Assembly (NCBI GenBank): GCA_002946415.1
Contig: NJPS01000048.1
Span: forward strand, 1,612,001 to 1,676,000
Direction of reading: 5' to 3'
Length of the DNA: 64,000 nt
From: Rutstroemia sp. NJR-2017a BVV2
Taxonomy: Eukaryota > Ascomycota > Leotiomycetes > Helotiales > Rutstroemiaceae
A program made the position numbers and the translations under genes. Of the stretch, positions 1-64,000 are shown one piece after another. Under the pieces are notes generated by a model. It saw only the letters and a program-made list of their open reading frames with translations. It was not told the DNA's origin and did not search any database. How positions within the stretch are numbered: the first letter of the stretch is position 1; every line of letters begins with the position of its first letter.

Positions 1-40
1 GATCCTCAATGAGTCTTGCACCTAAACTAATCATTCATAG

Positions 41-1464
41 GACTCATCATGATGGCCGCTTGCAGAAATGTTGAAACTTATGCTGCTGGACAGGTAAGCC
101 ACGAAGCCTTCGAATTTGAGGGTCAAACTCTGACAGTATTTAGGTTTTCTATTGGCTAGGATTTGACGGTATGATGTATGTTCTCAATGTATTCATGGCC
201 GATACATCGAGTTTGAAGGACCGAGCGTTGGTATTCGCATTTTCGACCACACCATATATTGCAACAACATGGGCTGGGCCTCCAGCTGCGGCGTCTTTCT
301 TGAAGACTAGTGGATGGCCGTGGGGGTATGGTGCATTTGCGATCATAACGCCTGTCATCACTCTGCCTATCTTGATTCTCCTTTGGGTCAATCAGAGGAA
401 GGCCGAGAGACAAGGTTTAATTAAGAAGATACCGAGTGGGCGTACATTCGGAGAGAGCTTCAACTATTACTTCTGGGAGTTTGATGGTAAGTACATCGCA
501 GCCTCTATTCCGAGCTATTAGCTGACAACCTCCAGTCATTGGTCTCGTGCTCGTCAGTGCCGGTTTCGTCCTCTTCCTCCTTCCATTCTCGCTTGCTTCG
601 TACCAAAAGAAAGGATGGGGTGCTGGTATGATCATCGCTATGCTCGTCATCGGAATTTGCTGTCTTATTGCTTTCGCCTTCTACGAGAAATTCTTCGCGA
701 AGAAGTCATTCATCCCATTCAGCCTTCTCACAGACAGCAGCGTGTGGGGCGCTTGCTTCTGTGCTGCCTTCTTCTTCATTTCCTTCTACTGTTGGGATTC
801 ATACTTTTACAACTACCTCCAAGCAGTTCACAACCTTTCTATTACCCATGCAGGATATGTTACCAACATTTATTCCATTGGTTCCTGCTTTTGGGCAGTA
901 GTCATCGCCTACCTCATTCGAGTCACTGGTCGCTTCAAGTGGCTTGCCTTGTACTTCGCTGTACCTATGCAAGTTCTTGGAGTTGGACTGATGATCTATT
1001 TCCGCCAACCGAATCACAACATTGGCTATGTTATCATGTGCCAGATCTTCATTGCGTTCTCTGGAGGAACTATCGTCATCTGCGAAGAAATGGCTGTCAT
1101 GGCAGCGGCTCCTCACCAAAATGTTGCGTCAATGCTTGCTCTTATTGGTCTCTTCACTTCCGTCGGTGGCGCCGTCGGGGTTGCCATTTCGGGAGCTATC
1201 TACACCAACAAGTTCCCCGCAGCCCTAGCAACAAAGATCAGCAACGCTACTTTGGCTGCTGAATTGTATGGTAGTTTGACCGTTCAACTCCAATATCCCC
1301 TTGGTAGTCCTGAGCGAGATGCTGTTATCTACGCTTATGGTGATTCCATGAAGTGGTTAGCTGTCGCTGGTACCGTGTTCTTGATTCCATGTTTCTTCTT
1401 CGTTGCCATCTGGAAGGACTTCAAGGTCAAGGAGATGAGACAAGTCAAGGGAACTGTTGCTTAA
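41..1464 (+). CDS. Siderophore-iron transporter, MFS (SIT/Mir type), 5' truncated by window edge
   Basis: Proton-coupled uptake of ferric siderophores across the plasma membrane is the known role of this MFS subfamily; the substrate here is not determinable. I read exons 41-93, 144-486 and 536-1464, with introns 94-143 and 487-535 (GTAAGC/TAG and GTAAGT/CAG), giving about 441 residues in frame. A further intron appears to end at position 40 (ACTAAT branch, CATAG), so the N-terminal third lies outside the window. Seen: the stretch around residues 17-60 (VFYWLGFDGMMYVLN, DTSSLKDRALVFAFSTTPYI) is the family signature loop; many hydrophobic helices follow, and the C-terminal tail is short and basic. 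No break is visible in the part present. A non-siderophore MFS transporter is the alternative but less likely. Confidence 0.85.
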
Positions 1465-3028
1465 TTGCTTTTCATGTTCTTGGAAGGTGCTTGTGCCTAT
1501 CTTCATACTTTCTTTCCCGTTTAGAACATGGTATTGGAAATAAATCTTTGGATATAATGGGAGAGGGTGGGAATCATGGGAAGAGAAACAGGCTTGGATA
1601 TTACAGATACCCTTCATTTGATAATGATGCAACTAATGGCAGATGCTACGGTAGTTCATTCTTTCCGGATAATACGACTTATGATACTTACCCATTTCTT
1701 CCGTGTGCCATTACAGCTGGCTTTTCACCCAACCCAGTGATTCTCGCTCTGAAAAACCTGTGATTGGGACTTCACTTTCATCTACAACATAACAGACTGT
1801 TCAACAACATCGTCTTCTCGTTCTCCACCACACTTCTCTCTTAACTATGTCACTTTATCCATATAAAATTAGATGGGTGAAATACATAGTAAAAAGAGCT
1901 GACGCCAGTGCCAAGGATGAAAATGGAACAGGTCGTCCCAGAACCACTTTCATCGTGATTGTGCTCACGCTTCTCTCAATGAGATATGGGCTATGTGGGC
2001 TACTGCGCGGCTAATATGGACGAATATGTGGAGATGTTTCTCTACGATGGCGTATGTATCGATGATGATTCAAACAATCGTGGAGATAAACAGACGCCAG
2101 CCATATTGACTATCCATCACTCCTCACTCACCTCCCAGCCATTCACTCCTAATCGCCTCTCCTCCTTCAGCCACACCTCCGCCCAACCGGTCTTCACATT
2201 CACATTCACTCTCGCTCCCTCCCTCCCTCGTCGGCCACCACCCGCCGCAACCTCCGTCCTCCATCATTCACTATCCCACCACCAGCACTCCTCCAACCAC
2301 ACAATATAACCCCGGATACCTCATTCCCTTCAACCAAACAAACCAAACACCCTCTCTCCCCGTCTAGCTCCGCAGTTAACGCTGTCGATTTGTGCTAACG
2401 AGATTGATAGGCTCATTTCCGCCCACTCACTAACATGTTCAATAGCTTTGACTGTGATTGTGACATGCGTGACTTGTGACTGCCTGCCCGGACCCTTTAC
2501 CCTGGACCTTGGACCCTGGTTGCCATAAGGATTGTGAGTTACTTCTTCTCCTTTCAGAGAGAGTGTTTGGTTACACATTATTTTTTGCCTTTTTTTGTTT
2601 TGTTTTGTTTTGCTTTTGTTTTGTTTCTTGTTTGTGATGGTTATGTATATATGAATGTTTTGGAAGCGGGAGGAAGAGAGGTAGAGATGGGACGAGAGTG
2701 TGAAAAGAGAACATAGCGCGAAACGTGGTGTGGTTCGAGGAGGACTTGGAAGACGAAAAGAGGACTTTTGGGTTGGAAGGAGTACTTGTAAGATGCAACT
2801 ACATCTGATTAATCTTCATAGAGCTAAACACCCCTCAATATCAAAGCACTGGCTGTCGGAACACGAGAGCTTGGGGAATGATGTATGAGTATCGCGCCAT
2901 AGTATTGAGTTGCATCATGCACTTGCTTTCGCATATTTGTTCATAGTCATACATCTACCCATCCATCCGTACATTTTCCCTCCTCAGCTGTCCTTCATTC
3001 GCAATACCTCCCTGCCTCTCCCCCTCGC
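1465..3028. other. Non-coding interval, convergent 3' flanks
   Basis: This 1.6 kb lies between the 3' end of the transporter and the 3' end of the small mitochondrial protein gene. It is CT-rich at 2100-2340 and contains a TTTTG-type tract at 2580-2632. Open frames here are low in complexity and match no family I recognise. I see no gene. Confidence 0.6.
2580..2632. repeat. TTTTG pentanucleotide-like tract
   Basis: An imperfect run of TTTTG/TTTTTG units that reads as a poly-T tract with regularly spaced G on the + strand. It is a simple repeat with no gene association visible. Confidence 0.7.
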
Positions 3029-3435
3029 TCACAGCCCCTTATACCTAATATCCTCCCCCTTAACCTTCCCCCCACTAACCCTCTCCAGCGTCTCCTCCAA
3101 TCCCCTGATCTCTCTGCGCTTATCCTCCATCATCTCATTCTTCTCCAGTTTCACCCAGCCCCAGTATACAAGTTGGTATGTGAAGGCGGCCATTAGAAGC
3201 ACTTTCGCGACTGGTCGTGTGAAGGTTTTGTAGAAGTTGCGCTGGGGAAGGTTAGTGAGGGGTTCCCAGCCCGGGAGCATGCAAAAGAAATAGAAGAAGA
3301 CGCGGAACATACTGTAGGTGATTCTGTAGTAGCTGCAGGCGTTTCCGAAGATGCGAAACGTCTCTGGAGGATATTCCGCGACAGAGGTAGAGGCGTCCGC
3401 GAACCCCTCCATAAGGTGGTCGATATGCGATTCAT
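3029..3435 (-). CDS. Small predicted mitochondrial inner-membrane protein (111 aa)
   Basis: The model is exon 1 3313-3435 and exon 2 3029-3241 with a 71 bp intron 3242-3312 (GTATGT donor, CTAAC 12 nt before CCCCAG). The spliced protein is 111 aa. Reading through the intron instead gives a hydrophobic insert that destroys the targeting sequence, so I prefer the spliced form and the ATG at 3435. Seen: residues 1-29 are rich in R/S/T/L without acids, a typical mitochondrial presequence (MNRISTTLWRGSRTPLPLSR). One membrane segment lies near residues 51-66 (VLLMAAFTYQLVYWGWVKL), followed by a charged E/K/R helix likely to be a coiled coil. The architecture resembles small assembly factors such as Ina17, but I cannot confirm homology. 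It is divergently paired with the RAMP4 gene across 536 bp. Confidence 0.6.
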
Positions 3436-3971
3436 CTTGTCTCCCCTCCTTCAATTACCCTTTCAAATATTCTCAGAAAGCTCTGTTTCACAACCAATTC
3501 CAATTTCAAGCTTCAATCCAATTCGCAGTATGCACTTCATTCAACCCATTTCCTTCCCTCTCAAAAACTCTCCCAGCACAAATTCGAGCTCCGAAAATGT
3601 CCATCATGGAATCCAAGCTCCGACCCGCCTAGCGCCAAAACCTTAAAGAAGCCCTGTCGCTTTCCCACAGCAGAGCGGCCGCACCCACCGCATCTGATCG
3701 ATCGGGACAGATTGACTGGAGCTGTCTCCTCATTATTTCCATCCTGAGCTAATTTATTTTGAGATTACTATATCTGGTCTATTCGGTTTGAATATATATC
3801 CCTATTCTACCGAAAAGTACTTCTGTCATCAATTCACTTTGCCAACTTCTACAAATACGCTACCATACCATAGCTCCTTGCGCGCCCTTCGTACAATAAT
3901 CCTCGGAGTCGAGTCGCTGCATCGCATACCTACTATATACAGAGCTTTTTGCGCATACGAAAACCTTCACA
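3436..3971. promoter_or_regulatory. Shared divergent promoter region
   Basis: These 536 bp separate the start codons of the small mitochondrial protein (leftward) and RAMP4 (rightward). The DNA holds CT-rich stretches on the RAMP4 side and no convincing reading frame. Regulatory sites cannot be named from sequence alone. Confidence 0.5.
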
Positions 3972-4504
3972 ATGGTAAGCTCCCTTCGCCCGTCCTCCTA
4001 TCCCTCCAATCCCCCTCTACCTCTCCTCTCCTCCCCCTTCCGCAATGGCATCACCAAACCCAAGCAAGCAGCCCTAACCACCTGCCACACACAGGCACAA
4101 ACCCCCTCCCAGCGCAAAGCGAACCTGAAATTCGCCGCCAAAAACGAAGGAAAGATGGGCAAGCCCGAGGCTGCGATCAAGAAGAAGGAGAACTTCAAGA
4201 GCCCTATTAGTCCGTTCTGGCTTGGTGAGTTGTGACTTTCGTTTACTGCTGGGTTGAGAAAGGAGGGGAGGTTCTGTCGAGGGGTGACGGGCATGGATAG
4301 AGAGTTGGGATGGTTCGCAGAAGGGGCTGCGTTTCTGTATGGAGCTAGGAATGGACGGGTGCTGGCTGCTGATTGGGAGTTGGGGTGCTTTATACGGGGC
4401 GTGAAAGTGACAGCAGCTGACGGAGAGTTCATATAGGTGTGCTAGGATTCGTCGTGTTCGGCGGTTTGATATTCGAGCTTTTGAGCAGGATATTCTTCCG
4501 ATAG
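3972..4504 (+). CDS. YSY6: Stress-associated ER protein RAMP4/SERP1 (yeast Ysy6 family)
   Basis: Tail-anchored ER protein that associates with the Sec61 translocon and protects nascent membrane proteins during ER stress (family knowledge). Three exons: 3972-3974 (only the ATG), 4095-4224 and 4437-4504, with introns 3975-4094 and 4225-4436; total 201 nt, 66 aa, the normal family length. Seen: N-terminal QTPSQRKANLKF, a lysine-rich central part with GKPEAAIKKKE, the conserved KSPISPFWLG leading into the membrane anchor VLGFVVFGGLIFELL, and a short basic end. The first intron directly follows the start codon and the second interrupts the Gly codon at the membrane boundary. The introns (120 and 212 bp) are long relative to the tiny coding sequence, which is why it is easily missed. 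Confidence 0.92.
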
Positions 4505-5019
4505 ATTCCTAAAGGACCAAGTAAGCGAGCAAGGAGATGGAGAGGCTGAAGCAGCCAATTAGTGGACGTGTGAATGAGGCGGCGCACATGCATGCATCTT
4601 CCGGCGAGCCAGCAGGGCGCTCTAAGAGCAGGGGCAGGGAGGTACTTTTTTCATTTCGATTTCAGCTGTCATCGATGACAATAGGGATCAAAAGTGGAAG
4701 CTAGATACGCTGTACTAGCTAAGGAGTTTCATTTTGAGTGGGAAATTTTTGGTTTTTTGTTCAGCTTCTTCGTATCATAAGTAAATACTACAGTTCTTTG
4801 GGTTCTAGGGATTCAATTGTGATCGGTTGCGTAATGATTGATTGAATTCTGTCTGTAGCTATCCAAGAAAACAAAACGTGGACTTGCGTTTTTGACTCCT
4901 TATTTCTCCCGGCCCCCTTATGAACTCATAATGAGCAGATTGAACAACAGGTATTACTTCCATCCCCAACACAGCAGTCGCCAACCATAGCACTACAAAT
5001 CCTCATTCCATACACCAAT
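4505..5019. other. Convergent 3' flanks of RAMP4 and the SMAP protein
   Basis: About 515 bp of non-coding DNA between two convergent genes. It probably holds both 3' UTRs and polyadenylation regions. Nothing else is recognised. Confidence 0.5.
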
Positions 5020-5847
5020 TCAAGCACCCAACCCTCTCCTCTTCGCGCCTCCATCATGCTTCATCTTCATGCCCATCTCATACTGTCTCTCCAATTCACT
5101 CTGGACCTTCTCAATATCCCTCTTGTCCTTCTTATCTTTCCCCTCCGTCGCAGTCTTCGCACTCCCCGCCGCATTCTTCCCCGCTCCAAGCAACCTCAAG
5201 AACTTGCTTTTCCGCTGCTCATCCCCATCGAGGGCATCCGCATTCCACTGTTCTCCCGCCACATCCGCATCCGCGTTTGAAGTCTCCTTCTCCTCATCAG
5301 CTGACTTGGCAGACTTCTTACGCTTATGCTCTTTCTTGCTATCCTTTTCTTCCTTGGAGCGCTTGCGTTTCTTGGATTCATCTGCGTCTGCCGCGGGTGC
5401 GGGTTCTGGCTCAGGTTCAGAAACAGGAGCAGCTTCTTTTTCTTTCGCGGCCGCCTTTTCAGCTTTCTTCTTTTCTCGTCGCGCTTTCCTCTCCTCTTTG
5501 GTTTCTCCAACTGGTTCGGCGGCCGCGACGTCTAACGCCTTCTCAATGTTGTCCAGTAGATCGCCAGATTGGTCTTGTTCTTCTGCTGCACCGTTCTGTT
5601 GAGGTTTCTCGGGTTCTTGTGGCTGTTGAACTTCCTTAGTCACAGCCCCCTTGCCGGATTTTGCCTCTCTTTTCAATCTTTTCTGCTCCCGTCTCGCCTT
5701 CTTAGCCTCCTTTCCTTTGAGTTTTTTAGGTTGTGGTCCATTCTTCTCCTCTTCTTCCTTCTTCGCTTTCTTTTCGGTCATTGGACTATCGAATGAAGCT
5801 TTCTCACTAACACCCCCGAGAGGGATATAGTTCGCTGACTCCATCAT
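5020..5847 (-). CDS. Lysine-rich nuclear-type protein with SMAP (small acidic protein-like) C-terminal domain
   Basis: No intron needed; 275 aa from the ATG at 5847 (a second ATG follows immediately). An in-frame ATG at 5994 would add a hydrophobic extension unlike the rest, so I reject it. Seen: residues 25-75 and 115-190 are highly charged K/E/R blocks with several basic clusters like nuclear or nucleolar localisation signals. Near the C terminus the segment EQWNADALDGDEQRKSKFLRLLGAGK matches the conserved SMAP domain (W, D-x-x-R, KFLRLLG core), and a basic KRRGLGA tail ends the protein. The biochemical role of the family is not established. Low complexity makes distant matches unreliable, but the SMAP core is distinctive. 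Confidence 0.75.
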   Translation of the reverse strand: MMESANYIPLGGVSEKASFDSPMTEKKAKKEEEEKNGPQPKKLKGKEAKKARREQKRLKREAKSGKGAVTKEVQQPQEPEKPQQNGAAEEQDQSGDLLDNIEKALDVAAAEPVGETKEERKARREKKKAEKAAAKEKEAAPVSEPEPEPAPAADADESKKRKRSKEEKDSKKEHKRKKSAKSADEEKETSNADADVAGEQWNADALDGDEQRKSKFLRLLGAGKNAAGSAKTATEGKDKKDKRDIEKVQSELERQYEMGMKMKHDGGAKRRGLGA

Positions 5848-6391
5848 TTTAAGAATTGGTATGGAGAATTGCGGTCCTTGAGAAAAGAGAAAAAGAGGTC
5901 GGCGCAATAGCTTGAGGGGTTTGCGATTGAGAATTGTTTTTTTTGAGCCTACGATAACGATAAGAATTTTGGTCACGTGATGTCTCACGTCCAAAACGCG
6001 AAGTATATATTCTATTTCTCTCTGTTTAAGGGCGCTAATGTAGAGGCAGGTTTAGCTGTGCACTTTCTTAGATCATATTCATCCAGAGCTTTTACTGTAA
6101 ATCTAATACTCTTCGAATTCATCTTCGACATACTTAGTCGTAAACAAAAGTCACATCATTCTCATCCGGTTGAAACAGTTCCATATCAAATCTTTTGGTT
6201 AAAACAGCTATGATGACATGCGGTTCGGCCCGAGCTCGCTCCATGCTATTAGTGACCTTCGTACAAGTCGGAAATAAAACTTAGACATCTTTTAGTTTGA
6301 ATTCTAACTTCATTGTTCTTCAAACTATGTGTATGGTATCCATGCCGCGCTCCATACGCCGGCAATGCCGCCTGAATATGCTATGCACCTA
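5848..6391. promoter_or_regulatory. Upstream region of the SMAP gene / 3' flank of AP-3 delta
   Basis: About 540 bp between two leftward genes. It must contain the promoter of the SMAP gene and the 3' UTR of the AP-3 delta gene. A GTCACGTGA palindrome at about 5972-5980 is an E-box-like site (CACGTG core) close upstream of the SMAP start. No gene is seen. Confidence 0.45.
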
Positions 6392-9300
6392 TTACGCCTG
6401 TTCCACTACTGCTTCCTCCGTCTTCGGCTTCTTCTTTTTCTTCTTCGGCTTCACAACGTCGGGAGCCGGGGCTGCAGAAGGCTCCCCTTCTCCGTCATCG
6501 GCCACGGCCTTCTTGACCTTTTTCTTTTTCTTCACTACTGTTGCATCTTCTCCTTCAGTAGGTTTGACCTTCTTTTTTGTCTTCCTCTTTACGACGACTC
6601 CTTCGGGTGGTACATCCTGCGCAGCGTGGATCCTTTCATTGGCTCGTTGCATCTCCAAGCGTAACCTCTCTACCTCTTTCATGGCCTTGGCCATTTCGGC
6701 CTCTTCCCTTTGCTGCCGTTCGAAATCTATGCCAGTAGTATCGTCACCCTCAAGGGAGAATTCTCCAATATGACTAGAATCCACTTGTAATAATGATTGT
6801 TTCCCTCTGGCGACCCGGGCCCTCATTCCCTCTGCGCTATCGCCCGATTCGTTGGCTGGTGTTGAGGTTCCACTGAAATTGAGCGTCTCGTCTGCAGCGA
6901 CTTGTATCCGTTGACGTGGTTTCTTTTTGGCAGGCTTTTTGCTCTGTGCCGGGTCTAGGTTTGTCTTGCCAAGATCTAATTGCATGATCGGAATAGCATC
7001 AATATCCAGATCAGGCCCGTTGTTACTCCGAAGGATGTTGTGTAATGGTGTTGACATCCCGGACGCGCTGTCATTTGGCGCAATATAGAATGGGTCATCT
7101 TTGTTTCTTTCCAATCGTTCCGCTCGCCGCCGAGAAATTATGTCTGGATCGAGATACGAGTCTTCGCTACCCTGTTGATACGATGATACTTTCTCATCTA
7201 AAGCCCCGCCCAGTCGGTTGATAGCGGGCTCATTACTACTAATTGAGGTAGGTTCTTGCTTCTGGTGATAATAAACCTCGAATTCATCATCTTCCGGCTC
7301 ATCAAAGGAGATTATATCCACGTTCCGCAGTAGATTGTGCAAGTTCGGATTAATTGGCTGATCGAGATCCAACGATGAGGGTATTGGTACATTCCTTTGT
7401 GCTGTACTTGCAACCGAATTTAATTCCTGACCGCGGAACAACGAAGGGATCGCCTGTGTGAGTAGCAGTGGGGCATCATTCTGGATAGAGTCTGATGAGG
7501 GTTCCTGAGCAGCTGTCGCTTCCGCTGCCAGCTTGAGTAATTCCGAAAACTCTACTGCTCTTTCTTGTACCTCAAGATCAGGATGCATAGCTAATGGCTC
7601 TAGAGTATTGATTATACGAGCCATCAAAAGTGTCATCATAGTCTTCCGTTCGGCAGTCCATGGTGTTTCATCATCGCCAGCCATAAGAGCGAAGACCTTT
7701 ATCACCGCTTGAAGATATATGATTAAACCATCGGCAGATGTTGCTGCCTGCGTAATTTGTAGTAATGCTGTCAATGTATTCTCCGGTGACTCCAAATCAG
7801 TTGCGTACTCTCCTACTATCCACGATATTGGCCGCAGTGCGCCATTACCCGCGTTCATCTGAGTCGCGCTGTCATTGTAAAGTTGTACAAGTATCAATTC
7901 GGCGGCAGCGGCAGCTTGTGACCGGACTGCCTTCACTTTGACAGCTACGTTGCGAAGCTCATCACCAATTTTCTCGGAGATATTGCTGTTAGTGGTGCTC
8001 TCCGAATCTTGATCGAAAGACGACTGGCTTGTAACGGGAGCATTTCGAACTAGCTGAACCAGAACAGAAATATACCAATCAAAGTCAACTAAGTTGGCAT
8101 AGTTATTGCTTGAACACATCTCAAGTATCCTCGTGATGACATCAATCTTGTAATCATCCGGCAAGAGAACTTCTGGTGACGCTCCTTTATCGGATGTGAT
8201 TGCGACCTCGGGAGCTTCGTCGTCTGATTCTGCTTCAGGCTCAATGTGTCCTGTAGGTCGAGCTTTGCGGTCACCTGAAGGCGCTGGTGGGGCATTTCGA
8301 AGTTGTCTCATCAGCTTGCTAACGATAGACATGAGGTTATCGCTACTAACCATACCTACCACTAGATCCAAGGCGCGCAACCGGATTGAGATGTCGGCGC
8401 TGTCAATGCAGTCCATTATGACATCCTCTTGTTGCGCTACAAGGTTTGGATGTGTGACGACAATCTTGTTGAATGCAAGCAGAGCAACATATTTTACTTG
8501 TATATATCAGTGCCTTTACCCCTCAGCAATAAAAACAAGACCAACTTACAATTTGGGTCTCCTTCTACCATGATCATGCCGCGGAGCTTGCTGACGCATA
8601 AGGTAGCAATTTCATCTCCTCCTGCGGATTCATCACTGCTCCCCAAAATACCTCCTTGTATGATGCCATTTATGCATTCATACAACAAGGACATTGCAGG
8701 AGTTGTTCGGATTATGGAAGTCAGCGGCGGGAGCAGCTTTTTGACTAGTCTCGGCTCAAGGGGGGTAAGGGTAGCGAACTATAAGTTTGTTAGTGTCTAA
8801 TCTCGAATGCAGTCAATGCTACGAACAAGCTTGATCAACTTAATGGCCATCCAGTTGTTTCCACTATCCACAAGAAGCTCAAATAACCTCGGAGCCAGGG
8901 GCAAAAAGTCTTGTGGTCTTCGCCAACCTAGCTCACAAACTACATTTATAATAGCAGCGGTGACACTCGGGTTCTCCCCATCATCCATCAGTCTTTCCTT
9001 GATCTTCGGCCATGCTGGCCGCAGCGTTTCCGGATAAACCAAAGCTAATCTGTAAAGAGTAACAATGGTTTTCTTGCGAATCGCAGGATGTGAATGGGTC
9101 ATTCGCGGTAGAAGATCCGTAAGGACAGACATGGCGAGGGAGGGAGTGATGACGTGCGGTAGAGTTATGATAGGAAGTGATATCGTCGTCGGTGCCGAAG
9201 AGCCCAAGTCCTGCGAAATAATCAGCATGAAAGGAAAATATGAAGCCAGCTTTCTCTACCTTTTTGAGAAGATTCGTAGCGAGCATAAGAACTTCAGTAT

Positions 9301-9683
9301 CTGGCCGAAAGCTTTGAACGGCCCCAAGATAGCCAACTCGTTTCTGTAGGTATTTGGGCGAGGACATAACTTCGAGGACGTGAAAGGAGGCCCAGGACAT
9401 GTCATGACCGAACATCTCGAGATACACCAGCTTCAACAAAGCCGTAGCCTTGAGGTCTGCCAACAAACTGTTAACCTCGATGCCCCCCTCCAAGTATTAA
9501 GGACTAACCCATATCGGACCCCTTTACTTCTGCTCGACATTCTTTCAAACTGTTCTGAATGTATTCCTTTTCATTGCCCTTATGGTTTCGCAGGCCGCGG
9601 ATGAGGTCGTACAAGGATTTTTCGAACCTGCTATAGCTTTAGTTGATGGTCATAGTGAAGGGCTGTGCTGAAAGGGCGCACAT
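6392..9683 (-). CDS. APL5: AP-3 complex delta adaptin (Apl5)
   Basis: Large subunit of the AP-3 adaptor, which sorts cargo from Golgi/endosome to vacuole. Six exons: 9682-9683, 9509-9627, 9260-9456, 8827-9210, 8550-8778 and 6392-8496; introns 54, 52, 49, 48 and 53 bp. The total of 3036 nt is exactly 1012 codons (1011 aa), supporting the model. Seen: the N terminus MFEKSLYDLIRGLRNHKGNEKEYIQ is the family's conserved start; adaptin/HEAT-like helical repeats follow to about residue 560 (for example MFGHDMSWASFHVLEVM); then an acidic hinge and a lysine-rich C-terminal tail (about residues 960-1011). The start codon itself is interrupted: AT in exon 1 and G in exon 2, donor GTGCGC, acceptor GCAG. 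It shares a promoter of about 380 bp with EMC2. Confidence 0.9.
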
Positions 9684-10063
9684 TGTTGAAGATTTATTGT
9701 ATGTGGCGGTCCTCCATCAAGGAGGTCACTTAGAACTTTGAATAAATGGAATTAGCGATGCGCATGATTATGCCTTTCCAGGTCCAAACAAGAATCAAAA
9801 AGAAGGTCGCAAAAGTGTGATTTTGTCGCGTCGATTCGAGCAACTATTCCTCCGAACAGATAGAACTACGCTATCGGTAGTGACGGTTCCCCTCCACTAT
9901 CTACAAGGCATCTATCAATTATCATAAGGCACCAACACTAAGTTTCATGGGAAGCTCTCGATCATTGAAGCTGCCACTCTTCAACTTAATTGTCACAGCA
10001 AGCAAATTCTAATACGAAAATCAGCAACCCATCGTGTACATACAAGTTACGATACTTCGCACT
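9684..10063. promoter_or_regulatory. Divergent promoter between APL5 and EMC2
   Basis: These 380 bp separate the start codons of two divergent endomembrane genes. No reading frame or distinct motif is recognised beyond AT-rich segments near both starts. Confidence 0.5.
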
Positions 10064-11193
10064 ATGTCTTCCGCTCTACTACACCCGCCAGCGCATCTTC
10101 CACCAGCTTTAGCACTCCAACTCTCACAACAAGCTCCATCATTGTTACAGAACACACCCTCTTCAATATCCTCATATTCTCTCAAGTCTCTCTGGTCCGT
10201 CGCAGAATCGCCGGAGCTATGGACTACCTACGAAAATCTAATGATGTCATGTCTACGCACCGGGGATGAACAATCTGCGCATTTATGCTTGCAAAGGCTT
10301 ACAGAAAGATTCGGAGCTGAGAACGAGAGAGTAATGGCATTTAGAGGAATGTTTCAAGAGGCTGTTGCAGAAGATGATGCGGCATTGAAAAAGGTCTTAG
10401 AAGAATACGAGAAGATCCTATCGGAAGATCCAAGCAATATGGTAAGCTTATTCCAACGTGTCTCCATATGAATACTTTCTCACGTTTGCAGCCTGTATCT
10501 AAGCGTCGCATCGCTCTTCTGAAAACACTCAAGAAGACACCTGAAGCTATCACCGCACTTAATGAGCTGCTGGATTCGTCTCCAATAGACGCAGAAGCTT
10601 GGGCTGAACTAGCAGATCTGTATGTCTCGCAGGGGATGTACGCACAGGGTATCTTCGCCTTAGAAGAGGTCCTACTAATTACACCCAACGCGTGGAATGT
10701 GTGTAATCCCGTCCCAATCCTACCTCAAGCCGCATATTAATATTCAACTTTAGATTCATGCCCGACTCGGCGAAGTTCTATACATTGCAGCGGGTGCGAA
10801 CGATTCCAATGCGGATCGGTACCTCGCAGAGTCGTTACGCTGGTTTTGTAGAAGCATCGAGCTATGTGATGATTACCTCCGTGGATACTATGGGCTGAAG
10901 TTGGTAGGTGATGTTAGAGAATTTCTTGATCGCGTCGTAGTTTTAACACCTCACAGGTCAGCGCTCGACTCTTGGGCGCACTTCCCACGGCTCGTTCTAG
11001 CAAATCGGACACTGGTTTGCCTCTACCAGATATCAAGACTGTTGAAAGGTTGAATGAAACTGCAACAGCAAAACTGTCTGAGATTGTCCGTCGGAGTGCT
11101 GCGGATGAACCTAGCTGGCAGGGTTACGATGCAGCATCGCTCATTGCTGCTCGGGAATTGTTGAACAGGGACTCGGATGCCGTCACTCGCTGA
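10064..11193 (+). CDS. EMC2: ER membrane protein complex subunit 2 (EMC2, TPR protein)
   Basis: Cytosolic TPR scaffold of the EMC insertase, which inserts tail-anchored and multipass proteins into the ER. Exons 10064-10441, 10492-10698, 10754-10903 and 10957-11193; introns 50, 55 and 53 bp, all GT-AG. Total 972 nt, 323 aa; yeast Emc2 is a little shorter. Seen: a proline-rich start, helical residues 40-125 (SLWSVAESPELWTTYENLMMSCLRTGD), then TPR units at about 127-195 (PVSKRRIALLKT, AITALNELLDSSPIDAEAWAELADLYVSQGMYAQGIFALEEVLLITPNAWN) and IHARLGEVLYIAAG, all hallmark EMC2 segments. An upstream in-frame ATG at 10034 would add ten residues; I chose 10064 because the MSSALLHPP start sits in a better context. 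Confidence 0.9.
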
Positions 11194-13760
11194 TAGCCAT
11201 TAGAATGGACCAGTTCTCCGATTAAAAGGTCCCTGCAAGGCACATGTTTGCAATCCGGAGTAACATGATCCACAATTCGGATTAATCGATGCTAGGGCAA
11301 GATCTAGGCAGAATCATCATGGCAAAATGTTTGATAGTTCTGCATCTTGCCCGTTCGAAAATTTTCCATATTCATGAATCGCAGTCACGAAATTTCATGA
11401 CCAGGTAACTTCCTAAGCCTCCAAAGGTCGTGGCACCAGTAAGAGACGCCGTTATGAATGTCGGTGCCCAATCATTGGATTGGCGTCTGAGGATTGCCAT
11501 ATCGGGCATGGGCTCGGAATATTTGGGCACCATCCAACAGTTTAGGCTGTCGCAAAAAGCGGTGATAGATATTTTTGTACCTTTGTAGAGGCTCTGAATA
11601 TGAAGGAAGCAAATGAAGATGTTTCTTTTGCGCTTTGCAGATAGCCGTGACAACGCACGGGGTAGAACAGACGGGAATGTCCTAAGCCTGTATTGCGTAT
11701 ATGTAGATAGGATCAGCCTTGATGGGGGCGACGGATTACAGCTGAGGCCACAAACAAAGCTGAAGACTCTTTCCCCCTCGTCCAGAAACCAAACGAATTA
11801 TTTTGCACACTGTGGACGCTCTATCGCAAGTTGCAACCTGTCGTGCAACATGGTGGCCCAATCCAACCGGTACTTCCAGATCCAGATATGCGGAACATCC
11901 TCAACCTCATCACAAGACCAACTACACAAAGAGGAAAGGCTGAGGAAGCCTCGACTGCAGTTCCAGAATCGCCCAGCATCAAGCATCAAGCACCTCTCCG
12001 GAAGAGAAAGTTTTTTTTACTGCCGGCCCACATTAGCTCGTGCGTTCACGTACTTCGTACCTAAAGTTCCATGCTGTCCATGCACATTACTGGAATGGAA
12101 GCCCAAGGACTTGCATCCGATTAACACTCAGACTCGAGTAAGTGTCCCCCCGTGCCCCCATCAGCAAACGTCGCCAGGTAGACCGAGACCCCTCCCCATT
12201 CCAGCCTCCAGATCCCCCCTAGCAACACGGTGCCATTCACTATTTATTTGCACCCTGCAGTCCAATTGAAACCGGCGGAGCAAATCGACAACATCATCAT
12301 ACATGCACCATCAAGTGGCCCGCCCACAAACCGGAGGGCAGCATAAGGTATTTTCTGATAAAGCACAAAAGGCACACAACCCGTTCACGACATTGCACCT
12401 ACATAAGTCCACAGCATCGCATCGCGGCGCATCTTCAATCTCTCTGCTCTTTCTCATTTGCTTCGGTTTGCCCTGCAGAATCCGGAAACCGAGAAACCAA
12501 GAAAGCAGAACCAGAACCCAAGTCAGTGGTATCCGGTGAGCGAGTCCTGTTCGTACCGTAGGAGCACAGAAGGAAATCCAGTTGTTCACCACTTTGGTGG
12601 CATTAACCGTCGCATTAACCGTCGCATAAACCTCACTCTAACCACACAACCCGCATCCATATCGGATGGTCTCCTCCTGGCGGCCAACCTTGGGAACCGG
12701 GGACCATTTACTGAGGTGACCTTCTGGAATTATAACATTGGACTGGGACTTTTACCTGGCACTTTACCTCGTACTTTGCCTCGTACTTCTAACACCGAGC
12801 ACGGGAGCCAGCCGGCCAGGATTGTGGGTGTGGACATACTTCGTACTTGCACGCTTGGTAAAAGTGGCAGCAACTGCCTGACACGATCAAACCAGAAATG
12901 GCGCTAAAAGATTGAACCCCTCGCAGCAGAAAAGTACCCGGGAAACCCTACCTACCTGCTTTTACGTTACTTTGCCTTGCCTTACCAAGTCACTTTGCCA
13001 TTTCTTAATAAACCTTTAAGAACCTTACTTACCCTGAACCATCCATCGTCTGCAAAGTCCGAGAGTAATTTTTTTTATTTTCCTGCTTTCTTGCTCCTAC
13101 GCCCACATTCACGCCCGCACACCCACCCACCTTCCGTCCGCCGCCAGCCATATCTTAATTTCACCTCACCTCTCCTCACCTCACCGATAAACCCCTCTCG
13201 TCCTTCCTCTTTTTTCTCTCACACCACCCACCACCCTCCACCCACCGCTTCATACGCCAACAGAGGCGGCAACAAGAACGAAGACGGCGAACCTCAAGTA
13301 GTGCTACCTTTTTAAATCCATCTGCGTGCTACCGTCATCTCCGATCATACATTTCCCGATTGACACAACCTCCCTCGAAATCTCGACTTACAGGCAAAGC
13401 CCGATTGATCGATAAACGGAACACTGCTGTAGTAGATTCCGCGACGGCCCGCATAAACAATCTTCTTGAATAGGCAGACTACGACACCATAACAACGCAA
13501 CCAATAACGCAATTGCTGTAGTGTTGTCAACTATCGCTAGCTCTGTTAACGCATATCGCCTGGTCATTCATACGAAATCCTTTACAATACAATACATACA
13601 TACTTGGCAGTCCAATCCGGACACTGTTGAGAAGATTCTGAGGTAGAACTTTTTTTGGGCGAGGACCCGCCCTTCTTTCAATTCTCGAGGATATCTTCAC
13701 TCGACATTCTCTGACAGAGAGTTGTTAGTGCGAGATAATTCCTTGCTAGGAACAAATTCA
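11194..13760. other. Long non-coding interval upstream of the ULD protein gene
   Basis: About 2.6 kb with no recognisable gene. A leftward frame at 11372-11653 (93 aa) has a Gly/Ala/Thr-rich hydrophobic stretch but matches nothing I know. The interval holds a short direct duplication (CATTAACCGTCG type, about 12600-12627), several copies of a CGTACTT-type word between 12040 and 12850, and a strongly CT-rich block at 13080-13240 that suits a promoter or 5' leader. The 200 bp before 13761 probably belong to the leader of the next gene. Confidence 0.5.
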
Positions 13761-16474
13761 ATGCCGTAAGCTTGTTGATTTCGCAGCAAACTCGTCTCAA
13801 TCGGGTTTGCGACACAGTCGGCGCTCTGAATATTGTGCTAATATCTTGCAGGTTAACCACCAGGCCACCTCGAATCAACATAGAGACTGCCCGTTCGCAG
13901 AGTCCTTTCACGAGCTCATCGCAGTCAACTTCAAACTCTCGATCCAATTCCTTCTCTGAGGGCTCATCAGGTACTGGAGCCCACGTTCCCTCTACCGACA
14001 GCCACGAATTTTCTGACGATTTAGACGATACTTGGGATCCAGTGTATTCTGACGAAATCGAACCATCCGAGTCTGCGTCGCGTCCACCAGCTCGCACATC
14101 AAGATATAGGGAACAAAGCACAAGTCGGCCACCGCCAGTTGACCGTCCATCGTACGAACGCCCTACACGTCGACACACCCCCGCTGCAGAACGCAATCAC
14201 CGTCCACCACCAACTCGCGTACATCGGCACACTGCGCCGGTGGCACCGCCAACCGTGGAGTCTCCAGACGATTACCCGGGCTATGGCCGAGGCTACCCCG
14301 CGCCAGCAGTACCCGGCCCATATGGTGCTAGAGCTCCCCCTCCCGCTCCTGGCTATGCTCCCAGTGCCTATTCCGCCCCGGCCGCGAGTAATAGCCCATA
14401 CGCACCTCCATTCGGCACTGCCCCACCACCCCCTGGTCCTGGAGCCCTAACCCATTATGGAGGAGGCTATCCACAATACACCCATAGCTCTTCCTCAAAT
14501 CCATTCGCTCCACAACCTTCGCCGAGTCCTGGTGGCGCCAGCTACTTTAACAGCCATAATGGCCATCTTCCAATGTCTGGCCATAGTACGCCTGGTGGAT
14601 ATCCAGGGCATGCAGGTGCTCATCATGCCAGTCCTCATCATGCCGGTGCTCATCATCCCGGTGGCCATCACGCTGGACACGAATTAATGCACTATGCGCC
14701 TCCTTCCCAAGGCTATTCTCCGTATCCCGGGTATCCTGGATATGTGCCCCCTGGCATGCCTCCTGGCGCACCAGGAGTACAGCAGGCATTGATGTCACCA
14801 GGAGGGATGCAATATTACCAACAACAATTTTCTCCTCCTGCGTCTGCTCCTACCGAGCCTACCCCTCCGGCTGTAGATATTGAACTAGAGAAGAAGTTGA
14901 TCCAAATGCAGGAAGAAATGAAACATGCGAAACTAGAGTCAGATAAAGCAAGAGAGGAGGCACAGAAGGCCCAGCAGGCATCAGCAGATGCTCAGCGAGC
15001 GCTTGCAGAGAAAGAGGCTCGAGAGGCAAAAGAGAAGAAAGACGCAGAGGAAGCAGCAGCTGCAGCGAAGAAATTGGCCGACGAAAGGGCAGAGTGGGCA
15101 AGAAAGGCCGCCGAGACCCAAGCGGCGATTGAGAAGAGAGCCGCAGAAAAGCAAGCAGAACTAGAAAAGAAAGCTGCTGAAATGGAGGCGGATCTGAGGA
15201 AGAAGGCTGCTGAGGCAGAGGCCGACTTGAAGAAGAGAATGGAAGAAGCACAGTCGATGTTAGCTGTCAAGCTTGCTCAGGAGGCGAAAGCGGAGAAGGA
15301 TGCCGCAGACGCTGCGCATGCCGCCGCTATCGAAGCTGCATGGGAAAAGAAAGCAGCAGAGAGACAAGCCGAGTTGGAAAAGAAAGCTGCGACTATGGAG
15401 GCAGAGCTGAAGAAGATGGCCGCCGATAACGAAGCAGACTTAAAGAAGAAAATGGAAGAAGCTCAGTCAGCCTTAGCAGCCAAGGTCGCCAAGGAAGAGA
15501 AAGAGGCAAGGGAGGCCGCCGAAGCCGCCGAGGCTGCAGCTATCAGAGCTCAATGGGAAAAGAAAATCAAAGACGCGGAGGAAGAAGCAGCCAAGAAAGC
15601 AGCCGCTGAAGCGACGGCAAAGGCCGAGGAAGAAGCAAAGAAAGCAGCAGAGGAGGCAAAGAAGGCACTGGATGATGCAAAGAAAGCAGCAGAGGCTGCC
15701 GCCGCTGCCGCTGCTGCTCCGCCCCCCGATGACAAAAAGAAGCCGATCAGGTTTAAGGATGCTGTTGGACGGAAATTCAGTTTCCCATTCCATCTATGTG
15801 CTACTTGGAGCGTAAGTCATTCTCATATTCGAAATGCAATATGTTGTTAACATCTACTATAGGGTATGGAAGAGTTGATCAAGCAAGCTTTCCTTCATGT
15901 TGAAGTTATTGGTCCACATGTACAAGAAGGACACTACGACTTGATTGGCCCTAACGGTGAGATTATTCTTCCACAAGTATGGGAGACAGTCATTGAACCT
16001 GATTGGTCCATCACGATGCATATGTGGCCACCGCCAGAGCCAAAAGCTGCCCCTCCAGAGCGCGCGGGGCCTCCAGGACCTCCTCCAATGGATCCCAATC
16101 ATGCCAGACCACGAAGCGGACACGGACATCGGCATCCTGGGTTCAATCCTCTGCGTCCGCCAACTATGCCTCCCGGTATGGGTCTTGGTGCTGCTGGTCT
16201 TAGTGCTGCTGGTCTTGGTGCTACAGGTCTTGGTGCCGGTGGTGCTAGAGCAGGACCGCCCCCACCTCCCCTAGGATTTCATATGCCTCCTGGTGTCGGG
16301 GGAAGACCTCCTCCACCGCCACCACAATTTCCTCCCGGGCCACCACCACCTCAAATTGTCACGGTTATGCCTGGCAAGCCCACAAGGAGAAAGACTGAGC
16401 CTGCTAAAGGCGTTCTGGGATGGATGGCTGGCAAGAAACCTGCGCCATCAAGCAAAGGCAGATCCAAAAAGTGA
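13761..16474 (+). CDS. Proline-rich/coiled-coil protein with C-terminal ubiquitin-like domain (ULD type), 858 aa
   Basis: Function unknown. Exons 13761-13765, 13852-15811 and 15863-16474; introns 86 bp (GTAAGC/TGCAG) and 51 bp (GTAAGT/ATAG). The total of 2577 nt is 859 codons. The first coding exon is only ATGCC; no ATG occurs early in the main exon frame, which is why I accept it. Seen: residues 1-120 Ser-rich; 120-360 Pro/Tyr/Gly-rich with a His-Gly-Ala block near 280-300; about 370-645 an uninterrupted Ala/Lys/Glu helix with 'EKKAAEMEA.LKKKMEEAQ' style repeats, a long coiled coil; about 650-730 the conserved FKDAVGRKFSFPFHLCATW-GMEELIKQAF...HYDLIGPNGEIILPQVWE module, a fungal ubiquitin-like domain; then a Pro/Gly tail ending in a basic segment. 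A scaffold role is inference. The coding shift from disordered to coiled coil to folded domain is typical of its fungal relatives. Confidence 0.75.
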
Positions 16475-17021
16475 AAGGCTAAATACGATGACATATATGC
16501 GGTCCAAATTTTCTAAGTATTCCATACAAATGACTCGATGCAAGTTTTCTTCCGACTACACAAGACTTCAACCAAAATAGACGGATTCTCGATGCTTCCA
16601 CCCTATTCGATTAATCCGAACCTCTAGATTCATCCACAACTAGGAAAAGTTCTTCCTTATCTTCGTCTTTATGTCGCATTCACAAAATTAGATTTATCTT
16701 TTGCGAGGTCTACCTTTGCTGGAGTCGTTCTTTGCTTTCACTGGCCATGCGGTTACTGTCCAGGAAGGCATGAATTCTTTCTACCTAAAGACGCGAAGTT
16801 TCATCTGTCTGAACACGGGAACCACATCTGCTTTTCGATTCGTATTTTCTTTTTCTGATATTTATTCTGGTCTTAGCGTTTGCTTATCATCATAGTTGTA
16901 TTTTGGGGGGTTTCTATTGGGATACCATCTTGGATACAAATTTTTGCGTTTTTATGATGATTTGAAGATATACACGAACGATTATGAGATCGATGAGGAT
17001 TGTGATGATGAATGTTTTTCT

Positions 17022-17043
17022 GGGAGGGCAGGGCGGGGCGGGG
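17022..17043 (+). other. Potential G-quadruplex motif (first)
   Basis: Five runs of three or more G separated by one or two bases on the + strand, about 550 bp after the ULD gene stop. This matches the standard G3+N1-7 pattern. Confidence 0.6.
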
Positions 17044-17850
17044 CAGATAGGGATGGGGGTTTAAGATAGGGGATAGGGTTGGAAAGGCGCATTATTCTCG
17101 CTGGTTTTATCTATGTTATCATGCATTTTATCCCTTTTTTGATTTGCTTTTTTGCTTATGAGCGACGGGGGCCGATGGCATTGCATTTTGGCTTCGATTT
17201 GGTGTTCTTGAATCACCTTATAGAATGTTTATATGGCTCTGGCTGAATGCTTTTCTGGGTCTTATTACAGTGTTTTTCTTGGCTTCAATTGGAAGTAGTC
17301 TTTGAGGGGTCATCATCTATTGAAGGGGAGGGAAATGGAATGTGATGATATAACGTGCGGAAATGGTGGCGGATTGAATGGAATTGGATAAGTGGATGGA
17401 TAGGTTGATGTGGATTTGGAAAGAGAGCACACTATGGGGAGGTGGTGCGTACGTACGTCTGTAGTCTTGTTCGTTAGTTCAGAGAAAAATTTATAATAGT
17501 ATAGATATGTGTCTGTCTTCTTCGTTGTGCTTGCTATGTTGCGTGCGTTGGGTAGGTACCTACCCTTTCTTGCGGTCGTCCTGGTGATGAAGATTACTAC
17601 ATGATATACATTATATTAGGTACAGTATATGCTGCGCCTAAGTCTCAGAACTGGTGGGGAGAGGAGGCATAACCTCGGCAGTATGTGTGTGTACATTGCA
17701 GTGCAGCGCATGGCGTATGTTTAAGGCATCTATCTCACTTTCTGGTTTTGTATGTATGTGTGTATCTACTCGGTGAGCTGCATAGAGGGGTTTTCTGCGG
17801 TTGCGCTAGAGTTAGAGTGATGCAGATGCAGGTTGGTGGGGTTGGGCTTA

Positions 17851-17880
17851 GGGACGGGAAGGGATGGGAGGGGAGGTGGG
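17851..17880 (+). other. Potential G-quadruplex motif (second)
   Basis: Runs GGG, GGG, GGG, GGG, GGGG with loops of one or two bases, followed by a further GG and GGG. The very short loops make it a strong candidate by sequence rules. Confidence 0.65.
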
Positions 17881-20107
17881 TTTTGGGCTTGGTCTGGGTG
17901 ATGGCTTGGATTGTTTTTGGGCGGGGTGCGGGGACGAGAGGGAGTGTTGAGTAGTGGATGGATGGATGGTTTTGGGTGGAGTGTGAGGTGCTTGTGGGAG
18001 GGCCGGGATTGAGGAGGGGTGGATGGATGGGAATGGGAAATGGAGATGGTGTGTTGATTGAGTGAGTGGGAGAGGGATGGAGGAATGGGTAGGTAGGTAG
18101 TAGTGGAATATAGATGAGTGCGATGGAATGGAATATATAGAAAAGAGAGGATCATTGGTGTTCTGATTTCACTTGAAGATGTTGACAAAGGACTGGACTG
18201 GATGGCGGACGAGTGATGACTTCGCTATTGGATAGATAGAGATGTGTGGATACAAACCCCTGGAATGGAACCGGCCCTTCTCTTCTCACTATTAGGACAT
18301 GGACCGAGTACGAGGAAGTCAAGTCAAGTCAAGTGAATAGCCTGTGTTTATAACGCAATACTAGATACCCAATCTTCCTTCCAACCATAGCGAAGGGTCA
18401 ACGAGTCTGAAACACTCCATAATATTGAGCTTCATGATGCACGACAGGAGAATCAATCAGCATCAGCAATACAGTCTCTGTTTCCAAATCAGTTCGGTGA
18501 GACGCAGCGAGATTTGGAGATACTTGAGAGACTCAATACACACTTGTTCTGTAGCGAGAAATGTTTGGCCGGGGAAAAGCCATCTACTTATCCACCTCCT
18601 GGATAGTTACGTAGAAAGGCGAGATACGATTGCAGGTTAGATGTTCATGGCGGGGAGACCATATCGAGGCGCGCTGCCCCGGGGTTTTGTGGTTACTTGC
18701 ATTGAATCGCAATGAAGAGTAAGATACGCATGGTTACTCGTTGTCTGAAGGACTGTAGATCCATCATCACTGTTTGTGTGAGTTGTGAGTGATTCCCTGC
18801 ATGGGAAGGGGAATGGCCATAGAGACAAAAGGGACATGCTCTGCGTAATGTATACATATGTGAAGAGCCAGAAAAGACAAGCTGGGATGAGTGGAGATCA
18901 AACGAGATAGGATAAAAAGACCATCGGCCTCGCAGATGTGGCGGGGATGTAACGATGCTGCCGACGTCGAATCGTGGCAGACAAGGAAAGAGTTGAGCTA
19001 ATCCTGCAGGGAAACTAGGAGACTTAGACGAGGAAGATATGATGGCTACCGGGCGATGAAATAGGAGTTGAGGATATGAAGGGTAGGCAAACAAGGGAAG
19101 ACTTGGTATATGAGGGTACTTGAAAGGAAACCGACACCAAAATGGAGCGCGTCTAGTTGGATGATGTGAAATGATAAGTGAACCATAGAGGACTCTTCAA
19201 TTATATAGAAGATAAGCGACTGTAGATGTTGCCAAAATGAAAATAAACGACCAGCTGTAACTTGACCTGAGCATGGAACTGATCACTGGGCGTGGTTCGG
19301 ATTTATGTAAACAAGAGCAAGCCAAGATGTCGAAGGGATATTGAAGTCTCCAAGTAGACTTGTGCAATAAATGCTATAGCTTTGGTATGGGTAGATATGC
19401 AAGACAATAGCAGGAGATCGCCAAAGTGGAGATGTTACCGAGGGAAAGTAGAACCCCAAATCTGCATTCGAAAGATTGGGGAATCAAGTAAACATGGCAA
19501 CAAATTCTGAAGCCTGTAAGGTATTGCAAAGTTCAGCGAGGAGTAGAATGGGGCAGGTAGCGTAATGTGAATTATCTGAAGTAGAACTCTACAATGACAG
19601 AATTGAGACACATTATGGAAGATTTCCAAGCTCGAAAAGGAGCTGTGATGCAAGATCTAAAGAAGATTTGAGCCTGATCTTGCACTTGCGGTTTAATGGT
19701 TCTCCCAAGTTAAATCTAGAGCGGCGTTGACAATTGAACTAGATGTGTGGATGCACATGGGTGTGGGAACTCAAGTTCAAGATTTTGAGCGAAGGGTCTT
19801 CTACGCACACAGACATAGAATTCGGTACATCGCTGGATACCCTGGCTATTCGAAAAGTGCTCGTTGCGATGAGACTCCCTCTTGCCCATAGTAAATGCAT
19901 TCGTCGCACCAAGCTCAGGGGACCACTAAATCTTTCCAGCGACCCGTAACCACACAATGCTGGCATCTCAAATGGCATTCGGTTTCACATTGCAAGCTGA
20001 AAGAGCAATTTTCGTTAACATTTTGATGGAGATGCTTGATTCCTAGCTCATAATGCGACTAGACCATGTAATAACCCCATTCCGACCCAATGACGCAGAA
20101 GAACCGA

Positions 20108-20774
20108 TCAAAATCCTGGTATCAAATGTTAGTATTTGCATTGAGGTTGAAGATGTCTGCGAATTTCGTTTGAGAACGTACTAAGAGGAGTGAAGAACCA
20201 TCTGTTCTTTCCTGATGTGTATCTCTCCTCCAATGCTTTCTTGACGGTCTTCTTTGCCTCCTCACGTTGAGACACCTCCTTGAACGTATCGGCAGAAACA
20301 ACTCCCTTCAATCCTTCCAACTCGAGAGTGTAACGTGTGGGCATCAAGTGGTTGTAGTTGATGACCTTGATGAATGGCTTAACCTTGCTGCGCTTGGCCT
20401 GCTTGGTCTTTGACATGCGGCGGGTGATTTGCGAAGGGTAACGCTCAATACCGGCGACCAATGCGTGAGGGTATGGGTGAGATTTGTTGCCGGAATCTTG
20501 GGGTTGGATGATCACGACCTGTAATTGTCCTCCATCAGCGAAAGCTCCCGTTTGCCAATTCCAAATTTTCTTCGACACTCGACATCATATCGTATCATAT
20601 CGATCAAAGGATTCGTAGGCGTAAGATGTTGCTGGAGGGAAAAATTACCTTCTTTCCGGCATATCTGCCTCGGGTGATGATGGCAACACGGCCGACCTTG
20701 AGGACTATAAATTGACCGAATTAGTATTGCAGCAAGCTCGCGATCAGATATCCAGGCCAAAACATACACTTCAT
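20108..20774 (-). CDS. RPL27: 60S ribosomal protein eL27
   Basis: Component of the large cytosolic ribosomal subunit. Exons 20768-20774 (7 nt), 20649-20704, 20182-20518 and 20108-20115 (8 nt); introns 63, 130 and 66 bp. Total 408 nt, 135 aa, against about 136 aa in other eukaryotes. Seen: the KOW-type N terminus [21 protein letters not shown], then [51 protein letters not shown] and the C-terminal [13 protein letters not shown]. The terminal LRF is only obtained by splicing the 8 nt last exon (CTTA joined to GATTTTGA), strong support for that intron. The gene faces the large coiled-coil gene head to head. Confidence 0.95.
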
Positions 20775-21323
20775 CTCGACTGTCGTTAGTTGTCGGGTTT
20801 GTTTGTCGTTGGGTCGTTGATTCGAGGTTATTCAGAAATCTTTTCGATAAATTCTAGCTCGTGTGCGCGAGCCCTCGCTTATGCACACGTGATGCAATTC
20901 TCTCTGGAAAAAATCTGTGGCTGCTGTGGCTGCTGTGGCGCATGTGGCTCAAGAGTTCTTATCGCTAAGACTAGTGATTGGCACTAAATTCTTCCTATTC
21001 GTCCGATGTTGGCCTGTGCGCTTCTGGTTGCTCCGCGCCAGTTGTTAATCGGAAAGTAAACAAACACCTCTCGCACCTTGACCGTACTTTAATGGAACCT
21101 TCGAAAATATAATGAAAAACCTCCACGCCATATGGCAATCACAATTAATCCTAACATAATCTGCGTTGCTTTTGCATAATTCGGAGTTCTTCCTACGCGT
21201 CTCGCGCAAAGTTTCTCATATTTTTGAGTTTCAATCTTAGAATTGAAGTAAACTGGGGATTCTTTACATCAACATTCCATTCCGAACTACTGCGTACATT
21301 CCAGCCAGGCGAGACGCATCGCG
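20775..21323. promoter_or_regulatory. Divergent promoter between RPL27 and the repeat coiled-coil gene
   Basis: A 549 bp intergenic region between divergent start codons. It contains a short CTGTGG/CTGCTGTGG direct repeat at about 20909-20951. No reading frame is credible here. Confidence 0.5.
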
Positions 21324-24300
21324 ATGCCTTCTGTGGATAGGGAAGCCTCTCGCGACAGCGACCGACTCGCTCTTACACACCGACATTCTGCATCCTCAGA
21401 CTTGGGACGAGCAGTTGTTCCAATGTAAGCTTCACGTCACTCATAGTCTCCAGCAGCTCTCTGACCGTGTGTTCGCAGGTGGGACAGTTCTGATCCCGTA
21501 CGTGCACCTCCACCACTACCTATGAACCCCTCGTCACCAAGTGTCTCAACATCAAGGGGCAATCCTTCGAGTGCAATCAAGTCGGCGCATGCTGCTTTGA
21601 CTGAAAGAGCACGAGAAAATGCCTATTCCTTAAATCCACCACCAAAGCGCCTGACCGAACCATCGCCAGAGCGTCTACTCATAAAAGGACCAGCGCCTGC
21701 CCACAAGCGTATGCAATCCCTACAGACTGGTACTGTCCGGGACTTGAGCAGTTTTATAGAAGCTGGAACATTCGGTCCGTTGAAATTGCCAGAGAAACCA
21801 ACTACAAGGCCTACCACCCCTCACGCAAATAGAGATCACCTGCTGGAGTCACCTGAGAAGTTTATTGAGAAGGAGCCAGAACGATCGCCAACTCCTCCAA
21901 AGAACAAAGATATGTCGCCTCGAGATCAGATGCATGTCAGACCTTCATTACGGCGACCTCCTCAGAGTATACTGGGTGAGAACACGCCTCCGCAGTCGGC
22001 AACTATGCTGGCGCTTCAAAACATGGCGACTCGAGATTCAGACCCACCTCTCTCGAATGTGACAAATGGTTCTACAGCGCTGGTTCGCACACCTCAGACT
22101 TTCGATGCTATCTCGAATCAGATATTGAGCCTTACCAGCATCTGTACGAGCCTTCAGAGAGAGATGGCACAGCTAAGCAGAAGGAGCAAGGACAATGCCA
22201 CCGACCTTGTTAGTCTCAAAGAAGCAACAAATGCCAGGGATGAGGACATACGGAAGAGTCTTCGAGAATTGGTGACTGGCCTGTCGGAAGCTGGCTCCGA
22301 ATCTCGTACTCACTATGGAGGCAATAGCCTTTTTGTCGAGAACAAAGGTCATAGCTCCCCATCCTCAGCAAGAAACGGGAAGGGCTTCTCTCTACCTCGC
22401 ATTCCAAGTCCTAATAGCTTCGCTGCTTCTCTGGACCGGGAGTCTATCATCTCTACCCCATTCGCTGCACCAAATCACGCAGACAACCACGCTCCGACCG
22501 TCGCACTGGTCGAGAAGGTATTGCGAGAAATGGGAACTAAAGAGGGACAAGAGCTTATGATTTCACGACTACGAGAAATTTCTGAGCAGCTCGGTCGGGA
22601 AGGCATGTCGACTGCCAAGAAAATGGAAGAATTAATAGAATTCATCAAAGAAAATACAGAGCTGGCCATGGTCGCACGTCAAAATGGTGATGGAGGAGAT
22701 TCGAGAGGGCGCAAATTTAGCTTTGAAGATGCCCCGAGGTTAGAACTGGATTTCGACCGGCCTGGATCCTTGGCTCAGAGGATGGAAGCTCTTGTTGCCG
22801 CTGGAGCTGATAAGGATAATCGTAAATCAAACGGAAGGGTCCAAAAACATTCCTCCGATATACTGAATGACGATATGATGCGACTTATTCGCAATGTCAA
22901 GGACAGCGTCGCTCAAGGAGGAGGATTGACAGCAGAAGTCAAGGCTCTAGTACGCGAGCTTCGAGGTGAGGTCCTGGGCATGGGACGGGAGATTGGAAGA
23001 AAACTAGAACAGGTCGCCAAGGATGGAGCTTCAAACGGCGCGGACGTTACCGGTGTCGTTCAGACAGGCTTGGAGGAGTTAAAGGAGCACATGAATCAGC
23101 TCATTCGTGAAAGTCGCCGACAAACTTCTGCAACATCTCGAAACGCAGTGGACTATCAGGAAATATACAATGCGGTGCGCTCAGCGGTCAATGACAAGTC
23201 CGAAACAGATGATCGCATGGAGAAGGAAGATGTTCTTGAAGCCATCCGAGAGGCGTGGGAAAACTATAAGCCTGAATACAAGGTAGAGCATATCGGTCTT
23301 GAGAAAGATGAGCTTCTAGCCTGCCTAAAGGAAGGTTTGCAGGAGTATGCACCCGAAGATCGCGAAGTAGGTGCATCGAGAGAAGAAGTCTTTGCAGCTG
23401 TGATAGAAGGACTCAAGCATTTCTACCCTCCAAAGGTAGAAAATGACGCAAATCTTTCTCGGGATGAAATCCTAGATGCGGTCCGGGAGTGCCTCGAAGA
23501 ATTCGAATTTCCAGCTCCGCCACCACCGGAACCTCGAGAACCTGACGTAACTCGAGAAGATATGATTGATGCTGTCAAAGAAGGACTTTCGACTTTTGAC
23601 CTGTCGGCCAACTCAAGCGCTCTGAGCCTAAAGCGAGCGGAAATGATCGACGCCGTAAGAGAAGGCCTAATGCACTTTGATTTCGCCGCTCTCAATCGCG
23701 ATACTGATGGAGGGATAACCCGCGACGACATGCTGACTGCTATAAGAGAAGGGCTACAAACGTATGGTATTACTGACCGGAACCGGGAGCTTGATGGCGG
23801 GGTCACAAGGGATGATGTAGTTGGAGCTGTCACCGAAAGTCTGCACACTTTTGACTTTGCCGCGAACCTACCGCCACCGCATCACGACGAGGAGAGCATC
23901 ACTCGAAATGACATGTTCGAAGCAGTCAGAGCAGGCTTGGAGAGTTTCGAGTTTCCTGTCCTAAGCAAAGAAGTTGGAGAGAGTCTCACTCGTGAAGATG
24001 TTTTTGACGCTGTAAAAGAATGTCTTCATACAGTCAATATGGGTGCACTTGTGCCATTGTCGGCCCATGCCAAAGACACTGGTATTACACGGGACGATGT
24101 CTTCGAAGCAGTTAAGGATGGTCTACAAACCTTTGACTCTGCCCTTACACGCGATATTGGAGGCAGCCTCAATCGAGACGATATATTTGATGCTGTAAAG
24201 GAGGGTCTTCACAGTTTCGATTCGGCTCTTACCAAGGACGTTGGTGGATCTGGTCACTTAACCCGTCAGGATGTAATGGAGGCAATGAAGGACGTTCTCG

Positions 24301-27300
24301 CCACTTTCAACAATGCTCTTATTCGAGACACTGCTAGGGGTGTTTCTCGCGACGAAATGGTCGAGGTTCTGGAGGATGTCTTCGCGAAATACAACACTGC
24401 TCTAACACACGCGCCCACACAAGGTATCACACGTGAAGATGTTGTCGATGCCGTGCAGGAGGTTTTGGCTGGTTCCAGCTCTGCTCTCACTCGTGAGACT
24501 GGCAATGGTGCATCTAGAGATGTAATCTTTGAAGCTGTCCGCGCGGGTCTTGAGACTCAGGAAACTAGTGGAGGCGTTACCCGTGATGAGATCACTGATG
24601 CTGTCAAAGAAGGCAGTCTCACCCGCGATGAAGTTGTCGACGCAGTACAGGAAGTGCTGAGTACATTTAATTCTGCTCTAACTCAGGGAGCGTCTCCAAG
24701 TATCACAAGAGATGAAGTCCTGGGAGCTGTGAAGGACGGATTCCAAGCTAATAATGTCAATATCACGCGTGATGAAGTTCTCTCGGCAGTAAAGGAGGGA
24801 CTGCAGTCAATGGGGCAATCTCCGACTCGAGAGGAGATTGAAGCTATCACCCGTGATGATGTTTTTGATGCTGTGAAGAATGGATTCGAAATCCACGATA
24901 TTGGAGGAAGCATAACTCGAGACGATATCCTCGAAGCAGTCAAAGGAGGCAGCATAACTCGTGAAGATATCCTTGACGCTGTAAAGGATGGCCTGCAAAC
25001 CTTTGACTCCGCTTTGACAAGGGGTGTCACTCCAACTGTGACCAAAGCAGATGTCTTTGAAGCTGTGAGAATCGGTCTTCAGTCTCAGCGATTTCCACCA
25101 ACAATCAACCGTGATGATGTCACTGAAGCTGTCGCTGATGGTCTTCGAACCTTCAATTCTGCTCTTGTTAGCGTTACAGAAGTGAGCGCCAGTAAAGGGG
25201 ATGTCTTTGATGCTGTCAAGGAAGGTTTCGAAACTTTTAATTCCGCGTTAACGCTCGATATTCCCGTTGGTGTTAGCCGCGAAGACGTCATGGACGCCGT
25301 GAAAGAAGGACTGCAAACCTTTGACTCTGCGCTTACCCGAGAGAATGTCAACATCAGCCGAGAAGATATTCTTGGCGCTGTCAAGGAAGGTCTAGAAAAG
25401 TACGATTTTGCTGCATCGACTGCTGTTACCACGGTTAGTCGTGATGTCGCAGAGACTATCACTAAAGAAGATATCTTTGAGGCCGTGAAAGCCGGACTTC
25501 AGACTTCATCCAACCCTGTTGATGCTTTCACGACCCAACTTTCGGAACGCTTGCAAGATATCTTGGAGTCGATACGCACGGAATTTAAGGCGGTCTCGGA
25601 TGAAGCGAAGGAGAGCGTTGTTGCACATGAACGAGATACCGAACAGCTGCTTGGTGCAACCAAAGATGGATTTGAGAAGCTCCGCTCTGATATTGCGAGT
25701 TATGTAGATCGCTCTTCTGATGTCACAGGAAAAGATGAAATTCTTGAAAACATGCGAGACAACTTCATCACTCTTCGATCAGAAGTTGAGGAGCTGATTT
25801 CCAAGAACTCAACTACTGGCTTCGAGACAGTGCATGGGGAGTTGGCACATTTGCGAGAATCGGTGGCGACTGCGCTCATTCGTGAAGGAGCCAACTCTGA
25901 CAAAGATGAAATTCTCGATGCCTTGAAGGAGGGTCTTGAGGGTCTCCGAGCCGGTATGGAGAGGCCACGTGAAGACGATGAAGACAGTATGCCAGGGACT
26001 GGCGACATCATCGATGCCCTACAGGATGGCTTTACTGTTCTGAAAGCCGAAGTTGAAAAGGTCGGCAGTAAACCTATCGACATGAGTATCAATCATGAGA
26101 TTTTGGACACCCTCAAACAAGGTCTAGAAGGGCTGCGTGCTGAACTTGATTCTTTGAAGGAGACTAAAAAAGAAGAGCAAGCTTTAGTAGAGATCAACAA
26201 TCGTGCCATTGTTCCACTGGCAAAGGACAACTTGAAGCGGGACGATATTGAGAAACTGGAATTGCTCATCACCCAGTTAAGAGTGAAGGTCGAAGCAATT
26301 GAAGCCCTTGAGCACCCAGCCCCACAGCCAGCCCCTGCTTCAATAGCAAAGGAGGATTTGGCAAGCATTGAAGGTATGCTTCGTGGAGTACAAGAAAAGA
26401 TCGACGGCTTCTTCACTCAAGTCGCCATCCCGAACGAAAATATTGTCAAGAAGGAAGACCTGCAGGCTATCGAGACTCTGCTACGAAATACCAAGGCCAA
26501 GGTCGATGAAATTGACCCCGAACAGGCTGCTAAGAAAGATGACATCGAGACAATGGGAACGCTGATTCTTGAGGCTCGAGATGGTATCAACAACTTGACC
26601 ACTCATCTTGAAGAAGTGTCGAAACAGGATCATATCAACGCCGTGGAAACTTTAGTTCGTGATATCTTGATAGGCCTAGCGGAAATCAAGGAACATGCCG
26701 AGAGCCAAGCTGAAGATCTCGAGAAGGTCACCAAAACCGACATCGAAGCTGTTGAAGCTGTGTGCCTAGATGTCAAATCTGCCATCGAACAGACCGTTGT
26801 TCCCGAGTTTGCTGCTCTGGCAACAAAAGAAGATGTCAACAATCTTGGAGAAGTTGTCAATGAATTCAAAGAGCGCATGGAGACACACGCATCTGCCAAT
26901 GCTAAAGCATTCGAAGAGCGTCAGGCAGAGACGGTCGGTGTTGGAGAACGTGTCACTGAAATCAAATCCTTCCTCGAACAATTCAAAGACGCAATGAAGG
27001 AAAAGCTTGATGAAGGTGCCACCAGCATTGATTCTTTACGCGAATTCCTCGACGGCTTAGGAGAGATTATCAGCAAGAACGAGAATATGACTGATGATAT
27101 CAAAGGTGTCTTTGAAGTCGTCAAGACAGAGTTTGAGCAATGCAATGCTGGTATAGTTGGGGCCAAACTCGAGGTTGACGAAAAGTTCCAACAGACATGG
27201 GACAAGCTGGACACAGGATTGGAGGAGAAGTTCGGCGAGCTAATGAGCAAGTACGACGAGATTCAGAACTTCCTGGAAGAACAATCAAAGCTCGGCGAAG

Positions 27301-28808
27301 AAAAGACCACAGAGGTTGAGGCTACCGTTCTCAGCACTAAGCAGGTAGTAGACGATATCAAACTGCTTGTAGATACATTGTCTACTGCCTTGACTGAGTC
27401 GGTTGAAAAGATAGATGAAGGATCGAAGACTGTTTTCACTCGTGTTGACGAAACTTTCACCAAAGTCGAAGAAGTGCAGGCCGAAGCTAAGAGCGAGCAT
27501 AAGCTCACGCGAGAGGAAGTTCTAAAGACTCTCGGAATTGTTGAAGGCGTTCAAGGGAACGTTACTGAATACAACCCCCAAATTCTCGAATCTATCAAAG
27601 ACGTTCTCGCCATTGTCGCTCAACACTATGAGCACTCAAAATCAGCTTCCGAGGCAATCCAAGGCAAGATCGCAGATATCCCCCCACCACCCGAGATCCC
27701 GCCCCCGATTGAACCTGAGAAATATGATGATGCGCCTGTTCATGAGAAACTGGACAAACTTGTCGATCACATGCAAGAAGCTGGTAAATCATTCGCTCAG
27801 TTAGAGATGCTCGATAAGATCCATCAAAAAGTCATGGACACTGCTTCAGAGGTGTCGCAATTTGTTACCAAGCAGACTCAGCGTATTGCCTACGACCATG
27901 CCGAGAAGGAAAGAGCAGCCGAAGCAGCTACCATTGCTCTCGAGAGACGTCTTGCTCAGAAAGAACTTGTTGAGGCAACAGTAGTTGGTCTTCGTGACGA
28001 AGAAGAGCTTCTAAGAGCATCCATTGCAAAACTCAAGACTGAGAAAGAAGACCTTACGTATCAGAAGTTGCGACTTACTTCCGATGTATCAAGCTTAGAG
28101 ACTGCCTTGAGGATTCGTCGTGAAGAGCTTCAGGCAATGGAGGCCAGGGCTGAGGGTCTCGAACGACGTATTCTTGAAGGTGTCATTGATCATTCTCGCG
28201 CTCTTCTACTATCGAAGAATTCGGCAAAGAATGCTCGGGACCCAATGAGCCGCAAACGTACTTCTGTCCACCGAAACTCAACTGCTGCGTCCGTTGCCTC
28301 GAGCGTCAGATCAAAAGCTCCCTCTACAACTCATGACGCAGTCAACATAGCCATGAAAAACCGTTCGATGAATAAAGCGCCACCTTCTGATCAAGCATCT
28401 CGACGTATTCTGTCCCTAAGTCAAATCAACAACAACCTCCCTAACGGCAACTTCAAGCGTAGTCACAGCGTCAAAAAGTCTGATGAATCTAGTGTTCGCA
28501 AATCCAGCTGGGGAGGAACCACGGCGCGAAATTATGGAGAGTTGAATAAGGAGAACCTGGCTCTGAGAGAACAGGAGCATGAAGATGGAAGTTCAAACGA
28601 AAGTGATGGAGCAACGATGAGGAGGAGTAGTCATGGTACGACGGTTATTACGGAGAACGGAACGATTATGACTGGAACAGACAGTCTTGAAGAAGGACAA
28701 GAATGGACGGAAAGCGTGGATGGAGATGGGGACTCCGAAACAGAGAGTGACCTGACGAATGGACATCAGGCGGTAACATTGTATGAGCCCGTGGAAGAGG
28801 TGGCATAA
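21324..28808 (+). CDS. Very large coiled-coil protein with about 30 tandem repeats (2476 aa)
   Basis: Function unknown; related fungal proteins are often labelled 'chromosome segregation ATPase-like', but I see no Walker motifs or SMC hinge. Exons 21324-21424 and 21479-28808, intron 54 bp (GTAAGC/CGCAG). The spliced start MPSVDREASRDSDRLALTHRHSASSDLGRAVVPMWDSSDP joins cleanly through CCAAT-G; total 2477 codons. Residues 1-230 are disordered and rich in P/S/R. Residues about 230-590 are charged helices. Residues about 595-1370 hold some 30 diverged copies of a module with core TR(D/E)D(V/I)xDAVKEGLxTF, often followed by DSAL. Looser copies extend to about 1600 (EILDALKEGL, DIIDALQDGF). Residues 1600-2260 are continuous coiled coil, including KEDLQAIETLL-type units, and the last 200 residues are basic then acidic and disordered. 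Inference: a structural scaffold or tether such as a septal, polarity or cytoskeletal linker. Confidence 0.8.
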
Positions 28809-29206
28809 AAGTTGAACGTGTGTGTGATACCCAGTGGATGAGCGATGGATGGAGGGATATTGGAGTGGTGTTTTGTCTTTTGTCCTTTTCTTGTATTGTT
28901 CTTCGAATTGGGGGTTTGGGAGGATGAAGTATGTATCATGGAAGGCTAGGAACTGGCGGGGAATCACGACAGAACCTATACCATTTGTATGGTTTTGCGA
29001 GGACGGCCCGAGTTAATGATTTTGATGAATAGCGTTTTAGCGATTGTTATGTTTAATTATTTTGTATGTTTTTTAGTATAGTAGTGATATTGATAGTTCT
29101 GAGTATATATATATAGCTCTTCTCATCATGTAAATCTACCTGCTTCTGTTCCTTGTGTCGCAAGTCTGTGAATACATGAAATCCACCCTCTTCGAAGGAG
29201 TTTGTA
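28809..29206. other. Convergent 3' flanks
   Basis: About 400 bp between convergent genes, AT-rich with TATA-like runs at 29105-29115. It probably holds both 3' UTRs. No gene. Confidence 0.5.
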
Positions 29207-30685
29207 TTACTTTTCCTTCTTCAATACCTTCCTCCCCATCATCCACGGCCACAAGCACTCAGGTACTGCAACCTCCTTCTTCTCCTCATTCCATCCATTC
29301 TCGAGAATCGCAGCAATTACCCTCGGCACCGCCAACGCAGTCCCATTCACCGTCCAAGGAAACGCCATCTTCCCCCCATTCTTCGGATTCTCCACTCTCG
29401 TTGCCAACCGTCTACTCTGATAGTCCCCGCAGATACTCAAGCTCGTCACCTCGCCCCACCCTTCATCTCGTTCCTTCCGCGACGGGAAATACGCCTCGAT
29501 ATCAATCTTCCGCATGGCGCTGGCTCCCAGATCCGTCGACGGCATCTCCAGAATCCGACAGTGCAGGCCGAGGGACTGCAGAATCTCCTGCTGGATCGAG
29601 AGCATGCTGTTGAATGTCGAGAGCGCGGATTCGTAGTCCGCTGAGGTCCATGCGAACATTTCCACTTTCGTGAATTCGTGCACCCGGTACAATCCCTTGG
29701 TATCGATTCCCCGCGCGCCCGCTTCTGCCCGGTAGCACCGCGACACGGCGATTTTCTTCAACGGGAGAGAGGACTCGGGAATCGTAGACGAGGCGTACAT
29801 AGCCGCGAGCGGGATCTCTGCCGTGCCGACGAGTGAGTGGGATGGTTTTCCGGATGCGGAATCAGAAGCAGATTGCGCGATGCTGTAGATTTGCTGCTCG
29901 CCGGATTGGTCGCGCGGCTGGAAACCGCAGGCTGATGCGATGTGCGAATAGACCATTGTGGGCGGGGATACAATCTCCCATCCTTGCGAGAGAGCGACAG
30001 AGATCGAGTATTGGGTGAGTGCTTGCTCGAGTAGTGCGGCGCCGTTGAGTAGGTAGTACCAGCCCCAGCCGCTGGTGGTGGAGGCGGAGCTGAAGTCGAG
30101 GAGGTGCAGTTCGGTGCCGATTTGGACGTGCGATGTGGAGGGGGAGGTGGGGGTGTCGGAGGGGGCGGGGTTGATCGTTCCTATTTGGGTGGGTTCGCTG
30201 CCGCGGGGGGTTTCGTGGGATGTGAGGTTGGGTATTGATGCGGCGAGAGTGTTGATTTCGTTTGTCAACTCTACTTCTTTGACCTCAATCCCTGAGATCT
30301 TCTCCTTCAGTTCCCTTGCTTCTTCAATCAACTTTGCTCGCTCCTCGTGTGACCTCGTCGAGAGCGGCTTTTTCAATTCCGCTTTTATGACATTATTTCG
30401 TTCGCGCAGTGCGCGCGCTTCATGCTGATATTCGTGCCATTGTGATGTGAGGTCTATGATTTTGGCAGGGTACGTCGATTGCTGTTTGTAGTTTCGTTCC
30501 AGACAGCTCTTCTCATAGACGGAGGGGTTCGTACGGATGTGTTTGATATCAATGGATTGTTTGGGCGCAATAGAGGGTACAGAGGCATTAGACTGTAGAC
30601 GAGAAGAGGCATGATATCGACGGTTTGGGCGGGCAAAGGAGCGGATTTGGCACCGTAAGCAGGTGAAGCGTTGCGTGGTTGACAT
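29207..30685 (-). CDS. Seryl-tRNA synthetase, probably mitochondrial
   Basis: Class II synthetase charging tRNA-Ser. Single exon, 492 aa. Seen: residues 1-30 form a basic presequence (MSTTQRFTCLRCQIRSFARPNRRYHASSRL) with an R-Y-H-A/S cleavage-like context, so mitochondrial import is likely. The N-terminal coiled-coil arm lies at about 45-150 (HIRTNPSVYEKSCLERN... ELKEKISGIEVKEVELTNEINTLAASIPN). The class II core follows: TGxxxE-like GTAEIPLAAMYA; motif 2 RCYRAEAGARGIDTKGLYRVHEFTKVEMF; and motif 3 TVNGTALAVPRVIAAILENGW. The cytosolic enzyme would lack the presequence. It is divergent from the tRNA-Arg gene, whose mature 5' end is about 320 bp away. Confidence 0.93.
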   Translation of the reverse strand: MSTTQRFTCLRCQIRSFARPNRRYHASSRLQSNASVPSIAPKQSIDIKHIRTNPSVYEKSCLERNYKQQSTYPAKIIDLTSQWHEYQHEARALRERNNVIKAELKKPLSTRSHEERAKLIEEARELKEKISGIEVKEVELTNEINTLAASIPNLTSHETPRGSEPTQIGTINPAPSDTPTSPSTSHVQIGTELHLLDFSSASTTSGWGWYYLLNGAALLEQALTQYSISVALSQGWEIVSPPTMVYSHIASACGFQPRDQSGEQQIYSIAQSASDSASGKPSHSLVGTAEIPLAAMYASSTIPESSLPLKKIAVSRCYRAEAGARGIDTKGLYRVHEFTKVEMFAWTSADYESALSTFNSMLSIQQEILQSLGLHCRILEMPSTDLGASAMRKIDIEAYFPSRKERDEGWGEVTSLSICGDYQSRRLATRVENPKNGGKMAFPWTVNGTALAVPRVIAAILENGWNEEKKEVAVPECLWPWMMGRKVLKKEK

Positions 30686-31003
30686 GGTTGGAAACCTTGA
30701 AGATAAATATATTTTCGCGATGCGGAGAGCTTGGGCTTGTTGCTAGAATTGTGGTCAGAGCTTCTGATTGGTGTGTTGCTTTGCAGCGTTGCAGTATGGG
30801 ATATGTCTCAACCACCTGCCAGAATGAGATTGTGCATAATACACTGACTCTTAAATCAACACATTTCTTCGTAAGACTCTTAGATGTCGTCCCTTTGTAC
30901 CTAAGAAAGTATGTGATGCTACGCATCTCATTTATTTCTTCTCGAGCCATGATTCTGCATCATGAATATTTAATCAAATTAGCCCCTTGTACAACATCCA
31001 ACT
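30686..31003. promoter_or_regulatory. Upstream region of SerRS and of the tRNA-Arg gene
   Basis: These 318 bp lie between the SerRS start (leftward) and the tRNA 5' end (rightward). They hold the SerRS promoter. AT-rich sequence (ATGAATATTTAATCAAATTA, about 30962-30981) sits 20-40 bp before the tRNA, a position where Pol III genes often carry TATA-like elements. Confidence 0.45.
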
Positions 31004-31010
31004 GTCAGGC

Positions 31011-31021
31011 TGGCGCAATGG
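31011..31021 (+). promoter_or_regulatory. Pol III A box of the tRNA gene
   Basis: TGGCGCAATGG matches the TRGCNNARTGG A-box pattern at the normal position (tRNA position 8 onward). Confidence 0.8.
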
Positions 31022-31055
31022 TAGCGCGCAAGACTTCTAATCTTGAGGTTGTGGG

Positions 31056-31120
31056 GTAAGTTCATAGAAACCTCACCATCATCACCAGAACACACATGCT
31101 AACGATTTTCCGCGCGCCAG
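31056..31120 (+). other. 65 bp intron interrupting the tRNA T-arm
   Basis: Begins GTAAGT and ends GCGCCAG, with TGCTAAC at 31098-31103 placing the branch A about 18 nt before the 3' end. Length, donor, branch site and acceptor all equal those of mRNA introns in this window. It lies between tRNA positions 53 and 54. Its last G takes the place of G53 in front of TTCGAGTC, so the B box consensus survives. Intron bases 31069-31074 (AACCTC) are perfectly complementary to tRNA bases 31045-31050 (GAGGTT). Confidence 0.75.
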
Positions 31121-31128
31121 TTCGAGTC
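31120..31128 (+). promoter_or_regulatory. Pol III B box, rebuilt with the intron's last base
   Basis: GTTCGAGTC matches GWTCRANNC. The first G is the final base of the intron. The A-to-B spacing is 109 bp instead of about 44 bp, still within the range tolerated by TFIIIC in intron-bearing tRNA genes. Confidence 0.7.
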
Positions 31129-31140
31129 CCACGTTTGATG

Positions 31141-31898
31141 CGATGCAATGCATTTCTTTTTTTGAATTTTTGATTCCATCATATTCGGCTTCAAAGCTAT
31201 TCAAGTTTGACCGCTGTCCATGTTTTTGGCTATCTGAGGAGCAGCAAATCTTCACGCGGGTCGACCTCTTCCCTCCACAGATAAGAAATCGAATACTGAT
31301 GTTTTCAGACACGACTTCTCGAAGTAGTAGAGAGAAATGAAGTGAATCCGACGACTTAGATACTAAGTATATATAGTATATGACTCCAAGTTAACATCAT
31401 ATAGTAGATTCCAACTCGTATTGATGCACACCAAACTATATACTTTGATTTCGACATATGCTCCGACTTCTCCTCCAGGGGTACTATGCCAAACTCCGAG
31501 TATCAAAAATTGAAACAAAATAAGGAAAAAAGAAAAACCAAAAAGGTTGTGAGGGTATCCTGTATGACATTTCATAGCATATCATTTCCATAGTTCGTTC
31601 GTTCGTCCGTCCGTTCTTTTCGCATTAACATGAAATTTGAGAGAAAAGGTAAATGAGAGCATGAGAAAAGAAAAAACGTGCTGTTTGTTTGTGTCGTTAG
31701 TAGTCGTAAGTGGGTCGGAGTGTATGTCGTGTTGTACGAAGTGATGAGATGGCGCCTTGCGTACGTCTCGTTCCGTTGTGATCTCTCTTCGTTGATGTGT
31801 CGCTTTCCTCCATGCTATTGACAAGTTATCAGAAAGAGACGCGTCATCTCGTAAGTCATGTTTTCTAGCCAGCCCCGCTCCCCCCTTCCCTGCTTCCC
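31141..31898. other. Non-coding interval after the tRNA
   Basis: About 760 bp. Apart from the T7 terminator it is AT-rich (TATATAGTATATGA region 31368-31382) and contains a GTTCGTTCGTCCGTCCG run near 31593-31614. No gene. The right part should be the 3' UTR of the BTB gene. Confidence 0.5.
31157..31163 (+). terminator. Pol III terminator (T7)
   Basis: A run of seven T starts 17 bp after the discriminator base, preceded by TTTC. This is the usual Pol III stop and suggests the gene is or was transcribed. Confidence 0.75.
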
Positions 31899-33401
31899 CT
31901 ACAACCATACAAAATCCCTATCATCCACCCTCGTGCAGACCAAAAAGCTCACTCCACTTGCATCACCCTCCAAGAAGCTCCTCATCAATGGCTGCACCAC
32001 CTCTCGAGCCATCGCCTTCATCTCATCCAGCCTCTTCTCAAACCTCTTGATTCCGTCTCGGGAATATAATTCCGGCGTGAGCTTCAGGAACTTTTTACAC
32101 TCTTCGTGGTTTAGATATGCTTGGTTCGAAGATGATCCGAGAAGCTTGTACGTCCTTCCCATTTGTTGATTTTGGGACAGTGGGGGAGGCGCTGGAGGAG
32201 GATTTTGGACAGTTAGGGAGGAGCTTCGAGCGTGTTGACGAGGTGATCGTGTTGGGGGAGGGGTTTGAGGAGGCGATGTATTTTCTGCCAGCCATTGCCG
32301 GAATAAACTGACGACTAGCCAGTCTGCGTATGAATTGCTAGGTGTGACTCTTTCTCCTCTCGCATTGAGTAACGTGAGTCTGAAGAGTTGCCCTTCAATA
32401 CCCCGCACCAAATCTCTCAGATCCTCGACCTTATCCTCTATTGTCTCCACTACCGAATCAGGTAACTGGTTCCTGATATGCCTTTCGCCCGCAGGCCATG
32501 CGCCCACCACATGAATCAATGCTTCTTGAAAGATCGTCTTCGATTGCGATAGGTATCCTAGTTTTAGATATGATGAAGGGTACTTTGCGATCTGCTTCCA
32601 AAGCCTGGAGTGAAATTGTAGAAGGTGGTGGTCGATTCGTGGACCAACCACAGCAAGCGCATCGTAAAGATCAGCGAGGGTAAGGAGAGATTTGCACTGA
32701 ACGTATGCGACGGCTATATCGATCGAGTCAAGATGCGGAGGATGGTTGTAGAAAATGCGAAAGAGGTTGTCATAGTCGTTAAGAAGGTCTTGATCTTCTT
32801 GTGTAATTTGTGGAGGCGCAGGTGTAGTGGAATGCGATGAGATGCTCAGGTTTGCGACGGAGCGAAAGAAGGAGGGGTTGGATGAAGGAGGCTTATTTCG
32901 GACGGGTGGTGGTCGATGGTCGCCTGCGCCGAAGAGGGAAACGGTTGTGCTGGGTGAAGATTCTGGTTTTTGTACAAGCATAGGTATATCGTCGTTGCTT
33001 GTGCCACTATCCAGTTCATATCGCCATCTCCTCCTTGGTTCTTTCCTGCCACCTGCTTCACTTCCTGAATCTTCACCTATCCTAGCCAACTCTCCCCCAA
33101 CCTCACTTGTAGTCGTAGTAGCTCGAGACCAAGCTTGACTTGTGCTTGCTTCGAAGAATCCAGAACAATTTGTTAGGATGAGTCGATGTAACAAATATCG
33201 ATTCGTTTTCGAGCCAGCTTTAATTATAATTTCGACATCGCCGGTGTGTGTAAAGACAGGAAAGTCGTTCTGCGGTATGTATGACGACCCTCCTGCATGG
33301 CTTCGTCCATGTCTTCGATGGCGGGATGCACTGACTCTCGAAACGACAGAAGATGGGCCTCGAAGGGCCAGAGATTGGGCCGGTTCGACTTGCGACACCA
33401 T
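31899..33401 (-). CDS. BTB/POZ-domain protein (500 aa)
   Basis: Single exon. I take the ATG at 33401 (MVSQVEPAQS); the upstream in-frame ATG at 33530 adds 43 residues of aromatic/basic sequence without similarity. Seen: residues 1-45 basic and Ser-rich; about 48-75 (FPVFTHTGDVEIIIKAGSKTNRYLLHRLILTNCSGFFEAS) is the opening of a BTB domain, with the conserved D-V-E-I and H-R-L-I-L....F.F pattern. A long Ser/Arg/Pro-rich insertion follows, and residues about 220-360 are helical (LLNDYDNLFRIFYNHPPHLDSIDIAVAYVQCKSLLTLADLYDALAVVGPRIDHHLL), consistent with the second half of a BTB/BACK-like fold. The C-terminal part contains a Pro-rich linker and a charged helix. Substrate-adaptor function for Cullin-3 is possible but not shown. 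Confidence 0.75.
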   Translation of the reverse strand: MVSQVEPAQSLALRGPSSVVSRVSASRHRRHGRSHAGGSSYIPQNDFPVFTHTGDVEIIIKAGSKTNRYLLHRLILTNCSGFFEASTSQAWSRATTTTSEVGGELARIGEDSGSEAGGRKEPRRRWRYELDSGTSNDDIPMLVQKPESSPSTTVSLFGAGDHRPPPVRNKPPSSNPSFFRSVANLSISSHSTTPAPPQITQEDQDLLNDYDNLFRIFYNHPPHLDSIDIAVAYVQCKSLLTLADLYDALAVVGPRIDHHLLQFHSRLWKQIAKYPSSYLKLGYLSQSKTIFQEALIHVVGAWPAGERHIRNQLPDSVVETIEDKVEDLRDLVRGIEGQLFRLTLLNARGERVTPSNSYADWLVVSLFRQWLAENTSPPQTPPPTRSPRQHARSSSLTVQNPPPAPPPLSQNQQMGRTYKLLGSSSNQAYLNHEECKKFLKLTPELYSRDGIKRFEKRLDEMKAMAREVVQPLMRSFLEGDASGVSFLVCTRVDDRDFVWL

Positions 33402-35167
33402 TGCATAGAATCCGATTCTACACGAGTGGAAAAAGATCAGTCCGTATAAAAAATAAGGTCTTTTCTCGATAAGCGTAAATAAATAAACTCTTGTGCGAGG
33501 TAAGTAAACAAAAAAGCTCACCCTAATCAATATGAAAATAGTACAGAAAGCCGTACAAGATCAAGTAAAATCAAAGCAATCAAATCATATATCTTCCCAT
33601 GGGCTCTGTGCTCAGCGCGCGCACATTCATATGAGGCTTCTTGTCTCTTAAGTCAGAATAGCTTCGTTTGTTGTTGCGATTGATGGGCTCGTCCCCAAGC
33701 TCCTCCGATGTCTTGAAACAAGAAACACGCGAAGGGTTTATTCTTCCTTCTGGTCTTTCTTTCGTTCTTCCAGTCTTCTTTTCTCATTCCATTTATGTTC
33801 GCGGACGATGATACCTCTTCCCTGGACCAATCTCGGCTTGCGCGGTGGGTAAACAATCTTCGCTATGGGTCCATAACCGTAGGTATCGAAGACGCGAAAT
33901 CCAAGGCGAGAGTAAGTTATTCATTCATTCATTCATCCATCCATCCAAGTGTGCACACCCTCAGCCCTCAATCAGGAAAAAATCAAGCAGCACCCAATCA
34001 AACAAACCAATAAATGCGCGTCTTTCACATCCACCATTGCCTCGAGGAAAACGACGAAAAACGCATGGACGTTATTATACTTGTATCTCTTCCAGCCCCA
34101 GCCATCCGTCCATCCCATCCATCATCCATGCCGTTGCTGTATCGATAACGAACGGTAGATTCGCTCGGCGGTGGCGATCGTGTTTCCCAAAATCCTCCTG
34201 TCCAATCACACCGGAGAACCTGCATTCAGTTCACACAAAACAACAGGGAAAACCTACTGCAGCGAACAGGCCTGAAGAGCCTTTTCTCGAATCAAAGTGC
34301 CTCGCGATATCCACTCGACCCAAGCCACTTTTTATTTCGTGTGCGTACGGTGCGACCTTGTGTTCGTCTCGTGAAGGTCTTTGGTGCTTCGATGCTTCAA
34401 AGCTGTTCTATCCGTAGCTTTATCCGTTGGTCGGTTCCTGATCAATTGCGAGGCATGTCATCCTCGTGGACATCGTTGCCACCATTTCTTCCACTTCGTA
34501 CATGTTCAGGAACCATTTTATTGTCACCTTAGGCATCATCGCAAGGCGACCAGAAGCATGTTCGTCTCTGTTCTGAGGCTTCCAGCTGCTGTGAAACCAA
34601 AGTTGGTTCGTCTGGCACCATTTAGCATGTCCTTTGCTTGATCATCGTTATATAGAATCTATTTAGTTCTTACGCGCGGTGGTACACAACAATGATTGCA
34701 GCAGTCTGACTCGTACAAGGAGAGACACTTAGAATACTCTCTACTAATTCTACACGGAGAGTCAGCACGGCAATAGTCGGCGACGAAGCTATGGATTCGT
34801 CGACTGTTTTCCGCTATGTTTACTCAAGGCATGGCGTGCTGCGGCCGCACATGCGGAAACTCTAACTTGAATGGCCTTGTGAATTAAAGCACTTGCGGCC
34901 GCACGCTAGGAGAGTATCAGTGTAGTCGGCGGTCGACGAGAATACCAGCGGCCGCGTGATGGAAAGAAAGTCTGTACAGCCGTTCAAGGGGGAATCTCAG
35001 GTCTTGATGGAGACAAATGATGAGATGCAAAAGTATAAGTAGGTCTCCTGGCCGTTAGGTCTCTTGTGTCCATCGTCTTCTACCATCAGTATTCTCTTTC
35101 TCTCTAACCGCAAAATTATATCTACACAACTGTCTCGCAATTCAAATCCCTCTCTCCGTCACTCAAA
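33402..35167. promoter_or_regulatory. 1.77 kb divergent regulatory region between the BTB and SDR genes
   Basis: No credible gene. It includes ATTC/ATCC repeats at 33920-33946, a CT-rich leader before the SDR start (35080-35160), a TATA-like AGTATAAGTAG at about 35031-35041, and three evenly spaced GCGGCCGC palindromes at 34840-34955 listed separately. Confidence 0.5.
34840..34955. promoter_or_regulatory. Three GCGGCCGC palindromes at about 54 bp spacing
   Basis: TGCGGCCGCA occurs at 34840-34849 and 34894-34903, and GCGGCCGC at 34948-34955. Core starts are 54 and 53 bp apart, close to five DNA turns. CGGCCG holds abutting CGG and CCG triplets, the type recognised by Zn2Cys6 factors. They lie 210-330 bp before the SDR start codon. 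Confidence 0.45.
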
Positions 35168-35992
35168 ATGACGAATGTGTGGTTTATCACCGGATCTTCA
35201 CGAGGCCTGGGCCTTGCCATTGCCCAAGCCGCCCTCGAAGCCGGCGCCTCTGTCATAGCTACTGCTCGAAAGCCCGAACAACTTACCAGCCTGGTGAACA
35301 AGTATGGCACCGACAGAGTTTTCCCCATAGCCCTCGACGTTACCAACAACGACGCAGTCCTTCAAGCTGTCAAGGCAGGCCATGAAAAATTCGGCCGGAT
35401 CGACTTTGTTGTGAACAATGCCGGATACGCAAACACAGCTGCCGTCGAAGACATTGATATCGAAGATTTCCGTGTCCAAGTGGACGCTAATCTTTTCGGC
35501 GTTGTCTACGTCTCCAAGGCTGTTCTTCCCATTCTCCGTCAACAGAAATCCGGCCATATTTTCCAGATCTCCTCCCTCGGTGGCCGCATCGGCGCACCCG
35601 GTCTTGCAGCCTACCAATGCGCCAAACGGGCCGTGGGAGGGTTTTCCACCGTTCTTGCCCAGGAAGTCGCTCCATTCGGCATCAAGGTCACGGTCCTTGA
35701 ACCTGGTGGAATCAGAACGGATTGGGCTGGCTCGTCTATGAACGTGCCTCCTGTGAGCGAGCCCTACCAGCAAACCGTCGGAGCGTTCGCTGAGATGCTC
35801 CGGCAATTATCGGGAAATGAGGTGTCTATTCCAAGCAAGATTGCAAACATCATCGTCAAGCTTACGAACGAGGCGGATCCTCCTTTGCGATTATTGCTCG
35901 GTCCTGATGCGGTGGAGTATGCTGGAAAGGCTGCCGAAGCCCTTGCTGCGTCTGATAAGAAGTGGCGTGACCTGAGTATGTCTTCGGCGTAG
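35168..35992 (+). CDS. Short-chain dehydrogenase/reductase, classical SDR (274 aa)
   Basis: NAD(P)-dependent oxidoreductase; the substrate cannot be told from sequence. Single exon with the start at the end of a CT-rich leader (TCACTCAAAATGACG). Seen: cofactor motif TGSSRGLG at residues 8-15, the acidic DV pair at 57-58, NNAG at 83-86, and the catalytic set N108, S135/S136, Y149 and K153 (YQCAK). A typical PG motif follows (LEPGGIRTDWAG). The Arg after GSS (residue 12) and the ATARKPE motif suggest NADP(H) preference. Length is normal for the family. No neighbouring biosynthetic genes are visible, so a secondary-metabolite cluster is not supported. Confidence 0.9.
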   Translation: MTNVWFITGSSRGLGLAIAQAALEAGASVIATARKPEQLTSLVNKYGTDRVFPIALDVTNNDAVLQAVKAGHEKFGRIDFVVNNAGYANTAAVEDIDIEDFRVQVDANLFGVVYVSKAVLPILRQQKSGHIFQISSLGGRIGAPGLAAYQCAKRAVGGFSTVLAQEVAPFGIKVTVLEPGGIRTDWAGSSMNVPPVSEPYQQTVGAFAEMLRQLSGNEVSIPSKIANIIVKLTNEADPPLRLLLGPDAVEYAGKAAEALAASDKKWRDLSMSSA

Positions 35993-37151
35993 AATCTAGG
36001 ACTCGCTCGTGTATTGGGGTGCTGGTTTGGTGTTGTTTATTTTTAAAGGTATTCCCCTAGATAGCCAAAGTTCTTTGTACTAGATATGATATGTAAATTC
36101 AGTCTCATTTGTCAATAGATTACCAAGCGAAGTGACTTCAAGTTGCTTATCGTGTACTCTATTGTTCCAAGTGAAGCATATGTATCTCTGATACCAAGGA
36201 CGGGCGAGGCTTGTTCTGCGTAAGCGGTATACTTTCTTTCTTTCTTGCTTTCTTGCAGGTGTGCAACTTTGCAGCTTGCCTTCTACTTTCGTTCATCCTA
36301 AATACGAAAATCGCGACACACACACACACACAAAAAAACATATTTGGGTCTACTCACACACACATCTCTTTTTTGTCGGATTGCAGACCGAGAATGACAT
36401 TTGGAATTATATCTGACCGAAAAAGGTGATTTTCATTCATACCGAAGAGTCAGCAATGACATATCATGCAAGTTATTCCATCCATCCTATCCTATCCCAT
36501 CCCATCCGCGGATGACGAGATCAATAGACGTATGAGAGAAATAGAAATGCTTCAATCAGGCAAGGACAAGATAGAAATGCGAAAAATCATACACGCGGAT
36601 ACCTACTTCGATGAGAACCATGCAACTTCCATCATCAAAAAATCCAAGCAAACACTAGCGCAGTCATCACAAGAAGTAAATCTTCATAAAAATTTCGTGT
36701 TTTCTTCATTGATATAGTAAGATAAATGATGATTCTGCTGACTGGAAAAATAGCACCCCACTTTGTGCAACGACTTCCGCTGCACACCAGGCACCCACTT
36801 CATTATTTCGTGAAGTGCCAGCAAGAAACACCAGCAAACGGTAACACACAGCATGCAAAGCCAGCAACTACCCGTAGTAGAAAACCTACCTCCCTCCTCA
36901 CCCTTCCCTTCCCCTTAGATTCTATGATACAAATGTTATGCCGGATCCTATTCCAGGCAACCTAGCCAGCCCATTGATTTGACACCCCCAATTTCCCGAA
37001 TAAATTCCGTATGCAAAGCCAATGCAGTGAAACAAGTAAAACTCCGGTGTCCTGTAACCCATCAGGAAAAGTAAAAGAGAAAAGAAAAAGAAAAGGCCAT
37101 TTCGTGCTTGTTTGTGTATTCGAGCCACAAGGCCGTAATAATTGCCGTCAT
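35993..37151. other. Convergent 3' flanks with simple repeats
   Basis: About 1.16 kb between convergent genes. It contains a TTTC/CTTT run at 36231-36256, CA runs at 36316-36332 and 36354-36363, and a TATCC/CATCC repeat at 36480-36505. No gene is recognised. Confidence 0.5.
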
Positions 37152-38171
37152 TTAACTCATATCCATTTCAATTTCCACGGCATGATTTGGCGTTGCTCCA
37201 TTTGTCGTGATTGCTCCAGTTCCGTTCATCATCATCATATCTTGGACGTGTCCATTCGTCATAGCATCCATAACTGGAGCTGGACTACTAGCTTTTGGTG
37301 TTTCGCCAGCCTCCAACACCATATCTCCTTCAAAGACGGGTACTGGTCCTCGAAGATTTTCAAATGTTTTTTCAAGGTTGGTGCTGACGAGTCGTCCTTG
37401 CTTGAGGTCCTCCCCAAACAAGAAATAGCCTTCTTGAGCTTCAACAAGATAACTGGCCAATCCTCTACTTTGCAATCGAATGATCGCATTCGTGACAGGG
37501 TAGTGATTTTCAATATATTTAGTCCAGCCGCGAACAGCCGCCTGGATATCTTCATCGGCGCTTATCATCGACCAACCAATACCCAGGTGTCGCGTGTAGT
37601 CGTCAATGTTCGGCTCAGTGGGACCAACACCACCGTTTGGAAGCGATGAGTTGACCGTAGGTAATGAGCTGTTCGCGAATTTGACTTCATCGGCCATTGA
37701 AGTAGAGCCTAGGTCAAGTCTCTGGCTCTTATGCGAACGGAGAATTGGTCGTTCTGGGCTAACGGCGCGCAAAGCTTCGGCTTTCGCCTTTTCTTCTGCT
37801 TCTTTTTCTTCTAACCAAGTTCCAGTTTGGCTATCCGCTGATAAGATGTAGCCGCCCTTGTTAGGTTTGATGAGCGTCATGCCCTCTCCGTAAACCCATT
37901 CATCTTCGTTCTCGATGACTGGTTCTGGGGCTTGCATGGGAAAGTATTCTTCGTCGCATAGCGAGGCTTCGTCTCTAGAGCGTTTGCGACCAGCTGTTGA
38001 TAAAGGCGCAGATGTTGGAGTGAGCCATGAACTTGTCGGGGGTGATGAATTGGCTTGTCTTGGGAAAGGTGAAGTGAATGTTGGTCGATGGAAGGAAGGC
38101 TGAGGAGGTAGATGCGGCGGCAAGGCTAGAACTGGAGAAGTGTGTGCAAAGGTTTGGCCGAAAGAACCCAT
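37152..38171 (-). CDS. Conserved-looking fungal protein of unknown function (339 aa)
   Basis: Not recognised. A single open frame of 339 aa starts at an ATG followed by a Pro/Ser-rich N terminus (about residues 1-65) with a basic GRKRSRDE patch likely to be a nuclear signal. Residues 75-135 contain EYFPMQAPEPVIENEDEWVYGEGMTLIKP and GYILSADSQTGTWLEEKEAEE, a charged, ordered segment. A second ordered block lies at about 190-270 (NIDDYTRHLGIGWSMISADEDIQAAVRGWTKYIENHYPV...GLASYLVEAQEGYFLFGEDLKQGRLV). The C terminus is acidic, Met/Asn-rich and disordered. The two ordered blocks and the clear coding character make it a real gene. A nuclear regulatory role is only inference. Confidence 0.7.
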   Translation of the reverse strand: MGSFGQTFAHTSPVLALPPHLPPQPSFHRPTFTSPFPRQANSSPPTSSWLTPTSAPLSTAGRKRSRDEASLCDEEYFPMQAPEPVIENEDEWVYGEGMTLIKPNKGGYILSADSQTGTWLEEKEAEEKAKAEALRAVSPERPILRSHKSQRLDLGSTSMADEVKFANSSLPTVNSSLPNGGVGPTEPNIDDYTRHLGIGWSMISADEDIQAAVRGWTKYIENHYPVTNAIIRLQSRGLASYLVEAQEGYFLFGEDLKQGRLVSTNLEKTFENLRGPVPVFEGDMVLEAGETPKASSPAPVMDAMTNGHVQDMMMMNGTGAITTNGATPNHAVEIEMDMS

Positions 38172-39709
38172 GATGGAGAGGGTGTTTACAGTTTTGGATG
38201 TCTAGATGGTCAAAGAAGAAGATAGAATTGGGGTTAAGTTTGATAACAAGTGGTGGATGTGATACTTTGTGTGAGGGTAGCTGATAGAAGATAGATAAGA
38301 TGTCGACGTATAGAGGTTTGGGAATGGGTGTAGGTATGGAGTATGTTGAGGAGGGAAGAAGTCGAGGTGGGGAAGGACGAGTGAGGAAGAGAAGGAAGAC
38401 AGAAGGGTAGGAGGGTGAAGGAAAGATGAAGTACTTAAATCTAAGAGATTTGGGTGAAAGGTGTGGATGGGAGAGAAAGAGAAACGGATGGGATGGGAAA
38501 GGGAAAGGGTAGAAATGCGAAGAAAGCTGAGATGGATGGACGGCTTCTGAAATGTAAGAAGAATTTGGGGTTGGGGTTGCTTCCCGGAAGCTCCAATTGG
38601 ACCGTTGTCACAGTGAAAGTAAAAGAACCTGGGAAAGCGAGAGCTTTGCGACTAGATCGGATTGGTGTTAGGGTCTTGTTAACAGTGGGCCTAATGACTA
38701 GCCGTCTGAGGGCGTTCTCATTGGTCAAACAAAGCTGACCAGTCACAGCGAATCAAGAGAGTCAAAGCACTTGGGGTAAGGATGGAGGATGCTGAACCTT
38801 GGAAAGCGAGAAAGAAACTTGGAGCACAACTTAAGGCCACACGAAGAGCAAAAACACCAGGGGTTATGGCGAAAAAGGTGGAAAACAGACAGGGTACATG
38901 ACGAAGCCGGTCCAAAAACGGAAAAGTGAAGAGGCCGGTCATTTCCATTGCGGATAAAGGAAAGGAATTAGCCTCACGAAAACCCACCAATCAGCGGCCC
39001 CTCTCGTTTCAGCAGGCGCTTAAGTAATCGAAAATGGCCTGAGGTCTTTTCCACTGTTGAATCTGGTTTAGTGTGGCTTTTTCTCGCTTTTTCTCGCTTT
39101 TCCAAGGAATCTGATCTGCTTCAGTACCCGGCTTGTGCAGGCGACTGCCTAAGGCACCAACGGCTTAAATTTAGAACACGGAGCCTTTTGGACAAGTGAC
39201 CTTTCGGAACATGCAACCTATCCAGGCCGATGCAAATTTGGGGCACCTCTCTAACCGCACTGAACACAACACACACTCCTGAAGAATGCAGCGAGATTGC
39301 AGCGGGAGAGCAGCTCCGGCCGATACGCTAGATATGAGCTAAACATCCTGTCGTGGAAAAAGAAAGAGAAATCCAGGCCCGCCGGTCAATCGACATGGAG
39401 TGGCTGCTGATAGGCCTCCTTCCTTAACGTACATAAACTAGAGACGTAGAGCTTAGCTGCGCAACGTGTTTTCGGTGTAACGGTGTAAACACTGAGCGAT
39501 ATGCTTTTTGTCCCAGAGAAGGGCAATTAGACGTTTGAGGCCCGCAGATTGGGTTTCAAACATGCTCACCACAGGCCTTCCATGCAGCTTCTTTACATGA
39601 TTCGGACAAACAAATCCCACGTTGTGCATGTGTTTTGAAGACCACTGGTTCGATTTGTGTGAGGACACTTTGTTAAAAGGGCTGATATAACTGCGTGTCC
39701 TTTATAAGC
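38172..39709. other. Upstream region of the unknown-function gene, otherwise empty
   Basis: About 1.5 kb. The first 350 bp are purine-rich on the + strand (AGAAGA, GGGATGGGAAAGGG) and form the CT-rich promoter/leader of the leftward gene. A leftward frame at 39453-39668 may be the tail of the eroded gene described next. Nothing else is supported. Confidence 0.45.
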
Positions 39710-40860
39710 CATCTCATACGCTGTGAGAAACTCCAAACGGTTCTTCTAAGTTGATTTCTCTACCAAGTCGATCTTCCAGCGCTGCCAGAGACGCAGCTAT
39801 GATCCATCGAAGCGTTGGTGAGCCTTTCCTTATTAACTGCATTGGAGCCACCATCAAGCTTTGTAATCGCTGTGCTGGTGGACGCTCAATATCGAGTGGA
39901 GTATCAGAGGTCTGAGAAGGAAGGGCTGTGATCGATTTTTAGACTTCCGTAGGCCTTCATGGTATTTTGTCTATGGATGCTGTTGCGCTTATTGCTTCTG
40001 GACATTGTAGAATTTCTGTGAGAACATCTATCGTAGTCTTCGAAAATGCATACTCACCGCAGCGAGCATGAGCGAGGGCAGGATTATCGACCCAGCAGAT
40101 TGTCAATGTGGACAGGATCGAAGGATCCATCAAATAGCGGTAGTGATGTAGCAAATTGTCCCGAAGCATCTGCGTATTTCCCTGGAAACCCCAGATCCAT
40201 AAAAACTTGACGTTCAAACCAAGGAAACAACAGAGAATCACGATCTGCAGAGTCGTTTGTACTGCAGCATTCGGCTTCGCCAAGAGCTTGTTCGAATCGT
40301 CGAAAGTTGTCAGAAAATGGCCCCGCTCTTTCATGTATTCGTAGGCAATAAACCGGTTCTGATAAGTGTTCTCATCGTAGGACTACAAGAACGATTAGCA
40401 AGTGGTTCTGCTTGGACAGAGGGGTATCAGATGGCGAAGAGATCTGAGTGCAATCGATCGCAGCTCCTCGTGTATCTCACTTAGCCTTGAACACAATGCT
40501 GTATCGTCAGGACTCAACCGTTGGTAGATTTTGGTAACAGCAGTCATACCGATGTGCTTTGAGGACGATATTCCTGTAGGGTTCATGCGCGTGCTGTCGA
40601 TATGACGTTCTACCTTAGTTAGTTAAGTTGACAGATGCAGGTTCGAGGCCCCTCATCACTAGCTGTACCGAGGTGAGGGGATTCTCCAAGAATTCTTCAG
40701 GCACACGATCTCTGTCATAGTAAGAAGAGCTGCAATATCAATCAGTACCTTACCATTTGGATGCTACACAAATATGACAGTTGTTGACGTGACAGCATTC
40801 ATTCCTAGGATCAGCCTTGCGTTGATTGTGCCCGACTCCTTAGTACGGCCTTCCTTTTAA
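39710..40860 (-). pseudogene. Eroded or unresolved protein-coding gene, family not recognised
   Basis: Several minus-strand segments read like real protein but cannot be joined into one clean model. Upstream, about 40740-40850 gives GHNQRKADPRNECCHVNNCHICVASK and then, after a 24 bp GTAAGG...TTGCAG gap too short for a normal intron, CSSYYDRDRVPEEFLENPLTS. Next come 40395-40610 (VERHIDSTRMNPTGISSSKHIGM...) and 39957-40390 (SYDENTYQNRFIAYEYMKERGHFLTTFDDSNKLLAKPNAAVQTTLQ...). After two in-frame stops (TGA, TAA at about 39935-39960), 39715-39925 reads PSQTSDTPLDIERPPAQRLQSLMVAPMQLIRKGSPTLRWIIAASLAALEDRL. Plausible introns exist at some joints, but the in-frame stops and undersized gap suggest decay. 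It could also be a live gene with introns I misplaced. Confidence 0.35.
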
Positions 40861-41013
40861 GATTCTCCGTCAATGCGCCGCCTTACGCGCATTGATGGGC
40901 ATTGAGATTACGATCATTCTGACCCTGATTTTGTTCTACTATTTCAATCCGGAGTGTCGCGGTACTTTACAACTAACTGAAAACATACACAAATATACAC
41001 CGATTTGAACAGT
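40861..41013. promoter_or_regulatory. Short promoter of the CH-domain gene
   Basis: About 150 bp before the CH-domain start codon, with pyrimidine-rich TTCTACTATTTC and an ATACACAAATATACACC leader. The decayed minus-strand gene abuts it. Confidence 0.35.
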
Positions 41014-43072
41014 ATGGCATCAGTTACCAATCTCGATAATGATGTGAAGAACAAAAGGGGGGATAGGGTTACGCCGGCTGCTGTGAACGAGGTGAGGCAG
41101 TTCATCGAGGAGTCATTAGGAGAGCCCCTGCCAGATGTTGGGGATGACCCAAAATTTGGAACTTACAATATCCTGGCTGCTTTGAAAGATGGAGTTGCCC
41201 TCTGCAAGTATGTGCTATCGAGTTTCTTCAAATTGAAGTTTGGTTGACAAGAATCGCAGGCTCGCAGCTCTCGTTGACCCCACGAAGGTGCGCGGCTTCA
41301 AACCGAAAGCAACCATGCCATTTATCCAACGAGAGAACATCGCTTTATTCCTAGCAGCATGCGAAAAGCCGCCACTTAGTCTTCATGCTCACGATAGGTT
41401 TCTCACGGTCGATCTCTACGATGCAAAAGATCCGGCGCAAGTACTTCAATGCATTGCAACATTTAGTAGAGCCGCGAACAAAGTTGATCCCTCTAAGTTC
41501 CCCAATCCGATCGGCGCAAAGGCTCGGGGTGATGTAGTCAGTCCTCAAGTTACGGGATCGTACTTAGGGACTGGTTTCAATAATAGGGGTAGAGAGGCTT
41601 CTAATGCTAGCACTACTTCTTCGACATACAAACCCACTACGTCTTCTCTGGTACCTTCACGAACTGGCGACTCGGGTGGCGCACGAAGCCCTGCGAAGTT
41701 TGGAAATGCGCCGACAACTTCTAGTGGTGTTAGTAGCTGGAGTAAGAAGTCTGACGAGAGCGCCACATCTCCGGCTTGGAACATTGCGCAGTACGGATAC
41801 ATGGGAGGGGCAAGTCAAGGTAATCTAGGAGTCGCATTTGGTGGCAGAAGACAGATAACAACAGCCGGTCCACATGTTCCCAGCTTGGCCGAAAAGGAGA
41901 AGAAAAGGAGAGAAAAGGAGGCCGAAGAGGAGCGACTGAAGATCGAAGCCGAACAGGAGCGCAAGCGACAACTGGAAGCCGAAGAGCAAAGAGCTCGCAT
42001 CGAGCAAGAAAAAAGGGTTGCAGAGGAGACGGAGAAACTCAGGCAAAGGACCCTTAAGGACAAGCGCGAATGGGAAGAACAAGAACGAAGATGGAAAGCC
42101 GAGGAAGACAAGAGAAGACAGGACGAACTGGAAGCCGAGGCCAGGGCCCAGGAGGACCGCAAAAGGTTAAGAAATACCAATGATTCCAGGCTCCAAGGAC
42201 AATTCCTCAGCCAATACCAAGCGGAAAATGGGCTAAACAAAAGAATAACCAATAGGAGCGATAGCAGCGAAAGCGAAAGAATCAAGCAACTGGAACGGGA
42301 ACTCGCGGAAGCCCGGGAACGCGAACGTCGATACCAAGCGGAGCGAATTTCCAAAGTCGGATCGGAACGCCATGTCACGGAGAACCACGATCTATCCCTA
42401 AGACTCAAGGAAGAACAATCCAAGGCCCGGCCCCGATCCCGCAGTCGCCCTCGTCTACCGGCCCGCAAGGATACCGACGAAACTTGGAGAGCCGATGAAC
42501 GCGACTATCTCCGCAAACAATGGAGCGCCCACGCCCCCAGCGAGGAAACCCCCCCAGCCAAGCCACCCCGTCCTCTCCCCGAGCCAACAACCACCGCTCA
42601 CCGGCCCACCACTCCAGCTCGTCCTCTCCCCGACCCAGCGACCTACGTCTCCCCCAACCGCACCGAGCGCTACCTCTCCAGCAACCCGCCGCCGCAGCCG
42701 CCCCGCCCCACAACAACGTACTCCGCAGAAACGGCCTCCTTCTCCAGCTCCGCGGAGCGCGACGCCGAAGACCTTCGGCGCGCGGCGTCGCAGACGAAGA
42801 CGAAAGCGGGGGGGTGGGCGAGTAAGTCGTTGCTTGAGAAGGAGATGGAGCTGGAGCGTCAGCGCCAGCAGGAGTGGGAGGAGGGCCAGAAGGAGGTTAA
42901 GGGGAAGGTGGCGACTGGTGCGGGCGTGAATGGTATTGGTGGGGGGATTGGTGGTAAGTGGGATGTTAATCAGTGGACGGGGTATACGGGAGGTGATGGG
43001 CAGAATAGGGGAACGCAGGGGATTGGAGCGGGGAGGAGAGAGATTGCGGGGCCGAGACCGCCGCCTCATTAG
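41014..43072 (+). CDS. Calponin-homology (CH) domain protein with coiled coil (668 aa)
   Basis: Probable actin-associated protein. Exons 41014-41207 and 41260-43072, intron 52 bp (GTATGT/CGCAG), total 669 codons. Seen: residues 20-150 form a single CH domain of the calponin/transgelin type (AVNEVRQFIEESLGEPLP, NILAALKDGVALCKLAALVDPTKV, PFIQRENIALFLAACEKPPLSLHAHDRFLTVDLYDAKDPAQVLQCIATFSRAA). Residues 150-270 are Ser/Thr-rich with a SYLGTGFNNRGREASNAST-like stretch. About 275-420 is an E/K/R/Q coiled coil (EKEKKRREKEAEEERLKIEAEQERKRQLE), and the last 230 residues are Pro-rich with several PPxP/PxxP runs that could bind SH3 domains. The upstream in-frame non-ATG codons are not used. The third base of codons is notably G/C-rich at 42420-42800 compared with neighbouring genes. 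Confidence 0.85.
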
Positions 43073-43503
43073 AGCGGGAAAGGGCTAGCTAGTTAAGGTT
43101 TTTGTGTGTGTGTATGTTTTTTTATTGCATTGCCTTTGGAATTTGGTGGGTGGATGGATGGGCGGATGCTTAGATATGGTGGGCGGAATAGTGACTATAA
43201 TCGCGACGGTTGATAGTGTTGGTGGATAACATTCCTAATAAGTGGCGTAGCGTCAAAGTATAGAATCTCAATAATAGCAATGGAGGAGAGCATGTTGCAG
43301 TATCATCTTTTTATTCTGTCAAAATATAATCATTTTGTCTTCTGCTGTATCTATTTCCATAGACCTAGGACTCCTGTGTACCTTTCACCACCCCAGTTCC
43401 TATCTTAAGGAGCCTGATATCCAAGACTCCAGTACAACCTAGAATAAACCTCCCGAACACCGAATCCACGTCCAAAATCAAATCAGCATATAATATATAT
43501 ACA
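43073..43503. other. Convergent 3' flanks
   Basis: About 430 bp between the convergent CH-domain and resolvase genes. It is AT-rich with TATAATATATATACAC at 43489-43504. No gene. Confidence 0.5.
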
Positions 43504-46500
43504 CTACACCTCAGTCAGATCCACAACCTCGACCTCCTCCCCCCTCCACGCTCTACTCCTCCCCTCCACCAGCTCTTCCCTGCCCACCTCTCTCCAAAAC
43601 CCCGGCAACGACTCTCTCAACATGATATACCTCTTCTTACTACCATCCTTCTTTTTCTGGCCCCCTTGATCCAGCTCCTGTTCCACATTCATCACAATTT
43701 CCACCTCGCTTTCAATCTCCATGTCCACTTCCACTTCCATTTCCTGCGCCTCCACAACCTCCGGCACCGGTGAACAAGGTGCAGATGACTGCTCAACACT
43801 AAGGCCCATATCCGCGAGATACACCTGTTCATCAACATCCAATTCCCGCACGCTTGCGGGGATGCGTTCCGAAGAGTTCAGATTGTGGATAATAGATTGG
43901 TGGAGCCCCATGTCGTGGATGTATTGCTGTTCGGGGGAGGGGAGATCGGTGATTTCGTTGGATTTGGGGATGGGGGTGCGGGCGTTGAGGGGGTAGGGGG
44001 AGGAGGATTGGTGGGCGAGGGGTGAGGAGCGAGGGGATGGGGATGAGAGGTCGATTATTTGGGAGGGCGCGGTGTTGTAGGAGGAGGTGGAGGCGCTGGA
44101 TTTCGCGGCGGAGGAGTGCAGGGCGAAATTTATTTGGCGGTTGACGGGTTGCGGGGTCAGAGGTGTGCGGCGGGTTGGAGAGGAGTGCATGGCTGGTTTG
44201 GTGGCGCTGTGCGGGGGAGAACGCTTTTTGCGAGGGAAGGGTTTATCGGCTTCTTGGGAGCGATAGCGGGGGAGGTCTGTAGCGGGAGATCGTTCGTCAT
44301 CATCATTCAGAGGAACTGGTAGTCGCCGGCTATGCCTTTTGGATGCTGATTTGGGTGGTGGTGTGGAAGTAGGAATGCAATCGTTCTCCACCTCCGGACT
44401 TGTACTGAGATCGTAGACTTGATGTCTCTTGGTTCTCCGAGCTTGTGATTGTTTAGTAGCTCTAGAAGACGGATTTAACCTTGATAGTGAGTTCGGCTTC
44501 GGACTTGGACTCATTGTGTAAGCTTGAAATGCTGCTGTCGGTGACACAAGTTTTTCCGCACACAAAGGCTTGGGTCTTGGCAAAGGTTGAGAGTTGGTCA
44601 GGGAAGTTGAATCCGTCTTTCTGTTTGGTCTCCGCTTTTGCTTGTCCCGGGAAGATGATAACGCAGGAGGTTCAGGTACAGAGTCAGGGCTTCCGCTTGG
44701 TTGGTAGATTTGGAACTTTTCGGTCGGTGTTCCTGTTCCTCTGGCATGAGAAGGTTTGGTTATTGGAGCTAAGGGTTTTGAAGAAGACGACTGAGAAATG
44801 TCCCAAGGGTTCTGTCTGGCCTTGGGTTTTTCGTTCGCGGTGGTAGTTTTTCGTGTCCGTCGTTTAATCACACCGACGGGTATGGGAGATTTAGGACTAT
44901 CCAATGCAGGAGCCAGGAAAGCGGGTGGTAATTTCTCTCTGGATAAGTCTGAGTCTTCGATGACTTCGCCAGGGATCTTTGTCGTGTTTCTTGTGCTTGT
45001 CTTAGAGATCTGAACGAATGGCTCCAATGCTCCTTGTCGCATTCCGCCAGTAGATTTTGTCGTCTTCGCTGCAGCTTTCTTAGCAGTAGCTTTTTGCTTA
45101 AGAAATTTCCTAGGATCGCGAAGAGACTCATCATAATCCTCTGATGTCAATGGAGCGCCAATTTTAACTAATGTTTCCGCTACCCATAGCTTGTCAGCTT
45201 TCGTTGGATCGTATAATGAAGGTCCTCGTTTCCGTGGCGAATCATCAACTGCACCAGCATCGTCAGACGCATAGGCTTCAATTTGATCATCCTCAAGTAA
45301 AGGTGCAAGTCCATCTCTGCCATAATCATGGATATCATCGTCTTGCTCCTCGTCTGGGTCAATGCCAACAATCTCCAAAGGGTGATAGATGACTCTCATC
45401 TCAGGCATTCCATCTGTGCTGATATGTTCTCGCTGTCCACATATCGACCTGACCAAAGCCATCTCGTTGAGTTTGGTGAGAACAAGGTCGTCCAAACCAG
45501 AGTCTGGACGATCCCCACGTTGCCGTAACCTTAGAACGAGTAGAGCCGGTGCTAAGCCTCTTACAAATTTCTTGACTCCCTCCTTTCCTTTCCATTCAAA
45601 TGCATCCGCAACAAAAGCTCGGAGCTTCTGAATGTCCAGTTCACCGTCCCAGACAATCTGCTCTTTCAGCCTCTGTACTTTCGCTGCTGAAGAGACCACC
45701 GGATGCGTGTAATAACCGAGTACCTTCCTGTCCGGGAAATCCTCTGGAATCTGCTGAGCCTTCCTCTTCACCTTGAAGAACTTGCTTTCATTAGTCTTCA
45801 GCTCATATGCCAAGCTATTTCTCCACGCTTCATAACCGGCAGTGTCAGCTCTTGGGATTTGACATAAGCTCTTCCCAAATCCGGCTCTAGCTGCTTCACA
45901 TGCCACTTTGACTCCACACCCAGGAATGCCCTCAGTCTTGTAGTCCCCCCCACTCATTAATGCAACAAGAATCATTCCCTCACGGTCCAGCCCAGATCTA
46001 CCCGCCTTGGTCTTTGCTGCATCGTAGACATTAACGTGGGTCGGAATCTTTGCTTTGGTGGTTTCAGCCGACCAATTGCGGAAGGTTAGACCACTTCCGA
46101 ACATAAGTGTATCAACATCCTCACTAAGAACTGCATCCACAATGCCTTCACGCTGTAATAAAGCACACTCCGCTTCGGCTTCTCCAGGCGCAATGTGGTA
46201 CGCAAAACCGAACAGCTTAAGTAGCTCCTTACTCATGAGATCCGGAATCGAAGCTCCACCGTGTCCGGTGCGCTTGTTACGCTTGACGGGTGGCTTATGA
46301 GGTCCATCGAATACGAATAGCGGCTGTATGGAGACAGACAGGAGTCTGAGAAGCCGGTAATATAGTGTTCGTAAGGCGGGATTTGTGCCACCTAAACACT
46401 ATTGAGTGGTGATCCTGATAATCATGTGCTCAGGAGCTCACCTTGACCGGCTTGGATTTGGAAGTTCCAGATCGAGATATCGATTGCTACTCTTAATGGT

Positions 46501-46647
46501 ACTCCAGTCTTCTCAAACTTTTCTATTGAGAGCTTCACCAACGAGACTCTATCCCCAGGACCAATCTCTCCATAAATCCTACACAAATGTCAGCTCAAGC
46601 TCATGGATCTCATACCGTCGCCACTCAACGTACCCTTTAATGCCCAT
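43504..46647 (-). CDS. YEN1: GEN1/Yen1-like Holliday-junction resolvase (XPG/FEN1 family nuclease), 1012 aa
   Basis: Structure-specific endonuclease that cuts Holliday junctions and flaps in the nucleus. Exons 46634-46647 (14 nt), 46442-46578 and 43504-46391; introns 55 bp (GTACGT/GTAG) and 50 bp (GTGAGC/TTAG). The total of 3039 nt is 1013 codons. Seen: N-terminal MGIKGIYGEIGPGDRVSL (GEN-type rather than FEN1 MGI-x-GL), the catalytic Asp in RVAIDISIWNFQ, FVFDGPHKPPVKR, then the XPG-I core IAPGEAEAECALLQREGIVDAVLSEDVDTLMFG with EAEAE and DVD metal ligands, and a helix-two-turn-helix GGDYKTEGIPGCGVKVACEAA. A chromodomain-like part typical of GEN1 may lie near residues 300-400. The last 600 residues are disordered, Ser/Pro/Lys-rich with many SP/TP sites, consistent with cell-cycle phosphorylation of Yen1. 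Confidence 0.88.
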
Positions 46648-46954
46648 GATGTAAAGTCAAGCAAATTAATTAATAGCGAACGCAAACTAAGAGTCGTAAT
46701 TCCAAAATGCATACATAATAGTACCAGTACTAATGAATGCTAAATTTGTACAGTACAAAAGCTAGGTCAACGAAGAAAATTGTATGAGTGAAAGAAATCG
46801 TAAAGTGGTCTTGGAACTTTTGTTGACACTACCCGTTTCCATAGCAATATTCAAGAGAATATCCCTGCAAGTTCAACGACGGCGCTTCGACATAATAATT
46901 ATTGTGCGAATCTAGCAGTTTTAGACAACAAAACACCATGGGAAAGTAGCAGAA
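46648..46954. promoter_or_regulatory. Divergent promoter between the resolvase and Arp10/11 genes
   Basis: About 307 bp, AT-rich, separating two divergent start codons. No reading frame or specific motif is recognised. Confidence 0.5.
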
Positions 46955-48722
46955 ATGTCAAACTCTACCTTAGCTCACCGTAGCGTATCTAATATCCGAC
47001 CTACTATTGGAAACACAGGCAGTCCTACGAGCCCACATACACCTTTGCGCAGCATCTCCTCGTCGTTCGGTTCCCCCTCCGCACTGCGCGCGGAAGAAGA
47101 ATGTGTAGTTGTTGAGATTGGAACTCGCTACCTGCGAGCTGGCTTTGCAGGCGAAGCAGTGCCCCAGGCTGTCGTGGACTTTGGGCCGGAGGAGCAGAGA
47201 CGAGCTGGAGATTACAGGAGCTGGTTGCCAGATTATGAGAAATCTTGGAGGGCGAGAATAGGTGGTAAGAAATGGGGAGAAGCACATGAGTTGTGGACTG
47301 CAGATTTGAGGGGAGCGGATCTGGGCTTGGTCGGAGACAAGATTGAGCGTGCTATGAGAGATGCCTTCACGAAGTACGGTTTTATCCCTTCTTGCTTTTG
47401 GTGGGAGCATACAACTAACTGCGGGGTATTACAGATATCTGCTTATTGATTCGAGGCCGCGAAAGGTAGTCTTGGCTCTTCCCTCAAATCTCGCATCACC
47501 AATTCTCTCTATAGTCCTCAATACGATATTCATAAATTTCCAATCCCCAAGCATTTCCCTGTTTTCTGCGCCGGCATTGACGACTGTAGCGGCAGGCCTG
47601 AGAGCGGCCATGGTGGTCGATATTGGTTGGGCTGAGACTGTAGTTACTGGCATATATGAGTATCGCGAAGTATCAAGTAGCAGATCTGTAAGAGCTACCA
47701 AGTTGCTAGGAAAAGAAATGCAGAAAACGTTGGCAGAGTCATTCGATTCCACAATCCTACAGCACGAAGAGGAAGGAAAGCGGGAGGCGGCACTGCAGGA
47801 ATTTATGAGCTTTGAAGAATGCGAAGAAGTAGTTGCAAGGGTTGCATGGTGCAAACCTTCTGCCGGTTCTGCACAGAACAAGGTTCCCAGTGACTCTACA
47901 CCGGCCGACAGAGAGGGCGAACTAGAATCCGACATGCAAAACCTCAACTTATCTTCCTCCGATCCCGACTCCATCACCTCCATTCCTCTACGCTCCACTA
48001 ACCCTCCTCGAACTTTACAACTTCCATTCTCCAAACTTGCGGAGCCCTGCGAAACCGCTCTGCTAGCAAGTAACATTCCTGAGCATGAACTCGACGATGA
48101 GGAACTCCCTATCCACCTCCTCCTCTACCGCTCTCTCTTGCGCCTCCCCCTCGACTTACGGTCTGTATGCATGTCTCGGGTCATATTTGTTGGTGGTGGC
48201 TCCCACGTTGTAGGCCTGAAAGGTAGGGTAATGGATGAAGTTCAGAAGCTTATTTCAGAAAGGGGATGGGATCCCGTACAAGGAAGAGCTGTCAATCAAT
48301 TCAAAAACAATACGAGGCTTAAGAGAAACCGGGCTAGGCAGGTGGATGAAGGACCAGCTGGTGTAGAAGGAGGGGAAGTGGAATTATCACGAGCTGGATT
48401 TCAGGACCCTGAACCGGATCCTATCGAGGCGCAAATAAGAAGAGAAGCTGAAAAGGGAAGCAAGCCACCTGAACAAGGAACACTCAGAGCGGTAGAGTCG
48501 TTGGGAGCATGGGCGGGCGCAAGTCTGCTGACCCAATTGAGAATTCCGGCTGTGTCGACGATAGAGAGAGAAGTTTGGTTGAAGGAGGGAATGGCAGGCG
48601 CCAATAAGAATGCCGATATTAGTGTTGCGGTTGCAGCGGGGACTAGGGGAAGTATGGGACCAGGAGCATTCAATAAAGGAGCAGGTGAGAGAATCAGCTG
48701 GACCCTGGGCCTATGGGGATGA
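46955..48722 (+). CDS. Actin-related protein of the dynactin pointed end (Arp10/Arp11), 568 aa
   Basis: Caps the pointed end of the dynactin Arp1 filament and helps couple dynein to cargo. Exons 46955-47373 and 47435-48722, intron 61 bp (GTACGG with CTAAC near TTACAG), total 569 codons. Seen: a Ser/Pro-rich extension of about 45 residues; then the actin fold with a diverged phosphate-1 loop VVVEIGTRYLRAGFAGEAVPQAVVD; KVVLALPSNLASPILSIVLNTIF; a phosphate-2-like AAMVVDIGWAETVVTGIYEYREV; and VCMSRVIFVGGGSHVVGLKGRVMDEV near residue 405. A basic/acidic insertion of about 60 residues (PVQGRAVNQFKNNTRLKR... EKGSKPPEQGTL) precedes AVESLGAWAGASLLTQLRIP. The replaced nucleotide-binding residues fit Arp10/11 rather than actin. 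A divergent nuclear Arp is the alternative. Confidence 0.8.
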
Positions 48723-49802
48723 GTCGGGGTACTGTATCCATCCGATATTATAATGGTGCTATCAGGGAATCGAACTGTAAGCATCAATAAAGCTCGCCCA
48801 CATTACCCAATACTGTGCCTGCGTGAGAAGCTTTGGACTTTACAGACACTATTGTTTTGCCAGAGACGACTTCTGAGTTGCAAAAACGGGGATTAGGACA
48901 AGAAAGGAGATGTTGTAATCCCTTCCACCGATCAACAACTTGGAAACTGTCTCACATATCGGCACTGGTGGCACTAGTTGTATCAGGGTATACTATATGA
49001 TCTCGTTCTAGAGATGCTTCTGGCTCCTGACTTGTCGATATCATAAGTACCCATGATATCTGAACACCGATATTCTTGACGATGTCCTTCTAATACTTAC
49101 CCGTCCTCTCATTTCTTTGTATCATTATGTTTGTGTCCATCTGGGACCGCCCCTCCTTGATTGATGGACTAAAACGGGTCAGCGCTCCAAAACCAACAGA
49201 ATGGAGTAGCGACCCAGCAGCGTCAGTATAGTTCCAACTCATTTGCATTCTCTTGTGTCAAAATTTTACAATCCCATCTCTTTCCCATGCCAAAGAAAGC
49301 AACTGTTTAACTGGAGAGCGCCAAGCAAAATGGGTGACCATGTCTTTTGGGAAACCATGTTACGAGGGGACAAACGCAAATATAAACTCACTGCATTTTT
49401 ATTCCAGCTCGTGTGCCGCCAATGCAGCGCGCAACCCCTTGGGCGCTATCGTCTTCCTTTCTCCTCGTATGCTCTCCTGTTAGCCGAGTTCCAACCACTG
49501 ATATTGGACCATAGTCCATTCTCGAACGATTTGTATATATCAAATTCTTATAGAGTTTGTAGTCCTCCATCTACAAATCAAGGCTGAACAATTACAAGAT
49601 GATCATATCATAACAAGAGCAGCGTTTTTCATTCTCAGAATTTGGTTATGTATCTATTCTTAAGTCCTAGTAAGATTTAATGATAGTAGCTAGCTCCTCC
49701 ATGGTCTCCTTCCTTTTCAGTTAGAGAAGAACAGTAGAGCATATTTGTCTACAAACATTATCTGTAGAACTTTCTATGTCCGAATAATTCTTGGTTCTTT
49801 GC

Positions 49803-49980
49803 TACTTCCAGCTGTCGAAAGTGTTGAAGGACAATAAATTTCTCATGCTCCCCAGGTCTCCAGCTTTTACCCAGGTGTTCTCGCCCTCAGAGTAGCCCTT
49901 CCATTTCACTAGGTGGCGTAGTTTACGCTATCTTCCTCAAGGTTGTGCTGCTGGATCTTCTCGACTTCGTATTCTCCAGC
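49803..49980 (-). mobile_element. Chromodomain relic of a Ty3/Gypsy-type (chromovirus) integrase
   Basis: The minus strand encodes AGEYEVEKIQQHNLEEDSVN, then in a shifted frame LRHLVKWKGYSEGENTWVKAGDLGSMRNLLSFNTFDSWK and a stop at 49803. EYEVEKI followed by LVKWKGYSEGENTW is the hallmark of the chromodomain at the integrase C terminus of fungal Gypsy elements. The frameshift near 49918-49921 shows it is dead. I could not recognise the rest of the integrase, reverse transcriptase or LTRs nearby, so only this fragment is claimed. Confidence 0.75.
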
Positions 49981-51121
49981 TTATTGCAAATACCGACAAA
50001 CCTGAAGATGGTGCTATTTTAATCGACTAATCACAAGGTTGAATATAGTTGTTCCTTGTCATATTGTGATGGACTTGGTGGTGGAAGAGAGCTTAAACTT
50101 GGATTCATTGATCTACCCAGGACCTGAGCAGGATGGGCTGAAGGTGAGATATCTATTGTCGAAAAGTGTATCGAGATGAAAGATGACAACAGAGATAGTA
50201 AACACTAGATTAGGATGCAGGCAAACTTCAACGGCTGTTACATGGAAGTAAAAGTCGACGTCTCGGTCGACACACATCTCTGCAGATGAGATCGAAGATG
50301 AATATAAGATACTTGTCCTTAAATGGTCACTTCAATCACACGATATCATCGGCTATCATTTCAACTGGCAGGATATATATTTCATGTCAATATAACGATT
50401 ATATCATATTCCTATATTCTGTGGTGTGTGAGAATGAATGCAGCTCAGGCTACGAAATTAGCCGAGGGGGTTGGTCAATGGGTGAATGAAATTGTTCATT
50501 TATGCATCTTTTAAATTGAAATAAATTCGTCCTCTATCCTCTTCACTAGAGCAGTAAAATTTCTCCTTTATTAGATGATGCTTGATTTTACGTATGTTAA
50601 GAAATTCAGATAGTAGTGGGATATTGTCTGACGAAGTCGCGGATGCTGGGAATAGGGGTAATGAGGGGTAGGCGCTGAGGGTTAGGAAGCCTTCTGTAGA
50701 AGGGTAGGGTAAGGAATTACATGAACTACTAGATAATCTGAGTATGCATAGGGTTATGAAGTGTAATTTTGTGAATAGTTCAGAAGGTTTTAGGGCTAGG
50801 AAAATCTGGAAAGGGAAAGACTGTAGCTGCATTGTGAAATGTGGTGAATGGACTGCTGAGAAATTAGAAATTTAGGGGCACGTTGGGATATCCAGAACGC
50901 ACAATGATCAGTGGATACTGGATACAAATTGGCAAGTTCAAGGATCCTCCATACTCGCATTGCATCTTAGATGATGGTTCAACGTGGTTCAACGCATCTG
51001 GGAGAGCGGATGCACATGGAACGCTCAGCAGACTTGGAAACCTGGAATATTCCGAATATTCATTGTGTCTGGAGATATCCAACCCGCTTCGAGGCTTTCG
51101 AATATTCGGACAGCTAAACAT

Positions 51122-51239
51122 GTAAACACTTTGGAATATCTAAGTACTGGCTAGCTTTGAATTGACACAGTTTTGAACATCTATGTACACATAGACAGCC
51201 AACAATGTTAAGTGTCTAAGGCATTCTGGAAGTGTTTAC
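51122..51239. mobile_element. MITE-like foldback element, 118 bp
   Basis: The ends GTAAACACTT (51122-51131) and AAGTGTTTAC (51230-51239) are exact inverted repeats. Similarity continues a little inwards (TGGAAT against CAGAAT), and the centre holds a smaller inverted pair TCTATGT/ACATAGA (51180-51195). No clear target-site duplication is seen and there is no coding capacity. Confidence 0.35.
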
Positions 51240-52525
51240 ACCTTGAGATACCCACATGCATAGATGCAACTAATCATGATAGGAAGTCGTATTGAATTTC
51301 ACCATGCACAACAACCCTCTATCAAGAGATGGGCAATCTCTAGGATCCGATCCAACGCTCTACAATCTTTAGAATCGACGTTACCTCGATGGCAAATTCC
51401 AGATAGGGGAACAACCTACATTGCTTCACCGAACATCTACATTCATTACACAAGCCACCATCTATTTTCCGAGGGGGCGTTCACACCAAGTGATATACTT
51501 GCTCCTCTATCACTCCAAATGTGCTCCAGAGTGGGCTATCTCATGCACAGTCTTACAAGAAGGGCGAGGCCCGTCTCCGTTGAGTCACTCGACACGGGAA
51601 CCCGCTTCGCCCTCTCACCATGTCTCACAAGACGAGGGCTCCCACATGAACAGAAGGAGCAATGACAGATAATGGACTGAACCCATCCGTTCAAGAACCC
51701 AGATGAGTAATCTGAGACAGTCAAGTAAGCAAGCGAGCGTCGCGCGCGAGAAACTCCCTAACCCCCACGGGGCGAAAAAGGAAGCAGCGCTCCTGCAAGT
51801 CTCAGGTGACACATAAGCCTAATCTCCATGTCTGTATGCGGAAAAAGGAAGGAAAGCACAAGCTTCCCATTCTCGTCCTTGTGCCGTTCTGTCTCGAACT
51901 TTGGATCTCGTTTCTATGGAGAATCGACTACGAAAGCAAGCAAGACAGCACAAGGTGATTGGATAGGATGAGGTGACGTTGAAAAACTCCGCCTTAGGCA
52001 GCATCACCTTCCCGTCTGGTCTCCACACGTTGCACACGCACCTACCCTAGGATGCTCATCCGCTCGCCTCATCTTCCAAGAGCGAAAAAGCTAAAAAGGA
52101 GCCCGACGCCGTACCTCCCCACCGATCACGTCAGAGGAGCACGCCGTCCCAAAAAGGCCCTACCCACGAAAGCACAGCACAAAAGGTACAAGTGGCGTCG
52201 CGCAGGCCACAGAAAAAAACGCAGCGAGCGCCGATCTGCTGATCATGCTCGATATTTGCCCATGCTACATGTTTCAAGTGCGACGAACGGAGTGCTATTG
52301 CCCAAGGGGAAGGAAACAAACATTTCGGTGCGGGTCGGATTACCCCGCAAACACCAACCACCCAACGCCATGTGTGATGGTTATCTTAGTTCGATCTCTG
52401 AACGTCTGCGTTGCGAGAAAATTTTTTTAACTTTGATCTGCGCGGTCGCGGTACCTTGTGCCGCTGCTGCTGCGTTACTTGGCGCAGTGGAAGGGGAAAA
52501 AAGATACGATGTCATGATGCGATGT

Positions 52526-52555
52526 GATATGATATGATATGATATGATATGATAT
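52526..52555. repeat. (GATAT)6 microsatellite
   Basis: Six perfect GATAT units followed by a degenerate GACAT. Likely length-variable between isolates. Confidence 0.9.
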
Positions 52556-55500
52556 GACATGAGACTATTTGTGTCTACCCTATTGTATCAGGTACCGTTC
52601 GTTGTACGTCCTGAAGCGTCGAGGTACCCAAGTACCTTGTACTTTGCATATAATCGACATGTCTTGGTTGGGAAAAGGTACCTGCAGGTGGGATAGTGGT
52701 ACAGGCACAGAGTTTACTTTTGGTGGAGAAATCGAAAGAAGCAGGCGGGGAGAACAACCAAGAAGAAAATGCTGAACTCTGCTTGCCCATCCCAGTAAAA
52801 CCTACGACTCAGAGCAAAAGTTGCATGACTATGAATATCGAGTTTTGTTTTTTTTCCTATGCAATACTATACACTGCTGCCTGGAGTTGTGGCACGATAG
52901 AAAATGTGCTTTACATTGATAGGTGCACAAGAGTCAGTGCTGTGCTCGGTCGGCGAGATATTTGCTCACGCCGGCACCAAAACATCAGATCAATATCCCG
53001 AGAGTCTGTATGTCTCAAGACAGCCCCATTTCGCCTATTTTGATGCCGGATGAGGTCGGGCGTTCCGAGTGCTTGTACGTGAGGGTCCGTTGGAACCGTA
53101 CGTTTTTGAAGATTCGATGATATTTGACTATGTCAAATGGCTGTGGAACAGGATCAATCAGGGCGGGCCACATTTAGAGACGCTTAGCTGGAGTTCGCCC
53201 TTAAGACACATGTCAGCGTGGGAAAGAACGAAGGTTCGTCAATATGGAAAGATCGTCAGATCCTTTGTGTGGTAGTGAGTGCTTCCTCAGCGCGATCTTG
53301 ACCGAGTGGATTTCTGTGGACTTCCCAGCACCAGATTGGTGAAAGCAGCTCGCCCTCCTACCCGAATGGGATGCTACTGAATAGAATCAATCTATTATGG
53401 GGTGTGGCAATCTTCAGATGCTTCGTGTGATCATTCTTCTATTGCCTGTATGGCATGGAATGGTATAGAACGTGGAATTTAAAATGCGATGTGTCAGATG
53501 CATGCGCTGCGGGCGGAGGCATCCATAATGCATTTAGCAGAGGAGAAACAAGTAAAAAGGAGACTGGAGCTATGTGAAGTACAGTAGTGCCAAAATCATG
53601 GATATTGACGATGAGGGGTAGTCTTGATTTAAGCAGTAGTTGCCTACACTACCATCCTGAAAATGAAAAGGATGTGTAAGTATCCCCATTTCCTCCAAGG
53701 TAAACGACAACGGTAAACACGGTGGAGAAAGACTCGGCCCGGCATGCAGGTAAAATCAATTCGGGAATATTACCATGTCGTTCGTTGCATGGACAATAGA
53801 ATCTCATTGATACCATATCCGCGATATCCGCAGGCTTCTCTTCATTGGCCCACCCCCGGGTTCGAAGGAAAAAGCGATCATTTCGCGTTCGCCCCCATTC
53901 ACATGCAGAGGTACAGTACGACCTGATACGATGAAGGATTTCTGGAGAAAGAGGAGTTGCCAAGGCCTGCATTACCAACAATCAATCTGCGCCTCATTCT
54001 CTCCATGGCGTAGACTTATCCATAGGAAGAGATGATCGACTTGGAATGAAAGCAATGATAACCATCTGTACCACAGCGTTAGGATGGTATTTTGGCGGAG
54101 AAGAGAGTGCGGATGGAGTGCAACCTTTCCTCTACTGTATGAAGGGTCTGCAGTTGGGCGAGTTCTTTTGTGCAGGCACTTGCGCTGATTCAATGTACAT
54201 AATATTATGTTACTACCCGCTGCAGGATTTGCATGAAGTTCTGACAGGGGATCATGTGATGTACTGTACATCGCATTGTCGTCTCTTGCACCGAGGAGTC
54301 TGGTCTCTTCCACAAGACATGCCTGTAACGTAACACATGACGGCGCGGGGGCTTGATCCATTCGATGCGCTTGCTTGGGGGCCGATCTCATTAGATTGAA
54401 TGAGGTATGTTCCAGTCTTCTAGCCCTTCAGCCCCAATGTCTGTTGGAGTCTTGAAGAGTCAAACCCCAAACAGCAGACACGCAAAACAAAATGATCTTG
54501 GGAGCAGATTAATTAACTATTGTGGATAAAAAGAGTTCCCCAGATATTTCCAACATTTTTAGAATCTATTTCTAGGATGTCAGTGGGGTTTGCGGCCAGT
54601 CCGAAAATGGGATATGCTTGGTTGCTTGGATGCTTGCGTGGTCAATCAACTTTGTGTGCCGTGTAGATCAAACATGTGGGAACATGGTTTCAGGGGTCCT
54701 AATCTCACCAACAAAAACCTTCCAGAAGGATTTCAGAACTTCTTCCTAATTTGCTGTTGCTTCGCTGAGATCCTGGGAACCAAACATTTCCATATGTTGA
54801 TTGGCTCGTGTTATCGAGAATGCCACGCAATGGAAACAAAAAATTCGTGGAAGCCCTCAGTCGCCGACTTCTCCATGCTTGATATCCAAAGCGATGGTAT
54901 GTGTCATGCAGATTAATTAACTGGCAAGGTCGCCTAAGATCGCTGTAGGATTCATATTTGAAAACCCATGGATCTCCAAATACACTGATGCCGGTAGTTC
55001 AGTGTGATTGCGATTGACATTGGTTGTGTGAGAAGAAAATCGACTGGTGGGATGGTTCCCGTTTCCAGTCCTGTGCCATGGAACGAAGCTGTTGTCTGTT
55101 GTTTTACCTGGGCAACGGAGGGAGGAAGCTACGTTACCGGTGTAATTGGAGGACTTTACGAAAAAGTTAGACGCGTTATGATGTACGACTGCATGCGTTA
55201 TTAGGCCAGCTGCCTCCTACCTATATCTTCTACTAGGTAGGGCGAAGGGAACACAGGTATCGCCGTGGCCCATAGGTATAACGCTTCATTTGGCCGATGG
55301 ATCTTCCTTGATGCAATCTGCGGAACTCGGGAGATTCTCTCTCCTTGAATTTCCTCGAATGAACGGCGAGTACTTACTCAAGACAATCTCACCCACGCAG
55401 TGAATCTGCAGGAGAGCGGCCCACAGATTTCCTTTGCGTTGCATCGAACCGTATTTGCATGTACATCCCGAGTGAGGCCGAATGAGTTAAAGTGACCCAA

Positions 55501-57041
55501 GATTGGACGAATGAGAAGGTAGCCCTCATCTACGGAGGTACGAAGTAAACGAGAAGCTGTAGAGGTCGTATCATTATCCAGCTGTTCTGATTGGCGCCCC
55601 CACGAGTTGAAACAGCATTTCATCATCAGCAACTGGAGCTTGAGAAAGACATCGCAATAAGACGTGGTTTATTACCTATGACCTCGTTTTCAGTCACTGT
55701 CGATGATTCCGTTCTTTGACCAATGACCACGAGCTCTGTTTCGTTGCACAAGATCTATTCAACTGAGTAATACGAAGACGGAGTCGGAGTGTGCAGGGCA
55801 AAAGACTTACTGGGTGCATCCTATCCACAGAAAGAGGGAAGCGCAAGAGAAAAATGATGGAAGCTTTTTAGCTGTCGCCAAGGAGCAAATGAGCGTTTGA
55901 CGAAAAACCAAGCAGGCTTGCTTGTGGATCCAAAAACGGTGTGGAAAGGCCCCTACCGTGTTGGAGTCTAATTCTCTCCCGGGGATCCAATGGAACGGTT
56001 GAGTGACAAGGATAGCAGGGATTTTCCCTTTCCCAGCTTGGACAAGGACGGAAGAGGTGAAAAATCCAATGCTGGTTTTGTGTCGTGAGATTCAAGACTC
56101 AAGCTGTAGGAATTCTCCCGAAAACTCCTCCTATTCGTCCGAAATACTTGGCGTGATGGATCTATCCACCATAGGCAACAACAAATTTTGACTGTTTTCT
56201 AAGATCTTCTTCGTAAGTGCAAGTACAGAACAAAGTACTTCATGTGCTTGCAGCTCGCATTACCGCACGTCGGTTCTGAATACGGATCCTTTGCCGACGC
56301 TACCTACAAGCCTTGCCAAGTTATGTTTTCCGTCCACCCGCCCACTCACCAAGATTCGGATATGGAGGAAGGGAAGAGGGAAAGAGAAGGAGAAGAGTGG
56401 ACAAATGGTTGGTTTGCTCGCATCGCTTTTCGTACCTGAGTTTTCCCAAGCAAAAGTGCTGTAAGCCTGTAACACCAGTGCCAGTCCAATCGCGTTTAGC
56501 CTTAGCTCAAGGTCCGACTCCCGAGCATGCCGTCATTTACCTGTACCAGAGGGTTCCTGGGAAATTTGATGAAGGAGAAATCTACGAGTAAACAGAACAG
56601 AATGGAATGAACAGACGATCACAGATCTGTGGTGTGGAGTAATGATATTCTTGGTAACTTAACTTAATCGATAATGAAACATTATCTATCGTCAGCCCTT
56701 GAGCACTGGCAGCGCAACTACCGGTCCAATACGGCCGTGCTTGCACAGTCAGAAGAAGAATATTCCACTTCCTTCTGGAAAACATGCTATCATTTTGTCG
56801 TTGAGACCCCACAGGCAGAAAAGAACAGGCCGATTTGGGACAATGTGTTGCAGCTAATTACTGTTATCAAACGAATATCCTAGAACTTTTGGGTGTTGTT
56901 GTCGGCTTGTTATTTCTACACCAGAGAGCCGAGGTCAGATCTCTCACCTCACTGCTGACTCAACTACGTCTTGGAATCCAATACCAAGAGCAGATCTCAA
57001 TCACACTGGACACCCAAGATGTTTCGTTACACTCAACGCAC

Positions 57042-57069
57042 CACGAACCACGAACCACGAACCACGAAC
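57042..57069. repeat. (CACGAAC)4 minisatellite
   Basis: Four perfect 7 bp units in tandem inside the gene-poor region. Confidence 0.9.
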
Positions 57070-60000
57070 TACAGAACAGTCAAACAGGAAGCATACGAGG
57101 CGAGGTCACCACTGACCATCAAGCTCAAGGGAGAAGGTGTTGTCCGGACGGATAGACGGGTCTGCTAGCATGCCTTAGTACGACGATATAAATATTCATT
57201 ATTCAATATGATGCCACCGTACGCAGTCGCTGCAGCACTACTTTGCCCAAGCTTTTTCCAGCACCTGCTTTCGTACTACTCCCAGGACTGGCCAAATCAA
57301 GAATTGCATGAAAGAAATACCCGACTTCCACTGCTTGATCCGTCCCTCCAGACTATAGCACTTGTACAAGTACAAGCGACTAGGAAGACCATGGCGCATT
57401 CGGTCCAGGAGGTTATAACTTATCAGCTCGTAATCAGTTGGCTGCAGCAGGGTCGGAGGGAAAATACTTATCTAGGATTGCTGGGTGGCGGACCAAGACT
57501 CAAGCACACAGTTTGGCCAAAAGCAGCACTGATGTTTCGCCTTGCCATGAAAATTGCACAATTTGCAGGGTTCAGACCACATGGGCCGAGCATCAGCTCT
57601 CCTCTGGCGGGCACCATTCGCCGTCTTCATTGGCTGGTGTGGGAGGTTAAGGACGGAGCCTTATGACGAGGTTCCTGACTTTTCCTTGACCGGTTATGCT
57701 GATCGTTGCGCTTGCACCTGCACTTGCACCGCCATCTTTTCTTAATTTCCATCTTAATTCCGTCCGGTGGGCTGGCATTTGGTATTGCGACTTGCAGGCT
57801 CGGAGCGAGTTTTACGAGCGATAACACCGAAAGGTTTGGGGCCTTGCGATATCGAAACATGTGAACGGCAATGCATTGATATACCTCTGGCCTGGTGATA
57901 TAGGCGTCGACCAAGTTGGAATCACATCGCTGCGCCCTTGCAGAAGGATTGAGGGGAAGTTCGAATACTCTGTATGCGAATATGCGAAAGTGTCATCGAT
58001 GCAGCTTGGATCCACCATGATTGTACACCTACGGACGTACAGCGCGGTAATGTATGTATGGCCTCATGAGTCTCATGAACCCCTCAGTGATGGTGATTAA
58101 ACGCATTCGATACGTGCAGCAAGTGAATACGTTATGCTTTCCTTTCTCCAAATTGAAACTCCACACTGCCTGCTTCAAGCTGCCTGATAGAGATATACCA
58201 CGGCACATTGCCGAACGTATTCGGTGCAGTATCTACGAAGCATCCTTGGACCTTGGTACAGTAGTCTTATCTCCATACTGTTATGCTCCATATGCATGAA
58301 CCTCCGTTGTTGCGACAAAAAAAACATTTCCCTCCCAAGCAACACCCTTGCTCCGAGCGCGTCATGGCTCGTAGCTTTTTTCTGTGTGTGTATCCGTAAA
58401 GTGTAGAACCTAGCCTGACACTTTGAGAAATTTCCGACGGCACCGAAATCCATCCATCCATCGCTACGAAACGGCCAATCCTGCTGAGGTCCTCGACTCA
58501 ACCGACTGCATTGTCTCTTCTGGTGTTTCTGGGGATTGCCCAGCGGCGCCAAGGAAGGGACTCAGGAAACAAGGTGCTAAATGAGAGGCTGCGATAACCT
58601 GTAAAGAAACGGGTCTCCAATGATGCCATGGTCTCGTGTTTCCCTGTCTCCTCTGAATGGAAACCACACAGGAGCGGTGAAGGTTGGGGGTTGAGAATTT
58701 GAGAATTTGAGGTGCAGCGCGTGTTTATAATTGGATATCACGATGTGTGCCAACACAGCAAAAGGCTTCGTCAATTTGTTCAATGCTTTGGATCTAACGT
58801 CTTTTCCCTCTTTTCCCCCTGCTGCTTGCTACTCAATTTGACCACGAGACCTCGTAACATCACAATTATCAGTCAACGGCGTCTAAATACAGTTCGGAAC
58901 GACCACAATTCGGGTTCTTTGTCGGTGGCAGGGTAAATTGATGTGCAGGTAAGGTAAGGTAAAATAGCTGTGCAAAGCGGTGCCATGCAAATGCAGAGTG
59001 GTGTAATTGATGAGAAGGATGAGGCCCGCTGTTGGTTGGTCTTGCCTCCTGGTCACTTCTCTTCTCCTCCTCTTGTATCTATCCTCTTTAGGAAAAATCT
59101 CCTCGACCTCCAATCACGATATGTGGTCTTGTAAGAGGTTGCGGGGAGTAACTACTCTTTTTCCCTTCAACTATCAGTAGGCCCAGGGATAATTCCGATG
59201 TGATTGATGGATAGGGAGTTGCCGTCGTAGTTGTAGCTGTAGTCGCAGTCGTACTATGTGTGCACTTCGAACTCCAGCTGCCTCTTAACATACATACTTA
59301 CTATACCTACCTGCCCCTCCCTCTTCCCTTGTCTCCCGAGGTCGTCTACGTCTTGCTTGCATCTCGAACTTGACTATTCTTGCTTCCACTTGCCTTAGAC
59401 TCTTGACGAAGGTGTTCTGCATCTGCAGCTGCAATCATCCTTCATCCTTCCATTTCCATACCCCTTCAGACGCACCAACCCTACATTTCTCCAGACTCTA
59501 TACCTGCACCCTACATAGCTGTTTCGAGGTACCGTTCTATTACCGCTGACTATACTATGGTCGATTTGAAATAAGTTGTTTTTAGGAGTACTTCCCAGCA
59601 GCGGACGTCCAAGCTTCAGCAGCAAACACAGCCTAGCGATAGCGCCTCCATTCATACATCCTGCCCAGTCTACGTATGGTATATTCCGAACACAGAGTGA
59701 GTCCCTTGTTCCTTGTTCCTTGCTCCCCTCTCAGAGGGCAGGTGGTAAGGCTAGAGCTTCTTCTAAGAGAGAGGGAAAGCCAAGGTCAAACGGTCGTACC
59801 AAGTATAGAGTTTTTCGTATACCAGACCGAACTGCCCAGCATGCAGAGCTACCCCCTCGCTCCTGGCTGGAAATAAACATCCGCCGTCGAATCTTTATAA
59901 TCTTGAGGACAAGGCGTTCAGCGCTGACTGTGTCGCATGGAGAAAGGAAAAGGGACAGGAAAGGCTAAACTAAACACAGCACGGCGAAAGGAAGCAAGAC

Positions 60001-60070
60001 ATTGGCATTGGCAATTGTCAATTGGCAATTATACCTCCACCTTTCACCACCCCGAGGTTCTCACTCCACC

Positions 60071-60114
60071 GACCAGCGGACCAACCAGCGGACCAGCCAG
60101 CGGACCAGCCAGCA
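60071..60114. repeat. GACCAGCCAGCG 12-mer tandem repeat
   Basis: One partial 8 bp unit followed by three 12 bp units differing by one or two bases, in the region upstream of PLC. Confidence 0.85.
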
Positions 60115-60127
60115 TCCGAGTCCCGAT

Positions 60128-60175
60128 ATTCTCATTCTCATTCTCATTCTCACTCTCATTCTCATTCTCACTCTC
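60128..60175. repeat. (ATTCTC)n hexanucleotide tract
   Basis: Eight 6 bp units, six ATTCTC and two ACTCTC, forming a pure pyrimidine-plus-A tract on the + strand. Confidence 0.9.
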
Positions 60176-60825
60176 GCCATATACAAGTGCAGAGAAGAGA
60201 CTACGAAGTACAGGATTACTTCTGTATAGAGCTTGGGGAAATAATAATCAATTATCGGCTTGGCAGAATCCCATCGCCCACAAGTCTCATCCCATCCATC
60301 CCATCTATTCCCTATTCCATTCATCCCATCTCATCCCACTAAACCTACCCAACACCAATACCCAAACGGGGCGAACTGGGGAAGACTATCTATTACCAAA
60401 TCCACCCTAGGACTACGCCTACCCACCGCTGGGCTGCTTTAACCGGCGCACATCCGTTAGACTCGCGGATCTTTTAGCTGTGCGCTTGTACCTTCGTACC
60501 TATAAACTTGTTAAGTCATTGCTGGGCTGGCTGAGCGCTACCTAAATTTACCTGCACAGTCAGAAATCGCTTTTTCCCCCTTCTTACCAAGCAGGAACTG
60601 GTAACGATTATCACACAAACCGATTATTGAAGCAATCTGCTGGCACTCTGCTGGCAACTTTGGTCATTTCGTCTTCATTGTTCATCTTTCTGACGCCTTC
60701 TGACGAGTGTTCCATTGCTCATCCAAAGTCCCAAAGGGGAAAGGAAACAGAAAAGCTGAGAGAGCTTTCGGTACTTCTTACCTCACTGCGAAGGACCCTG
60801 CTACTATTATTGTCTGCAGCGTGCT

Positions 60826-60893
60826 GGACCTTGCACCTTGCACCTAGCACCTTACCTGCACCTTGCACCTTGCACCTGCCACCTACACACCTC
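60826..60893. repeat. CACCTTG/CACCTAG degenerate repeats
   Basis: At least seven imperfect copies of a GCACCT(T) word in 68 bp, about 0.9 kb before the PLC start. Confidence 0.7.
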
Positions 60894-61726
60894 CTTGTTC
60901 GACCACCGCACGCACGTACGCACGCACACCACCACACCACACCAAACCACACACATCACACCAACGTAACTCAACTCTCCTCAAATTCGCATTCACCTCT
61001 AAGAAAAACAACTCACTCCTTTATTTTGCCGGTACATTACGACTTTCATTGATAACTTGCTCTGTTTCTTCCCTTCAATTCACTGCCATTCAGTCATTAT
61101 CAGTTATCACCCAGTTCCAGACAATGTTAAAGAGAGAAAGCAATTGAATCGTCAGACCACTTGATTGCCGCAAATGCGATAAGAAGAAAGCAGAAATCCA
61201 GGAATTCACAAATCCAGAAATAAAGCAGAAACGCAGAACCCGCTGTTCCTCCTGCACCTGCCTGCACCTTTCCGCGAACATCGAATTTCAACGCAGAAAC
61301 CCCCACCAAGAATAAACCCCATTCCAAAAGGTTACATACATACCTTGCAACCCCCAGTCAAAAAAAATAACCACAACCACAACCACGCAATTTCACCTCC
61401 TTCCAACGAGAATCTCTAAAAAGTTCCTTCCCCGTCCACAATAAGCAACCTGCAGCTGCGATTACCTGCGATCGAATGCAAGATCTTCCAGATCCGAAGT
61501 CTCATTGACACCTACGCATGATACGAAATTGCACAAAAGGAAAGTAATTACAAGGTTCGGCGCAACCAATTGCATTTCCGCTTCCTCTCGTCCAGAAACT
61601 CGCCCTCGCCGACTACCACCCATACAAACCCTTAAAGATATGCGCTCAATCATAGCTACATGGTTTTGTGTTTCAATCCCCGTCTTCAGCTATTAAGTGA
61701 TCTTACCAGCTGCGCCATTGACACTG

Positions 61727-61759
61727 ATTCACTTCCTTTTTCTGAAGAAGGAAGTGAAT
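61727..61759 (+). promoter_or_regulatory. Perfect 12 bp hairpin just upstream of the PLC start
   Basis: ATTCACTTCCTT (61727-61738) and AAGGAAGTGAAT (61748-61759) are exact inverted repeats with a 9 nt loop, ending 16 bp before the ATG at 61776. If transcribed, it forms a strong stem in the 5' leader. Confidence 0.55.
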
Positions 61760-61775
61760 GTGTTTTGATAAAACC

Positions 61776-64000
61776 ATGTCTCTGTCGTCGAGCCCCAACT
61801 TACCTCCCCCCTCGCGACATTCTCCACAACAACAATTCTCTCCGCAAACTCCCTCGCATCCTTCTCTATCGCAGCGAAGAACCTCCTCCGCCCATCAACG
61901 TACCATATCTCGTGTGCGAACCGACTTCCTCCCTTCTATAACCTCCGCGCCATCCGTACCCATGTCTGCATCATCCGTCACAACCTCAAGTTCTGTGCAA
62001 GCATCACCAATGATGTCACCAGAAACTACGCAGGTCACTACCAACAACTCATCATTACAGGTCTCCCCAGAGGGCCCGCGTGGTCGTGAGTCAGAGGTGC
62101 GACCACCTCCCTTCGAACTCCCCGAATCGATTTGCCCAACCGTTTCCCGAAAACCTAGCCAGAATGCCATGAACGAAGCCCTCAGTGGCAACAAGACGCC
62201 AGGCCTAATGAGAAGATTGTCGAATAAACTCACCAGGAGGCAGTCACAAACTACGAGTCGGGATCAGAGCACAGGCCCTGCCGTCATTCGCCGACGGAGA
62301 AGCGAGAGTACCCATCCTACTCCAGAGGCACTCAGAGGGGCAGCAGCGTTCGATTCGGAGGACGAAATTAGTGAAGACGGCAGAGAGGAACCACTCTATG
62401 CGTTGGGAATAGATGGGTTTCGTGACAATTATCCAAGCTCAGCTGTTTCAATCGCTGGCTCTTCAACCGCCGGCTCCAGCTCGGGACAGGGACCGGGAAC
62501 GGGGCCAGTCATACCATCAATTCTACTTCAAGGAACAACTATGACTAAAGTTACAAAGAAGAAACAAAAGTTACTTACATTGGTTCTTGATTCCGAAAGT
62601 GCCAAGGTCTCGTGGGACAAGAACAGGCTATCCAAATCCTTCTATATCGACGACATTAAGGATATTCGAGTTGGCGCCGATGCACGAAACTACCGTCAAG
62701 AATTTGGCATTGAGGTCGAACACGAACCCCGCTTCTTCTCTATCTTGTATGCTGTACCAGATAGATCCAATGGCCGTTCACAAAAAGTTATGCATCTCAT
62801 TGCCGGCGATGATCAGACCTTCGATCTTTGGACCACAACCCTTGACGCCATTTCGAAACATCGACAGGAACTTATGACATCTCTCACTTCTTTCCACGAG
62901 AAGGCTGTCAGAGCTTATTGGCGATCAGAAATGAGCAAATTATTTGCTGATAGGCCTCATGCAGAAGATGAGGAGGACCTCGACCTTACCGGGGTTGAGC
63001 GTCTTTGCAAAAACCTCCACATTCATACCTCATCTAATTACTTGAGATCTAGGTTTCGAAAGGCTGATGTCACCGGTACCGGTCGATTGAACTTTGCTGA
63101 ATTCCAGGAATTCGTCAAGCTTATGAAACGAAGAAACGATATTCGCGACATCTACACAGAACTTACCTCTGATGCGGAAAAAGGTCTTACCTTAAATGAA
63201 TTCCTCACCTTCCTCGCCGCTACTCAAGGTGAAAATATCGACAGTGACCGAGCCAAATGGGAAGCCATCTTCGCGAAGTTCACCAGACGATCAAAATCAC
63301 GGGATCTGTTCCAGCAGACAGGCGAGCCTTCGAGAATGAGTGAAGAAGCTCTAGCTACCTTTCTTACATCCGTCCACAACATGCCGCTCGAGAATGCACC
63401 TGAAACTTTTACGCTTGATCGACCCCTTCATGAGTATTTCATCTCCAGCTCGCACAACACTTATCTTTTAGGGCGACAGGTCGCTGGTGAATCGAGTGTT
63501 GAGGCTTACATTTCTGCCCTTTCTAGAGGATGCAGATGTGTCGAAGTGGATTGCTGGGATGGCAAAGATGGGCGACCAATTGTTGTACACGGACATACAA
63601 GAACGACATCTATTTTGTTTGCTGACGTTATGACTACCATTGCAAAATATGCATTTGTCAAATCCAAATTCCCGCTTTGGATTTCTCTTGAAGTCCACTG
63701 CTCGGACGCTCAACAAGCTTTGATGGCCCAAATCATCAAGGATACCTGTGGTGCAGCCCTCGTCACTGAACCTCTAGATCCTTCGGCCGAAGTGCTTCCT
63801 ACACCATCTCAACTCCTGGGCCGAATTCTAATCAAGGTCAGGAAGCCTCGAATTTTCCAGGAATTGCCTGTGAAATCGAACGGCCGCCAACGTGGTAACA
63901 GCCTTAGCTCGCCTCGCATATCTGCTATACAGCTCGATGGTCCTGGAGTTTCCAGTGGTGTGTCCCTTCCAAATTCCAAAACTTGGACCACAAGTTCTAC
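61776..64000 (+). CDS. PLC1: Phosphoinositide-specific phospholipase C, 3' truncated by window edge
   Basis: Hydrolyses PI(4,5)P2 to IP3 and diacylglycerol and so drives fungal Ca2+ signalling. The frame is open from the ATG at 61776 to the edge without a stop or needed intron (741 codons). A second in-frame ATG is at 61962; I prefer the first because the intervening sequence is in frame and similarly Ser/Pro-rich. Seen: residues 1-245 disordered; about 250-370 a PH-like domain (KKKQKLLTLVLDSESAKVSWDKNRLSKSFYIDDIKDIRVGADARNY); about 395-535 EF-hand-like helices (SRFRKADVTGTGRLNFAEFQEFVKLM); from about 548 the catalytic X domain, with EYFISSSHNTYLLGRQ (active His/Asn), CVEVDCWDGKDGRPIVVHGHT (Ca2+ ligands and second His) and PLWISLEVHCS. 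The Y and C2 domains lie outside the window. Confidence 0.93.
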   Translation, partial: MSLSSSPNLPPPSRHSPQQQFSPQTPSHPSLSQRRTSSAHQRTISRVRTDFLPSITSAPSVPMSASSVTTSSSVQASPMMSPETTQVTTNNSSLQVSPEGPRGRESEVRPPPFELPESICPTVSRKPSQNAMNEALSGNKTPGLMRRLSNKLTRRQSQTTSRDQSTGPAVIRRRRSESTHPTPEALRGAAAFDSEDEISEDGREEPLYALGIDGFRDNYPSSAVSIAGSSTAGSSSGQGPGTGPVIPSILLQGTTMTKVTKKKQKLLTLVLDSESAKVSWDKNRLSKSFYIDDIKDIRVGADARNYRQEFGIEVEHEPRFFSILYAVPDRSNGRSQKVMHLIAGDDQTFDLWTTTLDAISKHRQELMTSLTSFHEKAVRAYWRSEMSKLFADRPHAEDEEDLDLTGVERLCKNLHIHTSSNYLRSRFRKADVTGTGRLNFAEFQEFVKLMKRRNDIRDIYTELTSDAEKGLTLNEFLTFLAATQGENIDSDRAKWEAIFAKFTRRSKSRDLFQQTGEPSRMSEEALATFLTSVHNMPLENAPETFTLDRPLHEYFISSSHNTYLLGRQVAGESSVEAYISALSRGCRCVEVDCWDGKDGRPIVVHGHTRTTSILFADVMTTIAKYAFVKSKFPLWISLEVHCSDAQQALMAQIIKDTCGAALVTEPLDPSAEVLPTPSQLLGRILIKVRKPRIFQELPVKSNGRQRGNSLSSPRISAIQLDGPGVSSGVSLPNSKTWTTSS

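Follow-up and report, generated by a model that had tools for sequence, protein, structure and literature searches.

Introns in the nuclear tRNA genes of fungi are known between positions 37 and 38 and are cut by the tRNA splicing endonuclease. Spliceosomal introns occur in the U6 snRNA genes of some fungi, and fungal U2-type introns have a consensus donor. Can an intron of the mRNA type reside in a nuclear tRNA gene? To our knowledge no spliceosomal intron has been described there. A limited literature search returned nothing on spliceosomal introns in tRNA, which leaves their absence from print unestablished, and no word beginning with 'spliceosom' occurs in the main text of PMC4090602, PMC8450103 or PMC4033280. 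The bulge-helix-bulge introns of archaea, nucleomorphs and Cyanidioschyzon occupy non-canonical tRNA sites such as 53/54 and positions near the acceptor stem; according to the available part of the source, bulge-helix-bulge motifs guide the splicing enzyme in archaea and Cyanidioschyzon (PMC4090602).

Here we describe six tRNA genes of the fungus Rutstroemia sp. NJR-2017a BVV2 whose introns carry the signals of mRNA introns. Like the canonical 37/38 introns, which are handled by the Sen endonuclease and the Trl1 ligase, these introns interrupt nuclear tRNA genes; unlike them, they split the genes at 53/54, about 47/48 and 4/5 and possess GT-AG and branch signals. They resemble the bulge-helix-bulge introns in position, but show mRNA-type signals and belong to nuclear fungal genes. 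With the U2-type (GT-AG) introns of fungal nuclear mRNAs they share a GTRNGY donor, a YTRAY motif 10–18 nt before a YAG end and a similar size (48–65 nt vs. 48–55 nt for the mRNA introns), yet they are found in genes with Pol III-type boxes and T-runs and without coding sequence. As in the fungal U6 genes, a spliceosomal intron would here lie inside a non-coding RNA transcribed by Pol III; in contrast to U6, the host is a tRNA, and no tie to the spliceosome's own RNA explains the insertion. The only U6 gene above the cut-off in this genome is contiguous over positions 1–105 and intronless, so U6 does not provide a further example of a spliced Pol III transcript here.

The first split gene was found in the window, as we call the whole stretch of 64,000 nucleotides that was analysed (contig NJPS01000048.1, positions 1,612,001 to 1,676,000 of the forward strand, assembly GCA_002946415.1). 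It encodes tRNA-Arg(UCU) at 31004–31140 on the plus strand. Exon 1 (31004–31055, 52 nt) holds the 5' strand of the acceptor stem, the D arm, the anticodon arm, the variable loop and the 5' strand of the T stem; the anticodon TCT at 31036–31038 was assigned by ARAGORN on the joined exons and by a cloverleaf score. The spliceosome-type intron between tRNA positions 53 and 54 (31056–31120, 65 nt) starts with the donor GTAAGT, ends with the acceptor CCAG and contains the branch-site motif TGCTAAC (31097–31103), whose branch A at 31102 lies 18 nt before the intron end. Exon 2 (31121–31140, 20 nt) supplies the T loop, the 3' strands of the T and acceptor stems and the discriminator G73. The preliminary description had already read these three splice signals, as the sequence confirms, and had proposed that removal of 31056–31120 restores a cloverleaf with anticodon UCU. 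That proposal is borne out: among 3211 excisions of 30–67 nt, this one ranks first by cloverleaf score, tied only with a one-base slide that yields the identical product. After excision, 14/14 invariant positions are present, as in every split gene scored, and the 21 pairs of the stems are complete; in the acceptor stem, three of seven pairs are G-U.

Standard tools see the gene poorly in its unspliced form. ARAGORN reports no tRNA in the unspliced window, whether introns are allowed or not, and the Rfam tRNA model yields a single mis-folded match of 30.1 bits (31007–31074) that includes intron bases. Once 31056–31120 is removed, ARAGORN calls tRNA-Arg(tct). We dropped this call as proof of the junction, since the program is permissive and named a tRNA for 610 of 2542 excisions of the window gene, and, over the four genes scanned, for 217–879 of 1845–2542 excisions in each; the stricter cloverleaf score was adopted for this reason. 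An exact 26-mer spanning the end of exon 1 and the donor has no match in GTDB genomes or IMG/VR, a result uninformative on fungi. Adjoining the split tRNA-Arg gene is a seryl-tRNA synthetase gene (29207–30685, minus strand) whose best matches among solved structures are mitochondrial enzymes.

The preliminary description had suggested a search for other tRNA-Arg(UCU) genes. Comparison of the spliced 72-mer with the organism's own assembly (43.4 Mb, 79 contigs) returned two loci, the window gene and one further copy on contig C36 (C36:274517–274563, minus strand), where the match ends exactly at nucleotide 52 of the 72-mer. This copy, too, is split at 53/54, the identical site, by a 48-nt intron of the form GTATGT...GCTAAC...ACAG. 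The two introns show no clear resemblance: they agree at 30 of 65 aligned positions, with z 2.0 relative to shuffled sequences. Comparison of the 1-kb flanks of the genes gave nothing better than E 0.035. Nucleotides 8–65 of the tRNA are identical in the two copies (57/57), as is the last base. Five of the seven acceptor-stem pairs differ, four of them changed on both sides, and all seven are paired in both copies, even though the two strands of this stem lie in different exons. Across the spliced arginine set, composed of the two Arg(UCU) tRNAs and the Arg(CCU) tRNA described below, 63/63 pair cells hold standard pairs; these are three related sequences, and the shuffle control leaves their relatedness in. 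A fixed site, preserved signals and maintained pairing across an intron that has itself diverged point to a working intron and are unexpected for a dead gene. A pattern search for further introns at 53/54 gave 31 matches against 46 in the reversed control, the window gene being the only one recognised among the matches listed; the C36 copy does not fit the search pattern. With a stricter pattern the window gene alone was recovered, and the reversed control also gave one match. Seven matches of the 53/54 pattern, spaced 102 or 204 bp apart, mark a likely tandem array of 102-bp period at C35:97278–98021.

A second family of split genes specifies tRNA-Ser(AGA). The spliced 82-mer identifies three genes in the same assembly, at C43:1254735–1254870 (plus strand), C43:1256270–1256405 (minus strand) and C33:391037–391173 (minus strand). 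Each is interrupted at the same variable-arm position, about 47/48. Their introns of 54–55 nt read GTAAGC...CTAAT or CTAAC...TTCCAG; the two on C43 are identical, and that on C33 is a homologue (43/55 positions alike). Inspection of the sequences shows a two-sided change in the acceptor stem of these genes as well, T3-A70 vs. C3-G70. The cloverleaf score leaves many ties at the Ser(AGA) junction, and in the C33 gene one other excision scores slightly higher. Because the score omits the variable arm, it does not fix this junction by itself; the GT-AG signals do.

The third family is represented by a gene for tRNA-Arg(CCU) at C39:547517–547653, the only locus found with the spliced sequence. Its match to the Rfam model covers positions 8–63 of 71 and lacks the acceptor stem. 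The missing strand is found upstream: a 4-nt exon, GGCC, is followed by a 52-nt intron (GTAAGT...TATTAAC...CCTAG) at 4/5 and then by TGTTGGCTC. When GGCC is joined to TGT, seven of seven acceptor pairs form, and only the joined sequence pairs. Nine upstream GT dinucleotides are candidate donors, and GGCC^GTAAGT alone gives 4/4 pairs. Once the 37/38 intron is cut out, at an assumed 13 nt because that length gives a full cloverleaf, the 4/5 excision ranks first of 1950 with no tie. This gene seems to carry an ordinary 37/38 intron beside the one at 4/5, and thus to need two splicing systems.

How do these introns compare with those of the host's mRNAs? The six tRNA introns measure 48–65 nt; their donors are GTAAGT, GTATGT, GTAAGC (in the three Ser genes) and GTAAGT, their branch motifs CTAAC, CTAAC, CTAAT, CTAAT, CTAAC and TTAAC, with the A 10–18 nt from the end, and all six close with CAG or TAG. 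For comparison, we used five mRNA introns of the window: one in a ULD_2-domain gene on the plus strand (15812–15862, 51 nt, GTAAGT..GTTAAC..TAG), two in an adaptin gene on the minus strand (8779–8826, 48 nt, GTTCGT..ACTAAC..TAG; 8497–8549, 53 nt, GTAAGT..ACTGAT..AAG) and two in a GEN1-like gene, also on the minus strand (46579–46633, 55 nt, GTACGT..GCTGAC..TAG, with the frame set by eye; 46392–46441, 50 nt, GTGAGC..TAG, without a clear branch motif). This small sample, placed by eye from the continuity of reading frames, spans 48–55 nt and shows GTNNGY in 5/5, an AG end in 5/5 (four YAG, one AAG) and a CTRAY or TTAAC branch motif in 4/5, with the A 10–12 nt from the end. Placement by eye was chosen because an automated ORF-joining count gave no clean consensus; it yielded 6 candidates, and another run gave 29, of which 6 had a branch motif; in the complement control 13 candidates were counted, 1 of them with the motif. 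The claim in the preliminary description that the tRNA intron carries the signals of the window's mRNA introns therefore stands on five introns, four of which have the branch motif. The protein of the GEN1-like gene matches the solved nuclease-like proteins 6grb (413 bits) and 5cnq (392 bits), both presumably from Chaetomium thermophilum, and 5t9j (Flap endonuclease GEN homolog 1; 55 bits), which we take to be human. These scores point to a filamentous ascomycete as the likely host.

Chance occurrence of the full signal set is rare. Among 400000 random window segments (48, 52, 54 or 65 nt long), 5 had a GTRNGY donor with a YAG end and YTRAY placed with its A 10–20 nt from the end, the motif ranges having been chosen after the introns were seen. 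Nor is the combination a feature of ordinary tRNA introns here: GTRNGY together with YAG occurs in 0/28 ARAGORN-called introns of other tRNA genes, each examined at five shifts. A bare GT...AG is present in two of the 28, a 14-nt intron in L046 and a 65-nt insert (donor GTCTGA) in a doubtful tRNA-like gene of L049. The latter belongs to a tandem pair with long anticodon-loop inserts (L049 344–489 and 658–794, that is C34:1185243–1185388 and 1185557–1185693, minus strand); the first is read with a CAT anticodon and has the 65-nt GT...AG insert, one acceptor position is unpaired in both, and the pair may represent tRNAs, pseudogenes or a repeat. Group I and group II introns are excluded at 48–65 nt, and self-splicing was dropped on length.

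These signals bear on the possibility that the tRNA splicing endonuclease and tRNA ligase act at non-canonical positions, as in archaea and some algae, with the GT-AG appearance being incidental. The enzyme should be active, as many genes in the genome have 37/38 introns (27 were used here), and archaea are known to have non-canonical tRNA introns at 53/54 and 3/4, nucleomorphs and Cyanidioschyzon at further positions, as the available part of one source reports (PMC4090602). Against this, GTRNGY, a branch motif and YAG recur in introns without clear mutual similarity, and the endonuclease requires none of these. We also looked for bulge-helix-bulge folds, defined by two 3-nt bulges around a 4-bp helix at the junctions. 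With at least three of four central pairs and three of three outer pairs, the fold was present in none of five split genes (the Arg(UCU) and Ser(AGA) genes) and in 10 of 27 canonical genes, a weak test in which the canonical genes were given more shifts. Summed scores overlap, at 3–5 for the split genes and 4–6 for the canonical ones. The A-I pair was counted in 23/27 canonical tRNA-intron genes, in one orientation and in this class of genes only. We regard removal by the endonuclease as improbable.

Which polymerase would transcribe the split genes? The A-box and B-box consensus of tRNA genes served as the guide to internal promoters. At 31120–31129 on the plus strand the window gene retains a B-box-like GTTCGAGTCC, in which the last intron base, G, replaces G53; the preceding position is A, as opposed to G52 in the spliced tRNA. 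The context CAG|TTCGAGTCCC is common to both Arg(UCU) copies, so that the B-box-like sequence is kept in each save for this A. Since the last intron G rebuilds GTTCGAGTCC, this may be why 53/54 tolerates an intron. Downstream, a T7 run at 31157–31163 (plus strand) forms a likely Pol III terminator. Runs of T5–T8 follow shortly downstream in six of six split tRNA genes, and a run of at least five Ts lies within 60 nt in 44/53 reference tRNA genes. No T5 occurs inside any of the six spliceosome-type introns; the window intron has one TTTT, a possible weak Pol III stop, and TTTT is found inside 5/53 reference tRNA genes too. Upstream of the window gene there is no exact TATA within 70 nt. An AT-rich stretch, GAATATTTAATC, at 30964–30975 on the plus strand, about 30–40 nt upstream of the gene, is a possible TATA-like element by a weak assignment; 32 of the 46 other tRNA genes inspected have TATA-like words at −65 to −20, many at about −30 to −60. 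The likely transcription-start region, ACAACATCCAACT (30991–31003, plus strand), carries WCMAA at −7. Words of this type are found within 40 nt upstream of 31/53 reference tRNA genes, and the start-site-like motif ATCAA in the same interval of 24/53, as compared to 6.2 in shuffles. Retention of Pol III terminators and internal boxes in the split genes suggests transcription by Pol III.

In the Arg(CCU) gene the upstream elements depend on where the count starts. With the 4-nt exon as reference, TATA is at −45 and ATCAAACA close to −18. If the tRNA is taken to begin at exon 2 instead, the closest TATA falls at −15 and so not within the −65 to −20 range, and a start-site-like word is present at −8 as well. 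The spacing of TATA and ATCAAACA thus makes initiation by Pol III ahead of the 4-nt exon the more likely reading. The intron then sits between start site and A box and shifts the latter about 52 nt downstream. This displacement, and a first exon that reads ACAAACATGGCC^GTAAGT and resembles a coding start, would also suit tRNAs that are exons of RNA polymerase II transcripts, with the tRNA cut out of a capped and spliced RNA. We judge such an origin very unlikely, as T5–T8 runs lie directly downstream of the genes, A- and B-box-like sequences are kept, and the TATA of the Arg(CCU) gene stands at a tRNA-type distance from the 4-nt exon.

Do intact copies exist that would make the split genes dispensable? 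Searches of the own genome with the spliced sequences revealed none for Arg(UCU), Ser(AGA) or Arg(CCU), the last being sought with its spliced sequence alone. Patterns for intact Arg(UCU) that do not depend on stem sequence were applied at two stringencies. The strict one matched C39:84938, which was rejected because it lies in a tRNA-Met gene (L076 1414–1542, C39) whose long canonical 37/38 intron holds an Arg(UCU)-like loop word. Eight further matches to the relaxed pattern included no tRNA at the Rfam gathering score (0/8). For intact Ser(AGA), the pattern search returned six matches, compared with seventeen in the reversed control; none of the six looked like a tRNA from the letters listed. 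The census behind these searches is partial. The Rfam tRNA family search scored 63 of 1404 first-look candidates, and the DNA search misses genes about 70% alike: a yeast Arg(UCU) query missed both known copies, and a concatenated yeast-tRNA query found tRNA-Phe-like places only (6 matches, 4 places). A divergent intact Arg(UCU) gene with a 37/38 intron could for this reason have been missed. Demand for the tRNA is evident from the window, where six ORFs use AGA for 61 of 5520 codons. By standard decoding rules AGA needs an Arg(UCU) tRNA, and all copies found are split, so that AGA decoding would depend on the spliceosome.

The partial census leaves room for the view that intron gain inactivated the split copies and that the organism uses intact genes elsewhere. 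The part of the literature at hand offers a precedent, in that short D-arm and T-arm insertions in eukaryotes mostly affect a single gene out of many synonymous ones, the affected genes being presumed pseudogenes (PMC4090602). In Rutstroemia, on the other hand, every copy found is split in all three isoacceptors (2/2, 3/3 and 1/1), the tRNA body is identical between the Arg(UCU) copies, acceptor changes occur pairwise across introns, splice signals are kept while introns diverged, and the patterns for intact Arg(UCU) and Ser(AGA) led to no such gene within the reach of the searches. Silencing by intron gain had been one option in the preliminary description; the same-site intron on C36, the covariation in the acceptor stem and the failure to find an intact Arg(UCU) gene in our searches make it highly unlikely.

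An assembly or contamination artefact, conceivable because the assembly is redundant where C25 and C74 share matches at identical coordinates, can be practically dismissed, given six split genes on C43, C36, C33 and C39 with four distinguishable intron lineages, and a window that also carries fungal-type genes with similar introns. The matches common to C25 and C74 are three tRNAs and one weak U6-like match, which suggests redundancy there and possibly inflated copy counts; C8 and C37 share tRNA pairs with equal spacing.

We conclude that these are, very probably, working nuclear tRNA genes whose Pol III precursors carry U2-type spliceosomal introns at 53/54, about 47/48 and 4/5. Action of the spliceosome on a Pol III transcript had been among the options first raised for the window gene, and it is now favoured by two more split families, by the branch motifs and by the preserved T-runs and boxes. 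As judged from the DNA, the pathway might run as follows. Pol III would make a tRNA precursor with a short leader, in which U1, U2 and the rest of the spliceosome would recognise the GTRNGY donor, the YTAAY branch and the YAG acceptor. By the usual two steps a lariat would be released and the tRNA exons joined. The acceptor stem or the T arm would fold only after joining, and RNase P, tRNase Z and modification enzymes would act then, so that splicing would precede end processing.

With mRNA-type introns in several tRNA genes, among them both genes found for the AGA-reading tRNA, production of basic RNAs of translation seems to require the machinery that splices mRNA. Looking further, it appears likely, with somewhat less assurance than for the genes themselves, that this lineage has spliceosomal introns as an established third class beside the known tRNA introns, that several isoacceptors, all cytosolic tRNA-Arg(UCU) among them, can be made by the spliceosome only, that AGA translation is tied to mRNA splicing capacity and that similar genes may lie unseen in other fungi. 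The available part of the tRNAscan-SE 2.0 paper describes a search for non-canonical introns for archaeal-model candidates (PMC8450103), and such fungal genes may therefore be overlooked; introns of this kind could explain some tRNAs missed by annotation. They would also show that a tRNA can host an intron in its T arm or as few as four bases from its start. The textbook division assigns the spliceosome to Pol II RNAs and an endonuclease with a ligase to tRNAs, a boundary that the split genes, in a nuclear genome, would breach. They would make the limits on spliceosome substrates, whether a cap, a Pol II tail or the signals alone, directly testable. If this is true, an essential decoding activity would be under the control of the spliceosome.
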